A program made the translations under genes and the position numbers. Under the pieces are notes generated by a model. It had not been told where the DNA came from and did no database searches. It was given only the letters and a program-made list of their open reading frames with translations. This document shows positions 1 through 60,880 of a stretch of DNA of 60,880 bases, piece after piece (positions within the stretch are counted from its first letter, which is position 1; the number at the start of each line of letters is the position of its first letter). This DNA comes from Longimicrobium sp. (lineage in GTDB: Bacteria; Gemmatimonadota; Gemmatimonadetes; Longimicrobiales; Longimicrobiaceae), in contig DASUYB010000090.1 in assembly GCA_036377595.1 (NCBI GenBank), forward strand, positions 1 through 60,880, in the 5' to 3' direction.

Positions 1-1
1 G

Positions 2-103
2 AAGGGGCACCGCTACCGCAAGCGAACCCCCGCAATGGCCATCGGGCTGAGCGGCCACGTCTGGACCTGGGAGGAATTCCTGACTCGGAGAATTCATCAC
101 TGA
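2..103 (+). CDS. Transposase, C-terminal fragment (5' truncated by window edge)
   Basis: The frame starting at base 2 is open for 33 codons and ends at TGA 101-103. It reads KRTPAMAIGL followed by GHVWTWEEF, which resembles the conserved C-terminal tail of DDE transposases often annotated as IS1-like (consensus around TPAMAxGLTDHVWxxEEL). Only the tail lies in the window, so catalytic residues cannot be seen and the family assignment rests on this motif alone. A REP-like repeat follows at 122-187. Whether the full gene is intact cannot be judged. Confidence 0.6.
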   Translation, partial: KGHRYRKRTPAMAIGLSGHVWTWEEFLTRRIHH

Positions 104-121
104 CGAGTAGAGTCGCTACCT

Positions 122-187
122 ATAGATCCTTCGGCCTGCAAGCTGTTGCGCAGACGCTGATTACGGTCTGGCCGGCCTCAGGATGAC
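122..187. repeat. REP-like repeat B, copy 1
   Basis: The left end is ATAGATCCTTCGGCCTGCA and the right end GGCCGGCCTCAGGATGAC. A near-identical copy lies at 4330-4395. Inverted or diverged copies occur at 48743-48809, 48861-48928, 58741-58806 and 60233-60290. Confidence 0.8.
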
Positions 188-237
188 GTCAATCCGGGTT
201 TCGGCTGAATGCATCAACTGAATCCCCGGAGTTGGTA

Positions 238-1755
238 TCAGTACGCCCGGGCGAACACCGCGTCGGTGGTGGCGGGGCGGCCGCAGATCACGCAGGCGCC
301 CTCGGTGCCGCTCTGGTCGAAGGGCAGGCAGCGGATGGTGACACCCAGCCCGCGCGCCTTCTCCTCGCACGCCTCGTCGCCGCACCACTTGGCGATGGCG
401 AAGCCCGGCTGCTCCGACGCCGGCGTCTCGTCGCCGCCCTCGGCGAAGTAGGCCTCGAACTCGCCGAAGGTGGTGATGTCGCGCCGGGTGCGGGCCACCT
501 GGAAGGCGCGCGCCTGCTCCAGGTAGCCGCGCTGGATCTCGTCCAGCAGCGCCCCCACGCCGGCCACGAAGTCCCCCCGCCCGGTGCGGACGTACTCCGT
601 GGGGCCGTGGTCGCGGCGGAGGTAGCTGACGCCGTCGTTCCCCATGTCCTTGGGGCCGAGCTCGAGGAGGAGCGGCACGCCGCGCTTGACCCACTTCCAC
701 TTCTTGTCGCGCGCCTCGTACAGCGAGTCGTCCACCAGCACCTCGATCGCCCGCCCGCCGGCGAAGGTCTGCCCCCGGATCTCGTCAGCGACGCGGCGGG
801 CGTAGGCCAGGACCTCCTCGCCCGCGTCCTTCCGCATCATCGGCACGATCACCACCTGGTGCGGGGCCACGCGGGGCGGCACGCGCAGGCCGTTGTCGTC
901 GGCGTGCGTCATCACCAGCGCGCCGATCAGCCGCGTCGACACGCCCCACGAGGTGGTGAAGGCGTACTCCTGCGCGCCCTCGGCGTTCTGGAAGGAGATG
1001 CTGAACGCCGTGGCGAAGTTCTGGCCGAGGTAGTGGCTGGTTCCCGCCTGCAGCGCGCGGCCGTCCTGCATCATGGCCTCGATGCAGTAGGTGTTCACCG
1101 CGCCGGGGAAGCGCTCGCCGGGCGTCTTCTCGCCGGGGATGACGGGGACGGCGAGATCTTCCTCCACCACCTTCGCGTACACCTCGTGCAGGATGCGCAG
1201 GGTGTACTCCATGGCGTCGTCGTGGCTGGCGTGCGCGGTGTGCCCCTCCTGCCAGAGGAATTCCGTCGTGCGCAGGAGGACGCGCGGCCGCAGCTCCCAG
1301 CGGACCACGTTGGCCCACTGGTTCAGAAGCAGCGGCAGGTCGCGGTAGCTCTGCACCCAGTCGGCCATGCTCTCGCCGATGATGGTCTCGCTCGTGGGGC
1401 GGACGATCAGCGGCTCGGCCAGCTCGCCGGTGGGCACCAGCTTCCCCTCGCGCGCCTCGAGGCGGTGGTGGGTGACCACCGCCATCTCCTTGGCGAAGCC
1501 CTCCACGTGCGCGGCCTCGCGCTCGAGGTAGCTCAGGGGGATGAAGAGCGGGAAGTAGGCGTTCACCGCGCCGGCGTCCTTGATGGCGCGGTCCAGCGTG
1601 CGCTGGAGCTGCTCCCACACGCCGTAGCCCCACGGCTTGATGACCATGCACCCGCGCACGTGGCTCATCTCGGCCACGTCCGCGTCGCGGACCACGGCCT
1701 GGTACCACTGCGCGTAGTCCTCGTCGCGCGTGGGGGTGATGGCGGTGCGCGCCAT
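238..1755 (-). CDS. proS: Prolyl-tRNA synthetase, archaeal/eukaryotic-like (ProS type 3)
   Basis: Cytosolic class II aminoacyl-tRNA synthetase that charges tRNA-Pro with proline. The 505-residue product has the class II core with RPTSE near residues 119-123, the segment LLRTTEFLWQEGHTAH, an anticodon-binding domain, and a C-terminal zinc-type domain with paired cysteines (CVICG near the end) finishing in ARAY. That C-terminus and the length mark the ProS type 3 class; the long bacterial form with an inserted editing domain is absent. I chose the ATG at 1755 because the family begins just before the conserved TRDEDYAQWY segment; the frame stays open upstream to 1950 only through repeat sequence. 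It is transcribed alone, with the transposase fragment beyond its 3' end. Confidence 0.97.
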   Translation of the reverse strand: MARTAITPTRDEDYAQWYQAVVRDADVAEMSHVRGCMVIKPWGYGVWEQLQRTLDRAIKDAGAVNAYFPLFIPLSYLEREAAHVEGFAKEMAVVTHHRLEAREGKLVPTGELAEPLIVRPTSETIIGESMADWVQSYRDLPLLLNQWANVVRWELRPRVLLRTTEFLWQEGHTAHASHDDAMEYTLRILHEVYAKVVEEDLAVPVIPGEKTPGERFPGAVNTYCIEAMMQDGRALQAGTSHYLGQNFATAFSISFQNAEGAQEYAFTTSWGVSTRLIGALVMTHADDNGLRVPPRVAPHQVVIVPMMRKDAGEEVLAYARRVADEIRGQTFAGGRAIEVLVDDSLYEARDKKWKWVKRGVPLLLELGPKDMGNDGVSYLRRDHGPTEYVRTGRGDFVAGVGALLDEIQRGYLEQARAFQVARTRRDITTFGEFEAYFAEGGDETPASEQPGFAIAKWCGDEACEEKARGLGVTIRCLPFDQSGTEGACVICGRPATTDAVFARAY

Positions 1756-1920
1756 GGTGGCGCCCTTCGTCTGCTCTGCCACGGGATCCCCCGCTTCCGT
1801 TCTCTGATTTCCGATGAATGCCGAAGACACAAAACGCCCTCCGCGGGTGGAAGGACGTATTGCAAGCATATCACCGCGCGGCGGGTTGGGGCAAGGGAAG
1901 ATGAGCGGAGTGGGCGGGGA

Positions 1921-1949
1921 AGTGCCGAGTGCCCAGTGCCCAGTGCCCA
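1921..1949. repeat. Tandem heptamer repeat, GTGCCCA type, copy 1
   Basis: About four units of AGTGCCC in a row. A second tract of the same unit lies at 18095-18120, upstream of the FHA gene. Confidence 0.75.
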
Positions 1950-1984
1950 AGGCGCGAGGAGCAGCTTTGGTGCGCGTCCGCGGG

Positions 1985-2039
1985 ATCGCGCCCTCTCCGG
2001 CTCGCTTAGGCTCGCCACCTCTCCCGTACCGGGAGAGGT
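1985..2039. repeat. Repeat F, copy 1 (CTCTCCCGTACCGGGAGAG hairpin)
   Basis: GCGCCCTCTCCGGCTCGCT is followed by a GGCTCGCCACC block and the perfect hairpin CTCTCCCGTACCGGGAGAG. The same order of blocks recurs at 13436-13493. Confidence 0.75.
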
Positions 2040-2130
2040 AGCCAGGCCGGCATCGGCGCGGGATGCGAGCGTGGCCGCGGCCGCAATGAGGCTGGCCACG
2101 CGGACCGCCATCTCGTCCGCGCGGATGCCT

Positions 2131-2181
2131 GTAGTCCGCGAAGGCGGACTTCGTGTGGTTGTTGCTGCGAATTCATTCGCC
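2131..2181. repeat. Repeat C, copy 1 (AGTCCGCGAAGGCGGACT palindrome)
   Basis: The palindrome AGTCCGCGAAGGCGGACT is followed by a GTTGTTGC block and a CGAATTCAT-like tail. Copies lie at 13602-13651, 56129-56178 and, inverted, 38957-39012. Confidence 0.8.
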
Positions 2182-2335
2182 CCCCTCCCCACCCGACGGG
2201 CGCTCGAAGCTATTCTCCAACGCAGATTTCTCCTTACTTTCATCGCACCGCGGAGAAGGGAGGGCCGATCCGTCCCGGCCTCCTGGTCCGGATATGCGAC
2301 TCGCACGGAGACATCCTGCGCCTGGAGATCGTCCG

Positions 2336-2827
2336 ATGAGGAAGCTCGCCTCCATCCTCCTGCTCGCGCTCGTCCCGGCGCTGGCCGGCACGGCGCACGC
2401 CCAGCGGCGCCCGGGAACCCTCTGCCCCGACCCCGCGCACCCCTGCGGCGACTTCAAGCCGCACGAGCTCCCCTTCGTCCTGCCGCGCGACAGCATGGCG
2501 CGCGACGAGTTCCGCTCCGACGCGTTCTACGCGGTGATCCTGCGCAGCGCGCCGAAGTGCTCCATCCGCGAGCGCGAGCGAAGAGCCGCGCAGGCGCTGT
2601 TCCCCGGCCGCAAGGTGTTCTCGCAGCGCTTCGAGTGCGACTTCGAGCAGGACAGCGACGACGCCGAGAGCAACATCACCTACACCAACGTGGCGGCGAA
2701 CACGGCGTTCCTCGGCGTCTACGCCGGCGCCACGCGCGAGCAGGCGCTGCGCGTCCTGGCCGCAGCCCAGCGCCGCTTCCCCGGCGCGAATCTCCGCCGC
2801 ATGCAGGTCGTTCTCGTCTATCCCTGA
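2336..2827 (+). CDS. Secreted hypothetical protein
   Basis: 163-residue protein with a clear N-terminal signal peptide (MRKLASILLLALVPALAG, predicted cleavage after AHA). The mature part has several cysteines (one in LCPDPAHPC, then SAPKCS and FECDF) that could form disulfides in the periplasm. It ends in a block reading FLGVYAGATREQALRVL and then a conserved-looking RRFPGA, loosely reminiscent of short periplasmic domains that are read as repeats of aligned strands and helices. I do not recognise the family. The ATG at 2336 was chosen because the signal peptide starts there; the longer frame back to 2153 runs through repeat C. No operon partner is evident. Confidence 0.75.
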   Translation: MRKLASILLLALVPALAGTAHAQRRPGTLCPDPAHPCGDFKPHELPFVLPRDSMARDEFRSDAFYAVILRSAPKCSIRERERRAAQALFPGRKVFSQRFECDFEQDSDDAESNITYTNVAANTAFLGVYAGATREQALRVLAAAQRRFPGANLRRMQVVLVYP

Positions 2828-3025
2828 TCCCCAGCGACTCCCCCCGCGCAGCCCTGCATCGGTCCGCATCGCGTCCCTGGACTATTTGGGCTGAAAACCA
2901 TCGATCTGCAACGCGTGCTGGCCTGCAGGTTGCGGCGGGTTTCTCCCCCCTCGAGCGGGGGAAGCTCCCGCCGGCGACCGCAGGCGGGAGCGTCGGCGTT
3001 CACCCACCACGTGGGAGGGATTCCC

Positions 3026-3232
3026 ATGAAGCGCATCCATCGCGGCATCTTCGCGGCGGTGCTGGCCGGCGCGCTCGGGTTCGGAGGAGCGCGGGCGTTC
3101 GCATCGACCGCGGCGCCGGCCCCGGCGTCGCGCGCGTGCCACCCACAAGGGTGCAACGCCTCGTGCGAGGCCAGGTTCGGGCCGTTCGCCAGCGGGCAGT
3201 GCATGGGCGGCGAGTGCTTCTGCGCCGTCTGA
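3026..3232 (+). CDS. Small secreted cysteine-rich peptide, defensin-like (CS-alpha-beta spacing)
   Basis: 68-residue precursor. A GGGAGGGA ribosome-binding site sits just before the ATG at 3026. Residues 1 to about 27 form a signal peptide (KRIHRG, then a hydrophobic stretch, ending ARAFAS). The short mature peptide holds six cysteines at 38, 43, 47, 59, 64 and 66, spaced C-x4-C-x3-C-x11-C-x4-C-x-C, with Gly at 57 two residues before the fourth Cys. C-x3-C, G-x-C and C-x-C together are the signature of the CS-alpha-beta fold of invertebrate and plant defensins; a few bacterial members are known. Six cysteines in 29 residues implies three disulfides in an oxidising compartment. Function (antimicrobial, inhibitor or structural) is not shown by the sequence. 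Confidence 0.75.
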   Translation: MKRIHRGIFAAVLAGALGFGGARAFASTAAPAPASRACHPQGCNASCEARFGPFASGQCMGGECFCAV

Positions 3233-3240
3233 TGTAATTC

Positions 3241-3309
3241 CTCACGCGGAGGCGCGGAGAACTCACTGTTGCTGCACTGAGTCTCCGCGCCTCCGCGTCT
3301 CTCCGTGAG
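3241..3309. terminator. Long inverted repeat A, copy 1 (probable bidirectional terminator)
   Basis: CTCACGCGGAGGCGCGGAG on the left pairs with CTCCGCGCCTCCGCGTC and CTCCGTGAG on the right, giving a stem of about 25 bp. It lies exactly between the convergent genes ending at 3232 and 3325. Confidence 0.65.
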
Positions 3310-3324
3310 ACTTTCCCTTCTTTC

Positions 3325-4209
3325 CTATCCGAGCAGCCGCAGCCGCCCGGGAAAGATCTCGATCTCCAGCTCGCGGGCCGCTTCGTCCAGGATCTCGCCG
3401 TCCGCGTGCACGGGAAGCGGCGCGTCGCTGGTGATGAGGACGCGGCGCGCGCGGCGCATGTGCACGCAACTGGCGCCCACGTGCGTGCCGCGCAGCACCC
3501 TCGGCAGCAGCGCGAGAAGGCGCGGCCGGCTCACCCCGTCGCACACGCACACGTCCAGCGCGCCGTCGTCGATGCGCGCGTCGGGGCAGATCCAGAACCC
3601 GCCGCCGTGCCGCCCGCCGTTTCCCACCGTCACCAGTGTCAGCGGGCGGTCGATCACCTCGCGCCCGTCGATCTCCACGCGGATGGCCGGCGGGCGGAAG
3701 GAGCGCAGCACCCGCGCGAGCGCCCACAGGTAGATGCCAATGCCGCGGCCGCGGCGGCTGCGGTTCGCCTCCACCGCCACGCGCGCGTCGATCCCGATCC
3801 CCACCCCGTTGGTGAACCACCGGCCGTTCACCCGCCCCACGTCCACCCGCCGCTCCGCGCCGGAGACGATGCGCCGCGCCGCCTCCGCCGGATCGCGCCC
3901 GATCCCCGCCAGCAGCGCGAAGTCGTTCCCGCTTCCTACCGGCACGATCCCCAGCGCCGCGTCGGCTTCGGCGCGCAGGAGACCGTTCGCCGCCTCGTGC
4001 ACGGTGCCGTCGCCGCCGAACGCGAGGATGGCCGGCCACCCCGCGCGCCCCGCCGCCTCGGCCAGCTCCGCGGCGTGCCCGTGCGCGCGCGTCTCCGCCA
4101 TCTCCACTTCCGCGCCCGCGTCCGCCAGCACCGCGCGCACGGCGGCCCACGCACGGCGGGCGGCGCCGCGCCCGGCCACGGGGTTCACGATCGCGTAAAA
4201 GCGCTGCAT
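3325..4209 (-). CDS. Diacylglycerol/lipid kinase family protein (YegS/BmrU-like)
   Basis: 294-residue protein of the DAGK catalytic superfamily, which phosphorylates diacylglycerol, sphingoid or related lipids with ATP at the cytoplasmic face of the membrane. The N-terminus reads YAIVNPVAGRG (nucleotide-binding loop) and the signature GGDGTVHEAANGL begins at residue 65; a second conserved segment GIVPVGSGNDFA follows. The C-terminal beta-sandwich half (GNGGRHGGGF, PDARIDDGALDV) is complete, so the protein is full length. The exact lipid substrate cannot be read from sequence. The start at 4209 places the nucleotide loop within ten residues of the N-terminus, as is usual for the family. It is monocistronic, convergent with the cysteine-rich peptide gene. 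Confidence 0.92.
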   Translation of the reverse strand: MQRFYAIVNPVAGRGAARRAWAAVRAVLADAGAEVEMAETRAHGHAAELAEAAGRAGWPAILAFGGDGTVHEAANGLLRAEADAALGIVPVGSGNDFALLAGIGRDPAEAARRIVSGAERRVDVGRVNGRWFTNGVGIGIDARVAVEANRSRRGRGIGIYLWALARVLRSFRPPAIRVEIDGREVIDRPLTLVTVGNGGRHGGGFWICPDARIDDGALDVCVCDGVSRPRLLALLPRVLRGTHVGASCVHMRRARRVLITSDAPLPVHADGEILDEAARELEIEIFPGRLRLLG

Positions 4210-4329
4210 GCAGGGAGATGGGGATGGGGAGGCGGGAGATGGAGATCGGCGGGACGCGCGACAAGGTGGCGCGCGGAGCCGGCGTCCGCGAGCCCCGGTC
4301 GCCCGACTGAATCGCGTGCGGACGCGGTT

Positions 4330-4395
4330 ATAGATCCTTCGGCCTGCAAGCTCTTGCGTAGACGCTGATTACAGTCTGACCGGCCTCAGGATGAC
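4330..4395. repeat. REP-like repeat B, copy 2
   Basis: Nearly identical in sequence and orientation to 122-187. It lies in the gap between the lipid kinase and the hydrolase; copies 1 and 2 flank the proS to lipid-kinase segment as direct repeats. Confidence 0.8.
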
Positions 4396-4443
4396 GTCGG
4401 CGGTGGGTTCGGCGTGAGTGCATCGACCGAATCCCGTGAGGAC

Positions 4444-6168
4444 CTACTGCCGCGCCAGCGTCGTCGGCGGGCCGCCGCCCTCGATCAGCTCCAGCGAGGT
4501 CACCGCATCGCCCGCACGGACGAACCGCGCGTAGACGAAGGGAACGCCAAGCAGCCGGAACAGCCCGGGGCCGACCGGGATCAGCGCGAAGTCGCGCTGC
4601 GGCACGCGCAGGTGCAGCCGCCCGCCATCCACGCGCGTCTCCACCTGGAAGCCGCCCTCCGCGCGGTACGTCCCCGCCAGCCGCGCCAGCTCCGCCGGTT
4701 CGGCCGCGATCGGCGTCGCCGGGAGCGGGCGCGTGGGGAAGGGCGGGCGATGGATGGCGCGGACGCACGAATCGTCCAGCCCTTTCGCGTCGGCGGTGCG
4801 GATGAAGCGCACGATCAGCGGGGTGATGCAGCCGCCGGTGCCCACCAGCCCGTCGAGGGCGTGCGCTCCGCTGGGGACGACGACGTGCCGCCCGTTCGGC
4901 AGCGTCCGCAGCGCCTCCTCGCCCGCGGACGGCGGGGTGGCGGGATCCCATTCGCCCGTCAGCACCAGTACCGGTGCGTCGGAGCGCACCGGCTGCAGGA
5001 ACTCGCGCGCCACGGGTGGAACGGGCCACGCCGCGCACGCCGCCTTCTGGTCGCGCACGCGGTAGCCGCCCAGGAAGGTCCCCGCCGCCATCCGCGCCGC
5101 CTCGGCCGCGTCGACGAACGGCACGTCCTCGGCGCAGGTGAAGGAGAGGTAGACCCCGTGGCTCCCCGAGTTCACGATCTCGCGCCGGCTGAACAGCGCC
5201 TGCTCGGCCGCCGGGCCCAGGTCACCGCGCGCGGCCTGGTGCAGCACGGCGGGCACCAGCGAGGCGGAGCTCCCGGAGTACGTCATGTACCGCACCCCTT
5301 CGGCGAACAGGTCGCGCGAGAGCGGCATCCGCACCGGCTCGCCGGTGGCCGGATCGGTCACCGTCACCTCCACCGGCCCCCGCTCCAGACGCGCCACCAC
5401 CACCACGCGCAGGTCGTCGCCCAGCGCGGGGAACGCGGCGTTGCAGGCGGGCTCGCGCGCGCACTCGCCCAGCACGCCGTCCATCGCCCGCTGCGCGTCG
5501 GGCGCGGTGTGCAGCGGCATGGCGGCGTCGGTGGGAACGACGCCGTGGAGCACCGCGCTGCGCACCCGGTCCGGGTGCCGCCGCATGTACACCAGCGCGG
5601 TGCGCGTCCCCGCCGAGGTGCCGTACAGGTTCAGCCGCTCGTAGCCCAGCGCCGCGCGCACCTCGTCCAGGTCGTCGGCCGACGCGTCGTTGTTGTAGCG
5701 CGACAGGTCCGCGCGCCCCCGCCAGCGCTCGGCGCAGCGGCGGACACGCTCGGCCGGGTAGAACGCGCCCAGGTAGTCGGCCAGGCGCGGGCCGTACATC
5801 TCGCAGTCCAGCAGGTTGCTCCCGCCCGCCCCGCGCAGGTCCACCAGCAGGATGTCGCGCGCGTCGCGCAGCTCCGCCAGCTCCCCCGCCATCCCCGCCG
5901 CCTGCTCCACCGTGCCGCTCCCCGGCCCGCCCGGGATCGGCACCACCGGGTCGCGCGTGGCCGTCCCCGTCGCGGGGATGACCGCGAAGCGGATCGGGAT
6001 CGTCCTCCCACTCCGCGCCTCGCGGTTCTCCCACACCTCCAGCGTGCCGCAGCGCGCCGCGCCCACGCCCGGCAGCGTGCACGGCTCCACGTGAAGCCTC
6101 GGCTGCGCGACCGCGGGTGCGGCGGCGAGGATCCCCAGCACGACGGAGAAGAGGAACGAACGGGTCAT
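4444..6168 (-). CDS. Secreted alpha/beta-hydrolase, TAP-like (tripeptidyl aminopeptidase / proline iminopeptidase family)
   Basis: 574-residue exported serine hydrolase. A signal peptide (TRSFLFSVVLGILAAAPA, cleavage after AVA) is followed by the alpha/beta-hydrolase core: oxyanion-region PIPGGPGSG, then nucleophile elbow GTSAG with Ser185, Asp in LTGEWDPATPP and His in SGAHALDG, and the TAP-like C-terminal domain with paired cysteines. The family cleaves N-terminal residues or short peptides outside the cytoplasm. After the hydrolase core about 80 extra residues (from AELARLAGTYRAEGG) resemble the DUF3471-like lipocalin domain often appended to secreted hydrolases. The ATG at 6168 was chosen for the signal peptide and an AGGAGA ribosome-binding site; upstream in-frame ATGs lack both. 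Confidence 0.9.
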   Translation of the reverse strand: MTRSFLFSVVLGILAAAPAVAQPRLHVEPCTLPGVGAARCGTLEVWENREARSGRTIPIRFAVIPATGTATRDPVVPIPGGPGSGTVEQAAGMAGELAELRDARDILLVDLRGAGGSNLLDCEMYGPRLADYLGAFYPAERVRRCAERWRGRADLSRYNNDASADDLDEVRAALGYERLNLYGTSAGTRTALVYMRRHPDRVRSAVLHGVVPTDAAMPLHTAPDAQRAMDGVLGECAREPACNAAFPALGDDLRVVVVARLERGPVEVTVTDPATGEPVRMPLSRDLFAEGVRYMTYSGSSASLVPAVLHQAARGDLGPAAEQALFSRREIVNSGSHGVYLSFTCAEDVPFVDAAEAARMAAGTFLGGYRVRDQKAACAAWPVPPVAREFLQPVRSDAPVLVLTGEWDPATPPSAGEEALRTLPNGRHVVVPSGAHALDGLVGTGGCITPLIVRFIRTADAKGLDDSCVRAIHRPPFPTRPLPATPIAAEPAELARLAGTYRAEGGFQVETRVDGGRLHLRVPQRDFALIPVGPGLFRLLGVPFVYARFVRAGDAVTSLELIEGGGPPTTLARQ

Positions 6169-6497
6169 CGTGAGCTCTCCTGGAGGGATTCGAGAGCGGG
6201 CGTCCGCGCGCGCGAACGCCGTCCATCTGCCGTTCGACAGTGCGAGCAGAGCACGGGTTGCAAGACCCAGGTGTTTCGCGAGCCGCTCGTCTGCAGCCAC
6301 GGCGGAAAGGTAAACGCACCTCGCGCTTGAGGTTAGCCGGACACCGCAGGCGTTTGCGGGCGCATTGGCCAAGTACACACCGAGCACACGTTTACGGTCT
6401 CTCCTGGGGTATTGATTCGGGAAATGTTCGGGTTTAGATTATCCGAAGATAAACCGAAGTACCACTACCCGCTTTTGCCCGATGGAGGATCGAGACG
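6169..6497. other. Divergent promoter spacer, 329 bp
   Basis: It separates the hydrolase (minus) from the HTH gene (plus). No further gene is seen. The only clear structure is the inverted repeat at 6431-6455. Confidence 0.5.
6431..6455. promoter_or_regulatory. Inverted repeat, possible operator of the HTH gene
   Basis: Half-sites GGTTTA (6431-6436) and TAAACC (6450-6455) are separated by 13 bp in an unusually AT-rich patch 43 bp before the HTH start codon. The geometry suggests autoregulation; that is inference. Confidence 0.4.
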
Positions 6498-6914
6498 ATG
6501 GTCGAGCCGAACAACCCCGTTCCCCACTCCAGAGAGGCCACCGTGGCGCATCTCCGCGAGATGGCCGCGGCGCGTGTGGAGAACACCTCGCTCCGCGGAG
6601 TGGCGCGGGAGATCGGGATGAGCCCCACCGGGCTGAAGAAGTTCCTGATGGGCACCGCTCCTTACTCGCCCACGCTGCGCCGCCTGCGCAAGTGGTACCT
6701 GCAGTACGCCGCGCTCCCGTTCGCCGAGGTGACGTACCAGGAGGCGTCGGCCGCGCTGGTGGTGCTGACGCACGACCTGACGTCCGAGGCGCGCCGCACC
6801 GCGGTGGACGGCGTGCTGGACTCGCTGGAGCGCGGCTACGAGGCCGGCGGCCGCGCGCGCCCGCGCTGGGTGGACGAGCTGCGCGCGGAATACGGGACGC
6901 GCAAGCAGAGCTGA
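6498..6914 (+). CDS. Small HTH (XRE/lambda-repressor-like) protein
   Basis: 138-residue cytosolic protein. Residues about 31-52 (LRGVAREIGMSPTGLKKFL) form a helix-turn-helix of the kind found in XRE or resolvase-type DNA-binding domains. The rest is helical and charged with no other recognisable domain, so its role in gene control is inferred from the HTH alone. A GGAGG ribosome-binding site at 6484-6488 supports the ATG at 6498. It stands alone; the inverted repeat at 6431-6455 just upstream could be its own operator. Proteins of this shape recur as multiple paralogues in repeat-rich soil bacteria, from memory rather than from this window. Confidence 0.75.
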   Translation: MVEPNNPVPHSREATVAHLREMAAARVENTSLRGVAREIGMSPTGLKKFLMGTAPYSPTLRRLRKWYLQYAALPFAEVTYQEASAALVVLTHDLTSEARRTAVDGVLDSLERGYEAGGRARPRWVDELRAEYGTRKQS

Positions 6915-7032
6915 TCACCCGAACCCGGGCCCCTCGCCCGCCACGACAATGCAGATCTTCCCTCGCCGATGAGCGAGGCTGGCCACCCTCGGCCGGCCTC
7001 GCTCTCTGCTTTGGGGGACGCATCGGAGTAGT

Positions 7033-7112
7033 CTCACGCGGAGGCGCGGAGAACGGTGGAGAAACTCATCGCGGCGGTGAGTTCTCCGCTGTTCTCCGCG
7101 TCTCCGCGTGAG
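7033..7112. terminator. Long inverted repeat A, copy 2
   Basis: CTCACGCGGAGGCGCGGAG pairs with CTCCGCGTCTCCGCGTGAG, with an inner GAGAA/TTCTC extension. It sits between the convergent genes ending at 6914 and 7144. Confidence 0.65.
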
Positions 7113-7143
7113 GCCAAATAGATCGTCAGCTACCCGCGCCGGA

Positions 7144-7800
7144 TCATCCCGCGACGGCGATCACCCGGTCTCCGGCGACCACGTAGATGCGGTCGCCGGG
7201 GGCCACTTCCACGTCGGCGGTGCCGGTGAACGCGCCGAAGGCGGGAAGCACGCCCACACGCGCGCCGAAGTGGAAGCAGGGGAGCCGCTCCCGCTGCCGT
7301 CCCACCCCGCGCAGCTTGACGGAGGGATGGAGATGCCCCGCGAGCACGTACCCCGCGGGCGACTCGAACGGGTGGTGCGAGAGGAGGAAGGGCGGGTCCG
7401 CGCAGGGCTGGTCGCAGCAGTCGATGCGCAGCTCGCCGGGGGGGTCGCCGGCGTGGCGGTCGTGGTTGCCGCGGATCAGCGTCACCGGGAGCGAGGCGTG
7501 CCGTTCGCGCCACGCGCGCACCGTCTCGAGCGTCGCCGGCTGGCGCGAGGTGCGGGCGTGGAAGAGGTCGCCCAGGATGGTCAGCCGCGCGGCGCCCGTG
7601 CGCTCCAGCGCGCGCGAGAGTCGCTCCAGCCCCTCCGCCGTGGTCCCGCCGGGAACGGGAACGCCCGCCGCGCGGAACGCCGCCGCCTTCCCCCAGTGCG
7701 GATCGGCCACCAGCAGCTCGCCGGTGCGCGGTCGGAAGAGCGCGCGCTCGTGAAGGAGGAGCACGCGCTCGCCGGCTACCTCCGTCTCCACGTCCCCCAC
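7144..7800 (-). CDS. pdeM: Ligase-associated metallophosphoesterase (PdeM-like)
   Basis: 218-residue cytosolic calcineurin-like phosphoesterase. Metal-binding motifs are ADPHWGKAAAF (residues 32-42), GDLFHA (77-82), GNHDR (111-115) and AGHLHP, matching the DNA-ligase-associated PdeM family that accompanies an Lhr-type helicase, an exonuclease and an ATP-dependent ligase in repair cassettes. Here the helicase is 6 kb upstream and the other partners are not adjacent. It is the last gene of the VWA-PP2C-kinase operon: a GTG at 7800 lies just past the kinase stop (7812); another in-frame GTG at 7845 would overlap the kinase by 34 bp. I prefer 7800 because family members begin about ten residues before the AGER segment. 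Confidence 0.85.
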   Translation of the reverse strand: MGDVETEVAGERVLLLHERALFRPRTGELLVADPHWGKAAAFRAAGVPVPGGTTAEGLERLSRALERTGAARLTILGDLFHARTSRQPATLETVRAWRERHASLPVTLIRGNHDRHAGDPPGELRIDCCDQPCADPPFLLSHHPFESPAGYVLAGHLHPSVKLRGVGRQRERLPCFHFGARVGVLPAFGAFTGTADVEVAPGDRIYVVAGDRVIAVAG

Positions 7801-7811
7801 CGCCGGTCCGC

Positions 7812-9797
7812 TCAGGGGATGATCACCAGCCGCTGCGCCACCCACACGCTCACCGGCCGCCCGTTCTGCTCGGCCGGCGTGTAGCGCAGGTACGCCACCG
7901 CGGCCGACGCCGCCTGGCGTGCCGCGCGGTGCGTGGACCAGATCACCTGCGACGTGGTCACGTGCCCGTGCTCGTCGATCCGCAGCCAGAACGCCACCGT
8001 GTCCGGTTGGGCGGCGCCCGCCCCGTCAGCCGCGTGTTCGGCATATGCCAGCGCAGCCAGCGCCTCGGCCACCAGCGGCCGATTGGTCAGGACGGGGCGC
8101 TTCTGCACCGACGGCAGCTCGAGCGCATAGTCGTCCAACGGCACCACGTCGGTCATGAAGTCGTTCGGCTCCGGCGGCACGGCCGCGCCGGCCGCGCCCG
8201 AGACGGGGTAGGAGATGGCGTCGTCGAGAAGGAAGTCGGCGATCCCGGTCGTGACGGGCGGATCGTTCGGCGCCGGAGGCGGGTCCGCCGGGGCAGCATC
8301 GCCCGCGCCGGCGTTCTCGCCGGCGTCCGGCGCCGCCTGCGCGGGATCGAACCGCGAATCGTAGATGGGATCGTCGCTCTCGTCCGCGCCCGAGCTGCCG
8401 GCCACCGCGATAAAGGCGAACAGCGCCAGGACGGCGCCCGCGACGATGGCGGAGAAGCGCACGGGTCCCGCCTTCCGGGTCAGCACCACGCCCGTGCACA
8501 TGATCAGGCCCAGGATCCCCAGCAGCTGCAGGAACCCGGCGCCCATGAACATGAGCACGAGGGCCGGGAGCACGTACGTCAGCGGGCTCCGCAGCGGCCC
8601 CGGGCCCTGCTGCGCCACCATCCACTTCAGCGGCTTGTGCACGCCGTACGGCGACACCTTGGGCGCGGCGGGAGCGGCCCCCGCCGCGGCGAACGGCGCC
8701 GCTGCGGGCACGCCCCGGCGCGGCCGGCGTGGACGCGGCGCGGGCACAGAGACCGGCGCGCCGACGGGGAACGGGTCGCGCCCGCCCAGCAGCCGCGCGC
8801 GCTCGCACCACGGGCACGCGCCCAGGTGCGGCGCGAAGCGGTGCAGGGGATTGGCGCCGCATTCGAGGAGACGTCCCTCCGCGGCCTCCAAGGCGTCGCG
8901 CCACTCCGCCGCCGTCGGCCGCGCCGCCGGGTCCGCGTATCCGGCAACGAAGGCACGGACGAACATCTCCCGCACCTCGGCGTCGAGCGCGTCGAAGGGC
9001 GGGGAAAGCCGCGGCGGGTGCACCTCGTCCTCGCCCGACGCGTGGGGGAAGAGGCCGCGGCGGATGCGCTCCTCCACCGGCGCCGCGTCCGCCTCGCCCA
9101 GCCGCACGGCGAACGGGTGCGTCCCCTCCATCAGCAGGAGGAAGAGGAGGACGGCCAGGCCGAAGCGGTCGTGCTCGGGGGCGCGGTCCACCGTGCCGAA
9201 GCTCACCCCCTGCAACTCGGGCGGGGTGAACTCCGCCTTCCCCACCTTGGAGCGGTAGATGCCACCGCCCGTGTCGCGCACCTGAAGCGAGTCGGCATCC
9301 ACCAGCGTCACCCGCGCGTCCGCCGGAGCGACGAGGAGGTTGCTCTCGTTCACGTCGCCCACCACGTAGCCGGCGGCGTGCAGCGCGTCGAACGCCGCGG
9401 CCAGGTTCCGCCCGGCGCGGTGCAGCAGCCCGAAGTGGAAGCCCGGCGCGTGCGCGCGGCGGGTGACCGGGTTGTAGAACTCGAAGACCCGCGGCCCCTC
9501 GGCGAAGGGCATCACGAACCCCGCGAAGCCGCGCTCGTGCAGCAGCACGTCCAGCGGCCAGGCGATCGACGTCCCCTCCGGCATGGCGGGGGGACGGGCC
9601 AGCATCAGCGCCAACTTGCGCGCCCGCTCGATCGTCGGGTCGTGGTAGATCTTGGCGACGAGCCCCGCATCCCCCGGCACGTGGTAGACGACGGCCTCGC
9701 CCCCGGCGCCGATCTCGCGCTCGGGGTCCAGCGCCAGCATCTCCAGCGTGGAGCGGCGGCGGTAGAGGGGGATGGACGGCGCGGCGGTGTCGGTCAC
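7812..9797 (-). CDS. Membrane protein kinase-like protein with Cys/His motif and TonB-like C-terminus (copy 1)
   Basis: 661 residues. The N-terminal kinase-fold domain has a glycine loop (GAGGEAVVY), Lys49 in VAKIY, catalytic GDVNESN (Asp148, Asn153) and metal-binding Asp167 in VDADS, the pattern of the COG4248-type kinases of TerY-P systems. A Cys/His cluster (C313, H319, C328, C331; CPWC) follows. Residues about 400-465 hold two or three membrane spans, then a low-complexity acidic/proline linker, and the last 70 residues (VAFWLRIDEHGHVTTSQV, then YTPAEQNGRPVSVWV) look like a TonB C-terminal domain. It starts at GTG 9797, overlapping the upstream kinase stop by four bases (GTGA). Substrate unknown; the PP2C and VWA neighbours are the likely partners. 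Confidence 0.85.
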   Translation of the reverse strand: MTDTAAPSIPLYRRRSTLEMLALDPEREIGAGGEAVVYHVPGDAGLVAKIYHDPTIERARKLALMLARPPAMPEGTSIAWPLDVLLHERGFAGFVMPFAEGPRVFEFYNPVTRRAHAPGFHFGLLHRAGRNLAAAFDALHAAGYVVGDVNESNLLVAPADARVTLVDADSLQVRDTGGGIYRSKVGKAEFTPPELQGVSFGTVDRAPEHDRFGLAVLLFLLLMEGTHPFAVRLGEADAAPVEERIRRGLFPHASGEDEVHPPRLSPPFDALDAEVREMFVRAFVAGYADPAARPTAAEWRDALEAAEGRLLECGANPLHRFAPHLGACPWCERARLLGGRDPFPVGAPVSVPAPRPRRPRRGVPAAAPFAAAGAAPAAPKVSPYGVHKPLKWMVAQQGPGPLRSPLTYVLPALVLMFMGAGFLQLLGILGLIMCTGVVLTRKAGPVRFSAIVAGAVLALFAFIAVAGSSGADESDDPIYDSRFDPAQAAPDAGENAGAGDAAPADPPPAPNDPPVTTGIADFLLDDAISYPVSGAAGAAVPPEPNDFMTDVVPLDDYALELPSVQKRPVLTNRPLVAEALAALAYAEHAADGAGAAQPDTVAFWLRIDEHGHVTTSQVIWSTHRAARQAASAAVAYLRYTPAEQNGRPVSVWVAQRLVIIP

Positions 9798-11734
9798 GGC
9801 ACGAAGTAGAGGGTGGCCTGGACCCACGTGGGAACCGTGTTGCCGTCCGCCTGCTGCGCGGGGTTGAAGCGCATCGCGGCCGCGGCGCGCAGCGCGGCTT
9901 CATCGAAGCGCGGGTCGGTGGACCGCACCACGTACAGCCCCGTCGAGTTCGGCGTGCCGTCGCGCTCCACCAGGATGCGCACGTCCACGTTGGCGATCAG
10001 CCGCAGGTTGCGCAGCTCGGGGGGATAGTACGTGGCCGCGAGACCCGCGATCTCGCGCGCGTTGACCAGCTCCGGCGACACCGTCACCGACGCGTCGGGA
10101 TATGCCAGCTGCACCGTGGGCTCGGGCATCACCGCGCTCGGCGGCCCCCAGGCGTCGGGCGCGTCCGGGGCGTCGGGGATGTCGAAGCGGTCGGCGAAGG
10201 TGGGACGCGAGCCGTCGGCGTACGACGGCCCGCCGCGCGTCATCGCCGCCACGAACGACCAGACGACGAGCAGGATCACCGCCCAGGCCACCGTGCCCAG
10301 GCGCAGGCGCTGGAGGTTGAGCCCGCCGCTGAAGACCCGGCGCAGGGCCAGGAAGAAGACGATCAGCCCCAGCATGCGCCCTCCGCCGCTGGCGCCGAAG
10401 AGGCAGGTGAGCGCGGCGGGCGGCATCCACACCAGCGGGCTCCCCAGCGCGGCCGGGCCGAACGCGGGCTGCATCCACGCCGGCATGGCGGCCACCGCCG
10501 CGGCGGAGCGGGTGCGCACCCACTGGCCGGCGGCGGAGGGCTGCGGCGGCGGGGACGGCTGGAAGGGGGCCGGGGCCGCCGCCTGCGGCGCGAAGGGCGG
10601 CGCGGAGGCGAACTGCGCGCGGCGGGGGACCGGCGCGGTGTCGTGCACCCGCGCCAGTTCCACCGTGGCGGGGAACGGATCGCGCCCCTGCAGCAGCCGC
10701 GTGCGGTGGCACCAGGGGCAGAACTCCAGCTCCGGCGCGTGGCGGTGCCGCGGATTGGCGGCGCACACGGCCAGCCGCGCCTCGGCCTCGGCCAGCGCCT
10801 CGCGCCACTCGGCGGGCGCGGGGCGGGCGGACGGGTCGCCGTGGCCGGCGACGAACGCGCGCGCGAACATCGCCTGCAGCGCCGGGTCCAGCGCGAAGAA
10901 GGGCGGCGCCAAGCGCGGCGGGCGCACGCCCTCGTCGCCCCCCGCGTAGGGGAACATCCCCCGCGAGATGCGCTCCTCCACCGGCGGCACCTCGGCGCCG
11001 TCGCCCAAGCGGCAGGCGAAGGGGTGCGTTCCCTCCATCAGCAGGAGGAAGAGGAGGGCGGCCAGCCCGAAGCGGTCGTGCTCCTCGCCGCGGTCCACCT
11101 CGCTGAAGTGCGCCCCCTGCAGCTCGGGCGGGGTGAACTCCGCCTTCCCTACGCCGGAGCGGTGGATGGAGCGGCCCCCGCCGTCGCGCACCTGGAACGA
11201 GTCCGCGTCCACCAGCGTGACCGCGGCGGTCGTCGGGTTGACCAGGATGTTGGACTCGTTCACGTCGCCCACCACGTAGCCGTGCGCGTGCAGGCCATGG
11301 AAGGCGGCGGCCAGGTTCACCCCGGCGCGGTGCAGCAGCGCGTAGTCGAACAGCGGCGCGGTGCGGCGCCGCGAGACGGGGTTGTAGAACTCGAACAGGC
11401 GCGGCCCCTCGGCGCGCGGCATCAGGAAGCCCGCGAAGCGTCCGCCGCTGGGCCCAGTGAGCAGATCCACCGGCCAGGCCACCGCCGCCCCCGCGTCCAG
11501 CACGGGGGGATCGGAAAGCATCAGCCCCAGCTTGCGCGCGCGCGCCATGGTCGGCTCGCGGTACAGCTTGGCGACGAGGGCCCAATCCCCCGGCACCTCC
11601 AGCACGCGCGCCTCGCCCCCCGCGCCGATCTCGCGCGTGGTGTCGAACACGATCAACTCGCCCGACGAGCGGCGGCGCAGCACGCGCGCGGCCAGCCCGG
11701 GCGGCAGCTCGAGGACGGGGGCGGGGTCAGCCAT
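9794..11734 (-). CDS. Membrane protein kinase-like protein with Cys/His motif and TonB-like C-terminus (copy 2)
   Basis: 646-residue paralogue of the adjacent kinase, about half identical by eye through the kinase domain. Lys56 (VAKLY), catalytic GDVNESN (Asp157, Asn162) and Asp177 (VDADS) are all present, so it should be active. The CPWC cluster, a proline/alanine-rich linker, membrane segments (LGLIVFFLALRRVF and VAWAVILLVVWSFVAA) and a TonB-like C-terminus (VDVRILVERDGTPNSTGLYV and FDEAALRAAAAMRFNPAQ) follow in the same order. The ATG at 11734 overlaps the PP2C stop, so translation is probably coupled. The pair arose by tandem duplication; linkers and C-termini have diverged much more than the kinase domains, which suggests different partners. 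Confidence 0.85.
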   Translation of the reverse strand: MADPAPVLELPPGLAARVLRRRSSGELIVFDTTREIGAGGEARVLEVPGDWALVAKLYREPTMARARKLGLMLSDPPVLDAGAAVAWPVDLLTGPSGGRFAGFLMPRAEGPRLFEFYNPVSRRRTAPLFDYALLHRAGVNLAAAFHGLHAHGYVVGDVNESNILVNPTTAAVTLVDADSFQVRDGGGRSIHRSGVGKAEFTPPELQGAHFSEVDRGEEHDRFGLAALLFLLLMEGTHPFACRLGDGAEVPPVEERISRGMFPYAGGDEGVRPPRLAPPFFALDPALQAMFARAFVAGHGDPSARPAPAEWREALAEAEARLAVCAANPRHRHAPELEFCPWCHRTRLLQGRDPFPATVELARVHDTAPVPRRAQFASAPPFAPQAAAPAPFQPSPPPQPSAAGQWVRTRSAAAVAAMPAWMQPAFGPAALGSPLVWMPPAALTCLFGASGGGRMLGLIVFFLALRRVFSGGLNLQRLRLGTVAWAVILLVVWSFVAAMTRGGPSYADGSRPTFADRFDIPDAPDAPDAWGPPSAVMPEPTVQLAYPDASVTVSPELVNAREIAGLAATYYPPELRNLRLIANVDVRILVERDGTPNSTGLYVVRSTDPRFDEAALRAAAAMRFNPAQQADGNTVPTWVQATLYFVP

Positions 11735-12500
11735 GGTCGCGCGTCACCAGCACCAGGGTCAGGTCGTCGTCCGAGCGCGCGGTCACCCGCGGCCCGGCCA
11801 GAAAGGCGGAAAGCTGGTCCTCGGCGTCGCGCGGGTCGCGCGCCTCGGCCGCGAAGGCGAAGAGCGGGGCGAAGAAGGGCTCGTGCGGCGTCCGCTCGGG
11901 GTGCTTCAGCGCCAGCCCCTGCAGCCCGTCGGTGAAGATGGCGAGATGACGGGCAGATCCCCGCCACGCCGACCGCTGCGCCGCGTCCACCGCCCCGGGG
12001 GTGGTCAGGAAGACGGTCTCGTTCGCGAACTCGCCCGAGGTCGGCGCGGTGATGGCGCGCATCTCCCCGCCTGCGGCGGAGACGATCACCGCGCCGTCGC
12101 CCACCTGCGCGGCGGTGACGGAATCCGCCGTCACCACCGCGGCGATCAGCGTGGTGTTCAGCTCCCGCATCTCCACCGCGCGCGCCTTCGCCTCGTCCTG
12201 CACGGCCACGAGGGCGGCGCCCATCGCGTGGTCCAGCGCCGCGGTCCAGTTCCCGTCCACCACCGCGGGGGCGGAGGAGACGAGCGAGTCCACCGCCGCC
12301 TTTGCCGCCGCGCGCGCGCCGGCCTCCGCGTGCGCCGCCGACCCCGCGCCGTCGGCGACGGCGAGGGCCACGGCGCCGCCGGGAAGGCGGCGCCAGGCGT
12401 GCGCGTCCTGGCAGGGAAGCTCGTTGCGCGCGTGGCTGGTGCCGCGCACGCTGGCGCCCAGCACCCGCCAGGCGGCGGCCGGCGCGGCCACGGGCGTCAC
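11727..12500 (-). CDS. PP2C-family serine/threonine phosphatase (TerY-P-type)
   Basis: 257-residue cytosolic metal-dependent phosphatase. It has the PP2C motifs ADGAGSAAHAEAG, AAQVGDGAVIV, IFTDGLQGLAL and the C-terminal SDDDLTLVL, with the shortened, divergent layout typical of the phosphatases found beside VWA (TerY-like) and kinase genes. It would reverse the action of the two downstream kinases. Translation starts at GTG 12500, which overlaps the stop of the VWA gene (GTGA); its own stop lies inside the first codons of the next kinase. Both overlaps indicate stoichiometric, coupled synthesis. The N-terminal segment WRVLGASVRGTSHARN is also usual for this subfamily. Confidence 0.88.
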   Translation of the reverse strand: MTPVAAPAAAWRVLGASVRGTSHARNELPCQDAHAWRRLPGGAVALAVADGAGSAAHAEAGARAAAKAAVDSLVSSAPAVVDGNWTAALDHAMGAALVAVQDEAKARAVEMRELNTTLIAAVVTADSVTAAQVGDGAVIVSAAGGEMRAITAPTSGEFANETVFLTTPGAVDAAQRSAWRGSARHLAIFTDGLQGLALKHPERTPHEPFFAPLFAFAAEARDPRDAEDQLSAFLAGPRVTARSDDDLTLVLVTRDHG

Positions 12501-13171
12501 AGTTCGGCCCACCCGGTGGGCGCCAGCTTCACCGTCTCGTCGGGCCGCGAGTGGGCCACGGACTGCATGCTGCGCGACAGCCAGACGAACATCTCCCTGA
12601 AGTCCAGTCCCTTCAGCCGCAGCGGCTGGCGCACGGCGATCTTCGCCAGCGCCTCCATGTTGGCGTTCTCCACGCCCACGGCGAAGAAGGCCACCTGCTT
12701 CTTCGTCTCCGCCTCCTGCAGGCGGCGCGTGGCGCGCGCCACGGCGTCGGGCGCCTCGCCCTGCGGCTCGCCGTCGGTGACCAGGAAGATCCACGGGCGG
12801 TAGTAGGCCACGTCGTAGGCGCGGTAGCGGGCCTTGCGCTCCTCCACCATGTCGAGGCCCTTCTCGATGGCCGCGCCGATGTGCGTCATCCCCTCGGCGT
12901 TCAGGAAGGGGATGTCGAAGCGGTCGGGGCTGACGAAGTCCTGCACCACGCGGATGCGGTTGTCGAAGGCGACGACGGCGATCTCCACGCGGCGCGCGGC
13001 CAGCGGGTCCACGGCCAGGTCGAAGCGGAAGGCCTCGAGGCCCGCGAGCATGGCGTCGAGCGGGGCGCCCTGCATGGAGCCGGAGGTATCGAGCAGGAGC
13101 ACGCACGGGCAGCGCGGCTCGGGGTTCTCGGCGAACTCGACGGCGTCTTCCAGCTTCGCGAGCAGCGACAT
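12497..13171 (-). CDS. VWA-domain protein, TerY-like
   Basis: 224-residue protein made almost entirely of a von Willebrand A domain. A complete MIDAS site is visible: DTSGSM at residues 28-33, the Thr in GMTHIG, and the Asp of LVTDGEP. This single-domain cytosolic form with CPCVLLLDTS at the first strand is the TerY type, the adaptor of TerY-P (VWA, PP2C, kinase) triads linked to tellurite and stress responses; the Ter proteins themselves are not in the window. It is the first gene of a minus-strand operon continuing to pdeM. The ATG at 13171 gives a normal family N-terminus; another ATG at 13189 with six extra residues is possible, and the sequence GGAGGT lies between them. Confidence 0.88.
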   Translation of the reverse strand: MSLLAKLEDAVEFAENPEPRCPCVLLLDTSGSMQGAPLDAMLAGLEAFRFDLAVDPLAARRVEIAVVAFDNRIRVVQDFVSPDRFDIPFLNAEGMTHIGAAIEKGLDMVEERKARYRAYDVAYYRPWIFLVTDGEPQGEAPDAVARATRRLQEAETKKQVAFFAVGVENANMEALAKIAVRQPLRLKGLDFREMFVWLSRSMQSVAHSRPDETVKLAPTGWAEL

Positions 13172-13435
13172 AGTGGGAGGGACCTCCATGTCCCGGTGGT
13201 GGGGCGCGGTGGACCCGGCGGGGCGGCACGTGCCGGGCCGTCGAATTTCGCCCGAATCCGTTGAAAACACAAGCGTTTCCGCGACCTCCGCGGGAACCGC
13301 GCATCCTCGCCTTCCGATCCCGCGCGGTCCCGTGCGGACGGGCCGATGCCGCCAATCGTGCAGGTTCCGGGCGAGGGGCGCGGGTGCCGATCCAATCGCC
13401 GATTAGCCCGGTAGACTGGTCTACGTGCGGCCGCG

Positions 13436-13493
13436 GCATCGCGCCCTCTCCCGGCTCGCTGGGGCTCGCCACCCTCTCCCGTACCGGGAGAGG
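13436..13493. repeat. Repeat F, copy 2
   Basis: Same block order as 1985-2039, ending in the hairpin CCTCTCCCGTACCGGGAGAG. Confidence 0.75.
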
Positions 13494-13601
13494 GTTGCAC
13501 TCCAGCATCTGCGCTCCTGACCCACATCCTGCTCGCCCGGTTTGCACGCCGCGAGCCGCGTCCTGCATCAACGCCGACCCCTCGCACGAATGCCGCCTCG
13601 G

Positions 13602-13651
13602 GAGTCCGCGAAGGCGGACTTCGGGCCGTTGTTGCCGCGGTTTCAACCGCC
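13602..13651. repeat. Repeat C, copy 2
   Basis: AGTCCGCGAAGGCGGACT followed by GTTGTTGCCGCGG, as at 2131 and 56129. Confidence 0.8.
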
Positions 13652-13818
13652 CGTCCCGGCTCTCTCGCAGACAATACGAGACCAGACCGCGCCGAGTTCC
13701 GACGATCTTTCGCCGCGCTATCTCGAGAGACAACCGCTGGGAGATGAACGTTCGGTGAGGCGTGATTCTGAACGTTCGAACGGGGATGTGAACGGCGGGC
13801 GATCGATGGATGGGCTTT

Positions 13819-16356
13819 CTACTTCATCTTCGGCTTCTTCGGCCGCTTCGCCTCGCCCTGGTCGGCATAGCGCTCGAGCGCCACCTGCATGCGCTGCACG
13901 CGGTCGGCCAGCGACTCGCTGGTAACGGCCTCGCGCGTGCGGTCGACCAGGAGCGGGAAGGCCAGCGGCGGCGTGCGCGGCGGCTCGGTGATCACCACGC
14001 GGCTCTCCGACAGCCGCTCCAGCGTGCGGCCCAGGCGGCTGCTTTCCAGCTGCCGCTCCAGCACCTCACGATGCGCCTGGCTTACCAGCAGGTTCCCCGG
14101 GTCGTAGCGGGTGAACACGTCGAAGAACAGCCCGCTGCTGGCCTGGATCTGCCGCGTGCTCTTGTTCGCGCCGGGGAAGCCCTGGAACACCAGGCCTGCC
14201 ACGCGCGCGATCTCGCGGAACTGGCGGCGCGCCATCTCCGTGGCGTTCAGCGACGCGGGGACGTCGTCGAACAGGTTTTCCGGCCGGAGAAGTCCCGCCG
14301 CGAGCGCATCCTCCAGCGGCGCGGGATCGGGCGACAGCAGCTCGATCCCGTAGTCGTTCGCCGCCATGGTGAAGGAGATGGGCTTCAGGCGCGAAATGCG
14401 GTACGCGAGCAGCGCCGCCAGCCCCTCGTGCACCAGCCGCCCCTCGAAGGGGAAGAAGAAAAGGTGGTGCCCCTCGCGCGTCTTCACCCGCTCGATCAGC
14501 AGCTCGTCGGCCGCGGGGATGCGTGACCAGCGCGCCTGCACCTCCAGGATCGCGCGCACCGCCTGCATCTCCGGCCCGCGGAGGATGCCGTTCGACGCCT
14601 CCTCCAGCCGCCGCCTGAGCGCCGCCGCCAGCTCCGTCGACAGCGGCATCCGGCTCCCCATCCAGCGCGGGATGTAGGCGCCCTTCGCCGGCGCGCGGCG
14701 CACCCACGCCTTCATGTCGCGCACGCGGACGAACTCCAGCGGCTTGCCGGAGAAGACGAAGCGGTCGCCCGGCTTCAGGCGGGCGATGAAGCCCTCCTCC
14801 ACCGTCCCCAGCCGCGGCCCGTTCAGGTACTGCACGGCGATCGCCGCGTCGCTCACGATCGTCCCGATCGCCATCCTGTGCCGTTTGGCGACCTGACGGC
14901 TCTCGACCGTGTAGAGGCCGTCGCGCTCGACCACGCGCTGGAACTCGGGGTAGGCGCGCAGCGCGTCGCCGCCGCGGGTGACGAAGTCGATCACCCACGC
15001 CCACTCGTCGTCCATCAGCCCGGCGTAGGCGCGGGTGGTGCGCACCTCGTCGCGCAGCTCGTCGCGCCGGAAGCCGCCGCCCACCGCGACGGTGACCACG
15101 TGCTGCGCCAGCAGGTCCAGCGGCCGCTCGACGGGGAGGCGGCTCTCCACCGCGGCCGCCTCGACGCCATCGCGCGCGGCGGCCACCTCGATCAATTCCA
15201 GCGCGTGCGTGGGGATGCAGGTCACACGGCTGGCGACGCCCGGGCGGTGGCCGCTCCGCCCCGCGCGCTGCAGCAGCCGCGCGACGCCCTTGGGGCTCCC
15301 CACCTGGAGCACTCGGTCCACGGGTGAGAAGTCTACACCCAGGTCCAGCGACGAGGTGGCCACCACGCAGCGGAGGCGGCCCGAACGGAGCCCGCTCTCC
15401 ACGAAATCGCGCGTCTTGCGGTCCAGCGAGCCGTGATGGAGCGCGATCTCGCCGGCCCATTCGGGGCGCGCGGCGAGGATGGCCTGGAACCAGATCTCCG
15501 TCTGCGAGCGCGTGTTGGTGAAGACGATGGCGCTCTCGGCCGCGTCGAGGACGTCGAGCAGCTGCGGCAGCATCTGCGTCCCCAGGTGGCCGGCCCAGGG
15601 AAAGCGCTCGATCTCGGGGGGGATGAGGGAATCGACGATCACCGTCTTCGGCACCAGCCCGCGGACGATGCGCGAGGCGCCGGCGCGCGGCCCGGCGCCG
15701 AGGAGCGTCTCCAGCGCCTCCTGCAGGTTGCCGATGGTGGCCGACAGCCCCCAGGTGCGCAGCTCCGGCCGCCAGTGCCGGAGCCGGGCGAGGCACAGCT
15801 CGGTCTGCACGCCGCGCTTGGTGCCCATCAGCTCGTGCCACTCGTCCACGACCACCGCGCGCAGGTCGGCGAAGAGCGCCGCCGCGTCCTCGCGCGAGAG
15901 GAGCAGCGACAGGCTCTCCGGTGTCGTGATCAGCGCGGTCGGCAGGCGGTCGCGCTGGCGGGCGCGGACGGCGGCGGGGGTGTCGCCGGTGCGCGGCTCC
16001 AGCGTCCAGGGGATGCCGAGCTCCTTCAGCGGCAGCCGCAGCGCCTCCTCGGTGTCGGCGGCCAGCGCGCGCAGCGGGGTGATCCACAGCACGCGCAGCG
16101 GCGGCGCGCCGCGGAGCGTGGGCCCGGCGGCGTTCTCGCGCAGCCACTCGAGGAGCGGGCCGAGCCAGGCGGCGTACGTCTTCCCCGTCCCCGTGGCCGC
16201 GTGGACGAGCCCGCTCTCGCCCGCCAGATACGATTCCCACACCTCGCGCTGAAACGCGAACGGCTCCCACCCGCGCCCCGCGAACCACGCCAGCGCCGGC
16301 GCCAGGGGGTCGGGATCGGGAGATGCCGTTCGGCGTGCGGCGGCGCTGCGGGCCAC
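13819..16356 (-). CDS. Ligase-associated DEXH-box DNA helicase (Lhr-like)
   Basis: 845-residue SF2 helicase. The Walker A motif ATGTGKT is at residues 54-60, the DEXH box reads DEWH at 171-174, motif III is LSATIGN, and motif VI reads QRAGRSGHRPG. The winged-helix and C-terminal Lhr core region (PGDRFVFSGKPLEFVRVRD) is complete, so it belongs to the family found with PdeM, an exonuclease and an ATP-dependent DNA ligase in DNA-damage cassettes. Its usual partner PdeM is encoded 6 kb away at the end of the kinase operon; no ligase or exonuclease adjoins it. The GTG at 16356 was chosen because a CGGAGG ribosome-binding site precedes it by about ten bases; the frame is open to 16407. Confidence 0.92.
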   Translation of the reverse strand: MARSAAARRTASPDPDPLAPALAWFAGRGWEPFAFQREVWESYLAGESGLVHAATGTGKTYAAWLGPLLEWLRENAAGPTLRGAPPLRVLWITPLRALAADTEEALRLPLKELGIPWTLEPRTGDTPAAVRARQRDRLPTALITTPESLSLLLSREDAAALFADLRAVVVDEWHELMGTKRGVQTELCLARLRHWRPELRTWGLSATIGNLQEALETLLGAGPRAGASRIVRGLVPKTVIVDSLIPPEIERFPWAGHLGTQMLPQLLDVLDAAESAIVFTNTRSQTEIWFQAILAARPEWAGEIALHHGSLDRKTRDFVESGLRSGRLRCVVATSSLDLGVDFSPVDRVLQVGSPKGVARLLQRAGRSGHRPGVASRVTCIPTHALELIEVAAARDGVEAAAVESRLPVERPLDLLAQHVVTVAVGGGFRRDELRDEVRTTRAYAGLMDDEWAWVIDFVTRGGDALRAYPEFQRVVERDGLYTVESRQVAKRHRMAIGTIVSDAAIAVQYLNGPRLGTVEEGFIARLKPGDRFVFSGKPLEFVRVRDMKAWVRRAPAKGAYIPRWMGSRMPLSTELAAALRRRLEEASNGILRGPEMQAVRAILEVQARWSRIPAADELLIERVKTREGHHLFFFPFEGRLVHEGLAALLAYRISRLKPISFTMAANDYGIELLSPDPAPLEDALAAGLLRPENLFDDVPASLNATEMARRQFREIARVAGLVFQGFPGANKSTRQIQASSGLFFDVFTRYDPGNLLVSQAHREVLERQLESSRLGRTLERLSESRVVITEPPRTPPLAFPLLVDRTREAVTSESLADRVQRMQVALERYADQGEAKRPKKPKMK

Positions 16357-16458
16357 GGGCGAGGTGCCTCCGGGGTGATGGGATCGACGGCGGACGTGGA
16401 TTCCCACGCGCGTCCACTCTGTCGCGGTGGCAACGATCGGGCCGCGGCGCGGCGAGGG

Positions 16459-16530
16459 CGGGGGCGCTTCGCGCGGACCCTCATCCCCCCCGGCCCCCCT
16501 TCTCCCGATAACGGGAGAAGGGGGGAGACC
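16459..16530. repeat. Repeat E, copy 1 (CTCATCCCCCC...TTCTCCC hairpin)
   Basis: GGGGCGCTTCGCGCGGACC and CTCATCCCCCC lead into the hairpin CCTTCTCCCGATAACGGGAG. Related copies are at 46218-46268 and 47396-47466. Confidence 0.75.
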
Positions 16531-16557
16531 TAAGCGTGGTAACTACTTACGGCTCGT

Positions 16558-16596
16558 AAAAAATCACCCTCCCCCCAGTCGCTTTTGGGGGGAGGG
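16558..16596 (-). terminator. Intrinsic terminator of the FHA-PP2C operon
   Basis: Read on the minus strand, CCCTCCCCCC and its complement form a perfect 10-bp stem (16567-16576 with 16587-16596), followed after four bases by TTTTTT (complement of 16558-16563). It lies about 100 bp after the PP2C stop. Confidence 0.75.
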
Positions 16597-16700
16597 TCGC
16601 GCGAAGCGCGGGATGGGGGGGCGGGATGCCGGCGTGCACGCAGGCATCCCGTCAGCTGAAAATCTCCCTACCGCGTCTTTTGGAGATGCTGGAGACGGAT

Positions 16701-17450
16701 TCAGTCCGCGTCGAGGACGCGGACGAGGACGGCGGTGATGTTGTCGCGGCCGCCGCGCTCGTTGGCGCCGATGATGAGCGCCGCCACCAGCTCGTGCAGC
16801 TCGTCCGGGCGGACGAGCACGCGGCGCAGCATGCGGTCGGTGAGCATGCCGGTCAGCCCGTCGCTGGCCAGCAGCGCGATGTCGCCGGGAAGGAGGGTCC
16901 CCGCGTAGACGTCCGGCTCGTCGAGCGAGTCGGCGCCCAGCGCGCGCGTCAGCACGTGCGACAGGTGGTGCCGCCGGGCGCCACGCTCGGTCATCCGCCC
17001 CGCGTCGACCTCGCGCTGCACCCAGGTGTGGTCGCGCGTCACCTGCGTCAGCTCGCCGTCGCGCAGCACGTAGGCGCGGCTGTCGCCGATGTGGCCCAGG
17101 CGGAAGCTGCCGTCGTCGCACACCACCAGCGCGGTCATGGTGGTGCCCATCCCCTTCGTCTCGGGCTTGGTGAAGGAGTAGTTGAGGATGGCGCGGTGCG
17201 CGGCGTGGAAGCTCTCGCGCATGGCCGCCTCCAGCAGGTCGGTGCGCAGCCCGCCGTCCACCCCCTGCCGCAGCGCCGACCCGACGGACTCGGCCGCCAG
17301 CGCGCTGGCGATCTCGCCCGCGGCGTGGCCGCCCATCCCGTCGGCCACGAGGAAGACGCCGCGCGGCGCGTCGATCAGGAACGAGTCCTCGTTGTGCGGC
17401 CGCACGCGCCCCACGTCGGTGGCGCCGGCCGCCTCCCAGCTCACCTTCAC
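16701..17450 (-). CDS. PP2C-family serine/threonine phosphatase (Stp/PrpC type)
   Basis: 249-residue cytosolic Mn/Mg-dependent phosphatase. All canonical motifs are present: VRPHNEDSF near the start, VADGMGGHAAGEIAS, GHIGDSRAYV, LLASDGLTGML and GGRDNITAVLV at the end. This is the classical PrpC/Stp form that dephosphorylates Hanks-type kinase substrates, distinct from the truncated TerY-P phosphatase at 11727-12500. It starts at GTG 17450, overlapping the stop of the FHA gene by four bases (GTGA), so the two are co-translated. No classical Hanks kinase lies in the window; its targets may be the products of the kinase operon downstream on the same strand, which is inference. Confidence 0.93.
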   Translation of the reverse strand: MKVSWEAAGATDVGRVRPHNEDSFLIDAPRGVFLVADGMGGHAAGEIASALAAESVGSALRQGVDGGLRTDLLEAAMRESFHAAHRAILNYSFTKPETKGMGTTMTALVVCDDGSFRLGHIGDSRAYVLRDGELTQVTRDHTWVQREVDAGRMTERGARRHHLSHVLTRALGADSLDEPDVYAGTLLPGDIALLASDGLTGMLTDRMLRRVLVRPDELHELVAALIIGANERGGRDNITAVLVRVLDAD

Positions 17451-18001
17451 GGCCGCCCCGCCTGCGCGGCCGGTGCGTCGGTGGGCGGCGGCAGCTGCCG
17501 GGGCACGGGCGCCGGCGCGCTCATCTGCACGATCGCGTAGGCCAGCAGCGCCAGCAGGATCACGATCAGCACGGCCAGCCAGAGCGGGAAGCGGAAGCCG
17601 CGCCGCTCGTCCTTGAGCGCCACCTCCTTCGCGGGCGGCACGTACGCCGCGCGCGCCGCCTCCAGGTCCGCCGACGCCACCTCGCGGAACTGCAGCTTCA
17701 CCCCGCCGAAGCGCACGGTCGACCCGTACGGCAGCGGCGTGGGAACGTTGGGCGCCAGCTTCACCCCTTCGATCGCCGTCCCGTTGGTGGAGCCCAGGTC
17801 GGTCAGCCGCCAGGCGCCCAGGTCGAACTCCAGCTGCGCGTGGCGGTCGCTCACCGAGTCGTCGTCGATCACCACGTCCGCGCCGGCGCCGCGCCCCACC
17901 GTCACCACCGGCGCGGGCACGGGGATCTGCTCGCCGTAGCGCGGACCCGCGGCAATGCCGAAGGTGGCGAGCGGACCGGCCTGCGGGAGGTTGGTGGACA
18001 T
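17447..18001 (-). CDS. FHA-domain protein with a C-terminal membrane anchor
   Basis: 184 residues. Residues about 30-115 form a forkhead-associated domain with GRGAGADVVI, the phosphothreonine-binding S50..R53-H54 pair (VSDRHAQL) and STNGT at 71-75; such domains bind phosphothreonine peptides. After a charged linker a single hydrophobic segment (LWLAVLIVILLALLAYAI, about residues 140-158) anchors it in the membrane, followed by a short proline-rich tail. The ATG at 18001 has AGGAG about 12 bases upstream. Its coupling to the PP2C gene points to phosphorylation sensing next to a phosphatase. The partner kinase is not identified. Confidence 0.9.
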   Translation of the reverse strand: MSTNLPQAGPLATFGIAAGPRYGEQIPVPAPVVTVGRGAGADVVIDDDSVSDRHAQLEFDLGAWRLTDLGSTNGTAIEGVKLAPNVPTPLPYGSTVRFGGVKLQFREVASADLEAARAAYVPPAKEVALKDERRGFRFPLWLAVLIVILLALLAYAIVQMSAPAPVPRQLPPPTDAPAAQAGRP

Positions 18002-18094
18002 GGCCGTGCGGAGCTCCTGGCGTGGAAACGACGTTCGCTGCAACGCTTTGCGGAAGGGCGGGAACGTATCGCGGGCGCCGCGAAGGGGCAAGAC

Positions 18095-18120
18095 AAGTGC
18101 CCAGTGCCCAGTGCCGGGTG
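18095..18120. repeat. Tandem heptamer repeat, GTGCCCA type, copy 2
   Basis: AAGTGCCCAGTGCCCAGTGC, the same unit as at 1921-1949, about 95 bp before the FHA start. Confidence 0.7.
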
Positions 18121-18183
18121 ACAGTCATCTACCCTGCTGGGCCGTCAAACGTGGAGCCGCAGCGTCTCCCCGCGCTGAGGTCT

Positions 18184-18226
18184 CCCCCTCTCCTGCTGTC
18201 GGGAGAGGGGGCCGGGGGGTGAGGGT
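18184..18226. repeat. Repeat D, copy 1 (CTCTCCTGCTGTCGGGAGAG)
   Basis: Hairpin CTCTCCTGCTGTCGGGAGAG followed by GGGGTGAGGGT. Copies at 29631-29708 and 47536-47613 carry an extra variable hairpin between the two blocks; this one does not. Confidence 0.7.
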
Positions 18227-18385
18227 CCCCGCATGCGCGCGCCGATGCCCGTCATTTGACGGTTTCGTGGTTCTCTCCTCATCCGATCATATTGGAGCCC
18301 AACGTACAATTCCTTGACGATCGTGTACGATTTGGATATTCTTGCGCGGCCTTCGATCGCCCCCTCCCTTCGGCTCACTACCTCC

Positions 18386-20107
18386 GTGATCCGGCGCCTC
18401 CTCTTCCTGCTCGTCCCGCTCGCGTTCGCCGTATCCCCCGCTTCCGCGCCCGCGCAGGGCCGCGGCGGGGCCGTGCCTCTGCAGCTGTCCAACGGCTGGA
18501 AGGTGGCGCGCGGCGACCAACCGCAGTGGGCCAGCCCCGCGTTCGACGACCGCGCGTGGACCTCCATCGCCGTTCCCGGCACCTGGGAGAACGTCTTCCC
18601 CGAGTACGACGGGTTCGGCTGGTACCGCCTGCGGGTGTCGATTCCCGCGGAGCTGCGCGACGAGCCGGTGGGGCTGCTGTTCAACACCGTGGGCGACGCC
18701 TACGAGGTGTACTTCGACGGCGTGAAGATCGGCGCGCGCGGCAAGCTTCCGCCCGACTTCCGCGAGGCGGTGGATCCCTCGCTCTTCCTGGTTCCCGCGG
18801 CGCTGCTGGAGAAGAACCCGACCGGGCCGCACCTGGTGGCGGTGCGCGTCTACAACTCGTACGCGTACGGCGGGCTGATGGGCGCGGTGAAGCTGGGCCG
18901 CTTCGACGTGCTGGCCGACAAGCGCTCGCCGCGCGACATGGTGATCGGCACGCTGGTGGCGTTCTTCCTGGCCATCGGCATCTACCACCTGGCCTTCTGG
19001 GTGCGCCGCCGCGCCGCGCGCGAAAACCTGTGGTTCGCCGCGGTCTCGCTGGCCATCTCCATCTACGGCGCCACCTTCAGCGGCACGATCAGCCGCGCCG
19101 TCGTCGAGCACGCCAACCCGTACCGCGTGGGCCTGGTCGCCCTGCTCGCGGGCGGACCGTTCTTCGTCGCCCTCGTCTACGCGCTGTTCGACCTGCGCAT
19201 CCGCCGGCGCGAGCAGCTCGTCTCCGCCGCCTTCCTGGCGATGGCGGCGGCGGCGGCCATCCTGCCGCTGGGGACGCTGGCGCATCTCAACCGCTCGATC
19301 GACGTGGGGCTGGCGGTGGGGATGCTGGCCATCGTTCTGCGCGCCTTCCGCGCCGCCAGCCCGCACCGTCCGCACGCGCGGCTGCTGGTGTTCGGCACCG
19401 CCGCGTTCGCCGCGACGTTCGTGTACGACCTGGCCAGCGAGTACGACTACGTTCCCGTCGCACACCTGCCGGGCGGGGTGCCGTCGTCGTTCTGGATCGG
19501 GTTCATGGTGTTCGTGCTGTCGGTGGGGATCGCCACGGCGGGGAAGTGGGCGCTCACCGAGGTCACCGCGCTGGTCGATCCGCTCACCGAGCTGTCGCGC
19601 CGGCACGTGCTGCAGGACGCGCTGCGCCGCGAGACCGACCGCATCCGCCGCTCGGGGGGATCGATCGCGCTGGTGCTGATCGACCTGGACTTCTTCAAGC
19701 AGGTGAACGACGCCTACGGACACCGCACGGGCGACGAGGTGCTCGCCCGCGTGGGCCGGCTGCTGCGCTCGACGGCGCGCAACATCGACCTGGCCGCGCG
19801 CATGGGCGGCGAGGAGTTCGCGGTGCTGCTGTACGACAGCGGGCTGGACGGCGCGCTGGCGTTCTCCGAGCGCTTCCGCGGCCACCTGCGCGAGATGTCG
19901 GTGCCGGCCGGCGGCGGGCGCACGGTGAAGGTGACGGCCAGCCTGGGCGTGGCGGTCGGCAGCGAGCTGGTGGACCCCGACGCGCTGATCGACGCCGCCG
20001 ACCGCGCCCTGTACAGCGCCAAGAATCAGGGCCGCGACCGCCTGGTCGGCGTGCAGCTCCCCGCCGGCGCCGCCGCCGAGGCCGAGTCGACCACGCAGGA
20101 CCGGTAG
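18386..20107 (+). CDS. Membrane diguanylate cyclase with 7TM (DISM-type) sensor
   Basis: 573-residue protein that would make cyclic di-GMP at the cytoplasmic face of the membrane. A signal peptide (RRLLFLLVPLAFAV) is followed by a periplasmic beta-sandwich domain (WTSIAVPGTWENV, GWYRLRV, resembling sugar-binding or 7TMR-DISMED2 modules), seven membrane spans of the 7TMR-DISM type (about residues 185-390), and a GGDEF domain whose active site is GGEEF at 474-478. An intact product-inhibition site RxxD lies at 465-468, five residues before it. I chose GTG 18386 because the signal peptide begins there; TTG 18314 would add 24 residues. It is followed by a hairpin terminator at 20126-20165. Confidence 0.9.
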   Translation: MIRRLLFLLVPLAFAVSPASAPAQGRGGAVPLQLSNGWKVARGDQPQWASPAFDDRAWTSIAVPGTWENVFPEYDGFGWYRLRVSIPAELRDEPVGLLFNTVGDAYEVYFDGVKIGARGKLPPDFREAVDPSLFLVPAALLEKNPTGPHLVAVRVYNSYAYGGLMGAVKLGRFDVLADKRSPRDMVIGTLVAFFLAIGIYHLAFWVRRRAARENLWFAAVSLAISIYGATFSGTISRAVVEHANPYRVGLVALLAGGPFFVALVYALFDLRIRRREQLVSAAFLAMAAAAAILPLGTLAHLNRSIDVGLAVGMLAIVLRAFRAASPHRPHARLLVFGTAAFAATFVYDLASEYDYVPVAHLPGGVPSSFWIGFMVFVLSVGIATAGKWALTEVTALVDPLTELSRRHVLQDALRRETDRIRRSGGSIALVLIDLDFFKQVNDAYGHRTGDEVLARVGRLLRSTARNIDLAARMGGEEFAVLLYDSGLDGALAFSERFRGHLREMSVPAGGGRTVKVTASLGVAVGSELVDPDALIDAADRALYSAKNQGRDRLVGVQLPAGAAAEAESTTQDR

Positions 20108-20125
20108 ATAGATTCGTTCGCAGCG

Positions 20126-20165
20126 AAGAAGCCCCGCGCGCCATCGGCGTGCGGGGCTTCTCCTT
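20126..20165 (+). terminator. Hairpin terminator after the GGDEF gene
   Basis: GAAGCCCCGC (20128-20137) pairs with GCGGGGCTTC (20151-20160) over a 13-base loop, followed by TCCTTAT. Confidence 0.6.
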
Positions 20166-20182
20166 ATCTGAGCACTGTTAAT

Positions 20183-20350
20183 TCACTTCCTGAAATCGCC
20201 GCGTGAGCTCACAGGGACGTTCTTCCGAACCCACCGCTCCACCTTCTTGATCTCGGCCGGCGAGAGCTTCGGCGGCGGGGGCGTGGCCGGCCGCTTCGGA
20301 GCAAGCACCCGTTGGGCGACAGTGGAGTTCTTCTGCATATGGGGCTCCAT
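20183..20350 (-). CDS. Small hypothetical protein, 55 residues
   Basis: A short open frame starting 13 bases after the stop of the Ntn-hydrolase-like gene, on the same strand. It reads MEPHMQKNSTVAQRVL, a proline-rich middle and a basic C-terminus containing LSPAEIKKVERWVRKNV. A second in-frame ATG at 20338 gives 51 residues. Its base composition resembles the lower-GC gene upstream, and the spacing suggests an operon. There is no signal peptide or membrane segment. No family is recognised; a role as accessory to the upstream protein is inference from linkage. Confidence 0.5.
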   Translation of the reverse strand: MEPHMQKNSTVAQRVLAPKRPATPPPPKLSPAEIKKVERWVRKNVPVSSRGDFRK

Positions 20351-20363
20351 TCAGTAGATGCGG

Positions 20364-21257
20364 CTACTGCCGCAGGATCGCTTCAGCCGGGTTCAGGTGC
20401 GACGGATAGTAGTTCTTGCGACGGACCCACTTGAAGCCTTGGAACCGGGTGATGACCGCGATATCGATCGGCGCCGAGACGGTCGGGATCCCCGGTCTGA
20501 ATCGCATGTACCCTGCCGTAACGTCGGCAAGATAGCTAACGAGGTCGATCGCATCTTGGATCGGCATGCCCGGATGGGCAAGCTTCGTCTCCGACACCAG
20601 GATCGAATTCGCGACTTCGGGTGCCAAGCCAGCTTCGATGAGACGATCCTGTGTTTCTCGCGACCAGCCGTATACGAGCCGGTTCAGGGCCTCGGGTTGT
20701 CCCCAGAAGTCGATCACTCCCGCCGTCGTCGCAGGCACCCTGAGCTCGGGCTCGGTACACTGTCCGTCGGGGCCGATTAAGACCGTCCAGACCTCCGGAT
20801 AGTACGAGCCTGCGGAGAACCCGGCAATGACGAATCCCAATGCGGGATACTCTGGAACTGGCTCGTGCGGATCCGGCTCTTCTTCGAATGGTCGGTCCGC
20901 GGGCAGATCAGACGGATAGAGCGATCGATAGACCTCGTCATAGAAGAACTCCTTCACTCTCCCGGCAACTTCCTCCACCGTGTACCGACTCGGGTCGAGT
21001 GACGGAACGACAGGGCTGGTCGACAGGCCGCTGAGATCCTCTCGAAGTATTCTCGCCACGCTCGCGACCGACAGCGGTCCCAGACTTCCAAGGCCGAATG
21101 TCATCAGGCCCAGGGGAAGTCCCTTCACGAGGTTGATCGTCTTCTCGGCGTTGCCGTAGATGTTGTGGTAGCGTTCACCGGGAAGCACGATCGATGTTGC
21201 GCTGTCGGTGCCGAGCACGACTCCGTCACCGACCACAAGGGAGATTGCGATCGTCAT
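20364..21257 (-). CDS. Ntn-hydrolase-like (proteasome-type) protein of unknown function
   Basis: 297-residue cytosolic protein. The N-terminus MTIAISLVVGDGVVLGTDSA resembles the start of proteasome beta-type Ntn hydrolases (strand, then GxxLGxDS, then a later IYGNAEKTINL and GLPLGLMTFGLGSLG), but no Thr or Ser follows the Met as a processed nucleophile, so catalysis is uncertain. A middle segment ALGFVIAGFSAGSYYPEVW also fits the fold. GC content and codon choice are visibly lower than in neighbouring genes, which suggests transfer. The ATG at 21257 is supported by a promoter 45 bp upstream. A 55-codon frame follows closely and may be its partner. Confidence 0.7.
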   Translation of the reverse strand: MTIAISLVVGDGVVLGTDSATSIVLPGERYHNIYGNAEKTINLVKGLPLGLMTFGLGSLGPLSVASVARILREDLSGLSTSPVVPSLDPSRYTVEEVAGRVKEFFYDEVYRSLYPSDLPADRPFEEEPDPHEPVPEYPALGFVIAGFSAGSYYPEVWTVLIGPDGQCTEPELRVPATTAGVIDFWGQPEALNRLVYGWSRETQDRLIEAGLAPEVANSILVSETKLAHPGMPIQDAIDLVSYLADVTAGYMRFRPGIPTVSAPIDIAVITRFQGFKWVRRKNYYPSHLNPAEAILRQ

Positions 21258-21298
21258 GGGCCCACTCGGAGCAAGAGTGTGATGTGATGAACGACGTG

Positions 21299-21326
21299 AA
21301 CATAACTTTATTGTGAACTTTGTCAA
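21299..21326 (-). promoter_or_regulatory. Sigma-70-like promoter of the Ntn-hydrolase-like gene
   Basis: On the minus strand TTGACA (complement of 21321-21326) is followed after 16 bases by TATGTT (complement of 21299-21304). The predicted leader is about 35 bases. Confidence 0.6.
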
Positions 21327-21411
21327 CCGCCCAAAGGCGTCGATCTCCGTTGCTGGTCGGCGATCGAGACGGTCTTGACCACTTGGGGCAGGACCGGTTA
21401 TCCTCCCGGCC

Positions 21412-21516
21412 ATGCCGAACTCTCGCTGCCCCATGGCCATGCGTTGTCGCTGGTGTCTCCTCCACGCGGAGGGGGCGGCGACGGCGCGTGCGCGCGGGGC
21501 TGGCAAACCGGCATGA
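21412..21516 (+). CDS. Short cysteine-containing ORF upstream of ATP-grasp (leader peptide or precursor candidate)
   Basis: A 34-codon open frame (starts also possible at 21433 and 21439) reading NSRCPMAMRCRWCLLHAE and ending in an Ala/Gly/Arg-rich tail. It has three cysteines in its first half and no clear ribosome-binding site, so translation is uncertain. It is followed by a small hairpin (GGGGGTAGAACCCCC) and a very strong terminator at 21559-21600, ahead of the ATP-grasp/LLM oxidoreductase pair. This order fits an attenuator leader peptide or a peptide substrate of the ATP-grasp enzyme; neither is proven. Confidence 0.3.
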   Translation: MPNSRCPMAMRCRWCLLHAEGAATARARGAGKPA

Positions 21517-21558
21517 TCCGGCGGGGGTAGAACCCCCGAGCCCCCACGACGGCGATCC

Positions 21559-21600
21559 GGCCGCGGCTCCCTCACACGGAGCCGCGGCCTTTCTGTTTTC
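21559..21600 (+). terminator. Strong intrinsic terminator / attenuator before the ATP-grasp gene
   Basis: GGCCGCGGCTCC (21559-21570) pairs perfectly with GGAGCCGCGGCC (21578-21589), followed by TTTCTGTTTTC. No annotated gene ends before it on this strand, so it terminates a short leader transcript or controls the genes that follow. Confidence 0.85.
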
Positions 21601-21625
21601 TACGAAGCACGCAGGGAGATTTCCA

Positions 21626-22585
21626 ATGCCGGCTACGCAGGAGCACCCGATCGCGCTCTTCCACGAGCACCCCGACTGGTTCCGCCCGCTCTTCACCGAG
21701 TTGGAGCGGCGCGGCACGCCGTTCGTCCGCATCGCCGCGGGCGAGCACCGGTACGACCCCGACGCGGCGCCGCCGTACTCGCTCGTGTTCAACCGCATGA
21801 GCCCGTCGGCGTACCTGCGCGGCGCGGGGAACGCCATCTTCTACACCCAGAGCTGGCTTGACCACCTGGAGCAGCAGGAGGTGCGCGTGGTCAACGGCCG
21901 CCGCGCCTACCGGGTGGAGACCAGCAAGGCCGTGCAGATCAACCTCCTGCGCCGCCTCGGCCTCCCGCATCCGAAGACGCGGGTGATCAACCACCCCTCG
22001 CAGGCGTACGCCGCGGCCGAGGGGCTGCGCTACCCCATCGCCGTCAAGCCGAACATCGGCGGGAGCGGTGCGGGGGTGCGCCGCTTCGACTCGCCCGAGA
22101 CGCTGCGGCGCGCGTCGGAAGACGGCTCGCTCGACCTGGGCATCGACTCCGTGGGCCTGGTGCAGGAGTTCGTCCCCGCCGAGGAGGGACGCATCGTGCG
22201 GGTGGAGGTGCTGGGCGGAAAGTTCCTCTACGGCATCCGCATCTACACCCCCGGCGACACCTTCGACCTCTGCCCGGCCGACGTCTGCCAGCGCGTGGAC
22301 GGTGCCGAGCTCGCGCGCGCGGCCTGCGCCATCGACGCGCCGAAGAACCGGCTGCGGGTGGAGGGCTACACCCCGCCCGACGAGATCGTCCGGCAGGTGG
22401 AGACGATCATGGCCGAGGCGGGGATCGAGGTCGGCGGCGTGGAGTACTTCGTCGACGCGCGCGACGGCAAGCACTACTTCTACGACGTGAACGCGCTGTC
22501 GAACTTCGTGGCCGACGCGCCGCGGGTGGTCGGGTTCGACCCGTTCGCGCGGCTGGCCGACTACCTCGAGGCGGAGGCGAGGTGA
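21626..22585 (+). CDS. ATP-grasp family ligase (RimK-like)
   Basis: 319-residue cytosolic enzyme. The ATP-grasp fold is shown by the YPIAVKPNIGGSGAGV loop (lysine and glycine-rich ATP-binding strand), GLVQEFVPAEEGRIVRVEVL and the metal-binding GVEYFVDARDGKHYFYDVNA. Relatives join a carboxylate to an amine through an acyl phosphate (RimK, glutathione or peptide ligases). The N-terminal half (PDWFRPLFTELERRG) is the usual pre-ATP-grasp domain. A GGGAGA ribosome-binding site precedes ATG 21626. The stop overlaps the start of the LLM oxidoreductase, so the two act together. Substrate unknown; the cysteine-containing ORF upstream is a candidate but unproven. Confidence 0.85.
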   Translation: MPATQEHPIALFHEHPDWFRPLFTELERRGTPFVRIAAGEHRYDPDAAPPYSLVFNRMSPSAYLRGAGNAIFYTQSWLDHLEQQEVRVVNGRRAYRVETSKAVQINLLRRLGLPHPKTRVINHPSQAYAAAEGLRYPIAVKPNIGGSGAGVRRFDSPETLRRASEDGSLDLGIDSVGLVQEFVPAEEGRIVRVEVLGGKFLYGIRIYTPGDTFDLCPADVCQRVDGAELARAACAIDAPKNRLRVEGYTPPDEIVRQVETIMAEAGIEVGGVEYFVDARDGKHYFYDVNALSNFVADAPRVVGFDPFARLADYLEAEAR

Positions 22586-23637
22586 CCATGCGCTTCGGCT
22601 ACTGGATGCCAGTGTTCGGCGGGTGGCTGCGCAACGTCGAGGACGAGGGGATGGAGGCCAGCTGGGAGTACGTCAGCCACCTGGCCCGGCGGAGCGAGGA
22701 GATCGGGTTCGACCTGACGCTGATCGCCGAGCTGTTCCTGAACGACATCAAGGGCGCCGACGCGCCGACGCTCGAGGCGTGGTCCACCGCGGCGGCGCTG
22801 GCGGCGGTGACCAGGCGGCTGGAGATCATGGTGGCGGTGCGGCCGACCTTCCATCCGCCGGTGATCTTCGCCAAGCAGGCGGCCAACATCGACCGCATCA
22901 GCGGCGGACGGCTGTCGCTGAACGTCGTTTCGAGCTGGTGGGCGACGGAGGCCGCGAAGTACGGCGTGCAGTTCGACGTGCACGACGACCGCTACGCGCG
23001 CACGGCCGAGTGGCTGGAGGTGCTGGACGCGGCGTGGAGCCGGCCGCGCTTCAGCTTCGGGGGAGACTACTACAAGGTGGACGATGGGATCCTGGAGCCG
23101 AAGCCGGTCTCCCGCCCGCGGCCCACGATCTACGCGGGCGGGGAGAGCCCGGCGGCCAAGGCGCTGATCTCGGAGCGCTGCGACGGCTACCTGATGCACG
23201 GCGACCCGCCGGAGAACATCGCGCCGAAGGTGGCGGACATGCGCCGCCGCCGCGAGGCGCTGGGGCTGCCGCCGATGGTGTACGGCGCCGCCGGCTACGC
23301 CATCGTCCGCGCCACCGAGGACGAGGCGCGGCGCGAGCTGGCGCGCATCACCGACGTCTCCAGCGGCGCGGCGTACCACAGCTATCAGGACTGGCTGGCC
23401 AACACGCAGCTGGAGCAGCGGGTGAGCCTGGAAGACTACTCCGTCTCCAACCGCGGGCTGCGCACGGGGCTGGTCGGAACGCCGGAGCAGGTGGCGGAGC
23501 GGCTGATCGCGCTGGAGGCGGCGGGGCTGGACCTGGTCCTCCTCCAGTTCTCCCCCCAGCTGGAGGAGATGGAGCGCTTCGCCGAGGAGGTGATCCCGCT
23601 CGTCAACGGCCGGCGGGAGGCGAAGGCGGCGGCGTAG
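22582..23637 (+). CDS. LLM-class flavin-dependent monooxygenase (SsuD-like)
   Basis: 351-residue luciferase-like TIM-barrel enzyme using reduced FMN and oxygen. Recognisable segments are GYWMPVFGGWLRNVEDEG at the start, LMVAVRP-type MVAVRPTFHPP, ANIDRISGGRLSLNVVSSWW and the flavin-phosphate-binding PRPTIYAGGESPAAKALI. The overall pattern is that of alkanesulfonate-monooxygenase relatives, but the substrate of this subgroup is not known to me. It begins at GTG 22582 inside the ATP-grasp stop (GTGA), or at ATG 22588 two codons later. Translational coupling to the ligase suggests a two-step modification pathway. Confidence 0.9.
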   Translation: MTMRFGYWMPVFGGWLRNVEDEGMEASWEYVSHLARRSEEIGFDLTLIAELFLNDIKGADAPTLEAWSTAAALAAVTRRLEIMVAVRPTFHPPVIFAKQAANIDRISGGRLSLNVVSSWWATEAAKYGVQFDVHDDRYARTAEWLEVLDAAWSRPRFSFGGDYYKVDDGILEPKPVSRPRPTIYAGGESPAAKALISERCDGYLMHGDPPENIAPKVADMRRRREALGLPPMVYGAAGYAIVRATEDEARRELARITDVSSGAAYHSYQDWLANTQLEQRVSLEDYSVSNRGLRTGLVGTPEQVAERLIALEAAGLDLVLLQFSPQLEEMERFAEEVIPLVNGRREAKAAA

Positions 23638-23654
23638 GCGGAGACCGCTGGATT

Positions 23655-23724
23655 CTCACGCAGAGAAGCAGAGGCAGCAGAGAACCGCGATGAGTTCTCT
23701 GCTGCCTCTGCTCCTCTGCGTGAG
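23655..23724. terminator. Long inverted repeat A, copy 3
   Basis: CTCACGCAGAGAAGCAGAGG pairs with CCTCTGCTCCTCTGCGTGAG; the stem is about 30 bp with one mismatch. It is located between convergent genes ending at 23637 and 23742, and ATTTTT follows on the plus strand. Confidence 0.7.
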
Positions 23725-23741
23725 ATTTTTCTGTTTCTGGA

Positions 23742-24650
23742 TCACTCCGTCGGAGTCGCCTTGGCGGGCATGGACTTGATGAACATCCACACGGCGCGGA
23801 TCTCGTCGTCGGTCATGCGGCCCGACGAGGCCCAGGGCATCGGCGCGCGGATGGCGCTGCCGTTGGGGCGCTTGCCGGTGCGCAGCGCGTTGAAGAAGTC
23901 CTGCTCCGTCCAGGTGCGCAGCTCGCCCGCGGGCGTCAGGTTCGCCGGCGGCGGCTCGTCGGGGCCGTGGCCTTGCGCGGCGCCGGCCAGGTCGGCGCCG
24001 TGGCACCCCGTGCACCCGCCGATGGTCGCCAGGTACTTGCCGTACTCCAAGGTCACGCCCGGTGCGACGGGGGCCGGACGCGCGGCGGTGTGGCTCATCA
24101 GCTCGGCCGGGAAGAGCGGAAGCTGCCCGGCCAGGTACAGCGCCCGCCCCAGCGCGCGGATGTTGGTCTGCGGCACCTCGCGGTCCACCGGCGGCAGCGT
24201 GCGCATGTAGGCGATCACCGCCTGCACGTCCGCGTCGCTCATCAGCCAGAAGTCGCTGCTGGGCATGACGGCCAGCGCGCGGCCGCGATCGTCCACGCCG
24301 TGGCGGATGGCGCGCTCGAGCTGGCCGTCGCTATAGCGGTTCATCACCCCGCCGCGCCCGCGCGTGAGGTTGCTGGCGTACACCTGCCCCAGCGGCCCCG
24401 CGTCGAACATCAGCTGGCCGCCCAGCCCCTGGCCGTGGCATTCCGCGCACTTGGAGATGGCCTCCACCAGGTGGCGCCCGCGTTCCAGCGCCGCCGGCGA
24501 GGCGTCCGCGCGGAGGGGCGAGACCGCGATCTCGTTGTACGCCTTGCGGAAGCGCACCTCGCTGGCGGCGAACACCACCAGCACGGCCAGCACGATCACC
24601 AGGGCCAGCGAGCCGATGCCGATGCCCGTACGTTTCATCCACTTGCGCAT
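23742..24650 (-). CDS. Diheme cytochrome c, membrane anchored
   Basis: 302-residue protein with an N-terminal membrane anchor (about residues 11-29, IGIGSLALVIVLAVLVVF) and two cytochrome c domains facing the periplasm. Heme-binding motifs are CAECH (68-72) and CTGCH (213-217), with probable axial methionines in the following VMPSSDF and PMPWASSG segments. The arrangement is like the cytochrome subunits of periplasmic dehydrogenases or of terminal electron carriers, but no dehydrogenase gene adjoins, so its electron partner is unknown. GGAGA lies ahead of the ATG. It is monocistronic. Confidence 0.93.
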   Translation of the reverse strand: MRKWMKRTGIGIGSLALVIVLAVLVVFAASEVRFRKAYNEIAVSPLRADASPAALERGRHLVEAISKCAECHGQGLGGQLMFDAGPLGQVYASNLTRGRGGVMNRYSDGQLERAIRHGVDDRGRALAVMPSSDFWLMSDADVQAVIAYMRTLPPVDREVPQTNIRALGRALYLAGQLPLFPAELMSHTAARPAPVAPGVTLEYGKYLATIGGCTGCHGADLAGAAQGHGPDEPPPANLTPAGELRTWTEQDFFNALRTGKRPNGSAIRAPMPWASSGRMTDDEIRAVWMFIKSMPAKATPTE

Positions 24651-25049
24651 GAAGGGAATCTCCGGGAGATGTGGGGGAGATGGGGAACATCACGGCCGGC
24701 GCGGTCCGGGGGGTGCGCCGGGGCGGGATGGATGGGGATGGACCGGGATTGCCGCGCGCCGGACGGCGGCGGATGCGCCGCGCCGGAATCGCTCCCGCGG
24801 CGGGGAGCCGGCGCGGCGGGTACCAGCGTAAACGGACTGCGGCGCCGCGTCAAGGAGATCGGCGGCCGATCCCCAAGCGCCGCCACCAGTTGCGCGCGTT
24901 TGGCGCCGCCGCGGCACCGCCGCAGCATCCCCGTGGCGACGTGCGGCCCGCAGCCGTCAGAAACCCTCGTCGGGCGGCGTTCTCCACGTTATCATCGGGA
25001 TCATCTCCTCTCTTCCCGTCTCCCTTCCCCCAGCCCTCCCGACGCCGCC
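24651..25049. other. Divergent spacer, cytochrome / CarboxypepD_reg genes (399 bp)
   Basis: GC-rich sequence; no gene, repeat family member or clear promoter box recognised. The minus-strand cytochrome promoter and the plus-strand promoter of the three-gene array must both lie here. Confidence 0.4.
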
Positions 25050-25892
25050 ATGAGACCCGCGCTCCGCCGGATGCACGTTGCCGGGATGGCCGCCGCGCTG
25101 CTGCTCGCCGCCGCCTCGCGCGCGTCGGCGCAGGAGGCGGTGCTGGTGCTGCGGGTAACCGCGTCGGAATCGGAGGCGCCGCTGCAGGGCGCGCAGGTGA
25201 GGGTGGACGGCCGCGCCGTTGCCGCCACCGACGCGCAGGGGCAGGCGCGGGTGGCGATCTCGCCCGTGTCGCACCAGGTGGAGGTGACGGCGATCGGCCG
25301 GCATCCCCAGACCTTCACCGCCAGCCTGGCCGCGGGGGAGAGCCAGGACGTGGAGGTGCAGCTCGTTCCCTCCGCCGTGCCCCTGGCGCCGGTGACGGCC
25401 ACCACCACGCCCACGCCGGCGCGCTCGGCGGCGGTGCAGGCGTTCTACGACCGCGCGGCCAACCACAGCAACGGCCGCTTCTACACCCGCGAGTACATCG
25501 AGCAGCGCAGGCCGCAGCAGCTGACGGACCTGCTGCTGGACGGCACCGGGCTGAAGTGGGAGTACAGCACCGGCGGCCATCGCCGGCTCCGCTTCCGCCG
25601 CGCGAACACCGCCAGCCGCATCGGCGGCGCGCGCACCGAGTCCGGCCAGGTGCCCAACGACTGCCCGCCCAAGTGGTACGTGAACGGCTTCCCGTTCGAG
25701 ATGGAGCAGGTGGCGCCGCGCGACCCCTCGCCGGACCTGTGGGTGCACATGGACGAGGTGGAGGGCGTGGAAGTCTACCCCGATCTCCCGCCCATCCAGT
25801 ACGGCGGCCTGGGCGCGTCGTGCGGCGTCATCCTGATCTGGCTGCGCGGCGACGCCCGGACGCCGCCGCCCGCCCCATCGCCTCAGCCATGA
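25050..25892 (+). CDS. CarboxypepD_reg / TonB-plug-like secreted protein, array member 1
   Basis: 280 residues. A signal peptide (RMHVAGMAAALLLAAASR, cleavage after ASA) is followed by a carboxypeptidase-regulatory-like beta-sandwich (about residues 27-115; PLQGAQVRVDGRAVAATDAQ, VEVTAIG) and a domain resembling the plug of TonB-dependent receptors: YIEQRRPQQLTDLL, then CPPKWYVNGFPFE and VEGVEVYPDLPPIQYGG followed by CGVILIWLR. In full receptors a beta-barrel of 500 or more residues would follow; here the protein ends. Two conserved cysteines in the plug could form a disulfide. First of three tandem paralogues, probably one operon. Confidence 0.85.
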   Translation: MRPALRRMHVAGMAAALLLAAASRASAQEAVLVLRVTASESEAPLQGAQVRVDGRAVAATDAQGQARVAISPVSHQVEVTAIGRHPQTFTASLAAGESQDVEVQLVPSAVPLAPVTATTTPTPARSAAVQAFYDRAANHSNGRFYTREYIEQRRPQQLTDLLLDGTGLKWEYSTGGHRRLRFRRANTASRIGGARTESGQVPNDCPPKWYVNGFPFEMEQVAPRDPSPDLWVHMDEVEGVEVYPDLPPIQYGGLGASCGVILIWLRGDARTPPPAPSPQP

Positions 25893-25902
25893 GGAGCGGA
25901 AG

Positions 25903-26745
25903 ATGACGATCACCCGGCTTTCCATCCCCCTGCTCGCGGTCTCGCTGACCGCCCTCGCGGCCACGCGCGCGGCGGCGCAGGAGACGGCGCTGGCGGTGAG
26001 GGTGACGATGGCGGAGACGCGGGCGCCGCTGCAGGGCGTGCAGGTGAAGGTCGACGGCCGCAACGCCGCGGTCACCGACGCGCAGGGCGCCGCGCACGTG
26101 GCGGTGCGCGTCGGCAGCCACCGCGTCGAGGTGACGGCGATCGGACGGCGCGGCTTCTCCGACCGCGTGGAGCTCGCGGCGGGAGAGACGCGTGCGATCG
26201 ATGTCGCACTCGCGCCCGAGGCGGTGCCGCTCGATCCGGTGACGGCGACCGCGACCGCGCGCTCGCCGATGCTGCAGGCGTTCTACGACCGCGTGGCCAA
26301 CCACACCAACGGGCGCCTCTACACCCGCGCGTACATCGAGCGGCGCAAGCCGCAGCGCGTGACCGACCTGATCATGGACGGCACGGGGCTGAAGTGGAAC
26401 CAGACCCGCGGCGCTCACCGCCGGCTCCGCTTCCGCCGCGGCTTCTCCGGCAGCGGCGACCGCCTGACGACCAACTCGCCGGTAACGACCGCGGGCTTCA
26501 CGCCGCGCGACTGCCCGCCCAAGTACTACCTGAACGGCACCCCGCTCGACGTGGACCACGCGTCGGAGAACGACCCGTCGCCGGACCTGTTCGTCCACAT
26601 CGACGAGGTGGAGGGGGTGGAGGTGTATTCCGGCAACCCGCCCATCCAGTACGGCGGGCTGGGTGCCTCGTGCGGGGTGATCCTGATCTGGCTGCGCGAG
26701 GACGCCGGCCCGGCCAGTCCCGCCCCGCCATCGCCGCAGCCTTGA
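25903..26745 (+). CDS. CarboxypepD_reg / TonB-plug-like secreted protein, array member 2
   Basis: 280-residue paralogue with the same order: signal peptide (LSIPLLAVSLTALAATRA), regulatory beta-sandwich (PLQGVQVKVDGRNAAVTDAQ), plug-like domain (CPPKYYLNGTPLDVD, VEGVEVYSGNPPIQYGG, CGVILIWLR) and a proline-rich end. Its ribosome-binding site GAGGAGCG overlaps the stop of member 1 ten bases before the ATG, and the same arrangement precedes member 3, so the duplication unit included the short spacer. It is closest to member 3 in the N-terminal half and to member 1 in the plug (LMDGTGLKW-type text). Function unknown. Confidence 0.85.
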   Translation: MTITRLSIPLLAVSLTALAATRAAAQETALAVRVTMAETRAPLQGVQVKVDGRNAAVTDAQGAAHVAVRVGSHRVEVTAIGRRGFSDRVELAAGETRAIDVALAPEAVPLDPVTATATARSPMLQAFYDRVANHTNGRLYTRAYIERRKPQRVTDLIMDGTGLKWNQTRGAHRRLRFRRGFSGSGDRLTTNSPVTTAGFTPRDCPPKYYLNGTPLDVDHASENDPSPDLFVHIDEVEGVEVYSGNPPIQYGGLGASCGVILIWLREDAGPASPAPPSPQP

Positions 26746-26755
26746 GGAGCGGGAG

Positions 26756-27580
26756 ATGACGATCACGCGCGCTTCCATCCCCCTGCTCGCGGCCGCACTG
26801 ATGGCGATCGGCCCGCGCGCGGCGGCGCAGGAGACGGCGCTGGCGGTGAAGGTGACGGCGGCGGAGACGAGGGCGCCGCTGCAGGGCGCGCGGGTGAAGA
26901 TCGACGGCCGCAACGCCGCGGTCACCGACGCGCAGGGCGCCGCGCGGATCGCGGTGCGCGCCGGCACCCACCGCGTGGAGGTGACGGCGATCGGCCGGCG
27001 CGGCTTCTCCGACCGCGTCGAGGTCGCCGCGGGGGAGACGCGCGCCGTCGACGTGGCGCTCGCGCCCGAGGCGGTGCGGCTGGACCCGGTGACGGCGACC
27101 GCGGAGGCGACGCCCGCGCGCTCGCCCATGCTGCAGGCGTTCTACGACCGCGTGCGGAGCCACAGCAGCGGTAAGTTCTTCACGCGCGAGTACATCGCGC
27201 GGCGCAACCCGCAGCAGTTCAGCGACCTGCTGCTGGACCGCACGGGGATGCGCTGGCAGTACACGCGCGGCGGCCACCGCAGGCTCCGCTTCCGCACCGC
27301 GGTGTCGGGCGGCGGTACGCGCGACTGCCCGCCCAGGTATTACATCAACGGCGTACCGTTCGAGGTCGAGACGGTGTCACCCGGGGATCCGTCGCCGGAC
27401 CTGTGGGTGCACGTCGACGAGATCGAGGGGGTGGAGGTGTATCCCCAGCTCCCGCCGATCCAGTACGCCGGCCTGGGCGCGGGATGCGGGGTGATCCTGA
27501 TCTGGCTGCGCGAGGACGCCCGCGGCACCGTCCCCGCCGCGCCGAATCCCCCGCCTCCACCGCCGTCGCCGAATCCCTGA
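26756..27580 (+). CDS. CarboxypepD_reg / TonB-plug-like secreted protein, array member 3
   Basis: 274-residue paralogue: signal peptide (ASIPLLAAALMAIGPRAA), regulatory domain (PLQGARVKIDGRNAAVTDAQ), plug-like domain (YIARRNPQQFSDLLLDRTG, CPPRYYINGVPFEVE, IEGVEVYPQLPPIQYAG, CGVILIWLR) and a C-terminal run of prolines. No barrel follows. It is the last gene of the array; a long inverted repeat (27590-27659) begins ten bases after the stop and probably terminates transcription. Confidence 0.85.
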   Translation: MTITRASIPLLAAALMAIGPRAAAQETALAVKVTAAETRAPLQGARVKIDGRNAAVTDAQGAARIAVRAGTHRVEVTAIGRRGFSDRVEVAAGETRAVDVALAPEAVRLDPVTATAEATPARSPMLQAFYDRVRSHSSGKFFTREYIARRNPQQFSDLLLDRTGMRWQYTRGGHRRLRFRTAVSGGGTRDCPPRYYINGVPFEVETVSPGDPSPDLWVHVDEIEGVEVYPQLPPIQYAGLGAGCGVILIWLREDARGTVPAAPNPPPPPPSPNP

Positions 27581-27589
27581 AAAGAATGG

Positions 27590-27659
27590 CTCACGCAGGG
27601 TTAGCAGGGTCAGCAGTTGAACTGCAGTTTCACTGCTGACCCTGCTAACTCTGCGTGAG
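27590..27659. terminator. Long inverted repeat A, copy 4
   Basis: CTCACGCAGGGTTAGCAGGG pairs with CCCTGCTAACTCTGCGTGAG; the interior is quite different from copies 1-3, yet still complementary. Between convergent genes ending at 27580 and 27710. Confidence 0.7.
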
Positions 27660-27670
27660 CCATTTCAGTT

Positions 27671-27705
27671 CACTCAGGACTTAGGACTTAGGACCCAGGA
27701 CTTCT
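27671..27705. repeat. Tandem heptamer repeat, AGGACTT type, copy 1
   Basis: Units of CTTAGGA and variants, ending at the dioxygenase stop. A longer tract of the same units is at 34819-34949. Confidence 0.75.
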
Positions 27706-27709
27706 TCCT

Positions 27710-28780
27710 TTACTTCAACCTCACCAGCCCCGCCTCGATCTCCTCCCGCTGCCCCGCCAGCCAGGCGGGGACGCGCAGCTCCGTGCCCAGCGTCTCGCGC
27801 GGCTCGTCGACCATGAAGCCGGGACCGTCAGTGGCGATCTCCAGCAGCAGCCCGTCCGGCATCCGGAAGTAGATGCTGCGGAAGTAGTCGCGGTCCATCA
27901 CCGGCGACACCATCACTCCCAGGCTCAGCAGGTGGTCGCGCCACTCCGCGTGCTGCTCGTCGCTCTTCGCGCGGAAGGCCACGTGGTGCGTCTGGCCCAC
28001 CCCGCCGCGCGCCCACTTCCCGTTCTCGGGGAAGCCGAAGAGCGTGAACGCGCTGTGCGGCGCCACCGTCTGCCCGTCGTAGCTGGCCCAGAACCAGTGC
28101 GGAATGCCGGGCGCGTCCTGGTTCACCGTCTTCTTCACCAGCCGCAGGCCCAGCGCGGACTGCAGGAAGTCGTCGGCCTCCTCCACGCCGCGGGTGATGG
28201 CGCTGATGTGGTGCATCCCGTCCAGCGCCATGTCGGGCGTGATCTCCGCCACCGGCTCGGGCCAGGTGCGCGCCTGGATGGCCGCCTCGTCGCGGTGCCC
28301 GCGCAGGTTGCCCTCGCCGGGGATGATCACCGTCTGCCCCAGCGCGTCCGCCGGCTCGTCGAGCGTGTAGCCGGGCCCCTTCGTCGCGATCTCCAGGATC
28401 TGCCCGTCGGGATCGCTGAAGTAGATGCTGTGGAACCAGCGCCGGTCGTACGGCCCGCTCACCGGCACGCCGGCGTCGGTCAGCCGCCGCTTCCACTTCA
28501 GCAGCCCGTCCTCCGTTGCCACGCCCATCGCCACGTGGTGCACCCCGCCGATCCCCCAGCGGCCGCGCGGCGCGTGCGGCCACTCGAAGAAGGTCAGCAG
28601 CGTCCCCGGGCTGCCGACGGGGTCGCCGAAGTACAGGTGGTACGAGCCGGGATCGTCGAAGTTGACCGTGCGCTTCACCAGCCCCAGCCCCAGCACGTTG
28701 CGATAGAAGTCCAGCGTGCGCTGCGCGTTGGCCGACACCATGGTCACGTGGTGCAGCCCGTTCGTGGTCAGCGGTTCCAT
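27710..28780 (-). CDS. Ring-cleaving dioxygenase, VOC family (MhqO-like)
   Basis: 356-residue enzyme built from two pairs of glyoxalase/vicinal-oxygen-chelate modules. Metal-ligand motifs are NGLHHVTM at the start, VHHVAMGV, MHHISAIT in the middle and THHVAFRA; glutamates follow in ILEIATKGPG and LLEIATDGPG. Such Fe(II) enzymes cleave hydroquinones or catechols and protect against quinones (MhqO, LinE-like). A strong ribosome-binding site AGGAGGAGG precedes ATG 28780. The palindrome CTCAGTGCTGAG 24 bp upstream matches one at the adjacent MarR gene, so this gene is probably repressed by that regulator and induced by quinones. Confidence 0.92.
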   Translation of the reverse strand: MEPLTTNGLHHVTMVSANAQRTLDFYRNVLGLGLVKRTVNFDDPGSYHLYFGDPVGSPGTLLTFFEWPHAPRGRWGIGGVHHVAMGVATEDGLLKWKRRLTDAGVPVSGPYDRRWFHSIYFSDPDGQILEIATKGPGYTLDEPADALGQTVIIPGEGNLRGHRDEAAIQARTWPEPVAEITPDMALDGMHHISAITRGVEEADDFLQSALGLRLVKKTVNQDAPGIPHWFWASYDGQTVAPHSAFTLFGFPENGKWARGGVGQTHHVAFRAKSDEQHAEWRDHLLSLGVMVSPVMDRDYFRSIYFRMPDGLLLEIATDGPGFMVDEPRETLGTELRVPAWLAGQREEIEAGLVRLK

Positions 28781-28800
28781 CGTCCCCTCCTCCTCCTGAA

Positions 28801-28818
28801 ATCCTCAGTGCTGAGATA
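28801..28818 (-). promoter_or_regulatory. MhqR-like operator upstream of the dioxygenase
   Basis: Minus strand reads TATCTCAGCACTGAGGAT, a near-perfect palindrome around CTCAGTGCTGAG (28804-28815). The same element is at 29475-29492. The Bacillus MhqR box has the form TATCTC...GAGATA. Confidence 0.7.
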
Positions 28819-28890
28819 CAACTTCGTGGCTCGTCCGCATCGCCATCGGGTTCGATGCGAGACGGTTACTCCATCTGCGCCGCGCCCGCG

Positions 28891-28970
28891 GCCCTCTCCC
28901 TGGCGCTTCGCGCCTGTCCCTCCCCCGAACAGCGCGGGGGAGGGACCTGGGCTCGCTTCGCTCGCGACTC
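28891..28970. repeat. C/G-rich hairpin repeat related to family E
   Basis: CCCTCTCCCTGGCGCTTCG, then CCCTCCCCCGAACAGCG and GGGGGAGGGA, and GCTCGCTTCGCTCGCGA: two hairpins in series between the dioxygenase and MarR genes. Confidence 0.55.
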
Positions 28971-28975
28971 GGCGG

Positions 28976-29476
28976 CTACGGCTCTCCCGTGGGTGCCTCG
29001 GGCGCCGCGGCGCCGTCGAGGACCGCTCGGAGCAGGCGGATGGCGTCGCGCTTCTCGTCCGCGCCCAGGCCGCGGAGCGCGTCGCGGATCGTCTCGGCGT
29101 GGTGCGGGAAGATGCCGGCCAGCAGCGCCTCGCCCTCGGGGGTGAGCGCGGCCAGGCGCGCGCGGCGGTCGCCGGGGCAGTCGCGGCGCTCGACCAGGCC
29201 GCGCTTCTCCAGCCGGTCGACGAGATAGGTGATGCCGCCGCTGGAGACGAGGATGCGGCGCTGCACCTCGTTCAGCAGCATGGGTCCCTTGTGATACAGC
29301 GCCTCCAGCACGCCGAACTCGGCGGTGGTCAGCCCGTGCCGGGCGACGTCGGCCGCCGCCTGGCTGGCGACCGCGTTGTGCGCCCGCGCCAGCGCGATCC
29401 ACAGCCGCAGCGCCAGCGCCGTCTCCTCGTCCCGCACCTCGCCGCCCGCGGCGGCCGCGTCGTCTCGCGTATTCAT
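28976..29476 (-). CDS. MarR-family transcriptional regulator (MhqR-like)
   Basis: 166-residue winged-helix protein. The wHTH region runs from LTTAEFGVLEALYHKGPM through VSSGGITYLVDRLEKRGLV with the wing DCPGDRRARLAALTPEG, the layout of MarR and specifically the MhqR/SarZ-like repressors of quinone-stress genes. It carries no conserved cysteine in the N-terminal helix, so sensing by thiol chemistry is not evident. An operator palindrome touches its own start codon, implying autorepression; the same element lies upstream of the dioxygenase about 200 bp downstream. The reading frame start at 29476 agrees with family length. Confidence 0.92.
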   Translation of the reverse strand: MNTRDDAAAAGGEVRDEETALALRLWIALARAHNAVASQAAADVARHGLTTAEFGVLEALYHKGPMLLNEVQRRILVSSGGITYLVDRLEKRGLVERRDCPGDRRARLAALTPEGEALLAGIFPHHAETIRDALRGLGADEKRDAIRLLRAVLDGAAAPEAPTGEP

Positions 29477-29492
29477 CTCAGTGCTAAGATAA
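29475..29492 (-). promoter_or_regulatory. MhqR-like operator at the MarR gene
   Basis: Minus strand reads TTATCTTAGCACTGAGAT and overlaps the ATG. Half-sites ATCT and AGAT flank CAGTGCT, with the same core TCAGTGCT as at 28801-28818. Confidence 0.7.
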
Positions 29493-29630
29493 CAGGGTCG
29501 TCAAGGGGGCCATCTCGAATGGACGAGGCTCGCGCAGCCGCAGGCGGCCCCCTCCCCCCAGCCCCTCCCCCCGCTGCGCAGGGGAGGGGAGAACCAACGC
29601 CCGCGCTGAGTTGCAGTTCACCTCTCCTGC

Positions 29631-29708
29631 TGTCGGGAGAGGTCGAAAATCTGGAAGGGCCGACACGGGGGTTATGTGTCGGCCCTTCCGGATTTTCGGG
29701 TGAGGGTC
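29631..29708. repeat. Repeat D, copy 2, with variable hairpin
   Basis: CTCTCCTGCTGTCGGGAGAG and CGGGTGAGGGT flank a long hairpin (29646-29697) whose arms start GAAAATCTGGAAGGGCCG. Located just 3' of the MFS gene and may terminate it. Confidence 0.75.
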
Positions 29709-29717
29709 CAGCGACGA

Positions 29718-31292
29718 CTACTCCCCCGCGATCTCCACCTTGTGCCCCGGCCGTCCCGTCCTGAACAGCAGGAGCAGCGGCAGCGCGCCGACGAGGATGG
29801 CCCCGCTCAGCAGGTAGATCTTCTCGAAGGCGAGGACGCTGGCCTGTGCCTGCACCGTGCGCATCAGGATGGCGATGGCCTGCTTCTGGGCGGTCATCGC
29901 GTCCATCCCGCGCGCTACCATCGCGCTGGCCATGCCGGACAGCCGCTGGCGCGTGGTGGCGTCGTACATCGATACGTGCGGCACCAGCATGGCGTACTTC
30001 TCCTGCGTGAAGCGCGTCAGCGCCGACGCCATCACCGCGATGCTGAACGAGCCGCCCAGCTGGCGGAAGAAGTTGTACAGCCCGCTGGCCTGCGCCATGT
30101 CGTCCTGGCCGACCTCCGCCATGGTCAGGTTGGTCAGCGGGATGAACATCATCCCCAGCCCGAAGCCGCGCAGGATCAGCGGCCAGAAGAAGTCGTGCGG
30201 CCCGCTCTGCGTGGTGAGATGCGACAGGTCCCACATCGCCCAGCCGAACAGCGCGGTGCCGAAGACGACCAGGATCCGGTTGTCCATCTGCGACGACAGC
30301 CGCCCCACCAGGGTCATCGCCACCGCCGTGGCCAGCGCGCCGGGGAGGAGCACCACGCCGGTCTGCCACGCGGTCATCCGCAGGTTGCTCTGCAGGAAGA
30401 TGGGGAGGACGAAGACGGAGCCCATCAGCCCCGCGCCCAGAATGATCCCCATCAGCGTGCCCACCGTGAACTGCCCCTGCTTCAGCAGCCGGAAGTCGAT
30501 CACCGGATGGTCCGTGGTCAGCTCGCGCCAGACCAGCAGCACGCCGCCGACCAGGGCGACGGCCGCCAGCATCACCACCAGCCGCGAGTCGAACCAGTCG
30601 TAGCGCTCGCCGCGCTCCAGCATCCACTGCAGCGCGCCCACGCTCACCGTCAGCAGCGCGATCCCGGGAAGGTCGATGGCCCGCCCGCGCGCCGTGGCCC
30701 CCGAGGTGTCGCGCACGTAGGCCATCACCATCAACGCCGCGACGATACCGAGCGGGACGTTGATGAAGAAGATCCACGGCCACGAGTAGTTGTCCGTGAG
30801 CCATCCCCCCAGCGTCGGGCCGAGGGTTGGGCCGACCATCACCCCCAATCCCCACAGCGCCAGTCCCTTCCCCACCTCCTCCTTGGGGAACGCCTCGTAG
30901 AGGATCGCCTGCGACGTCGAAAGGAGCGCGCCGCCGCCGATCCCCTGCACGATGCGCCAGAAGATCAGCGCGTCGAGCGAGCGCGCGGTGCCGCAGAACA
31001 ACGACGCCGCGGTGAAGAGCAGGATGGAGCCCGCGAAGTAGCGCCGCCGCCCGAAGAAGTCCGCCAGCCACCCGGTGAGGGGGATGACGATCACCGAGGC
31101 GACGATGTAGCCGGTGGAGACGAGCGAGATCTCGTCGATCGTGGCCCCCAGCGAGCCCATCATGTTGGGGATGGCCACGTTGACGATCGACGTGTCGATC
31201 ACCTGGAGCATCGACGCCACCGACACCGCCGCGGCGATCAGGTAGCGGTGCGCGTAGGGATCGTGCTCCGTCTGTGCCTGGCGTGCACTCAC
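29718..31292 (-). CDS. MFS drug exporter, DHA2 family (EmrB/QacA-like)
   Basis: 524-residue inner-membrane antiporter with 14 predicted spans. Family motifs seen are DTSIVNVAIPNM in helix 1, GWLADFFGRRR (motif A) after helix 2, RIVQGIGGGALL and GPTLGPTLGGWLTD (motif C of helix 5). DHA2 transporters export drugs, dyes or quinones in exchange for protons, often with an EmrA-type adaptor and TolC; here a TolC homologue is encoded divergently but no EmrA. Its start overlaps the stop of the TetR gene (ATGA), so the two form an operon and TetR probably controls export. Confidence 0.93.
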   Translation of the reverse strand: MSARQAQTEHDPYAHRYLIAAAVSVASMLQVIDTSIVNVAIPNMMGSLGATIDEISLVSTGYIVASVIVIPLTGWLADFFGRRRYFAGSILLFTAASLFCGTARSLDALIFWRIVQGIGGGALLSTSQAILYEAFPKEEVGKGLALWGLGVMVGPTLGPTLGGWLTDNYSWPWIFFINVPLGIVAALMVMAYVRDTSGATARGRAIDLPGIALLTVSVGALQWMLERGERYDWFDSRLVVMLAAVALVGGVLLVWRELTTDHPVIDFRLLKQGQFTVGTLMGIILGAGLMGSVFVLPIFLQSNLRMTAWQTGVVLLPGALATAVAMTLVGRLSSQMDNRILVVFGTALFGWAMWDLSHLTTQSGPHDFFWPLILRGFGLGMMFIPLTNLTMAEVGQDDMAQASGLYNFFRQLGGSFSIAVMASALTRFTQEKYAMLVPHVSMYDATTRQRLSGMASAMVARGMDAMTAQKQAIAILMRTVQAQASVLAFEKIYLLSGAILVGALPLLLLFRTGRPGHKVEIAGE

Positions 31293-31915
31293 GGCCGCAC
31301 CGCCGCGAAGAACATCTCCTCGATCTCCGCCAGCACCGCGCTGTCGCTGCGCGACGCGGCGTGCGGGAAGAGCTCCGGCCGGCCCGACCAGAGCGCGTTC
31401 TGGGTGAAAAGGGCCACCAGCATCCGCCCCGCCGCGCGCGGGTCGACGGCGCGCAGCTCGCCGGACGCGATCCCGCGCTCCACGATGCGGGCCACGAACT
31501 CCACCGTGGTCCCCGCGATCTCGTCGGCGTAGAAGCGGGTGAGCTCGGGGAACTGGTGCAGCTCGCCCATGATCAGCCGGTAGAGCGCGTGGAATCCGGG
31601 GCCGCGCAGGCGCGCCCAGTAGCCGCGCATGAACTCGCGCAGCAGCTCGGTGGCCGTCCCCTCGCGGTCGGGCGGGAGGATGCCGACCGTGGCCTCGCGC
31701 ACGCGGTGGCGCACCAGCTCGCGGAAGAGCTCGTCCTTGCCGGAGAAGTAGTGGTAAAGCGTGCCCTTCCCCACGCCCGCGCGCGCCGCGATCTCGTCGA
31801 TGCGCGCGCCGGCCAGTCCCTGCTCGGCGAACACCTCCAGCGCGGCCTGCAGGATCTCGCGCGGCCGGTCCTCGGGCCTGCGGCGCCAGCGCGGCTCCGC
31901 CTGCATCATCGTCAT
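31289..31915 (-). CDS. TetR-family transcriptional regulator
   Basis: 208-residue repressor-type protein. The N-terminal HTH reads AALEVFAEQGLAGARIDEIA and AGVGKGTLYHYFSGKDELF, textbook TetR; the C-terminal ligand-binding half is variable. It is co-transcribed with the MFS exporter (4-bp overlap) and divergent from tolC-adaptor-RND, whose promoter it may also control. A GACT-N4-AGTC palindrome at 31941-31956 lies 26 bp upstream of the start. ATG 31915 was chosen; the frame continues to 31969 but would then read through the palindrome. Confidence 0.92.
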   Translation of the reverse strand: MTMMQAEPRWRRRPEDRPREILQAALEVFAEQGLAGARIDEIAARAGVGKGTLYHYFSGKDELFRELVRHRVREATVGILPPDREGTATELLREFMRGYWARLRGPGFHALYRLIMGELHQFPELTRFYADEIAGTTVEFVARIVERGIASGELRAVDPRAAGRMLVALFTQNALWSGRPELFPHAASRSDSAVLAEIEEMFFAAVRP

Positions 31916-31940
31916 TTCCCGACCCTCTTCAACCGATTTA

Positions 31941-31956
31941 TCGACTGGTGAGTCAA
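31941..31956. promoter_or_regulatory. Probable TetR operator
   Basis: TCGACTGGTGAGTCAA: GACT and AGTC half-sites around a 4-bp centre in the divergent TetR/tolC spacer, with a second ACTTGACG half-like element just beyond. Confidence 0.5.
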
Positions 31957-32148
31957 TTACTTGACGCACCCGGCTTAACGTGCAAACTTTCTTGTTTGTC
32001 GTCTGTATACAGTCCGTCGAAGCGTCCTTGCGTATTCGACCGGCGGGTAGAATACACCCGTTTCCCCCGAAGGTGCAACCCGTCGCCGGGGGAAGCGGGT
32101 CAGACGTTCTCCACCATCACGGTCCATCCCCAGCGCTATCCTAAGGGC

Positions 32149-33612
32149 ATGCAAGCCTTCGCAGTCTCTTCCGCGGTCCGATCCACCCTCCCCCTGCTGG
32201 CGCTCGCGCTGCTGGCCTCACCGTCGACGGCGCAGCAGCCCGCCGCACCGCCCGCGCGGGGCGACACGCTGGCGGTGTCGATCGAGGACGCGCTGGGCCG
32301 CGCGCTGCAGCAGGGCGACGAGGTGCGCGTGAGCGAGGCCCGGCGCGACGCCGCGGCCGCGCAGGTGGGGCAGGCGCGCGCCACGGGGCTGCCCACGCTG
32401 CGCCTGAACGGCGCGTTCACGCACGTGTACGAGAACGCGCGCGCGCAGGCGGTGGGGCAGATCTTCAACCAGCCCAACACCTACAACCTCAACCTGAACC
32501 TGGGCGTCCCGCTCTTCCAGGGCGGCCGCGTCTCGGCCGGCCTGCGCAGCGCCAGCCGGCTGCGCGGCGCGGCCACGGCGGACGTGGAGCAGGCCCGGCA
32601 GGACGTGACGCTGCAGGTGCTGCGCGCCTACCTCGACGCGCTGCTGGCCGACCGGCTGGTGGAGATCCAGCAGACCAACGTGCGCCTGGCCGGGGAGCGG
32701 CTGCGGCAGGTGGAGCAGATGGAGCGCGCCGGCCGCTCCAGCCGCTACGACGTGCTCCGCGCCCGGGTGGAGCGCTCGAACCTGGAGCCGGCCGCCATCC
32801 AGGCCGCCGGCGACCGCGAGCTGGCGCTGCTGGAGCTCAAGCGCCTGGCCAACATCCCCGCCGGGCAGCCGCTCAAGCTCGTCTCCCCCGTGGAGGCGGA
32901 GGCGGTGTCCGCGCTGGCGCAGCAGGCCGCGGCGGAGACGGTGAACGACTCGGCCTCCATCGCGTCGATCCCCTCCGTGCGCGCGGCGGAGATGCGGGCG
33001 CAGGCCTCGCGCGCGGGCGTCACCATCGCGCGGGCGGACTATCTGCCGACGCTGTCGTTCTTCGTGCAGAGCGGCTGGCAGGCGTTCCCCACCAGCTGGA
33101 GCATCCCCACGCGCGGCGGCGGGCTGGACACCATCGACTGCCCGGCGGGGTCCGAGGTGGGGCGCGTGTGCACGCGGCAGAACGGCGGCTGGTTCACCGA
33201 CCGGTCGATGGGGCTGCAGCTCTCCTTCCCTGTGTTCGACGGGCTGCGCGCGCGCTCCAACGTGGCGCTGGCCCGCGCGAACGCCGACGTCGCCCGCGCG
33301 CAGGCCGCGCAGGCGCGCGAGGCGGCCACGGTGGAGCTGGCCGAGGCGCGCACCGAGCTGGCCCGCGCCCGCGCGCAGTTCGACGCCACGCGGCAGAACG
33401 CCACCGAGGCCGAGGAGGCGTTCCGGCTGGCCACGCTGCGCTTCCAGCGCGGGCTGTCGACGCAGATCGACGTCTCCGACGCGCAGCTGGCGCTGGCCAC
33501 GGCCAGGACGAACGAGGCGCGCGCCACCTACGAGCTGTACCTGGCCACGGCGGGGCTGGCGCGGGCGCTGGGGCGCCCCGTTCCCCTTCCCACCGGCACG
33601 ACCCTTCGCTGA
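32149..33612 (+). CDS. TolC-family outer-membrane efflux protein
   Basis: 487-residue outer-membrane channel subunit. Signal peptide (TLPLLALALLASPSTAQ) is followed by two OEP repeats: long helices such as SRLRGAATADVEQARQDV and beta-strand pairs NLNLNLGVPLFQGGRVS and MGLQLSFPVFDGLRARS, repeated at the same relative place in each half. It would dock with the adaptor and RND pump encoded next to it to form a tripartite efflux system. ATG 32149 is the one placed at the signal peptide; only a weak AAGG precedes it. First gene of the plus-strand tolC-adaptor-pump set. Confidence 0.94.
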   Translation: MQAFAVSSAVRSTLPLLALALLASPSTAQQPAAPPARGDTLAVSIEDALGRALQQGDEVRVSEARRDAAAAQVGQARATGLPTLRLNGAFTHVYENARAQAVGQIFNQPNTYNLNLNLGVPLFQGGRVSAGLRSASRLRGAATADVEQARQDVTLQVLRAYLDALLADRLVEIQQTNVRLAGERLRQVEQMERAGRSSRYDVLRARVERSNLEPAAIQAAGDRELALLELKRLANIPAGQPLKLVSPVEAEAVSALAQQAAAETVNDSASIASIPSVRAAEMRAQASRAGVTIARADYLPTLSFFVQSGWQAFPTSWSIPTRGGGLDTIDCPAGSEVGRVCTRQNGGWFTDRSMGLQLSFPVFDGLRARSNVALARANADVARAQAAQAREAATVELAEARTELARARAQFDATRQNATEAEEAFRLATLRFQRGLSTQIDVSDAQLALATARTNEARATYELYLATAGLARALGRPVPLPTGTTLR

Positions 33613-33617
33613 CCCCG

Positions 33618-34808
33618 ATGATTTCCGGATCCGGACCGACCGTGACTCGATATCTCTTTTCCGCCGTCCTGACCGCCGCGGTGCTGGCGGCCTGCTCGCG
33701 CAACACCGGCGCGGACGCGCCCGCCGCCGGCGGACCGGGCGGCCCCGGCGGCGGCGGCCCGAGCGTGACCCTGGCGCCGGCGGACGTCTCCACGCCCCGG
33801 CTCGTCTCCCTCGAGGACGCCGTGCCGGTGACGGGAACGCTGGACCCGCTGGAGCGCGCGGAGGTGCGCGCCGGGCTGGAGGGCGACATCGATGGCGTGT
33901 ACGTGCGCGAGGGGCAGCCCGTGTCCGCGGGGCAGGTGCTGGCGCGCTTCCGCAGCAGCGAGCAGACGGGCGAGAACGCCAGCGCGCAGGCCGACCTGGC
34001 CTCGGCGCGCACCGCGCTCTCCACCGCGCAGTGGAACCTGGACCAGACGCGCGACCTCTACCGCCAGGGCGCCGTCCCCGAGCGCGACGTGCGCGTGGGC
34101 GAGCAGGAGGTGGCGTCCGCGCGCGCCCGCGTGGCCGCGGCCCAGGCGAGGCTCCGCACCACGGCGCGGGGCGTGGAGGACACGCGCGTCGTCTCCCCCG
34201 TGAACGGCGTGGTGGAAAAGCGCACCGTGGCGCCGGGCGAGCACGTGGCCCGCGGCGCCTCGCTCTTCACCGTGGTGCGCGGCGACGTGCTGGAGCTGGC
34301 GGCCGCCGTCCCCGAGCGCGCGGCGGCCGGCGTGCAGCCCGGGCAGATGGTGCACTTCACCGCGGGCGGCCGGCGGATCGAGGGGCGCGTCGCCCGCGTC
34401 GCTCCTTCCGTCGATCCCGCCTCGCGCTCGGTGACGGTGTACGTGCAGGTGCCCAACCCGGGCGGCACGCTCCGCGCGGGGACCTTCGCCACGGGGCGGA
34501 TCGTCTCGCGCGTGGTCGACCACGCGCTGGTGGTGCCCGCCGTGGCGCTGCACGAGGGGAAGGAGGGCGCGAAGCCCTTTGTCTACCGCGTGAAGGACGA
34601 GAAGATCGACGTGGTGGAGGTGACGCCCGGCCTGACCGACGACGTGCAGGGCGTGGTGCAGGTGGACGGCCTGGCGCCCGGCGACCGCATCGTCGTCGGC
34701 AACGTGGGGATGCTGGGGAAGGGGATGCAGGTGCGGATGGCCGGCCCCGGTGGCCGGCGGGGCGGCGCGGAAGGCGGCGCACAAGGTGGCGCCCGCGGCG
34801 GGCGGTAG
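33618..34808 (+). CDS. RND efflux periplasmic adaptor (membrane fusion protein)
   Basis: 396-residue lipoprotein: signal sequence ending LTAAVLAACS (lipobox with Cys), glycine/proline-rich linker, then the adaptor domains in order: barrel-sandwich hybrid halves (GDIDGVYVREGQPVSAGQVL and DTRVVSPVNGVVEKRTV), an alpha-hairpin between them, beta-barrel (AVPERAAAGVQPGQMVHF) and membrane-proximal domain. The C-terminus ends in a Gly/Arg-rich tail. It follows tolC by five bases and precedes the RND gene after a 180-bp repeat-filled spacer. A GTG 24 bases downstream of ATG 33618 is an alternative start. Confidence 0.93.
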   Translation: MISGSGPTVTRYLFSAVLTAAVLAACSRNTGADAPAAGGPGGPGGGGPSVTLAPADVSTPRLVSLEDAVPVTGTLDPLERAEVRAGLEGDIDGVYVREGQPVSAGQVLARFRSSEQTGENASAQADLASARTALSTAQWNLDQTRDLYRQGAVPERDVRVGEQEVASARARVAAAQARLRTTARGVEDTRVVSPVNGVVEKRTVAPGEHVARGASLFTVVRGDVLELAAAVPERAAAGVQPGQMVHFTAGGRRIEGRVARVAPSVDPASRSVTVYVQVPNPGGTLRAGTFATGRIVSRVVDHALVVPAVALHEGKEGAKPFVYRVKDEKIDVVEVTPGLTDDVQGVVQVDGLAPGDRIVVGNVGMLGKGMQVRMAGPGGRRGGAEGGAQGGARGGR

Positions 34809-34818
34809 GAGAGATGGA

Positions 34819-34949
34819 AAGTCCTAAGTCCCAAGTCCTAAGTCCTGAGTGGGTTCGGTGCGCACCCGGCTGTCATCCCGCCACTCAGCACTCAGGACTC
34901 AGCACTTAGGACTTAGGACTTAGGACTCAGGACTCAGGACTCAGGACCC
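34819..34949. repeat. Tandem heptamer repeats in inverted arrangement (AGTCCTA / TAGGACT)
   Basis: A left tract of AGTCCTA-type units and a right tract of about nine complementary CTTAGGA/CTCAGGA-type units surround a unique centre at about 34853-34885, so RNA could fold into one large hairpin. It is located between the adaptor and RND genes. Confidence 0.8.
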
Positions 34950-34988
34950 TTGGGATCGAAGCTGAAAGACTTCTTCAGGTAGACGGCG

Positions 34989-37900
34989 ATGTTCCTGTCC
35001 GACGTATCCATCCGGCGCCCCGTGTTCGCCACCATGATGATGGTGGCGCTGGTGGTGCTCGGCGTGGTCAGCTACCAGCGGCTGGCCATCGACGAGTACC
35101 CCGACGTCACCTACCCGGTGGTGATCGCGCAGACCTCGTGGCCCGGCGCCAGCGCCGAGAGCATGGAGCGCGACGTCAGCCGCCCCATCGAGGAGGCGCT
35201 GAACACCGTGCAGGGGATCGACGAGCTGACCTCCACCAACCTGGAGGGGATCTCCATCGTCCGCCTGCGCCTGAAGCTCGGCGTCGACGTGGCCGACGCG
35301 CAGCAGGACGTGCAGGCCAAGGTGGCCGGCATCCGCCGCCAGCTCCCGCGCGACATCGAGGAGCCGGTCATCCGGCACTTCGACCCCAACGACCGGCCCA
35401 TCATGTCGGTGGCCATCCAGAGCCCCGACCGGCCGATCCGCGACCTGACCGACCTGGCCGACCAGACCATCTCCACCCGCATCGAAGCCGTGGCCGGCGT
35501 CGGTGGCGTGAACGTCGTCGGCGGCGCGTCGCGCCAGATCCGCGTGGAGCTGAAGCCCGACGCCATGCGCGCCTACGGCATCTCGCCCGCGCAGGTGGCG
35601 GCGGCGCTGCAGCGCGAGAACCAGGAGGTGCCCGCCGGCCGCGTCACCCGCGCGGCCGACGAGCGGCTGGTGCGGGTGATGGGGCGCATCGAGGATCCGC
35701 GCCAGTTCGCCTCCATCCCCGTGGTGGTGCGCGACGGCGTTCCCGTCCTCCTGGGCGAGGTGGCCGACGTGCGCGACGCCACGGCGGACGTGCGCAGCGC
35801 GGCGCTGATGAACGACACGCGCGCCGTCTCGCTCGACATCCTCAAGGTGAGCGGGTCGAACACGGTGGAGGTGGCCGACGGCGTGCGCGCGGCGGTGGAC
35901 GACCTGCGCCGCCAGCTCCCGGCCGACGTGCAGCTGACCATCATCCGCGACGATTCGAAGCGCATCCGCGAGTCGCTGTCGGACGTGCAGCTCACCATCC
36001 TGCTGGGCGCCGTCCTCACCATCGCCATCATCTACCTGTTCCTGAACAGCTGGCGCTCCACGGTGATCACCGGCCTCACGCTGCCGGTGTCGATCATCTC
36101 GGCGTTCTTCGTGATGTGGATGTTCGACTTCTCCATGAACACGATGACGCTGCTGGCGCTGTCGCTGGCCATCGGGCTGCTGATCGACGACGCCATCGTG
36201 GTGCGCGAGAACATCGTGCGCCACATCGAGATGGGGAAGGACCACCACCGCGCCGCGCGCGAGGGCACGAGCGAGATCGGCCTGGCGGTGACCTCGACCT
36301 CGCTGGCGGTGATCGCGGTGTTCATCCCCGTGGCGTTCATGGGGGGGATGATCGGGAAGATCTTCATGCAGTTCGGCGTGACCGTCGCCTTCGCCGTGCT
36401 GGTGTCCCTCTTCGTCTCCTTCACGCTGGACCCGATGCTCTCCAGCGTGTGGCCGGACCCCGAGGTGGAGCACGGCGCGGCGCACGGCAAGGGCGCCGGG
36501 GGACGGCGGAAGGTGGGGCCGATCCGGCGCTTCGCCTTCTGGTTCAACGACCGCTTCGAGGCGCTGGCGGACCGCTATCCGCACTGGCTGAAGTGGGGCC
36601 TGCACCACCGCTGGAAGGTGATGGGCGGCGCGGGGGCGTCGATCGTCCTCGCCTGGCTGATCCTGGGGCGGCTGGGCTTCACCTGGATGCCGGACTTCGA
36701 CGGCGGCGAGTTCAACGTGGGCTTCCGCACCCCGCCCGGCTCGTCGCTGGAGTATACCGTGGGCAAGGGGCAGGACGTGGCGCAGTTCCTCCGCCGCCTG
36801 CCGGAGGTGGAGTTCACCTACCTCTCCGTCGGCGGGGGGTTCCGGGGGACGCCGAACAACGGGCAGATCTACGTCCGCCTGAAGCCCCGCGAGGAGCGCG
36901 CGCGCAGCCAGCAGGACATCCAGACCGAGCTGCGCGGCAAGCTGCGGCAGCTTCCCGGCGTGCGCGCGTCGGTCAGCGGGTCGCCCAGCATCTTCCAGCA
37001 GGGCTCGCGGCAGCCGATCATCGTGAACGTGCAGGGTCCCGAGGAGCGGCAGCTGAAGCTCGCGGCCAACCAGGTGCTCGAGGCCATCCGCTCCGTCCCC
37101 GGCGCCGCCGAGCCGCAGAGCAGCGACGAGGGCGACCTGCCGCAGCTGAACGTCACCGTCAACCGCGAGCAGGCGGCCGCGGCGGGGCTGGGGATCGAGT
37201 CCGTGTCGTCCGTCGTCCAGCCGCTGTTCAGCGGGCAGCGCGCGGGGACGTGGGAAGACCCGCAGGGCTACGCGCACGACGTGGTGGTGGTCTACCCCGA
37301 CTCGATGCGCACCTCCGCGGCCAACGTGCGCGACCTGGCCATCCCCGGCGCGGTGAACCCGGCGACGGGGCAGGCGGCGCTGGTGCCGCTCTCGCAGATC
37401 GCCGAGGTCACCAGCGGCGTGGGGCCGCAGCAGATCGAGCGGCGCTCGCTGGAGCGGATGGTCTCCGTATCCGCCGGCGTGCTCCCCGGCTACTCGCTGG
37501 GCGACGTGGCCGCCGCGGTGAAGGCGAAGATCGAGTCGCTCGGCCTTCCCCCCGGCTACCACGCGGTCTTCACCGGCGACGTGCAGAACCTGAACGAGAC
37601 CAAGGGCTACGTGGGCGAGGCGCTGCTCCTCGCCATCGTCTTCATCTACCTGATCCTGGCGTCGCTCTTCGGGTCGTTCCTGCAGCCGCTGGCCATCATG
37701 CTGGCGCTCCCGCTCTCCTTCATCGGCGTCGGTCTCGGCCTGTGGGCGACGAGGGGGAACCTGAACGTGATGTCGATGATCGGCATCATCATGCTGATGG
37801 GGCTGGTGGTGAAGAACGGCATCCTGCTGGTGGACTTCATCAACCAGGACCGCGAGCGGGGGATCCCGCGCGAGCAGGCGATCCTGGCCGCCGCGCGGAC

Positions 37901-38195
37901 CCGCATCCGTCCGATCATCATGACCACCATGGCCATGATCTTCGGGATGATCCCGCTGGCGCTGGCCCTGGGCGAGGGCGCCGAGCAGCGCGCGCCCATG
38001 GCGCACGCGGTGATCGGCGGCCTGGTGACGTCGACGGCGCTGACGCTGTTCGTGGTCCCCGTCGTCTACACGCTGTTCGACGACTTCGTGGCGCGCCTGC
38101 GCCGCCGCCCGCGCGTGTCCGTCCCCGCGCTGGCCGACGAGGACCGGACGGTGGAGATCGAGGAGCGCGACCTCTCCCCCGTCGCGGCGGACTGA
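34989..38195 (+). CDS. RND efflux transporter (AcrB/MexB-type, HAE family)
   Basis: 1068-residue inner-membrane pump of the hydrophobe/amphiphile efflux class, driven by protons. The N-terminus FLSDVSIRRPVFATMMMV, porter segments (PDVTYPVVIAQTSWPGAS, DVQAKVAGIRRQLP), the helix 4 stretch ALSLAIGLLIDDAIVVREN with the proton-relay Asp-Asp pair, GLVVKNGILLVDFINQDRER and RPIIMTTMAMIFGMIPLAL are all in place, and twelve spans are expected. Length is at the upper end of normal. It completes the tolC-adaptor-pump set; substrates cannot be told from sequence, though a metal-type (CusA) signature is absent. Confidence 0.95.
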   Translation: MFLSDVSIRRPVFATMMMVALVVLGVVSYQRLAIDEYPDVTYPVVIAQTSWPGASAESMERDVSRPIEEALNTVQGIDELTSTNLEGISIVRLRLKLGVDVADAQQDVQAKVAGIRRQLPRDIEEPVIRHFDPNDRPIMSVAIQSPDRPIRDLTDLADQTISTRIEAVAGVGGVNVVGGASRQIRVELKPDAMRAYGISPAQVAAALQRENQEVPAGRVTRAADERLVRVMGRIEDPRQFASIPVVVRDGVPVLLGEVADVRDATADVRSAALMNDTRAVSLDILKVSGSNTVEVADGVRAAVDDLRRQLPADVQLTIIRDDSKRIRESLSDVQLTILLGAVLTIAIIYLFLNSWRSTVITGLTLPVSIISAFFVMWMFDFSMNTMTLLALSLAIGLLIDDAIVVRENIVRHIEMGKDHHRAAREGTSEIGLAVTSTSLAVIAVFIPVAFMGGMIGKIFMQFGVTVAFAVLVSLFVSFTLDPMLSSVWPDPEVEHGAAHGKGAGGRRKVGPIRRFAFWFNDRFEALADRYPHWLKWGLHHRWKVMGGAGASIVLAWLILGRLGFTWMPDFDGGEFNVGFRTPPGSSLEYTVGKGQDVAQFLRRLPEVEFTYLSVGGGFRGTPNNGQIYVRLKPREERARSQQDIQTELRGKLRQLPGVRASVSGSPSIFQQGSRQPIIVNVQGPEERQLKLAANQVLEAIRSVPGAAEPQSSDEGDLPQLNVTVNREQAAAAGLGIESVSSVVQPLFSGQRAGTWEDPQGYAHDVVVVYPDSMRTSAANVRDLAIPGAVNPATGQAALVPLSQIAEVTSGVGPQQIERRSLERMVSVSAGVLPGYSLGDVAAAVKAKIESLGLPPGYHAVFTGDVQNLNETKGYVGEALLLAIVFIYLILASLFGSFLQPLAIMLALPLSFIGVGLGLWATRGNLNVMSMIGIIMLMGLVVKNGILLVDFINQDRERGIPREQAILAAARTRIRPIIMTTMAMIFGMIPLALALGEGAEQRAPMAHAVIGGLVTSTALTLFVVPVVYTLFDDFVARLRRRPRVSVPALADEDRTVEIEERDLSPVAAD

Positions 38196-38204
38196 TCCGG
38201 ATTT

Positions 38205-38298
38205 CTCACGCGGAGACGCGGAGCCGCGGAGGGACAAACGTCCTTCCGCGGCTCCCTTGCATCGAGTTCCTCCGTTACCTCCGTTCCCTCCGTGTGAG
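38205..38298. terminator. Long inverted repeat A, copy 5
   Basis: CTCACGCGGAGACGCGGAGC with inner GAGCCGCGGAGG/CCTTCCGCGGCTC pairing and right end CCTCCGTGTGAG. The outer right arm is enlarged by extra CTCCGTT-like units. It follows the RND stop, the only copy between genes on the same strand. Confidence 0.6.
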
Positions 38299-38465
38299 CC
38301 ATTTTCTTTTTCTGTATCAAGTCATTGCGAACATTGGAGATCCCGACGCCGTGGCATCGGGGTTGCGACGGGTTTCGCCCGCTCCGGACCCATCACGGGG
38401 AGGGCGGGCCGCTCCGGACCCGGTGGACGGCCCCGAGGCGGGGGATCTCTCAGGGAGGTGGCACG

Positions 38466-38867
38466 ATGCTCAGGACGTGGATCAAGGCGGGGCAGATGGC
38501 CGTGCTGGCGCTGGGACTGGCGTCGGCCGGCGGGTGCATGGCGGCGGCGGTGGCGGCCGGCGCCGGCGGCGGCATCTACCTGACGTCGCAGGGCGCGGGA
38601 AGCATGGTGAACGCGTCGGCGTCGACCGTGGCGGCGCGCGTGCCCGGCGTGCTGTCGTCGATGGGGATCACCGTCACCAACCACGAGGTGGACGGCGACG
38701 AGCACGAGTGGACCGGCACCGGCACCGACAACATGGAAGTGCACGTGCAGGTGAAGGCCGAGAGCAACGGCACCTCGCGCGTGACGGCCAGCGCCCGCAA
38801 GAACATGGCGCAGTGGGACAAGGACTACGCCCAGCAGATCGTCACCCGCATCAACGCCGCGATGTAG
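38466..38867 (+). CDS. Lipoprotein, DUF3568-like
   Basis: 133-residue predicted lipoprotein: signal peptide with lipobox ASAGGC (Cys24), an alanine/glycine-rich hydrophobic stretch, then a small alpha/beta domain (VARVPGVLSSMGITVTNHEV, followed by charged strands MEVHVQVKAE and TSRVTASARK). The pattern of a Cys-lipid anchor followed by a domain with repeated beta strands resembles DUF3568 proteins, whose role is unknown. A strong AGGGAGGT site precedes ATG 38466. A hairpin terminator follows at 38894-38931. Confidence 0.75.
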   Translation: MLRTWIKAGQMAVLALGLASAGGCMAAAVAAGAGGGIYLTSQGAGSMVNASASTVAARVPGVLSSMGITVTNHEVDGDEHEWTGTGTDNMEVHVQVKAESNGTSRVTASARKNMAQWDKDYAQQIVTRINAAM

Positions 38868-38893
38868 CCGCGGCGCACCGCACGGACGACGAC

Positions 38894-38931
38894 GCAGCCC
38901 CGCCCGTGAGGATGCCCGGGCGGGGCTGCTT
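38894..38931 (+). terminator. Hairpin terminator after the DUF3568-like gene
   Basis: GCAGCCCCGCCCG (38894-38906) pairs with CGGGCGGGGCTGC (38917-38929); only TT follows, so efficiency is uncertain. Confidence 0.55.
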
Positions 38932-38956
38932 GCGTCTGCGTGCGATCTCGAGGGGA

Positions 38957-39012
38957 GTATGCGAGTGAACTCGCGGCTACAACGGCACGCAGTCCGCCTT
39001 CGCGGACTTCTA
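38957..39012. repeat. Repeat C, copy 3 (inverted)
   Basis: Contains GAACTCGCGGCTACAACGG and the palindrome AGTCCGCCTTCGCGGACT, the reverse complement of the family C layout. Lies between convergent genes. Confidence 0.7.
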
Positions 39013-39037
39013 GTGGACGCAGCGTCCGCGCGCAGTG

Positions 39038-40225
39038 CTACGAAATCTGGCGGTCCGCCGTCTCCACCGGCAGCGCGCCCGTCGTGAGCGCCTCGACGGG
39101 GAGGCAGACGGTGAAGGTGGTGCCGTCGGCGCCGCTCTCGGCGGTGATCTCGCCGCCGTGCTCCTGCACGATGCGCCGGCCGATGGCCAGCCCCAGCCCC
39201 GTGCCCTCGTCGCGCGTCTTGGTGGTGAAGAACGGGTCGAAGATGTGCGGCAGCGCGTCGGCCGGGATGGGCGGGCCGTCGTTGGTGAAGCGCACCGTCA
39301 CGGCCTCGCGCGGGTCGTCCACCTCCACCGCCACGTCCAGGCGGCTCCCCCGCCCGTCGCGCAGCGCGTGCTCGGCGTTGACCACGATGTTGAGGAACAC
39401 CTGCTGGAGCTGGTGCCGGTCCGCGATCACCCGCGGCAGCGTGTCGGGAATCGACACCGACGTGCGCACCCCCTGCAGCTCCACGTCGCGCTTGCGCAGC
39501 CCCAGGGTGGCGCGCACCACCTCGCCCACGTCCACCGGCTCGCGCTCCACCGGGTGCCGCCGCGCGAACCCCAGCAGGTCGGCGGCGATGCGGCGGCAGC
39601 GCTCCACCGCGTCCAGGATCTCGCGCAGCTGGCCCGCCGCGCCGTCGTCGTCCGCGCGGCGCAGCAGGATCTGCGCGTGCGCGCTGATCACCGCCAGCGG
39701 GTTGTTCAGGTCGTGGGCCACGCCGCTGGTCAGCAGTCCCAGCGTCGACAGCCGGTCGCGGTCGCGGAGGTGCTCCTCCAGCCGCCGCTGCTCCTCCATC
39801 ACCCGCTTGGTGCGCAGGTGCGCGGCGATGCGCGCGCGCAGCTCGGCGCCGCGGAAGGGCTTGGCCACGTAGTCGCTGGCCCCCGCGTCGAACGCCGCGT
39901 ACACGCTCTCGGGGTCCGTCTTGGCCGTCACCATCAGGATCGGCAGGCGCAGCGGGTCCCAGCGCTCGCGGGCCAGGTGGCAGATCTCCAGCCCCGACAC
40001 GCCGGGAAGCATCCAGTCCAGCAGCAGCAGGTCGGGCGGCCCCTCCTCGCCCTCCAGGATGCGCAGCGCCTGCGCGCCGTCCTCGGCGACGGTGACGCGG
40101 TAGCCGATCTGCTGCAGGATCTGGCGGAGGATGCGGGCGGCGGCCGGGTCGTCCTCGGCGATCAGGATGTGCTCGCCGCGCGGCTCGTCCAGGCGGACCG
40201 AGGGAACGGGGAAGTCGTCGCTCAC
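39038..40225 (-). CDS. Hybrid response regulator / histidine kinase
   Basis: 395-residue cytosolic signalling protein with no membrane span or sensor domain. A receiver domain comes first (phospho-acceptor Asp70 in LLLLDWMLPG, conserved Lys122 in VAKPF, acidic pair in IAEDDP), then a short coiled coil, a HisKA domain with His171 (SGVAHDLNNPLAVI) and an HATPase domain (FLNIVVNAEHAL, DPFFTTKTRDEGTGLGLAI). The order receiver-then-kinase suits a protein whose kinase is modulated by phosphotransfer from another kinase. No partner lies beside it. Start 40225 is family-like. Confidence 0.92.
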   Translation of the reverse strand: MSDDFPVPSVRLDEPRGEHILIAEDDPAAARILRQILQQIGYRVTVAEDGAQALRILEGEEGPPDLLLLDWMLPGVSGLEICHLARERWDPLRLPILMVTAKTDPESVYAAFDAGASDYVAKPFRGAELRARIAAHLRTKRVMEEQRRLEEHLRDRDRLSTLGLLTSGVAHDLNNPLAVISAHAQILLRRADDDGAAGQLREILDAVERCRRIAADLLGFARRHPVEREPVDVGEVVRATLGLRKRDVELQGVRTSVSIPDTLPRVIADRHQLQQVFLNIVVNAEHALRDGRGSRLDVAVEVDDPREAVTVRFTNDGPPIPADALPHIFDPFFTTKTRDEGTGLGLAIGRRIVQEHGGEITAESGADGTTFTVCLPVEALTTGALPVETADRQIS

Positions 40226-40389
40226 TGCGCGGGTGCGTTCTGCGTCCGGGGGGACACGTCGCGTGCGGTGCGTCGGTTCGGGATGGGGGGTGGACGAGGC
40301 AAGGTAAGCCCGCGCGCCGCCGCCGGGAAGGACCGCTCCCCGCTCGGGGGCTCGGAGGCGGGTTCGTCACCGCGCGGGCGGCGGCGCCG

Positions 40390-40689
40390 TTACGTCCGGA
40401 TCACCCCCAGCAGGAGCAGGGCGACGAAGATCGCCAGCACCGCCGCCATCATCGCCAGTGCCCGCACCCTGCGGCGGCCGCGATGGGCGCCGTAGCGCTC
40501 CTCGTCCAGCCAGTAGCGCCCCGGCGCGGCCTCGCCCACGCAGCCGGCGGAGACCAGGCGGACCAGGGCGCGCCGGTCCAGCGGCCGGAGATCGAGCAGC
40601 GGCCGCGCGGACGCAGGGGTGACGGCGCCTGCCCGCCGCAGCGCGCGGACAACGTTGTGCTCGGCGTGGAGGATGGCGGGAACGGCCAT
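40390..40689 (-). CDS. Small hypothetical protein with C-terminal membrane anchor
   Basis: 99 residues. An N-terminal helical region contains ILHAEHNVVRALRRAGAVTP and a winged-helix-like stretch (RALVRLVSAGCVGEAAPGRYWLDEE), followed by a basic patch (HRGRRRVR) and one membrane span at about residues 78-97 (ALAMMAAVLAIFVALLLLGV). It could be a tail-anchored DNA-binding-like protein, but no family is recognised. No good ribosome-binding site precedes ATG 40689. Codon usage matches its neighbours. Confidence 0.6.
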   Translation of the reverse strand: MAVPAILHAEHNVVRALRRAGAVTPASARPLLDLRPLDRRALVRLVSAGCVGEAAPGRYWLDEERYGAHRGRRRVRALAMMAAVLAIFVALLLLGVIRT

Positions 40690-40779
40690 GGCGGGGGCTC
40701 TCGGATCAAATGGTTGCGCAGAGCCACCAGCTGATGTTCGTGCAGAAGCAGAACCAGGCGAAAGCGGTGTGAGAACAGT

Positions 40780-41310
40780 TCAAGTCCCGTCTGCCCCTTT
40801 CTGCGCCGCCTTCGCGCCCGCGACCTGCAACCTCAGGAGCTCGTCCTGGTATCTCTGGAATTTGAAGTACCACAACGCAAAGCCGAGCAACGTGAAGCCG
40901 CAGCCGCAGAGATTGGCGACTTCCGCCAGGTGGAGAACCCTGCCGAACTCGCGGTACAGTTGTTCGACACGCTCGGACTTGCGACGAACCTCGGCGGCTT
41001 GACGGACGAGAGCCTCGAATCGTTCGCGCAACGCTGAATCTGCATTGATACGCCTGGTGATCTCTGGCGGCGCCAGGACCGCATGGCGTGTCCTATCGAG
41101 CACGACCCCTCCGCCAATGGCCAGCGAGGCCCGCTGAACCTCGAACGCGAGGTTCGCCTCATCATCGTCCAATTGCCATTGCGCAGTGCGAAAATCGTGA
41201 GTTGCGGCAACACCAAAGCCAAACGAGGCCGCAACGATCGCCAGCCCGGCGATCGCCATGAACTTGTAGAGATTGTCAGTCGGAGGCGTGAGGGGAACCG
41301 GAGACGTCAT
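40780..41310 (-). CDS. Membrane protein of unknown function with coiled-coil loop
   Basis: 176-residue protein with two membrane spans (about residues 17-37, FMAIAGLAIVAASFGFGVA, and 130-150, LCGCGFTLLGFALWYFKF) and a polar, coiled-coil-like loop between them rich in Glu and Arg (RERFEALVRQAAEVRRKSER). The base composition is slightly lower in GC than neighbouring genes. It overlaps the stop of the HD hydrolase gene by four bases (ATGA) and is therefore co-transcribed with it. Family not recognised. Confidence 0.7.
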   Translation of the reverse strand: MTSPVPLTPPTDNLYKFMAIAGLAIVAASFGFGVAATHDFRTAQWQLDDDEANLAFEVQRASLAIGGGVVLDRTRHAVLAPPEITRRINADSALRERFEALVRQAAEVRRKSERVEQLYREFGRVLHLAEVANLCGCGFTLLGFALWYFKFQRYQDELLRLQVAGAKAAQKGADGT

Positions 41311-42674
41311 GGCACATCGCGCAAACTCTGGGGCAGCAGCGGCGCCGCATCCTCCAGCCGCGCGCGCAGCTCCTCCGCTGTGAACGAGAGGAGATCGATC
41401 ATCCGCCGCTCGTCGACGGGCCGGCGATCGACGGTGAACAGGCGGAAGGCGCGGGCCGTGTAGTACAGCTCGTCGGAGAGCTGCGGCAGGCCGATCAGCC
41501 CCGCGCGCCCCTCGTCCGTGAGCCGGTGGACGGTGCCGTCGCGGCGCATCAGCAGCAGGTCCAGCCCCAGCATCCGCGGCTTCTCGGGATAGTCGACGAA
41601 CGCGCCGCCGTCCTCCAGCTCCAGCTCGCGGGCCAGGCGCAGCTCCAGATCGTAGCGCAGCCGCGGCTCGGTGTAGAGCCACTCCTCGGCGGGAAGGCCG
41701 CGCAGCGCCTCGCCCGGCAGCTCCAGCGCGCGCTTGGGGAGCCGCCGCTCGCGCAGCGCCGGGAGCCACCGCCGCGCGATCCGCCGCGCGTGCGGGCCGG
41801 CGCCGGCGCACGCGCGCAGCTCCAGCGTCACCAGCAGCCGCTCGTCGGTCTGGCCCACCAGCTCGTCCTGCGTCAGCAGCCCGCCGTCCACCGCCTCCTG
41901 CACCAGCCGCTTGTACACCGCCGTGGCCGCGCGCACCGCGTGGTGCCAGTAGACGTTGCGGAACATCTGGTACTTGGAGAAGAGCATGGACTCCAGCGCC
42001 GACAGCCCCTTCTCGTGGATCCCGATCTCCCGCCGCCCGGTCCGCGGGTCGTCGAGCAGCGCCAGCGCGTGCAGCAGCCGGTCCACGTCCACGTCGCCGT
42101 AGGGAACGCCACAGAAGCGCGCGTCGCGGCGCAGGTACTCGATCTTGTCCAGGTCCAGGCTCCCCGACACCAGCCCCTGCAGCGGCGACGCAGACGCGCC
42201 GCGCACCAGCGCCTCGATCCGCGCCGCCGCCCCCGGGGCCACCTCCTCCAGCGCGGCGGCGGTGCGCGGCGCGGCCAGGAAGCGCGCCGTGTGCGATTCG
42301 TGGTCGCCCGGCACCCACTCGCCGTCGAGCTCCTCGAGCGCGTGGCTGAACGGGTAGTGCCCCACGTCGTGCAGCAGCGCGGCGTAGGGAACGAGCGCGC
42401 ACTCCGTCTGGTCGACGCCCTCCAGCTCGCCCCGCTCGCCCAGGAGGCCGAGCGCGCGGCGGGCGAGGTGGTACACGCCCAGCGCGTGGTCGAAGCGCGT
42501 GTGTGTGGCGCCCGGGTACACGAGGTAGGCCAGGCCGAGCTGCCGGATGTGCCGCAGCCGCTGGAACTCGGGCGTGTCGATCAGCGCGACCGCCGTGGGG
42601 TCCAGACGGATGGTGTTCCAGAGCGGGTCGCGGACGACCTCGAACTCGTGGGCGGGATGGGCGGCGTGTGGCAT
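41307..42674 (-). CDS. HD-domain phosphohydrolase (SAMHD1/dGTPase-like)
   Basis: 455-residue cytosolic metal-dependent phosphohydrolase. HD motifs are visible as HTRFDHALGVYHLA, LLHDVGHYPFSHALEE and, further on, LDLDKIEYLRRDA. The text around them (RLRHIRQLGLAYLVYPGATH) is the family related to dGTP triphosphohydrolases and SAMHD1, which act on nucleotides or nucleic acid. The exact substrate is not shown. ATG 42674 agrees with family length (conserved IRLDPTAVALIDTPEFQRL soon after). It is followed in an overlapping operon by a two-span membrane protein. Confidence 0.9.
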   Translation of the reverse strand: MPHAAHPAHEFEVVRDPLWNTIRLDPTAVALIDTPEFQRLRHIRQLGLAYLVYPGATHTRFDHALGVYHLARRALGLLGERGELEGVDQTECALVPYAALLHDVGHYPFSHALEELDGEWVPGDHESHTARFLAAPRTAAALEEVAPGAAARIEALVRGASASPLQGLVSGSLDLDKIEYLRRDARFCGVPYGDVDVDRLLHALALLDDPRTGRREIGIHEKGLSALESMLFSKYQMFRNVYWHHAVRAATAVYKRLVQEAVDGGLLTQDELVGQTDERLLVTLELRACAGAGPHARRIARRWLPALRERRLPKRALELPGEALRGLPAEEWLYTEPRLRYDLELRLARELELEDGGAFVDYPEKPRMLGLDLLLMRRDGTVHRLTDEGRAGLIGLPQLSDELYYTARAFRLFTVDRRPVDERRMIDLLSFTAEELRARLEDAAPLLPQSLRDVP

Positions 42675-42840
42675 TGTGGCCCGGAAGGTGGCGCCGCGCC
42701 GCGGGCCGGGCAAGAAGGTGGACAGGGTGCGTGAGAAAGAGGCCACCGTGCGCACGGTTTGCGCCGTTGCGCACTTCCGCCCCGATGCGTTGATCGTCTA
42801 CTGCGCAAGCAGCGCGCGGGTGGCTCCGGCGGCGGACGGG

Positions 42841-43848
42841 TCAGCCGCCGGCGTGCGGGACGAGCTCGGCATCGGCTTCGGGAAGAAGGGTTACGCCGTC
42901 GGCTGACTTCCAGCGCTCGAACAGCGCCCGCGCCGTCCCGTTGTGCACGGCGGCGTCGACGGCGGCGTGCTGCGCGCGGTCGGCGACCACGCGGCAGAGG
43001 GGGAACCGCCCGCGCTGCGGCCGCGCGGGGGGGAGCGGCCCCGCCGCCGCGGCGGCCACCAGCTCGGCCGTCATCTCCACCCACAGCCGGTCCATCCTCA
43101 GGCGCAGGTCGTTGCGCGACTCGCCGCCGCGGACGGGAACGAGGCGGCGCTCGAGGATGCCCCCGGTGTCGATCCCCGCGTCGACGCGGAACGTGGTGGC
43201 GCCCAGGGGAACGCCGCGCAGCAGCGAGTTGGCAAGCAGGTCGTTCCCCCGGATCCACGGGAGCAGCCCCGGGTGCACGTTCACCACGCCTTCGCGCGGG
43301 ATCTCCAGCACCTCCGGCGCCAGCAGGCCGCATCCCGCCAGCACCACCACGTCGGGCGCCAGCCGGCGCAGGTCGCGCCTCATCCACGCGCCGTTCAGCC
43401 ACCCCGTGATCACCACCCTGGTGCCGCCGCCCGCCTCGCGCGCCGTGCGGCGGTGGAGGAGGTGCTGCCTGGCCGCGCGGGGGAGCGCCAGGAGGAGCTC
43501 CCGCAGCCGCTGCGGCCACGGGAGCGGCTGCCGGCGCTTCGCCGTGCGCTCGCGCGAGAGCAGCAGCGTCAGCTCCGGGAGCGGCCTGCGCGCGCGCAAC
43601 TCGTTCATGACTTCGGCGAGGAAGCTCCCGCCGCGCGACAGGACGACGACGCGGCGGGCCTTCCGCGCCTGCGGGTTGGAATGAGGGAGCAACGGATGCG
43701 TGGGTACGGTCGTGACGAAGGGCGCGGGCGACCCCGGCGCCGCCCACGGCTCGGGCCGGTCAAATCTACCGCGGCGGATGGAGCCGGGACACCGCGGCGA
43801 GCCGCCGGTCGGCCCATCCGCACGGGACGGCGAAGCGCCGGATCGCAT
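42841..43848 (-). CDS. Formyltransferase-fold protein
   Basis: 335 residues. The core from about residue 65 is a formyl-transferase domain: RRVVVLSRGGSFLAEVM at the nucleotide-like loop, VVVLAGCGLLAPEVL, the signature VVNVHPGLLPWIRGNDLL and the GATTFRVDAGIDTGGIL strand. Methionyl-tRNA, GAR and sugar-amine formyltransferases share this. The conserved Asn-x-His of the active site is seen as VNVHP, so catalysis is possible; substrate unknown. The first 55 residues look unlike the rest and may not be translated; the only clear start is ATG 43848, nine bases after the permease stop, while a TTG inside (near residue 52) is an alternative. Confidence 0.8.
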   Translation of the reverse strand: MRSGASPSRADGPTGGSPRCPGSIRRGRFDRPEPWAAPGSPAPFVTTVPTHPLLPHSNPQARKARRVVVLSRGGSFLAEVMNELRARRPLPELTLLLSRERTAKRRQPLPWPQRLRELLLALPRAARQHLLHRRTAREAGGGTRVVITGWLNGAWMRRDLRRLAPDVVVLAGCGLLAPEVLEIPREGVVNVHPGLLPWIRGNDLLANSLLRGVPLGATTFRVDAGIDTGGILERRLVPVRGGESRNDLRLRMDRLWVEMTAELVAAAAAGPLPPARPQRGRFPLCRVVADRAQHAAVDAAVHNGTARALFERWKSADGVTLLPEADAELVPHAGG

Positions 43849-43857
43849 CGCGTTCGC

Positions 43858-45840
43858 TCACGCCGCCGCCCGGTCCCCCGGCGCGTTGAGGGCGCGGACG
43901 GGGAGGAGCATGGTGTTCATCCCCTCGAACTGCAGGCGGCGCTGGATCTGCTCGGCGGTGTTGTTGTGCAGCACGCGGAAGAACCATCCCTCGCGCTGGA
44001 AGATCAGCTTGCCCAGGAAGAAGATCGCGCGCGGGAACTCGCGGTGGATCTCCCCGCACAGCCGCTCCGCGCCGGCCACCGCCTCGGTCCCCATCTCCAT
44101 CCGGTAGTCCGCCGCCAGTCCCAGGCCGCGCGCCAGCCGCACGTACTCGCGCAGCGCGGCCTCGGTGCGCCCGCGGACGCGCTCCACCTCCTCCACCCCC
44201 TTCATCGCCGCGGAGTCGATGACACCGACGGAGACGAACAGGAAGTTGCGGAACACGCCGGGGAAGAGCCGCTGCACCGTCAGCAGCGCGTGGATTCCCA
44301 GCCCGCCGTAGCCGCCCACCAGCAGCACCGCCGTCTGCTGTTTCGGGTCCAGCGGCGGGGGCGGGCCATCGTGCGACGCGGGGATGTCGCGCATCACCTC
44401 GTCCAGGCGGCGGAAGGAGGCGCGCACGCGGTCGTAGTGGCGGCGGACGAGCATGCATCCCGCGACCACGGCGCCGGTCACCACCAGCGTCACCCATCCC
44501 CCCAGCTCCAGCTTCTCGTAGACCACGCCGGCCAGGATCCCCGCGCACATCGCCAGCGCCACGCCGTGGATCGCCAGGCCGCGTCTCCGTCCCACATCCC
44601 GATTCCGCAGCCAGTAGCGCACCATTCCCAGCTGGGAGAGGGAGAAGGTGACGAACACGTTGATGGAGTACATGGTCACCAGCGTGGTGATGTCGCCCCT
44701 GGTGTAGACCAGCGTCGCCAGCGCGGCGCCGCCCATCAGCAGCACGCCGTCCTGCGCGGTCAGCCGGTCCGACAGCGCGGCGAAGCGGTGCGGCATCCAG
44801 CTGTCGATGGCCATGTTCCCCATCACCCGCGGCCCGTCCAGGAACCCCGCCTGTGCGGCGACGAAGAGCAGCGCCGCCTCCGTCGCCAGCGTCAGCACCA
44901 CGAAGGCGCCGCCCGCGTCGAATCCACCGATCCTCCATCCCCCCGCGAAGCGCTCCAGCAGCACCGCGTTCAGCGTCTTCCCCGGCACCGGGGCGACGTG
45001 GAAGAGCAGGTAGAGGAGCAGGATGCCGCCCGCCGTCACGGCCAGGGAGACGGCCATCAGCGTCATCGTGCGCGTGGCCGTCTTCACCTTGGGCTCGCGC
45101 ATGATCTGCAGCCCGTTGGAGACCGCCTCGATCCCCGTGTACGTGCCCGCACCCATGGCGTACGCGCGGAAGAAGACGGCGAAGAGGCCGAAGAATCCCA
45201 GCGTCGCCAGCCCCTGGCCGAAGCCGCCGGAGACCTCGGCCGCGACGCGCGGGAGCTGGACGGCGTGCGTGGCCAGTCCCCCGGCGATCAGGACGGCGTG
45301 GCAGACGAGGAAGGCGATGAAGATCGGCGCCAGCACCGTCACCGACTCCTTCACGCCGCGCAGGTTGAGCACGACGAGCAGGACGATGACGAACGCGGTG
45401 GCGGCCAGCTTGTACGCGTGCATCCAGGGCGGCAGCACGCTGAACACCTGGTCCGCGCCGCCGGCGATGGAGACGGAGATGGTGAGCACGTAGTCCACCA
45501 GCAGCGCCGCGCCCGACACCACGCCCCAGCGCGGGCCGAGGAGCTCCGTCGCGACCACGTATCCGCCGCCGCCGAACGGGAAGCGGCGGATGATCTGCGA
45601 GTAGGCCACGGAGATGACGAGCACCGTCACCGCCGACGCGGCGGCGAGCGCCACGGCCAGGTAGCCGTGCCCGCCCAGCGCGCGGAACGCCTCGTCCGGC
45701 CCGTACGCGGACGACGACAGCCCGTCCGCGCCGAGGCCGACCCACGCGAGCAGGGCGACGAGGGAGATGGTGTGGTACGTCCTGGGGTCCATCACGTCGC
45801 GCGGCCGTCCGAGGACCGCGCGCCTGATCTTCGTGTTCAT
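43858..45840 (-). CDS. APC-superfamily permease, KimA/KUP-like potassium transporter candidate
   Basis: 660-residue inner-membrane protein with about twelve spans followed by a 160-residue cytosolic domain. The first span contains GLGADGLSSSAYGPDEAF, characteristic of KimA-type transporters and their near relatives. The C-terminal domain (AVLLVGGYGGLGIHALL through HREFPRAIFFLGKLIF) resembles nucleotide-binding or USP-like regulators seen in KimA. In Firmicutes kimA is controlled by a c-di-AMP riboswitch; here the 5' leader carries the same riboswitch class and a terminator (46006-46143 and 45890-45923). Potassium uptake is inferred from both. ATG 45840 lacks a clear ribosome-binding site; ATG 45792 is an alternative. 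Confidence 0.85.
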   Translation of the reverse strand: MNTKIRRAVLGRPRDVMDPRTYHTISLVALLAWVGLGADGLSSSAYGPDEAFRALGGHGYLAVALAAASAVTVLVISVAYSQIIRRFPFGGGGYVVATELLGPRWGVVSGAALLVDYVLTISVSIAGGADQVFSVLPPWMHAYKLAATAFVIVLLVVLNLRGVKESVTVLAPIFIAFLVCHAVLIAGGLATHAVQLPRVAAEVSGGFGQGLATLGFFGLFAVFFRAYAMGAGTYTGIEAVSNGLQIMREPKVKTATRTMTLMAVSLAVTAGGILLLYLLFHVAPVPGKTLNAVLLERFAGGWRIGGFDAGGAFVVLTLATEAALLFVAAQAGFLDGPRVMGNMAIDSWMPHRFAALSDRLTAQDGVLLMGGAALATLVYTRGDITTLVTMYSINVFVTFSLSQLGMVRYWLRNRDVGRRRGLAIHGVALAMCAGILAGVVYEKLELGGWVTLVVTGAVVAGCMLVRRHYDRVRASFRRLDEVMRDIPASHDGPPPPLDPKQQTAVLLVGGYGGLGIHALLTVQRLFPGVFRNFLFVSVGVIDSAAMKGVEEVERVRGRTEAALREYVRLARGLGLAADYRMEMGTEAVAGAERLCGEIHREFPRAIFFLGKLIFQREGWFFRVLHNNTAEQIQRRLQFEGMNTMLLPVRALNAPGDRAAA

Positions 45841-45889
45841 CTGCGGATGCGCGTGAGGCCCGCCTCGTCACGGGGACGCGGCGGGCAGC

Positions 45890-45923
45890 AAAAAAAGCCC
45901 GGCGCCGCGGGTGCGGCGACGGG
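45890..45923 (-). terminator. Intrinsic terminator in the riboswitch expression platform
   Basis: Minus strand CCCGTCGCCGC pairs with GCGGCGCCGGG (one mismatch, loop ACCC), followed by C and TTTTTTT. It stands between riboswitch and start codon, so it can switch off the permease. Confidence 0.88.
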
Positions 45924-46005
45924 TGCGTGAACGGGAGTTCTGGAGCGTCCCGCGGCGCACGGAAACGCGCGGCGGGACGGCGGAGGCTCGTCCATCACCC
46001 TTCCT

Positions 46006-46143
46006 GTGCAGCCTGCGAGGTTAGCTGTCGGGTTCGGAGCGGGAAGTCTCCGTCCGGCATCCGCCGGATTCACCCCGGAGCGGCCGCGGCCGCTCGATGG
46101 GTCCCCCGCCGCGCGGCTCCTGGGACCGCGCGCTCGGCTGTGA
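46006..46143 (-). promoter_or_regulatory. Cyclic di-AMP (ydaO/yuaA-type) riboswitch
   Basis: Minus strand contains the class hallmarks in order: GGGGGACCCA, GGGGTGAATCC, GGAGACTTCCCGCTCCGAA and CCCGACAGCTAACCTCGCAG followed by GCTG. P1 is formed by CAGCC (46136-46140) and GGCTG (46009-46013). These match the known consensus of ydaO RNAs, which bind c-di-AMP and usually turn transcription off at high ligand. A terminator lies downstream, in front of a KimA-like gene. Confidence 0.92.
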
Positions 46144-46179
46144 TGTGTCAGGCGTCCGCTGGTGTCGCGGACGGCATCA

Positions 46180-46207
46180 ACGATATCGCGTCCGCCGCGC
46201 GCGTCAA
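46180..46207 (-). promoter_or_regulatory. Promoter of the riboswitch leader
   Basis: TTGACG (complement of 46202-46207), 16-bp spacer, TATCGT (complement of 46180-46185). The start would be near 46173, about 30 bases before the riboswitch. Confidence 0.55.
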
Positions 46208-46217
46208 GCGGCGGCCG

Positions 46218-46268
46218 CCCCTCATCCCCCCGACCCCCTTCTCCCAACTGCAGGTGAAGGGGGAGACC
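46218..46268. repeat. Repeat E, copy 2
   Basis: CTCATCCCCCCGACCCCCTT then CTCCCAACTGCAGGTGAAG and GGGGGAGACC, the same frame as 47396-47466. Confidence 0.75.
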
Positions 46269-46284
46269 TACGAGGAGATGGGGA

Positions 46285-47265
<981 letters not shown>

Positions 47266-47395
47266 GGGCGTGTCCCGGATTCCGATTCCGAACCGTCTTC
47301 AGCCGCGGCGACTTCGCGAGAAGCGCACCACGAGGGGCTCGCGGTCTCGCCTGTCATCTCCACAAACTGCGGTCGGTGATGGTGCGATGAACAGC

Positions 47396-47466
47396 GGGGG
47401 CGCTTCGCGCGGGCCCTCATCCCCCCGACCCCCTTCTCCCAAACTGCGGGAGAAGGGGGAGATCTC
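47396..47466. repeat. Repeat E, copy 3
   Basis: GGGGGCGCTTCGCGCGGGCC, CTCATCCCCCCGACCCCC and the hairpin TTCTCCCAAACTGCGGGAGA. Same block order as 16459-16530. Confidence 0.75.
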
Positions 47467-47535
47467 AGCGCGGGGGCGGCATCTGCTCGATGTGCGAAGA
47501 TACGTGCGTCGGCGGTGTGTTGCTGTTGCAGTTTA

Positions 47536-47613
47536 CCTCTCCTGCTGTCGGGAGAGGTCGGAGAATCGGCCGTGACATGCAGTACCGTCACGGCCGATTC
47601 TCCGGGTGAGGGT
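47536..47613. repeat. Repeat D, copy 3, with variable hairpin
   Basis: CTCTCCTGCTGTCGGGAGAG and CGGGTGAGGGT enclose a perfect hairpin with arms GAGAATCGGCCGTGAC and GTCACGGCCGATTCTC. The outer blocks match copy 2 at 29631-29708, while the inner stem differs. Confidence 0.8.
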
Positions 47614-47717
47614 GGATCGCCGCGGCATGCGCGGATGGCCGCCAGCGGGAAAGTCCGGCAAGTTTGTTGCGCGTCCGCACACGGGCGAACGCAATCCGCA
47701 GCTCACGTGGACGCACC

Positions 47718-48704
47718 ATGGCCGCACCATCGAAGGCGAAGGCGAAGCCATCTCCCCCCAACGTGCGCGAGGCGGACGCGGGGCCGGAGCTCATCCCCGC
47801 GCGCGGCAAGGCGTGCGAGGTGAAGGTCGGCGGCAGGACCGTGCGCCTCACCAATCTCCACAAGCCGTTCTGGCCCGAGCTGGGGATCACCAAGGGCGAC
47901 CTGCTGCGCTACTACCTGTCCGTCAGCGAGTGGCTCATCCCCCACCTGCGCGGCCGCGCGATGGTGATGAAGCGCTATCCCAACGGCTGGAAGGACCCGT
48001 TCTTCTTCATGAAGCGCACGCCGGAGGGCGCGCCGGCCTGGCTGAAGACCTGCTCCATCGAGCACAAGTCCAAGAGCATCATCGACTTTCCCATCGTCAA
48101 CGACGTGGCGTCGCTGCTGTGGGTGGTGAACCTGGGGTGCATCGACCTGAACCAGTGGTACGCCACCTGTGAGGACTACAACCGCCCCGACTACGTGCAC
48201 TTCGACCTGGACCCCGTCCCCGGCGCCGACTTCGCGAAGGTGCGGCAGGTGGCGCTGCACGTGCGCGACGCGCTGTCGAAGCTGGGGATGAAGAGCTACC
48301 CGAAGACCACGGGCTCCAAGGGGATCCACGTCTACGTGCCGATCGTCCGCGGGCCGCTGCAGAAGCAGGTGTGGGGCTTCGCCAAGCGCTTCGCCCAGGC
48401 GATGGAGCAGCTGTATCCGGACATTGTCACCGCCGAGTACCGCGTGGCCAAGCGGCCGGCGGGGCGCGTCCTCGTCGACTACAACCAGAATGCGTGGGGG
48501 CGCACGCTGGCCTCCGTCTACTCCGTGCGCGCCAAGCCCGGCGCCACCGTCTCCACCCCCGTGACGTGGGAGGAGATCGAGGACGGGGTGGAGATCGAGG
48601 ACTTCACGCTGACGAACGTCCCCGCGCGCGTCCGTGAGCGTGGTGACCTGTATCGCCCGCTGCTGCTGAACCGCGGCCGCTTCGACCTGTCGAAGCTGAT
48701 CTGA
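47718..48704 (+). CDS. LigD-type DNA polymerase/primase domain protein (NHEJ)
   Basis: 328-residue stand-alone polymerase domain of the LigD type (archaeo-eukaryotic primase fold), which adds ribonucleotides or nucleotides during non-homologous end joining. Catalytic aspartates are in HFDLDP (D163, D165), with TTGSKGIHVYVPI as the second conserved motif and RVAKRPAGRVLVDYNQN as the third. In many bacteria this domain is fused with a ligase and a phosphoesterase; here it is separate and the ligase gene lies 255 bp downstream on the same strand. Ku is not in the window. ATG 47718 starts a basic, disordered N-terminus of about 35 residues. Confidence 0.92.
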   Translation: MAAPSKAKAKPSPPNVREADAGPELIPARGKACEVKVGGRTVRLTNLHKPFWPELGITKGDLLRYYLSVSEWLIPHLRGRAMVMKRYPNGWKDPFFFMKRTPEGAPAWLKTCSIEHKSKSIIDFPIVNDVASLLWVVNLGCIDLNQWYATCEDYNRPDYVHFDLDPVPGADFAKVRQVALHVRDALSKLGMKSYPKTTGSKGIHVYVPIVRGPLQKQVWGFAKRFAQAMEQLYPDIVTAEYRVAKRPAGRVLVDYNQNAWGRTLASVYSVRAKPGATVSTPVTWEEIEDGVEIEDFTLTNVPARVRERGDLYRPLLLNRGRFDLSKLI

Positions 48705-48742
48705 CGCGGATCGAGGGAGATGAAGAGGGTGCCGCGCACGAT

Positions 48743-48809
48743 GTCATCCTGAGGACGCCGCGCGCGGAAGCTGCGTCGACGCAAGTGCTTGCGGCGTCCG
48801 AAGGATCCA
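48743..48809. repeat. REP-like repeat B, copy 3
   Basis: GTCATCCTGAGGACGCCG at the left, GCGGCGTCCGAAGGATCC at the right. Arranged head-to-head with copy 4, inside the 255-bp gap between polymerase and ligase. Confidence 0.75.
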
Positions 48810-48860
48810 GCCGACCCCCGGATGGACCGGCCTTTAAGGGAGATCTCCAGGCGGGGGCGA

Positions 48861-48928
48861 GTAGATCCTTCGGGAGCGCCAACCCTATGCGTCGACGCAA
48901 GCTCGGTGCGGCGCTCCCTCAGGATGAC
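48861..48928. repeat. REP-like repeat B, copy 4
   Basis: GTAGATCCTTCGGGAGCGCC on the left and GGCGCTCCCTCAGGATGAC on the right: opposite orientation to copy 3, and the shared TGCGTCGACGCAAG-type centre occurs in both. Confidence 0.75.
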
Positions 48929-48959
48929 ACTGATTCAATTACCCAGGAGTGGAGACTGG

Positions 48960-49988
48960 ATGGAGCTGCCGATCGCGCTGGGCTACGCGCCGATGGAGGC
49001 GGACGCGGGCGCCGAGATCCCCACCGGCGACGGATGGATGTACGAGCCGAAGTGGGACGGCTTCCGCTGCCTGGCCTTCCGCGACGGCGACGAGGTCGAT
49101 CTCCGCTCCAAGTCCGGCAAGCCGCTCGCGCGCTACTTTCCCGACGTGGTCGAGGCCATGCGCTCGCTGCGCGCCCGCCGCTTCGTGCTCGACGGCGAGA
49201 TCGTCGTTCCCGTGGGCGACTCGCTGTCGTTCGAGGAGCTGCAGCTGCGCCTCCATCCCGCCGCCAGCCGCGTGCAGAAGCTGGCGGCGGCCCACCCGGC
49301 CGTGTTCGTCGCGTTCGACCTGCTGCTGGGGCCGCGCGGCGGGCCACTGACCGACCGGCCGCTGGAGGAGCGGCGGCGGAAGCTGGAGGAGCTCGCGGAG
49401 CAGTTCTTCGAGCCGGGCGGCCCCGTACGCCTGTCGAAGTCCACAACCGACGTCCGCACCGCGCGGGGGTGGCTCACCGGCAGCATCCGCGGGCTCGACG
49501 GGGTGATGGCCAAGCGCGCGGACGAGCCGTACGCCACCGGCGAGCGCACGGCGATGGTGAAGATCAAGAACCTGCGCTCGGCGGACTGCGTGGTCGGCGG
49601 CTTCCGCTACGCGCAGAAGAAGCCGATCGTGGGTTCGCTCCTGCTCGGCCTGTACACGGCGGACGGGCTGCTGCACCACGTCGGCTTCTGCAGCGCCATC
49701 CCCGTGGAGGAGCGCGCGGAGCTGACGCCGAAGCTGGAGAAGCTGCGGCAGCCGCCCGGCTTCACCGGCAATGCGCCGGGCGGACCCAGCCGCTGGAGCA
49801 CCGAGCGCAGCACGCAGTGGGAGCCGCTCGCGCCGAAGCTGGTCGCCGAGGTGCAGTACGACCACTTCAGCGGCGGCCGCTTCCGCCACGGCACGCGCTT
49901 CCTGCGCTGGCGCCCCGACAAGGACCCGCGCCAGTGCAGCATGGAGCAGGTCATCCGCGAGAGCCGCTCGACGGCGGCTCTGCTGTAA
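48960..49988 (+). CDS. ATP-dependent DNA ligase (LigC/LigD-ligase type)
   Basis: 342-residue ligase with nucleotidyltransferase and OB-fold domains. The adenylated lysine is K31 in EPKWDGFR (motif I); DLRSKSGKPL, VLDGEIVV, FVAFDLLL, GLDGVMAKRADEPY and AMVKIKNLRSADCVV are motifs III-V, and the C-terminal OB fold follows (VAEVQYDHFSGGRFRHGTRF). It would seal DNA nicks in end joining with the polymerase encoded just upstream. Between them is a 255-bp spacer carrying two REP-like elements. GGAG precedes ATG 48960 by a suitable distance. Confidence 0.94.
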   Translation: MELPIALGYAPMEADAGAEIPTGDGWMYEPKWDGFRCLAFRDGDEVDLRSKSGKPLARYFPDVVEAMRSLRARRFVLDGEIVVPVGDSLSFEELQLRLHPAASRVQKLAAAHPAVFVAFDLLLGPRGGPLTDRPLEERRRKLEELAEQFFEPGGPVRLSKSTTDVRTARGWLTGSIRGLDGVMAKRADEPYATGERTAMVKIKNLRSADCVVGGFRYAQKKPIVGSLLLGLYTADGLLHHVGFCSAIPVEERAELTPKLEKLRQPPGFTGNAPGGPSRWSTERSTQWEPLAPKLVAEVQYDHFSGGRFRHGTRFLRWRPDKDPRQCSMEQVIRESRSTAALL

Positions 49989-50044
49989 TCGGCCGACGCG
50001 TCGGCGCGAAAGTCTGACTGTGGCTCGGACGCCGGCCACAGATT

Positions 50045-50106
50045 CCTCAGGCGCCGCAAGGATTTGTGCGTACGCGGTTTGAGCGCGCGGCGCCTTCGGA
50101 ATGACA
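50045..50106. repeat. Diverged REP-like element
   Basis: CTCAGGCGCCGCAAGGAT ... GCGCGGCGCCTTCGGAATG: an inverted repeat of the B type but with altered ends. Between ligase and YgfZ genes. Confidence 0.5.
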
Positions 50107-50228
50107 GACTCGGCTTTGGTGCTTTCAGGAATGACAGTCTTGGTCTTGATGCTATCTTGATCGACAAACCAGCCGTTCGTCGCGGTGTACCAGCGTCGAA
50201 CCGGCTGTTCATCTCAACAGGCAATCCG

Positions 50229-51365
50229 ATGGTCGACTCTCCAGCCGTCGCAGTTCCATCACCGGTGACCGACAGCCCCGTGCGCGACCGGCAGGACGCC
50301 GCGGGCGCGGCGTGGGCGGAGGTCGCGGGGCGGCGCGTGGCGCGGCACTACGGCGACTCCGCGGGCGAGTACCGCGCGGTGCGCGAGGCTGCCGGCTTGG
50401 CCGAGCGCGGCGACCGCGCGCGCTTCCGGCTGTGGGGGAAGGACCCCGTGAAGATGATCCACGGCCTCGTCACCAACGACCTGCTGAAGGCCGCACCCGG
50501 CCAGGGCGTCTACGCCGCGATGCTGACGCCGAAGGGCCGCACCATCGCCGAGCTGCGGATCTTCCGGCGCGATCTCCCGGCTGGCGTCGAGGTGCTGGTG
50601 GAGATGCCGGTCGAGGCGCGCGAGGGCGTCCGCGAGCACTTTCGCAGGATGATCCCGCCGATGTTCGCGAAGTGGGCGGACGTGACGGACGATCTCGCCG
50701 AACTGGGCGTCTACGGCCCGCACGCACGGGAGATCGTGGCGCAGGTGCTGGGAATCGAACCTCCGTCGGCGGAAGACGCGCACGCGGAGGCGGAGTTCGG
50801 CGGCGCGCCCGTCACCGTCGCGGCGACGCGGTACGTGGGGCTGGAGGACGGATACGATCTCTTTGTCGCCGCGGAGGCGGCCGGCGCGCTGTGGGATGCG
50901 CTCGCGGCGGCGGGCGCGCGGCCGGTGGGCTTCGGCGCCATCGAGACGCTGCGCATCGAGGCCGGGCGCCCGCGCTTCGGCGCCGACCTGACCGAGGACG
51001 TGATCCCCACCGAGGCGTTCGAGGAGTCGGGGCTGATGGAGCGCGCCATCTCCTTCTCCAAGGGGTGCTACACGGGGCAGGAGGTGATCGTCCGCATCGC
51101 CCACCGCGGCCACGTGAACAAGCACCTGCGCGGCCTCCTGCTGGGCGACGCGCCCGCCCCATCGCCCGGAACGCGGCTGGTGAGCGTGGACACGGGGAAG
51201 GACGTCGGCTGGCTGACCAGCGTCGCGCACTCGCCGATGCTGGGGCAGGCGGTGGCGCTCGGCTACGTGCGCCGCGAGGTGGAGCCCGGCGCCGCCGTCC
51301 GCCTCGGCACCGCAGACGGCGCCCCCGCGACGGTGGTCAGGCTGCCGTTCGAGAGGACTGGGTGA
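50229..51365 (+). CDS. ygfZ: Folate-binding protein YgfZ (GCVT family)
   Basis: 378-residue tetrahydrofolate-binding protein related to glycine-cleavage T-protein, involved in maintenance or repair of iron-sulfur enzymes. The signature KGCYTGQEV (K278-C280) that defines YgfZ is intact, as are the preceding LVTNDLL-type text in the first domain and IPTEAFEESGLMERAISFS. It is transcribed with three to four short genes that follow (starts overlapping stops). ATG 50229 has no strong ribosome-binding site but matches family length except for a 30-residue extension. Confidence 0.94.
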   Translation: MVDSPAVAVPSPVTDSPVRDRQDAAGAAWAEVAGRRVARHYGDSAGEYRAVREAAGLAERGDRARFRLWGKDPVKMIHGLVTNDLLKAAPGQGVYAAMLTPKGRTIAELRIFRRDLPAGVEVLVEMPVEAREGVREHFRRMIPPMFAKWADVTDDLAELGVYGPHAREIVAQVLGIEPPSAEDAHAEAEFGGAPVTVAATRYVGLEDGYDLFVAAEAAGALWDALAAAGARPVGFGAIETLRIEAGRPRFGADLTEDVIPTEAFEESGLMERAISFSKGCYTGQEVIVRIAHRGHVNKHLRGLLLGDAPAPSPGTRLVSVDTGKDVGWLTSVAHSPMLGQAVALGYVRREVEPGAAVRLGTADGAPATVVRLPFERTG

Positions 51366-51967
51366 TGGAAACGCGGAGCGACGTGGCGCTGAAGGAGTGG
51401 GCCGCCATCGAGGACGCGCTCGCGTCGGGCCGCGTGTCCGTGCTCATCCGCAAAGGCGGCATCTACGAGAAGCGCGGCGGGTTCGAGGTGGAGCACCGCG
51501 GCTTCTGGATCTTCCCGACGGGGTGGCACCAGAACGAGCACGAGCTGGCGCCCACCTTCCGCGGCCACCTGGGCGAGACGCCGCGCTTCGCGCCCGACAC
51601 CATCCCCCTGCGCGTGTGGTGCGCGGTGGAGGAGGCATGGCGCGTGGAGGACCTCGGCACGCTCCAGCGCCTCGGCGACCTGCAGCCGTTCACCGCCGAC
51701 ACGCTGAAGTCGCGCTTCGAGTACCGCGGCAAGCCGTACCTGCACGTGATCCTGATCCGCGCGCACGTGCTCCCCGAGCCGCGCCCCATCGCCAACACCG
51801 CCGCGTACGAGGGCTGCGTCTCGTGGGTCAAGCTCGACGAGCCGGTTTCCGCAGCAGGATCGCATCCCGCCATATCGGATGATGACTTCGCCGCCGTCCG
51901 CCGCGTGGTCTTGGCGCGGCTGGGCGCCGCCGCGGCTTCGACCATCCCGCACAGCGAGGGTGGATGA
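51365..51967 (+). CDS. DUF1802 family protein
   Basis: 200 residues. The text KEWAAIEDALASGRVSVLIRKGG, GFWIFPTGWHQNEHELAP, YRGKPYLHVILIRAHVLP and YEGCVSWVKLDEP are typical of DUF1802, a conserved cytosolic family of unknown function. Its ATG uses the last base of the YgfZ stop (TGATG), and its own stop overlaps the next gene (ATGA), so it is translationally coupled on both sides. No catalytic motif is evident. Confidence 0.85.
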   Translation: METRSDVALKEWAAIEDALASGRVSVLIRKGGIYEKRGGFEVEHRGFWIFPTGWHQNEHELAPTFRGHLGETPRFAPDTIPLRVWCAVEEAWRVEDLGTLQRLGDLQPFTADTLKSRFEYRGKPYLHVILIRAHVLPEPRPIANTAAYEGCVSWVKLDEPVSAAGSHPAISDDDFAAVRRVVLARLGAAAASTIPHSEGG

Positions 51968-52575
51968 CGATAGAGGAACTGCGACGAGCGCTTGAGAAAG
52001 CTTGGAATAGCGATCGGTCGCACGTCGAGCGTTTGACCTTCGCGGCAGCCGTGCTCCAGACTGCGCTCCGCCAAGCGGGGATGGAAGCGACGCTGGTTGG
52101 CGGTGGCGCGGTCGAGTTCTACATCCCGGACGCTTACACCACGACCGACATCGACCTCGTCGTTGAACGGAAGACACGAGACGCGATTCACGACGTCTTC
52201 ACGGCGCTCGGACTCACGCGACAAGGCCGCCATTGGATGCGTGGCGATCTTTTCGTCGAGGTGCCCGGAAACCACATGGCAGAGCCGACAGAGACGTTCG
52301 ACGTGGGACCAATGACTCTGCGGGTCGTGCAGAGGGAGTATGTCCTCGCGGACCGGATTGTCGGCTATCGCCACTGGAAGTACTGGGCGTACGGAGTGGA
52401 GGCAATCGAGATGATTCGTGGGTTCGGGGGCCGGATCGACGATGCCGCGCTCCGTGACTATCTGCGGAAGGAAGGCTCCGAGCACGCATATGACCTCCTT
52501 CTAGATCTCATGGATTCGGATGAGCCGCTGACGGAGCAAACGCTTGAGGCCAAGTGGCACGCTCACTATCGTTGA
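51964..52575 (+). CDS. Nucleotidyltransferase-like protein (DUF6036/AbiEii-like)
   Basis: 203-residue protein with the polymerase-beta-like signature GGGAVEFYIPDAYTTTDIDL, in which GGxAVxxY and TxDID provide the metal-binding residues. Related short nucleotidyltransferases occur in toxin-antitoxin and phage-defence (AbiEii) systems and as antibiotic-modifying enzymes; here the partner is not established. GC and codon usage are lower than for the flanking YgfZ and DUF1802 genes, pointing to acquisition. The start overlaps DUF1802 (ATGA). A second small gene follows at 52585. Confidence 0.75.
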   Translation: MTIEELRRALEKAWNSDRSHVERLTFAAAVLQTALRQAGMEATLVGGGAVEFYIPDAYTTTDIDLVVERKTRDAIHDVFTALGLTRQGRHWMRGDLFVEVPGNHMAEPTETFDVGPMTLRVVQREYVLADRIVGYRHWKYWAYGVEAIEMIRGFGGRIDDAALRDYLRKEGSEHAYDLLLDLMDSDEPLTEQTLEAKWHAHYR

Positions 52576-52584
52576 GCAACCACG

Positions 52585-52830
52585 ATGGAGCGGATGATGG
52601 ACATCGACGACATCGACTTTTCCGAGCTTCGCGAGATGTGGGCGCGGCACAGGGCTGCGCTCGTGGATCTCCGTAAGCGCATCAATCCCACGGGGATGAC
52701 CCGGCCGGCGCGCGACCCGGACGAGCGCGCGTTCCTGGCGGAGCGGGGCGCGCTGGGACCGTTCGTCGAGGTCGATCATCCGAGCTGGCGCGAGTGGCGA
52801 GCCGGCCGGAGCACGAAGAAGGGACCCTGA
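52585..52830 (+). CDS. Small hypothetical protein, 81 residues
   Basis: Acidic N-terminus (MMDIDDIDFSELREMWARH) and basic C-terminus, no signal or membrane segment. It lies ten bases after the nucleotidyltransferase stop and so may belong to the same unit, possibly as partner protein, but similarity to any antitoxin is not apparent. Shares the somewhat lower GC of the preceding gene in its first half. A perfect hairpin (52833-52862) begins three bases after the stop. Confidence 0.6.
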   Translation: MERMMDIDDIDFSELREMWARHRAALVDLRKRINPTGMTRPARDPDERAFLAERGALGPFVEVDHPSWREWRAGRSTKKGP

Positions 52831-52832
52831 GC

Positions 52833-52862
52833 GAAGCCCTCTCCGCAGCCGGAGAGGGCTTC
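52833..52862. terminator. Perfect 12-bp hairpin after the 81-residue gene
   Basis: GAAGCCCTCTCC (52833-52844) pairs with GGAGAGGGCTTC (52851-52862), loop GCAGCC, no T-run. Confidence 0.55.
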
Positions 52863-52879
52863 CGAGTCTGGAGACGGCG

Positions 52880-53278
52880 ATGACGCTCTCCCCCGCAGCC
52901 TACCGCACGCTGGCCGACGCCGTGGTGGTGATCCACTTCGGCTTCGTGCTGTTCGTGGTGCTGGGCGGCGCGGTGGTGCTGCGGTGGCGGCGCGCGGCGT
53001 GGGTGCATCTCCCCTGCGCCGTCTGGGGCGCGCTGATCGAGTTCGGCGGGTGGATCTGCCCGCTCACGCCGCTGGAGCACCATCTCCGCGACCTGGGGCA
53101 CGAGCCGGGATACACGGGCGGCTTCGTGGAGCACTACATCACCCGCGTGATGTACCCCGCCGGCCTCACGCGCGGGATGCAGATCGGCATCGGCATCTTC
53201 GTCATCGCCATCAACCTGCTCTTCTACTGGCTGGCGTTCGGCAGGAAGCGCCGCCGCGCCGCGCCGGCATCCGCCTGA
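52880..53278 (+). CDS. DUF2784 membrane protein
   Basis: 132 residues with three predicted membrane spans: ADAVVVIHFGFVLFVVLGGA, AWVHLPCAVWGALIEFGGW and QIGIGIFVIAINLLFYWLAF. The block CPLTPLEHHLRDLGHEPGYTGGF between spans two and three is the DUF2784 hallmark. Function unknown in the family. It is separated from the preceding gene by the hairpin at 52833-52862, so it may start a separate transcript. Confidence 0.85.
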   Translation: MTLSPAAYRTLADAVVVIHFGFVLFVVLGGAVVLRWRRAAWVHLPCAVWGALIEFGGWICPLTPLEHHLRDLGHEPGYTGGFVEHYITRVMYPAGLTRGMQIGIGIFVIAINLLFYWLAFGRKRRRAAPASA

Positions 53279-53385
53279 TCCCGCCGATGGCGCAGCGATC
53301 GCAGCCGCCAATGGCTCTCGCGGCCGATCCATCCGCCGCCTAGGTTGCCGCGCTCCATCGTCCACCCGAGCGGCAGATCATCCCC

Positions 53386-53880
53386 ATGCCCCACGCAGTG
53401 ACCGTCCGCCCCGCCACGCCGGCGGACGGCGACACCTGGCTGACGCTGGTCGACGCGCTGGCCGACTACGAGAAGCTGGCCCGCCCCACGCCCGAGGCGC
53501 GCGGACGGCTGCTGAACGACGCGTTCGGCCCCGAGCCGCATCGCATCCAGGTGTACATGGCCGAGGTGGACGGCGGCGCGGTGGCGTACGCCATCACCTG
53601 CGAGACGTACTCGTCGTTCCTGGCGCTCCCGACGCTCTATCTCGAGGACCTGTTCGTGCTCCCGGACGCGCGGCGGCACGGCGTCGGCCGCGCGATGTTC
53701 CGCTACCTGGCGGGCGAGGCGGTGCGGCGTGGCTGCGGGCGGATGGAGTGGGTGGTGCTGGACTGGAACCAGCTGGCCATCGACTTCTACGACAAGCTGG
53801 GCGCGCGGCGGATGTCGGAGTGGTACACGTATCGGCTGACTGACGAGCAGCTGCGGGAGATCGCTTCGGGAGATGCGTGA
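53386..53880 (+). CDS. GNAT-family N-acetyltransferase
   Basis: 164-residue acetyl-CoA-dependent acyltransferase. Typical elements are VRPATPADGDTWLTLVDAL at the N-terminus, the strand LYLEDLFVLPDARRHGVG followed by the pyrophosphate loop (RRHGVGRAMFRYLAG), WVVLDWNQLAIDFYDKLGA and MSEWYTYRL at the end. The subgroup is that of small GNATs acting on polyamines, thialysine or amino-group substrates (diamine acetyltransferase-like); substrate unresolved. Confidence 0.93.
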   Translation: MPHAVTVRPATPADGDTWLTLVDALADYEKLARPTPEARGRLLNDAFGPEPHRIQVYMAEVDGGAVAYAITCETYSSFLALPTLYLEDLFVLPDARRHGVGRAMFRYLAGEAVRRGCGRMEWVVLDWNQLAIDFYDKLGARRMSEWYTYRLTDEQLREIASGDA

Positions 53881-53963
53881 CGGTGGCGCGAACCGGGCGC
53901 TGACGCGGGGGTAATCAGCCGGGTCAGGGAGATGGTGATGACGAACCACAGCAGAGATTGACG

Positions 53964-54476
53964 ATGCCCGCGACGACCTTCGACCGCATGCCCGACGACG
54001 CCCGGCTCTGGGTGTTCGCCGCCCCGCGCCCGCTGAACGACGACGAGGCGGCGGCGCTGCTCGGGCGCGTGGACGCGTTCCTGGAGCGCTGGGCCGCCCA
54101 CGGCGCGCCGGTGCTGGGCGCGCGCGACTTCCGCGACGGACGCTTCCTGCTGGTGGCCGCGGACGAGCGCGCCACGGGCGTGTCCGGCTGCAGCATCGAC
54201 TCGCTGCAGCACGCGCTGGCCGACGCGGAGGGCGCCATCGGCGCGGACCTGCGCCGCGGCGCCTCCCTCGTCTTCTGGCGCGACACCGCGGGCGAGGTGC
54301 GGTCCGCCGAGCGCCCCGAGTTCCGGCGCCTGGCCCAGGCCGGCGAGGTGGGCGAGGACACCGTCGTCTTCGACAACACCGTCGGCACGGTGAGCGACGT
54401 CCGCGGCGGGCGCTGGGAGACGCGCTTCCGCGATGCCTGGCACGCGCGCGCGTTCCCCGTCGGCGCGCCGGCCTGA
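53964..54476 (+). CDS. Conserved hypothetical (often labelled ABC transporter ATPase, no ATPase motifs)
   Basis: 170 residues. The conserved text LWVFAAPRPLNDDEAAALL, FLERWAAHGAPVLGARDF, then FLLVAADERATGVSGCSID matches a widespread family in which W-AHG and SGCSIDS are invariant. Database labels such as ABC transporter ATPase are common for it but there is no Walker motif here. Function unknown. ATG 53964 is two codons after a TTG start that also fits. A very strong terminator follows. Confidence 0.75.
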   Translation: MPATTFDRMPDDARLWVFAAPRPLNDDEAAALLGRVDAFLERWAAHGAPVLGARDFRDGRFLLVAADERATGVSGCSIDSLQHALADAEGAIGADLRRGASLVFWRDTAGEVRSAERPEFRRLAQAGEVGEDTVVFDNTVGTVSDVRGGRWETRFRDAWHARAFPVGAPA

Positions 54477-54496
54477 TCTCCATCGCCCCGACGAAG

Positions 54497-54541
54497 CCGC
54501 GGCCCCGCCAATCAGCATCGGCGGGGCCGCGGTTTTCTTTT
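54497..54541 (+). terminator. Strong intrinsic terminator
   Basis: CCGCGGCCCCGCC (54497-54509) pairs perfectly with GGCGGGGCCGCGG (54520-54532), then TTTTCTTTT. It serves the gene ending at 54476. Confidence 0.88.
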
Positions 54542-54544
54542 GGG

Positions 54545-54615
54545 CTCACGCAGAGGAGCAGAGGCAGCAGAGGAACTGCGGTTTGTTCTCTGCTGCCTCT
54601 GCTCCTCTGCGTGAG
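54545..54615. terminator. Long inverted repeat A, copy 6
   Basis: CTCACGCAGAGGAGCAGAGG pairs with CCTCTGCTCCTCTGCGTGAG, stem about 30 bp. Between convergent genes; it and the strong terminator above are in tandem. Confidence 0.7.
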
Positions 54616-54624
54616 ATTTCTGTT

Positions 54625-55941
54625 TCAGGATCTCGCGCGCCGCGCCGCCATCGTCACGACGTACAGGATCGCGGCGGCGGCGAGGACGGCCGCCACCACC
54701 AGCCACTCGCGCGCGGTGACGGAGGTCAGGATGTAGGCGATGGCCGCGAGCGCCAGGAACGGCACCACGCCCGCCGCCGGCACGCGGAAGGGGATGCCGC
54801 CCGCGCGCACGTCCCGCCGCCGCAGCTCCCATGCGGCCACGCAGCACCCCGCGTACAGCAGCAGCGTCGACAGGTTCGCCAGGATCGCCAGCTTCGCGAA
54901 GCCGCTGGTGACGGCCAGCGCCAGCACGATCGCCGCCTGCACGGCGATGGCCACGTGCGGCGTCTGCCAGCGCGCGTGCACGGCCGCCAGCGGGCGCGGC
55001 AGGAAGCCGTCGCGCGCCAGGGCGAACAGCGCGCGCGGCACCGCCAGCGTCATCCCCCCCACGTAGCCGAACATGGAGACCGCGGCGCCGACCAGGATCA
55101 CCGTGCGCCCCCACGGCCCCAGCGCCACGGCGGCCGCGTCCGCCAGCGGCGTCTCCGACGTCGCCAGCGCGTCGCCCAGGAGGCCCTGCGCGACGAAGTG
55201 GAGGCCGAGATAGAGCAGCGTCACCGCCACCATCGCCAGCGCGATGGCGCGCGGGATGGTGCGGGCCACGTCGCGCACCTCGCCGCTCGGCACCAGCGCC
55301 GTCTCGATCCCCGCGAACGCGAAGATCAGCAGCACCGACGTGCGCGCCACCTGCCCCACGTCCACCGCCGTCGCCGCCGCCGGAGCGCGCCCCGCCTTCG
55401 CCGCGAACGCGCCGGCGGCGAGGAGCAGGAGGAGCGGCAGGAGCTTGGCGACGGTGAAGGCCACGTTCATCCCCGTCCCCTGCCGCACGCCGCGCACGTT
55501 CACCACCGCCCCGATCGCCAGCGCGGCGGCCAGCACCGCCGCGCGTCCGCCCTTTCCGGCCAGCGCCGGCACCAGCGCGCCGACCGTGTCGGCGAACACC
55601 GTCGCCACGGCCGAGAAGGCGAAGGTACCCACCACCCAGAGCAGCACGCCGGTGAGGAAGCCCGCGAACGGCCCGAACGCGACCTCCACGTAGGCGTACG
55701 GCCCGCCGGTCAGCGCCACGCGGCTCCCCGCCTCGGCGAAGCAGAGCACGATCAGCCCCATCGCCACCGCGCAGACGAGGTAAGCGACGGGCGCGAGCGA
55801 GCCGAGCTGCGCCGCCACGAACGACGGCAGCCGGAAGATCCCTCCACCCACCGTGATGTTGACGATGCTGGCGGCCAGCCCCAGCACGCCCACCGCGCGC
55901 AGGAGGCGGTTCTCGGCCACGGGTGTCTCAATCGAGGTCAT
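54625..55941 (-). CDS. APC-family amino acid permease
   Basis: 438-residue inner-membrane transporter with twelve predicted spans, smaller than the KimA-like protein and lacking its cytosolic domain. Helix 1 carries SIVNITVGGGIFRLPSFVA (glycine-rich substrate-binding break), helix 6 FAFAGIETALVPSGEV; both are characteristic of APC amino acid transporters. Substrate not predictable. It is the only gene of its unit; start 55941 leaves a normal N-terminus. Confidence 0.92.
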   Translation of the reverse strand: MTSIETPVAENRLLRAVGVLGLAASIVNITVGGGIFRLPSFVAAQLGSLAPVAYLVCAVAMGLIVLCFAEAGSRVALTGGPYAYVEVAFGPFAGFLTGVLLWVVGTFAFSAVATVFADTVGALVPALAGKGGRAAVLAAALAIGAVVNVRGVRQGTGMNVAFTVAKLLPLLLLLAAGAFAAKAGRAPAAATAVDVGQVARTSVLLIFAFAGIETALVPSGEVRDVARTIPRAIALAMVAVTLLYLGLHFVAQGLLGDALATSETPLADAAAVALGPWGRTVILVGAAVSMFGYVGGMTLAVPRALFALARDGFLPRPLAAVHARWQTPHVAIAVQAAIVLALAVTSGFAKLAILANLSTLLLYAGCCVAAWELRRRDVRAGGIPFRVPAAGVVPFLALAAIAYILTSVTAREWLVVAAVLAAAAILYVVTMAARRARS

Positions 55942-56035
55942 CGGAGCCGCCGGATCGGGCAGGAAAGAAGATCAAGGAGATCGCACAGGATCGGCCCGCT
56001 GCGTCATCTCCGCAAGAAGGGCGCGAAAGGCGAGC

Positions 56036-56064
56036 GCCCCGGACGGGATCATCCCGCCCGGGGC
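56036..56064 (-). terminator. Hairpin after the KTSC gene
   Basis: GCCCCG/CGGGGC and an inner CGGGAT/ATCCCG stem in a two-part hairpin; on the minus strand it lies about 140 bp after the KTSC stop, with no long T-run. Confidence 0.45.
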
Positions 56065-56128
56065 ACATCTTCATCTCCCTACCTCTCAGCCGGCCGCGCG
56101 CACCGCCGCGTCGTCTACGCCGACATCG

Positions 56129-56178
56129 GTAGTCCGCGCAGGCGGACTTCGCGTGGTTGTTGCCGCGGATTCATCGGC
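56129..56178. repeat. Repeat C, copy 4
   Basis: AGTCCGCGCAGGCGGACT, then GTGGTTGTTGCCGCGGATTC. Closest to copy 1 at 2131-2181. Confidence 0.8.
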
Positions 56179-56202
56179 CCCGGCTCCCACCCGGGACGCC
56201 CC

Positions 56203-56430
56203 TCACTCCGCGCTCGGCGGGCGCACCTTGCGGACGCGGTAGCGCGGCTTGATGCGCATGTTCAGGTAGCGGCCCAGCGAATCGGCCTGGCGCAGCCGCC
56301 GCGCCTCGGTCTCGGGCACGTCCAGGTAGTCGTACACGCCGCCGTTGCGGAACTCCACCTCCAGCGTGTGGCTCTCGCCGTCGTAGCCCACGCTCCGCAC
56401 GCTGCTCGAATCCACCCGCTGCCGTTCCAT
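56203..56430 (-). CDS. KTSC-domain protein
   Basis: 75-residue cytosolic protein made of one KTSC domain: SSSVRSVGYDGESHTLEVEF, VYDYLDVPETEARRL, then ADSLGRYLNMRIKPRYRV. KTSC domains are thought to bind nucleic acid and are sometimes fused to lysyl-tRNA synthetase; alone, the role is unknown. A GGGAGGG ribosome-binding site supports ATG 56430 (or 56433 next to it) over ATG 56463. Divergent from the htrA-like gene. Confidence 0.85.
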   Translation of the reverse strand: MERQRVDSSSVRSVGYDGESHTLEVEFRNGGVYDYLDVPETEARRLRQADSLGRYLNMRIKPRYRVRKVRPPSAE

Positions 56431-56457
56431 CATCTCCCTCCCGCGCGCCGTGTCGCC

Positions 56458-56487
56458 TTGCATTTCGTCCCGTCTACGGCGTACACT
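56458..56487 (+). promoter_or_regulatory. Candidate promoter of the HtrA-like gene
   Basis: TTGCAT (56458-56463), 18-bp spacer, TACACT (56482-56487), in the divergent KTSC/HtrA spacer. Leader would be about 135 bases. Confidence 0.35.
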
Positions 56488-56627
56488 AATCGTGCCACCA
56501 AGTAAACATGGTTAATGGCGATGGGGAAGGGGATGGAGCGGCGCGGGCTTGCGCGGGGAGCGGGCGAGGCGGAATCGTTCGGGATCGATCCCACAGGCCT
56601 CGAAGACGCGCGATTCCAGACGCTCCG

Positions 56628-58091
56628 ATGACCCGCATCACCTTCCCCCGGCTTCCTGCGGCCGCGCTGGCGCTGGCGCTCCTGGCCGGCTGCCGCGACA
56701 CCCCCGCCGCCGAGCGCGCCGGCCCGCAGCCCGCCGACCAGGCCGCCGGGCGCGGGCTCCCGCCGGCCGACCCCGCGTTCCGGCGCCAGGCGCTGGCGCA
56801 GCTCGACTCGTCGCGGCGGACGGCCATCGTGGCCGCGGCGGAGCGGGTGGCGCCGGCGGTGGTCAGCGTGAACGTGGTGGCCACCGAGCGCGTGGTGCCG
56901 CGCTCCATGTTCGAGGAGATGCTGATCCCGCCCGGGGCCTCGCGGCAGGTGGCGGGGCTCGGCTCGGGGTTCGTCCTCCGCGCCGACGGGCTGGTAGTGA
57001 CCAACGAGCACGTGGTCCACAACGCCAGCGCGGTGGTGGTGACGTTGGCCGACGGGCGCGAGTTCGACGCGGAGGTGGCGGGGACGGACGAGGTGAACGA
57101 CCTGGCGGTGCTGAAGCTCAGGCTGCCGCGGGGGACGCAGCTCCCCGTGGCGCCGCTGGGCGACTCCGACGGGCTGATGATCGGCGAGTGGGCGGTGGCC
57201 ATCGGCAACCCGTTCGGCTTCCTCCTCTCCAACAGCGAGCCGAGCGTGACCGCCGGGGTGATCAGCGCCGTCGGCCGCAACATGATCCCGCAGGGCGACG
57301 GCACGCGCGGCTACTACCTGGACATGATCCAGACCGACGCCTCCATCAACCCCGGCAACTCCGGCGGCCCGCTGGTGAACGCGCTGGGCGAGGTCATCGG
57401 GGTGAACTCGTCGATCCTGTCCAGCTCGGGCGGCAGCGAGGGGCTGGGGTTCGCCATCCCCATCAACCGCGCGCGGCGGATCGCGCTGGAGCTGGCCACG
57501 ACCGGGCGCATCCGCCGCGCCTGGGTGGGCGTGGAAGTGGAAGCCGCGCCGGCACCGGAGGGGACGCGGCGCACGGGCGTGGTGCGGATCTCTCGCGTGG
57601 TCCCCGGCTCGCCCGCGGACCGCGCCGGGCTGCGCGACGGGATGGCGGTGCGCACCGTGGGCCGCAAGCGCGTGCACACGCCGCTGGACTGGGACGCCGC
57701 GCTGCTGAACGCCGCCTACGGCCAGCCGCTCGACATCCGCGTGGCCGACGCGTCCGGCGAGCGCGCGGTCCGCGTGGTGCCGGGCGACATCCCGTCGATG
57801 GCGGCCGAGCGCATCCAGGCGCTGCGCGACTTCCAGCTCGTCACCCTCACCCCCGCCATCCGCGCCGAGCGGGGGCTGGCCGGCGAGCGCGGCGCGCTGA
57901 TCGTGGGCCTGAGCGACCAGGCGCGGAACCTGGGCCTGCGCGAGGGCGACCTGATCCTGCAGATCAACCGCACGCGCGTCGGCAACGCCGAAGAGGCCGC
58001 GCAGGCGCTGCAGGCCGCCGCCGGCGGGTGGGTGGTGATGTACGTCGAGCGCATGGGCCGCATCGGGGCCGTGCAGTTCAGCATCGGCTGA
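56628..58091 (+). CDS. HtrA/DegP-type periplasmic serine protease, lipoprotein
   Basis: 487 residues. A lipoprotein signal (LALALLAGC, Cys21) predicts membrane anchoring at the periplasmic face. The trypsin-like domain has the complete triad: His128 (TNEHVV), Asp158 (VNDLAVL) and Ser245 (GNSGGP). Two PDZ domains follow (about residues 300-385 and 400-480; GSPADRAGLRDGM and ARNLGLREGDLI). Such proteases degrade or refold damaged envelope proteins. It is followed by an overlapping gene of unknown function (TGATG). Start chosen at the lipoprotein signal; the frame is open upstream to 56508. Confidence 0.95.
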   Translation: MTRITFPRLPAAALALALLAGCRDTPAAERAGPQPADQAAGRGLPPADPAFRRQALAQLDSSRRTAIVAAAERVAPAVVSVNVVATERVVPRSMFEEMLIPPGASRQVAGLGSGFVLRADGLVVTNEHVVHNASAVVVTLADGREFDAEVAGTDEVNDLAVLKLRLPRGTQLPVAPLGDSDGLMIGEWAVAIGNPFGFLLSNSEPSVTAGVISAVGRNMIPQGDGTRGYYLDMIQTDASINPGNSGGPLVNALGEVIGVNSSILSSSGGSEGLGFAIPINRARRIALELATTGRIRRAWVGVEVEAAPAPEGTRRTGVVRISRVVPGSPADRAGLRDGMAVRTVGRKRVHTPLDWDAALLNAAYGQPLDIRVADASGERAVRVVPGDIPSMAAERIQALRDFQLVTLTPAIRAERGLAGERGALIVGLSDQARNLGLREGDLILQINRTRVGNAEEAAQALQAAAGGWVVMYVERMGRIGAVQFSIG

Positions 58092-58750
58092 TGGACCCGT
58101 ATCGCTGGACGGGAGATGCGGAGTCGGTGCTCGCGGCCACCCCCCGCGCGCTGGCGGCGATGCGCGCCGCGCTGGCCATCCATCGCGACGCGCGGCTGAA
58201 GGATGCCGGGCTCAGCAGGGAGATCACGGACGGCTTCGCGGAGATGGTGATGAACGGCGAGCCGGCGTATCGCGACACGGCGGCGCTGCTGGGGGATGGG
58301 GATGCGATCGCCTCCCCTGACTTCGCCGAGAGGCTGTTCGACGCGATGCGGTGGCTGATCGACGCCAGCCTCCATCCCCTGATCCTGGATTTGCTGGCGC
58401 AGCGGCGGATCGCGCGCGGCAAGCGGCCGGAGCTGGAGCGGATGCGGACGATGCACTTCAGCTACGCGGTCGAGGAGCTGACCGTCACCGCGCCCGCCCT
58501 CCGCGCGCTGATGGAGCCGCCGCCGTGGGGCTGGCGCCTGAGCGACTGGCGCGTCGCCCAAGTGGATCCCGATGGGTCGGGAGCGGGCGATCCCGTCGAC
58601 GTGCTGATCTGGACCCTGCGCGAGAAGGCGACGCTGCCGATCTCCCGCGCCGAGCTGCTGGAGATCCTTCGCGCCGTGCTCGACATCACCACCGGCCTTG
58701 CCGTCGCGCGCACGATCGAGGAATCGCGGCACACACCGGCGTCATCCTGA
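58091..58750 (+). CDS. Hypothetical protein coupled to the HtrA-like protease
   Basis: 219 residues, mostly helical, with no signal peptide or membrane span. Segments TGDAESVLAATPRALAAMRA, LFDAMRWLIDASLHPLI and the end ATLPISRAELLEILRAVLD do not point to a known family. Its ATG shares the last A of the HtrA stop, so the two are co-translated. The reading frame ends in a REP-like element (58741-58806), which supplies the TGA stop; the gene may originally have ended elsewhere. Confidence 0.7.
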   Translation: MDPYRWTGDAESVLAATPRALAAMRAALAIHRDARLKDAGLSREITDGFAEMVMNGEPAYRDTAALLGDGDAIASPDFAERLFDAMRWLIDASLHPLILDLLAQRRIARGKRPELERMRTMHFSYAVEELTVTAPALRALMEPPPWGWRLSDWRVAQVDPDGSGAGDPVDVLIWTLREKATLPISRAELLEILRAVLDITTGLAVARTIEESRHTPASS

Positions 58751-58806
58751 GGCCGGCCACACCGTCCTCGCGTGGTGGATGATGGCGGCAGGCCGAAGGA
58801 TCTATC
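58741..58806. repeat. REP-like repeat B, copy 5 (provides a stop codon)
   Basis: GTCATCCTGAGGCCGGCCAC ... GGCAGGCCGAAGGATCTAT. The TGA inside CATCCTGAGG ends the preceding gene. Confidence 0.8.
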
Positions 58807-58899
58807 GCCGCGGCAGCACGACAGCCCGCATGACGCACCATATCGGCCGGCAATCCGGTCCGCGCCGTTGACAAAAACTTGGAGACGAAGGGAGATCAG

Positions 58900-59475
58900 A
58901 TGGCGAAGACGTCGATGATGCTGGAGCTGGGCACGCCCGCGCCGCCGTTCGCGCTGCCGGACACCGACGGGCGGACGGTGTCGCTGGACGACGCGCGCGG
59001 GGCGCCGGCGCTGCTGGTGATGTTCATCTGCAACCACTGCCCGTACGTGAAGCACGTGCGCCGCGAGCTGGCGGCGCTGGCGCGCGACTACGCGCCGCGC
59101 GGCGTGGCCCTCGTCGGCATCATGTCCAACGACGTGGCGCAGCATCCCGACGACGGCCCGGCGCAGATGCGGCGCGAGAAGGAGGCGGCGGGGTGGGACT
59201 TCCCCTACCTCTACGACGAGTCGCAGGCGGTGGCGAAGGCGTACATGGCCGCCTGCACGCCGGACTTCTTCCTCTTCGGCCCCGATCTCCGGCTGGTCTA
59301 CCGCGGGCGGCTGGACGACAGCCGGCCGAACAGCGGCATCCCCGTCACCGGCCGCGAGCTGCGCGCGGCGCTCGACGCGGTGCTCGACGGCCGCCCCGTC
59401 TCCGACGAGCAGATGGCGAGCATCGGCTGCGGGATCAAGTGGAAGCCGGGGAACGAGCCGGGGTGGTTCCTCTGA
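58900..59475 (+). CDS. Thioredoxin-family / AhpC-TSA-like protein
   Basis: 191-residue thioredoxin-fold protein. It has the CxxC motif as CNHCPYVKH (Cys44, Cys47), the N-terminal text TPAPPFALPDTDGRTVSLDD and the cis-proline region CTPDFFLFGPDLRLVYRGRL. This subgroup (peroxiredoxin-like, no membrane anchor) is cytosolic; substrate unknown. GGGAGATC lies before ATG 58900. A methyltransferase gene overlaps its stop (TGATG) and is coupled. Confidence 0.92.
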   Translation: MAKTSMMLELGTPAPPFALPDTDGRTVSLDDARGAPALLVMFICNHCPYVKHVRRELAALARDYAPRGVALVGIMSNDVAQHPDDGPAQMRREKEAAGWDFPYLYDESQAVAKAYMAACTPDFFLFGPDLRLVYRGRLDDSRPNSGIPVTGRELRAALDAVLDGRPVSDEQMASIGCGIKWKPGNEPGWFL

Positions 59476-60191
59476 TGGATTCGCCCAGCGTGCTGCCGGA
59501 CCTGGAGCCGCTGCGCGCGTGGGACGGCGCGGCCGAGGCCTACGCCGCCGCCGTCCGCGCCGGCGCGGACCCGGTCCGCCGCGTCACCGAGCGCGCCATC
59601 GTCGACCTCGTGCGCCAGGTGCCCACGGGCCCCGTGCTCGACGCCGGCTGCGGCGAGGGATGGCTGGCGCGCGAGTTGGCGTCGCACGGGCACGAGGTGG
59701 TGGCGCTCGACGGCTCGGCGCGGATGATCGAGCTGGCCGAGGCCGCCGGCGGCGACATCGAGTACGGCGAGATCCCCTTCTCCGTGGCCGCGCAGGAGCC
59801 GCGGCGGCTGCTGGGCGCGTTCGGCACCATCGTCTTCAACTTCTCCCTCCTCGACCAGCGCATCACGCCCATCCTGAGCGCGGCGGGCGCGGTGCTCTTC
59901 CCCTACGGCCGCATCCTGATCCAGGCCGCGCACCCCGCCGCCATGCTCGGCGACGTTCCCGAGTACCGCGACGGGTGGCGGCATATCGAGGAGGTTGCGC
60001 CCGGGGTCACGCTGATGCGCGCGGTGCCGTGGTACTTCCGCACCTTCACCACCTGGGTGCTGGAGCTGCGCCGCGCCGGCCTCCTCCTGGTAGAAACCTA
60101 CGAGCCGCTCGACCCCGCCACCGGCCGTCCCGTCTCCCTCATGCTCCACGTCACCATCCCCGAGCGCCGCCCGAAGCCAAGCGCGGGTTGA
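59475..60191 (+). CDS. Class I SAM-dependent methyltransferase
   Basis: 238-residue cytosolic enzyme. Motif I reads VLDAGCGEGWLARELASHG, with the SAM-binding acidic residue in EVVALDGSARMIELA; motif for the substrate strand is FGTIVFNFSLLDQRI and PYGRILIQAAHPA. The C-terminal part (FRTFTTWVLELRRAGLLLV) is as in small-molecule methyltransferases of the UbiE/7-cluster kind. Substrate unknown. Coupled to the thioredoxin-like gene. A REP-like element (60233-60290) follows. Confidence 0.9.
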   Translation: MDSPSVLPDLEPLRAWDGAAEAYAAAVRAGADPVRRVTERAIVDLVRQVPTGPVLDAGCGEGWLARELASHGHEVVALDGSARMIELAEAAGGDIEYGEIPFSVAAQEPRRLLGAFGTIVFNFSLLDQRITPILSAAGAVLFPYGRILIQAAHPAAMLGDVPEYRDGWRHIEEVAPGVTLMRAVPWYFRTFTTWVLELRRAGLLLVETYEPLDPATGRPVSLMLHVTIPERRPKPSAG

Positions 60192-60232
60192 GCCCGGCAT
60201 CTCGCGACGAAAGCCGAGAGACGTCATCCTGA

Positions 60233-60290
60233 GGCCGGCCAGACCGACCTTGCGGCCTGCCCTAAAGCATGCAGGCCGAAGGATCTATAG
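60233..60290. repeat. REP-like repeat B, copy 6
   Basis: GTCATCCTGAGGCCGGCCAG ... GCAGGCCGAAGGATCTATAG, close to copy 5. Confidence 0.8.
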
Positions 60291-60359
60291 CCGCGGCAGG
60301 CACACAGCCTGGGAGCCGCACGGAATGGCTTTATCTCTTCCTGAGCCTGAGAGACGCCG

Positions 60360-60671
60360 ATGTCATCCGACGACCGGTTCTACGTCTACGTGATGTCGAA
60401 CGTCAGCCGCACGCTGTACATCGGCGTGACGAACGACCTCGTCCGCCGCGTGTGGCAGCACAAGCAGAAGGAGATTCCCGGCTTCACGGCCAGGTACAAC
60501 GTGACGAAGCTCGTCTACTTCGAGGAAGCCGCGCACCCTCAGGTTGCGATCGCGCGCGAAAAGGAGCTGAAGGGATGGCGCCGCTCGCGGAAGATCGAGC
60601 TCATCTCGGAAGCGAATCCCACGTGGCGTGATCTTTCGGACGACGAGGGCTTCTTCAATCCGATTCGGTGA
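60360..60671 (+). CDS. GIY-YIG domain protein (UPF0213-like)
   Basis: 103-residue stand-alone GIY-YIG domain. The signature is DRFYVYVMSNVSRTLYIGVT with Arg in NDLVRRVWQHK and Glu later in AIAREKELKGWRRSRKI, matching the small uncharacterised GIY-YIG proteins in many bacteria. They share the nuclease fold but their function is unknown. Ends EGFFNPIR. ATG 60360 precedes the signature by 6-7 residues as usual. Lies next to a REP-like element. Confidence 0.9.
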   Translation: MSSDDRFYVYVMSNVSRTLYIGVTNDLVRRVWQHKQKEIPGFTARYNVTKLVYFEEAAHPQVAIAREKELKGWRRSRKIELISEANPTWRDLSDDEGFFNPIR

Positions 60672-60761
60672 ACACGTACGTCTGATATCAGGTCCGGGTG
60701 AAGTATTGGGCGTCCAACCGCATTTCGTGCTGACGCGATTATAGATCGGTAGTGACTCCCT

Positions 60762-60790
60762 TTGACATGGACGAATCGAACAGATAGCTT
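60762..60790 (+). promoter_or_regulatory. Candidate promoter for the gene at the window end
   Basis: TTGACA (60762-60767), 17-bp spacer and TAGCTT (60785-60790), about 45 bp before ATG 60835. Confidence 0.45.
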
Positions 60791-60834
60791 CTCGCGCCTG
60801 GGTTTCGCTGGCTTCCCCAAGCCTGGAGAGGGAG

Positions 60835-60880
60835 ATGGCGCGCCAACGCACGAAGCAGAGTGAGCCGTGCCCGCACTGTG
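60835..60880 (+). CDS. 5' end of a gene with a zinc-finger-like start (truncated by window)
   Basis: ATG 60835 follows GGAGAGGGAG by a suitable distance and reads MARQRTKQSEPCPHC before the window ends. CPHC suggests an N-terminal zinc-binding motif as in many transposase or regulator genes. The remainder is missing, so no function is assigned; a link to the transposase tail at the left edge is speculative. Confidence 0.4.
   Translation, partial: MARQRTKQSEPCPHC

Follow-up and report, generated by a model that had tools for sequence, protein, structure and literature searches.

Gene organization of the locus

The window analyzed here is a stretch of 60,880 nucleotides from the genome of a Longimicrobium sp. 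(G000). On its minus strand, from position 13171 to 7144, the genes for a VWA protein, a PP2C-type phosphatase, two kinases (K1 and K2) and PdeM form one overlapping unit, with a helicase gene upstream. The genes, their order, their active-site residues and the TonB_C homology described below were established from the sequence. The following features were identified:

13819..16407, minus strand: ligase-associated DEXH box helicase, upstream of the unit (TIGR04121, E 0, 1128.7 bits)
12497..13171, minus strand: first gene, VWA protein of the YegL/TerY type (PF00092, 3.3e-13; 53% identity to E. coli YegL)
11727..12500, minus strand: PP2C-type phosphatase of the PphC type (PF13672, PP2C_2, 6.1e-50; 35% identity to PphC)
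9794..11734, minus strand: YegI-type kinase K1, 646 amino acids, with a C324-H330-C339-C342 site, a Pro-rich linker, three predicted transmembrane (TM) helices and TonB_C at residues 568-645
9797..10114, minus strand: TonB_C region of K1 (PF03544, 6e-10; 79 bits with a profile of non-kinase domains; full-length model with pLDDT about 95)
7812..9797, minus strand: kinase K2, a paralogue of K1 with the same layout and a TonB_C-like tail (coordinates set by the coupled GTG start)
7815..8168, minus strand: TonB_C region of K2, diverged (46 bits with the non-kinase profile; predicted fold matching TonB C-terminal domains, Z 9.9)
7144..7845, minus strand: last gene, PdeM, ligase-associated DNA damage response endonuclease (TIGR04123, 2.4e-66; start approximate)

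The PP2C and K2 genes each start with a GTG that overlaps the stop codon of the preceding gene (GTGA at the VWA/PP2C and K1/K2 junctions), and the ATG of K1 lies 8 nt inside the end of the PP2C gene. The kinase and pdeM frames overlap or almost abut in all six Longimicrobium genomes that carry the VWA, PP2C and kinase genes (hereafter the module). An earlier note on this DNA had described a VWA protein with an intact MIDAS, overlaps by GTGA or similar and PdeM at the end of the unit, and all of these were found.

The helicase and VWA genes are separated by 648 bp in the window, and an open frame of 336-374 amino acids was observed between them in the genomes G251 and G299 (L040:12188-13198, L070:7837-8961). 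A second PP2C-type phosphatase, Stp1/IreP-like and slightly below the cut-off, is encoded upstream of the helicase (window 16701-18128) and is also found in the related genome G300. Beside pdeM on the opposite strand lies a small ORF of 138 amino acids (window 6498-6914, plus strand; 82% identity in G300), which had no NCBIfam match and has by eye the look of a DNA-binding protein.

A TerY-P type trio with paralogous kinases

The trio of VWA, PP2C and kinase genes is of the TerY-P type, as proposed earlier. The MIDAS of the VWA protein is intact (DTSGS at residue 28, T95 and TDG at 132), the PP2C gene is adjacent, and the kinases carry catalytic residues followed by a putative zinc-type site. 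Nine positions (G37, G39, K56, D157, N162, D176, E204, D220 and R304 in K1 numbering) are present in both K1 and K2, bearing out the note's two paralogous kinases with their catalytic residues; the alphaC Glu alone could not be placed by eye. Structure comparison matched the whole K1 model with protein kinases. K1 and K2 share about 51% identity from end to end, and 67% when the kinase part is compared alone. Since K1 paired in the tree with one kinase of G300 and K2 with the other, their duplication predates the split between G000 and G300. Of the six Longimicrobium genomes with the module, just two encode a pair of kinases and four a single one, which led us to abandon the idea that both are required.

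The kinase domain is followed by a C-x5-H-x8-CPWC site that was kept in 74 relatives, almost all of them from other phyla, which marks it at sequence level as a hallmark of the family. A zinc ribbon has been described in TerY-P kinases (PMC11090510), and the site is in keeping with it. The CPWC noticed earlier in each kinase is indeed present, but it is not peculiar to these proteins because it belongs to the site common to the whole family, and its interpretation as a special redox motif was abandoned.

The closest characterized system is YegL-PphC-YegI of E. coli, with 53% identity for the VWA protein, 35% for PP2C and 37% for K2 (kinase and Cys/His region). Both systems share the three gene families in the order VWA, PP2C and kinase, the C-x5-H-x8-CPWC site and a membrane kinase. 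After the Cys/His site, however, YegI has two clear TM segments, a coiled coil and an HhH stretch recognized by eye, whereas the Longimicrobium kinases have three predicted TM helices and end in TonB_C instead of HhH, and G000 encodes two of them. TerY-P triads likewise combine VWA, PP2C and a kinase with a Cys/His site, and differ from this locus in that a membrane segment and TonB_C follow the site here. No match to TerD-family genes was found in G000 (96% complete), and the tellurite role associated with TerY-P units in the earlier note was therefore dropped.

TonB-like tails and predicted membrane anchor of the kinases

The Pfam profile TonB_C (PF03544) matched residues 568-645 of K1 above its curated cut-off (E 6e-10), and the K2 match was slightly under it (23.6 bits against 24.6; E 7.5e-5). 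With an independent profile, built exclusively from TonB_C domains of gemmatimonad proteins other than kinases, K1 scored 79 bits, K2 46 bits and all ten fused tails between 31 and 106 bits. Shuffled versions of six tails (500 per tail) reached at most 7.2 bits, and chance similarity was rejected on this comparison. By these sequence comparisons, both tails are homologous to the TonB C-terminal domain, in keeping with the TonB-like ends first noticed on the two kinases.

The TonB fold of the tails is a prediction. In the fold comparison that the earlier note had proposed, the K2 tail model (mean pLDDT 84, pTM 0.74) matched solved TonB C-terminal domains, the best being Pseudomonas TonB 6i97 (Z 9.9, rmsd 2.3, 87 residues), followed by other TonB and TolA domains. 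This fold result depends in part on the sequence match, as the alignment used for the model contained other TonB_C sequences, and a profile of that mixed alignment finds TonB C-terminal domains in the PDB by sequence (1e-9). The K2 tail has no YPP stretch of the kind found in other tails, and its binding may be changed or lost.

In the K1 model, three TM helices (about residues 433-446, 450-469 and 479-499) precede TonB_C, and the loop between helices 2 and 3 is positively charged. Based on hydropathy, charge and this one model, the kinase and Cys/His site are predicted to be cytoplasmic and the TonB_C tail periplasmic, consistent with the transmembrane segments and the arrangement across the envelope suggested before. 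The distance from membrane to TonB_C is only about 50 residues in some relatives. No SxxxH motif was found in the TM segments of K1 and K2. The kinases thus resemble TonB energy transducers in their C-terminal fold, as judged by sequence and predicted structure, but have an N-terminal kinase, no SxxxH and a three-helix anchor instead of one helix.

Other TonB_C proteins in the genome

G000 has 30 TonB_C matches. Four of these proteins have a TM segment containing SxxxH, like energy-transducing TonB, several look secreted with TonB_C alone, and two are M56 proteins. On contig C18 (L220:1449-5226), two adjacent M56 (BlaR1-type) proteins each have a C-terminal TonB_C, one of them slightly under the cut-off. 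Like the trio kinases, these M56 proteins are membrane proteins that end in TonB_C; they belong to a sensor family and have a peptidase in place of the kinase. Contig C89 encodes a Hanks-type Ser/Thr kinase that ends in TonB_C (L219:2462-5104; Pkinase 1.6e-27, TonB_C 2.2e-12), and similar proteins were found in G300 (L242) and G286 (L243). It shares with K1 and K2 the order of N-terminal kinase, TM and C-terminal TonB_C, but belongs to another kinase branch, has one predicted TM and a long Pro/Gln-rich linker, and no trio was seen with it.

One TonB_C gene lies beside four ExbD genes (L192/L221; L221:1388-2287, contig C198), and the TM segment of its product likewise lacks SxxxH. The absence of SxxxH alone is therefore not decisive, and the TonB of G000 may contact ExbB/ExbD differently.

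Distribution and origin of the TonB_C tail

To place the kinases in their phylum, we searched 395 Gemmatimonadota genomes with the kinase part alone (strong match, E below 1e-60), as a survey with the whole of K1 had been clouded by TonB_C matches. Strong matches were found in nine genomes, namely six Longimicrobium, G350 (also Longimicrobiaceae), G135 and G245; the remaining matches were far weaker and were treated as kinases of other kinds. All six Longimicrobium genomes and G350, which are every Longimicrobiaceae member with a complete tail, have TonB_C, and the G350 tail has two such domains, the first one weak. In G245, the kinase and Cys/His site are followed by TM, an HhH-like region, another TM and then TonB_C, which is missing from the HhH-tailed kinase of its sister G135.

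Phylogenetic analysis placed G245 and G135, with good support, within a branch of HhH-tailed kinases distant from Longimicrobiaceae. The Longimicrobiaceae kinases formed a separate, well-supported branch beside those of Armatimonadota, Poribacteria and Planktothrix, some of which are WD40-tailed. Among these sister trio kinases, WD40 beta-propeller tails follow the membrane segment in L078, L084 and L085 (including Chthonomonadaceae and Poribacteria). Because G245 groups with HhH-tailed kinases and apart from Longimicrobiaceae, the simplest reading is that the TonB_C tail was gained twice, probably a second time in G245 after the HhH-like region; an ancient tail followed by many losses would be a possible, less simple alternative.

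Outside this survey, TonB_C was present in only one of 74 fetched kinases with named organisms, that of Longimicrobium; the sequence of one Gemmatimonadetes MAG (L076) ends before the kinase tail. Pfam detected HHH_5 in only 6 of the 74 relatives, which makes it a weak test for HhH. Wherever the contig extends far enough, the VWA and PP2C genes lie ahead of the kinase gene in the majority of relatives, which come from many phyla. The trio itself is hence of a known kind and the TonB_C tail is what is new, as judged against an incomplete literature coverage, largely outside the subscription journals, in which no paper on a kinase-TonB_C fusion was found.

Association with DNA-repair genes

The module sits between the helicase and PdeM, a connection with repair that is absent from the earlier note. 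This arrangement was observed in 6 of 10 Longimicrobium genomes. Three others have the helicase and pdeM near each other without the module, and the tenth yielded only pdeM within the region read. All ten genomes encode PdeM and the ligase, whether they have the module or not, and the ligase-associated DNA ligase is close by on the same contig in G273, G251 and G299. Outside the genus, no Lhr or PdeM was found within the 20 kb read around the G135 and G245 modules, and the G350 contig ends inside its module; for these reasons, the link with repair may be purely positional.

The trio could also serve in anti-phage defence or stress responses, as a TerY-P module whose output would be the processing of nucleic acids by PdeM and the helicase. 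TerY-P trios are found alongside CoCoNuT and further defence systems (PMC11090510), and the present one is flanked on both sides by genes belonging to the ligase-associated DNA damage cluster. However, PADLOC gave only weak kinase matches (PD-T4-6, MkoA), and PdeM and the ligase occur throughout the genus irrespective of the module. We consider this reading rather unlikely.

Proposed role of the TonB_C-tailed kinases

Our preferred reading, to which we assign a probability of roughly 0.58, is a unit of the YegL-PphC-YegI (TerY-P) type whose kinases have become membrane receptors, with its output or timing tied to repair through PdeM. We infer a sensing role, and with it a ligand, substrates and an effect on repair, along the following lines. 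The kinase and Cys/His site would lie in the cytoplasm, the three TM helices would serve as anchor and the TonB-type fold would face the periplasm, where the tail would most likely bind an envelope partner, such as a peptide strand from a TonB-dependent transporter. Partner binding would alter kinase activity, the PP2C phosphatase would undo the phosphorylation, and the VWA protein would be a likely scaffold or substrate. In Longimicrobium, output or timing would be coupled to DNA repair via PdeM at the end of the overlapping unit. For a phospho-relay in the phosphotransfer sense, as worded in the earlier note, we found no basis.

Alternatively, the tail might be a passive domain for anchoring or localization that holds the kinase at one place in the envelope, in which case the cytoplasmic Cys/His site or the VWA protein would receive the signals. 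Conservation of the Cys/His site throughout the family, alongside varying tails (HhH, WD40, TonB_C), fits such a role, as does the divergence of the K2 tail. Nevertheless, we hold it to be doubtful, as the TM helices already provide an anchor and, in this group of bacteria, TonB_C recurs on signalling enzymes that are unrelated to one another.

The proposal that the kinases push on an outer-membrane partner, that is, an inside-out actuator whose TonB-like tail pushes or pulls when driven by phosphorylation, has in its favour the fold match to TonB domains solved in transporter complexes (6i97, 2gsk, 2grx) and the ExbD genes of the genome, but it fits poorly with TM segments devoid of SxxxH, an anchor of three helices instead of one, the short distance from membrane to domain in some relatives and the two TonB_C domains of G350, so that we consider it improbable, though by inference and not by disproof.

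The same absence of SxxxH, the three helices and the double TonB_C of G350, together with TonB_C on M56/BlaR1-type proteins and a Hanks kinase, make sensing or docking a likelier function of the tail than force transduction. The reading of the kinases as receptors is further supported by the WD40 repeats at the matching place in sister kinases and by TonB_C after added membrane segments in G245 as well. A bolder version, which we regard as a long shot, is that the TonB-type domain reads TonB boxes or the load state of outer-membrane transporters and signals through the YegL/PphC trio to PdeM and the ligase-associated helicase. If true, this would be envelope-to-genome signalling of a kind undescribed in the literature examined.

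The tail, predicted to be periplasmic, also ends unrelated kinase and M56 proteins in gemmatimonads, which suggests that many of their TonB_C proteins are sensors or docking proteins and not energy transducers. As the trio is spread over many phyla, a binding partner of TonB_C, once found, would make the input of the trio testable.
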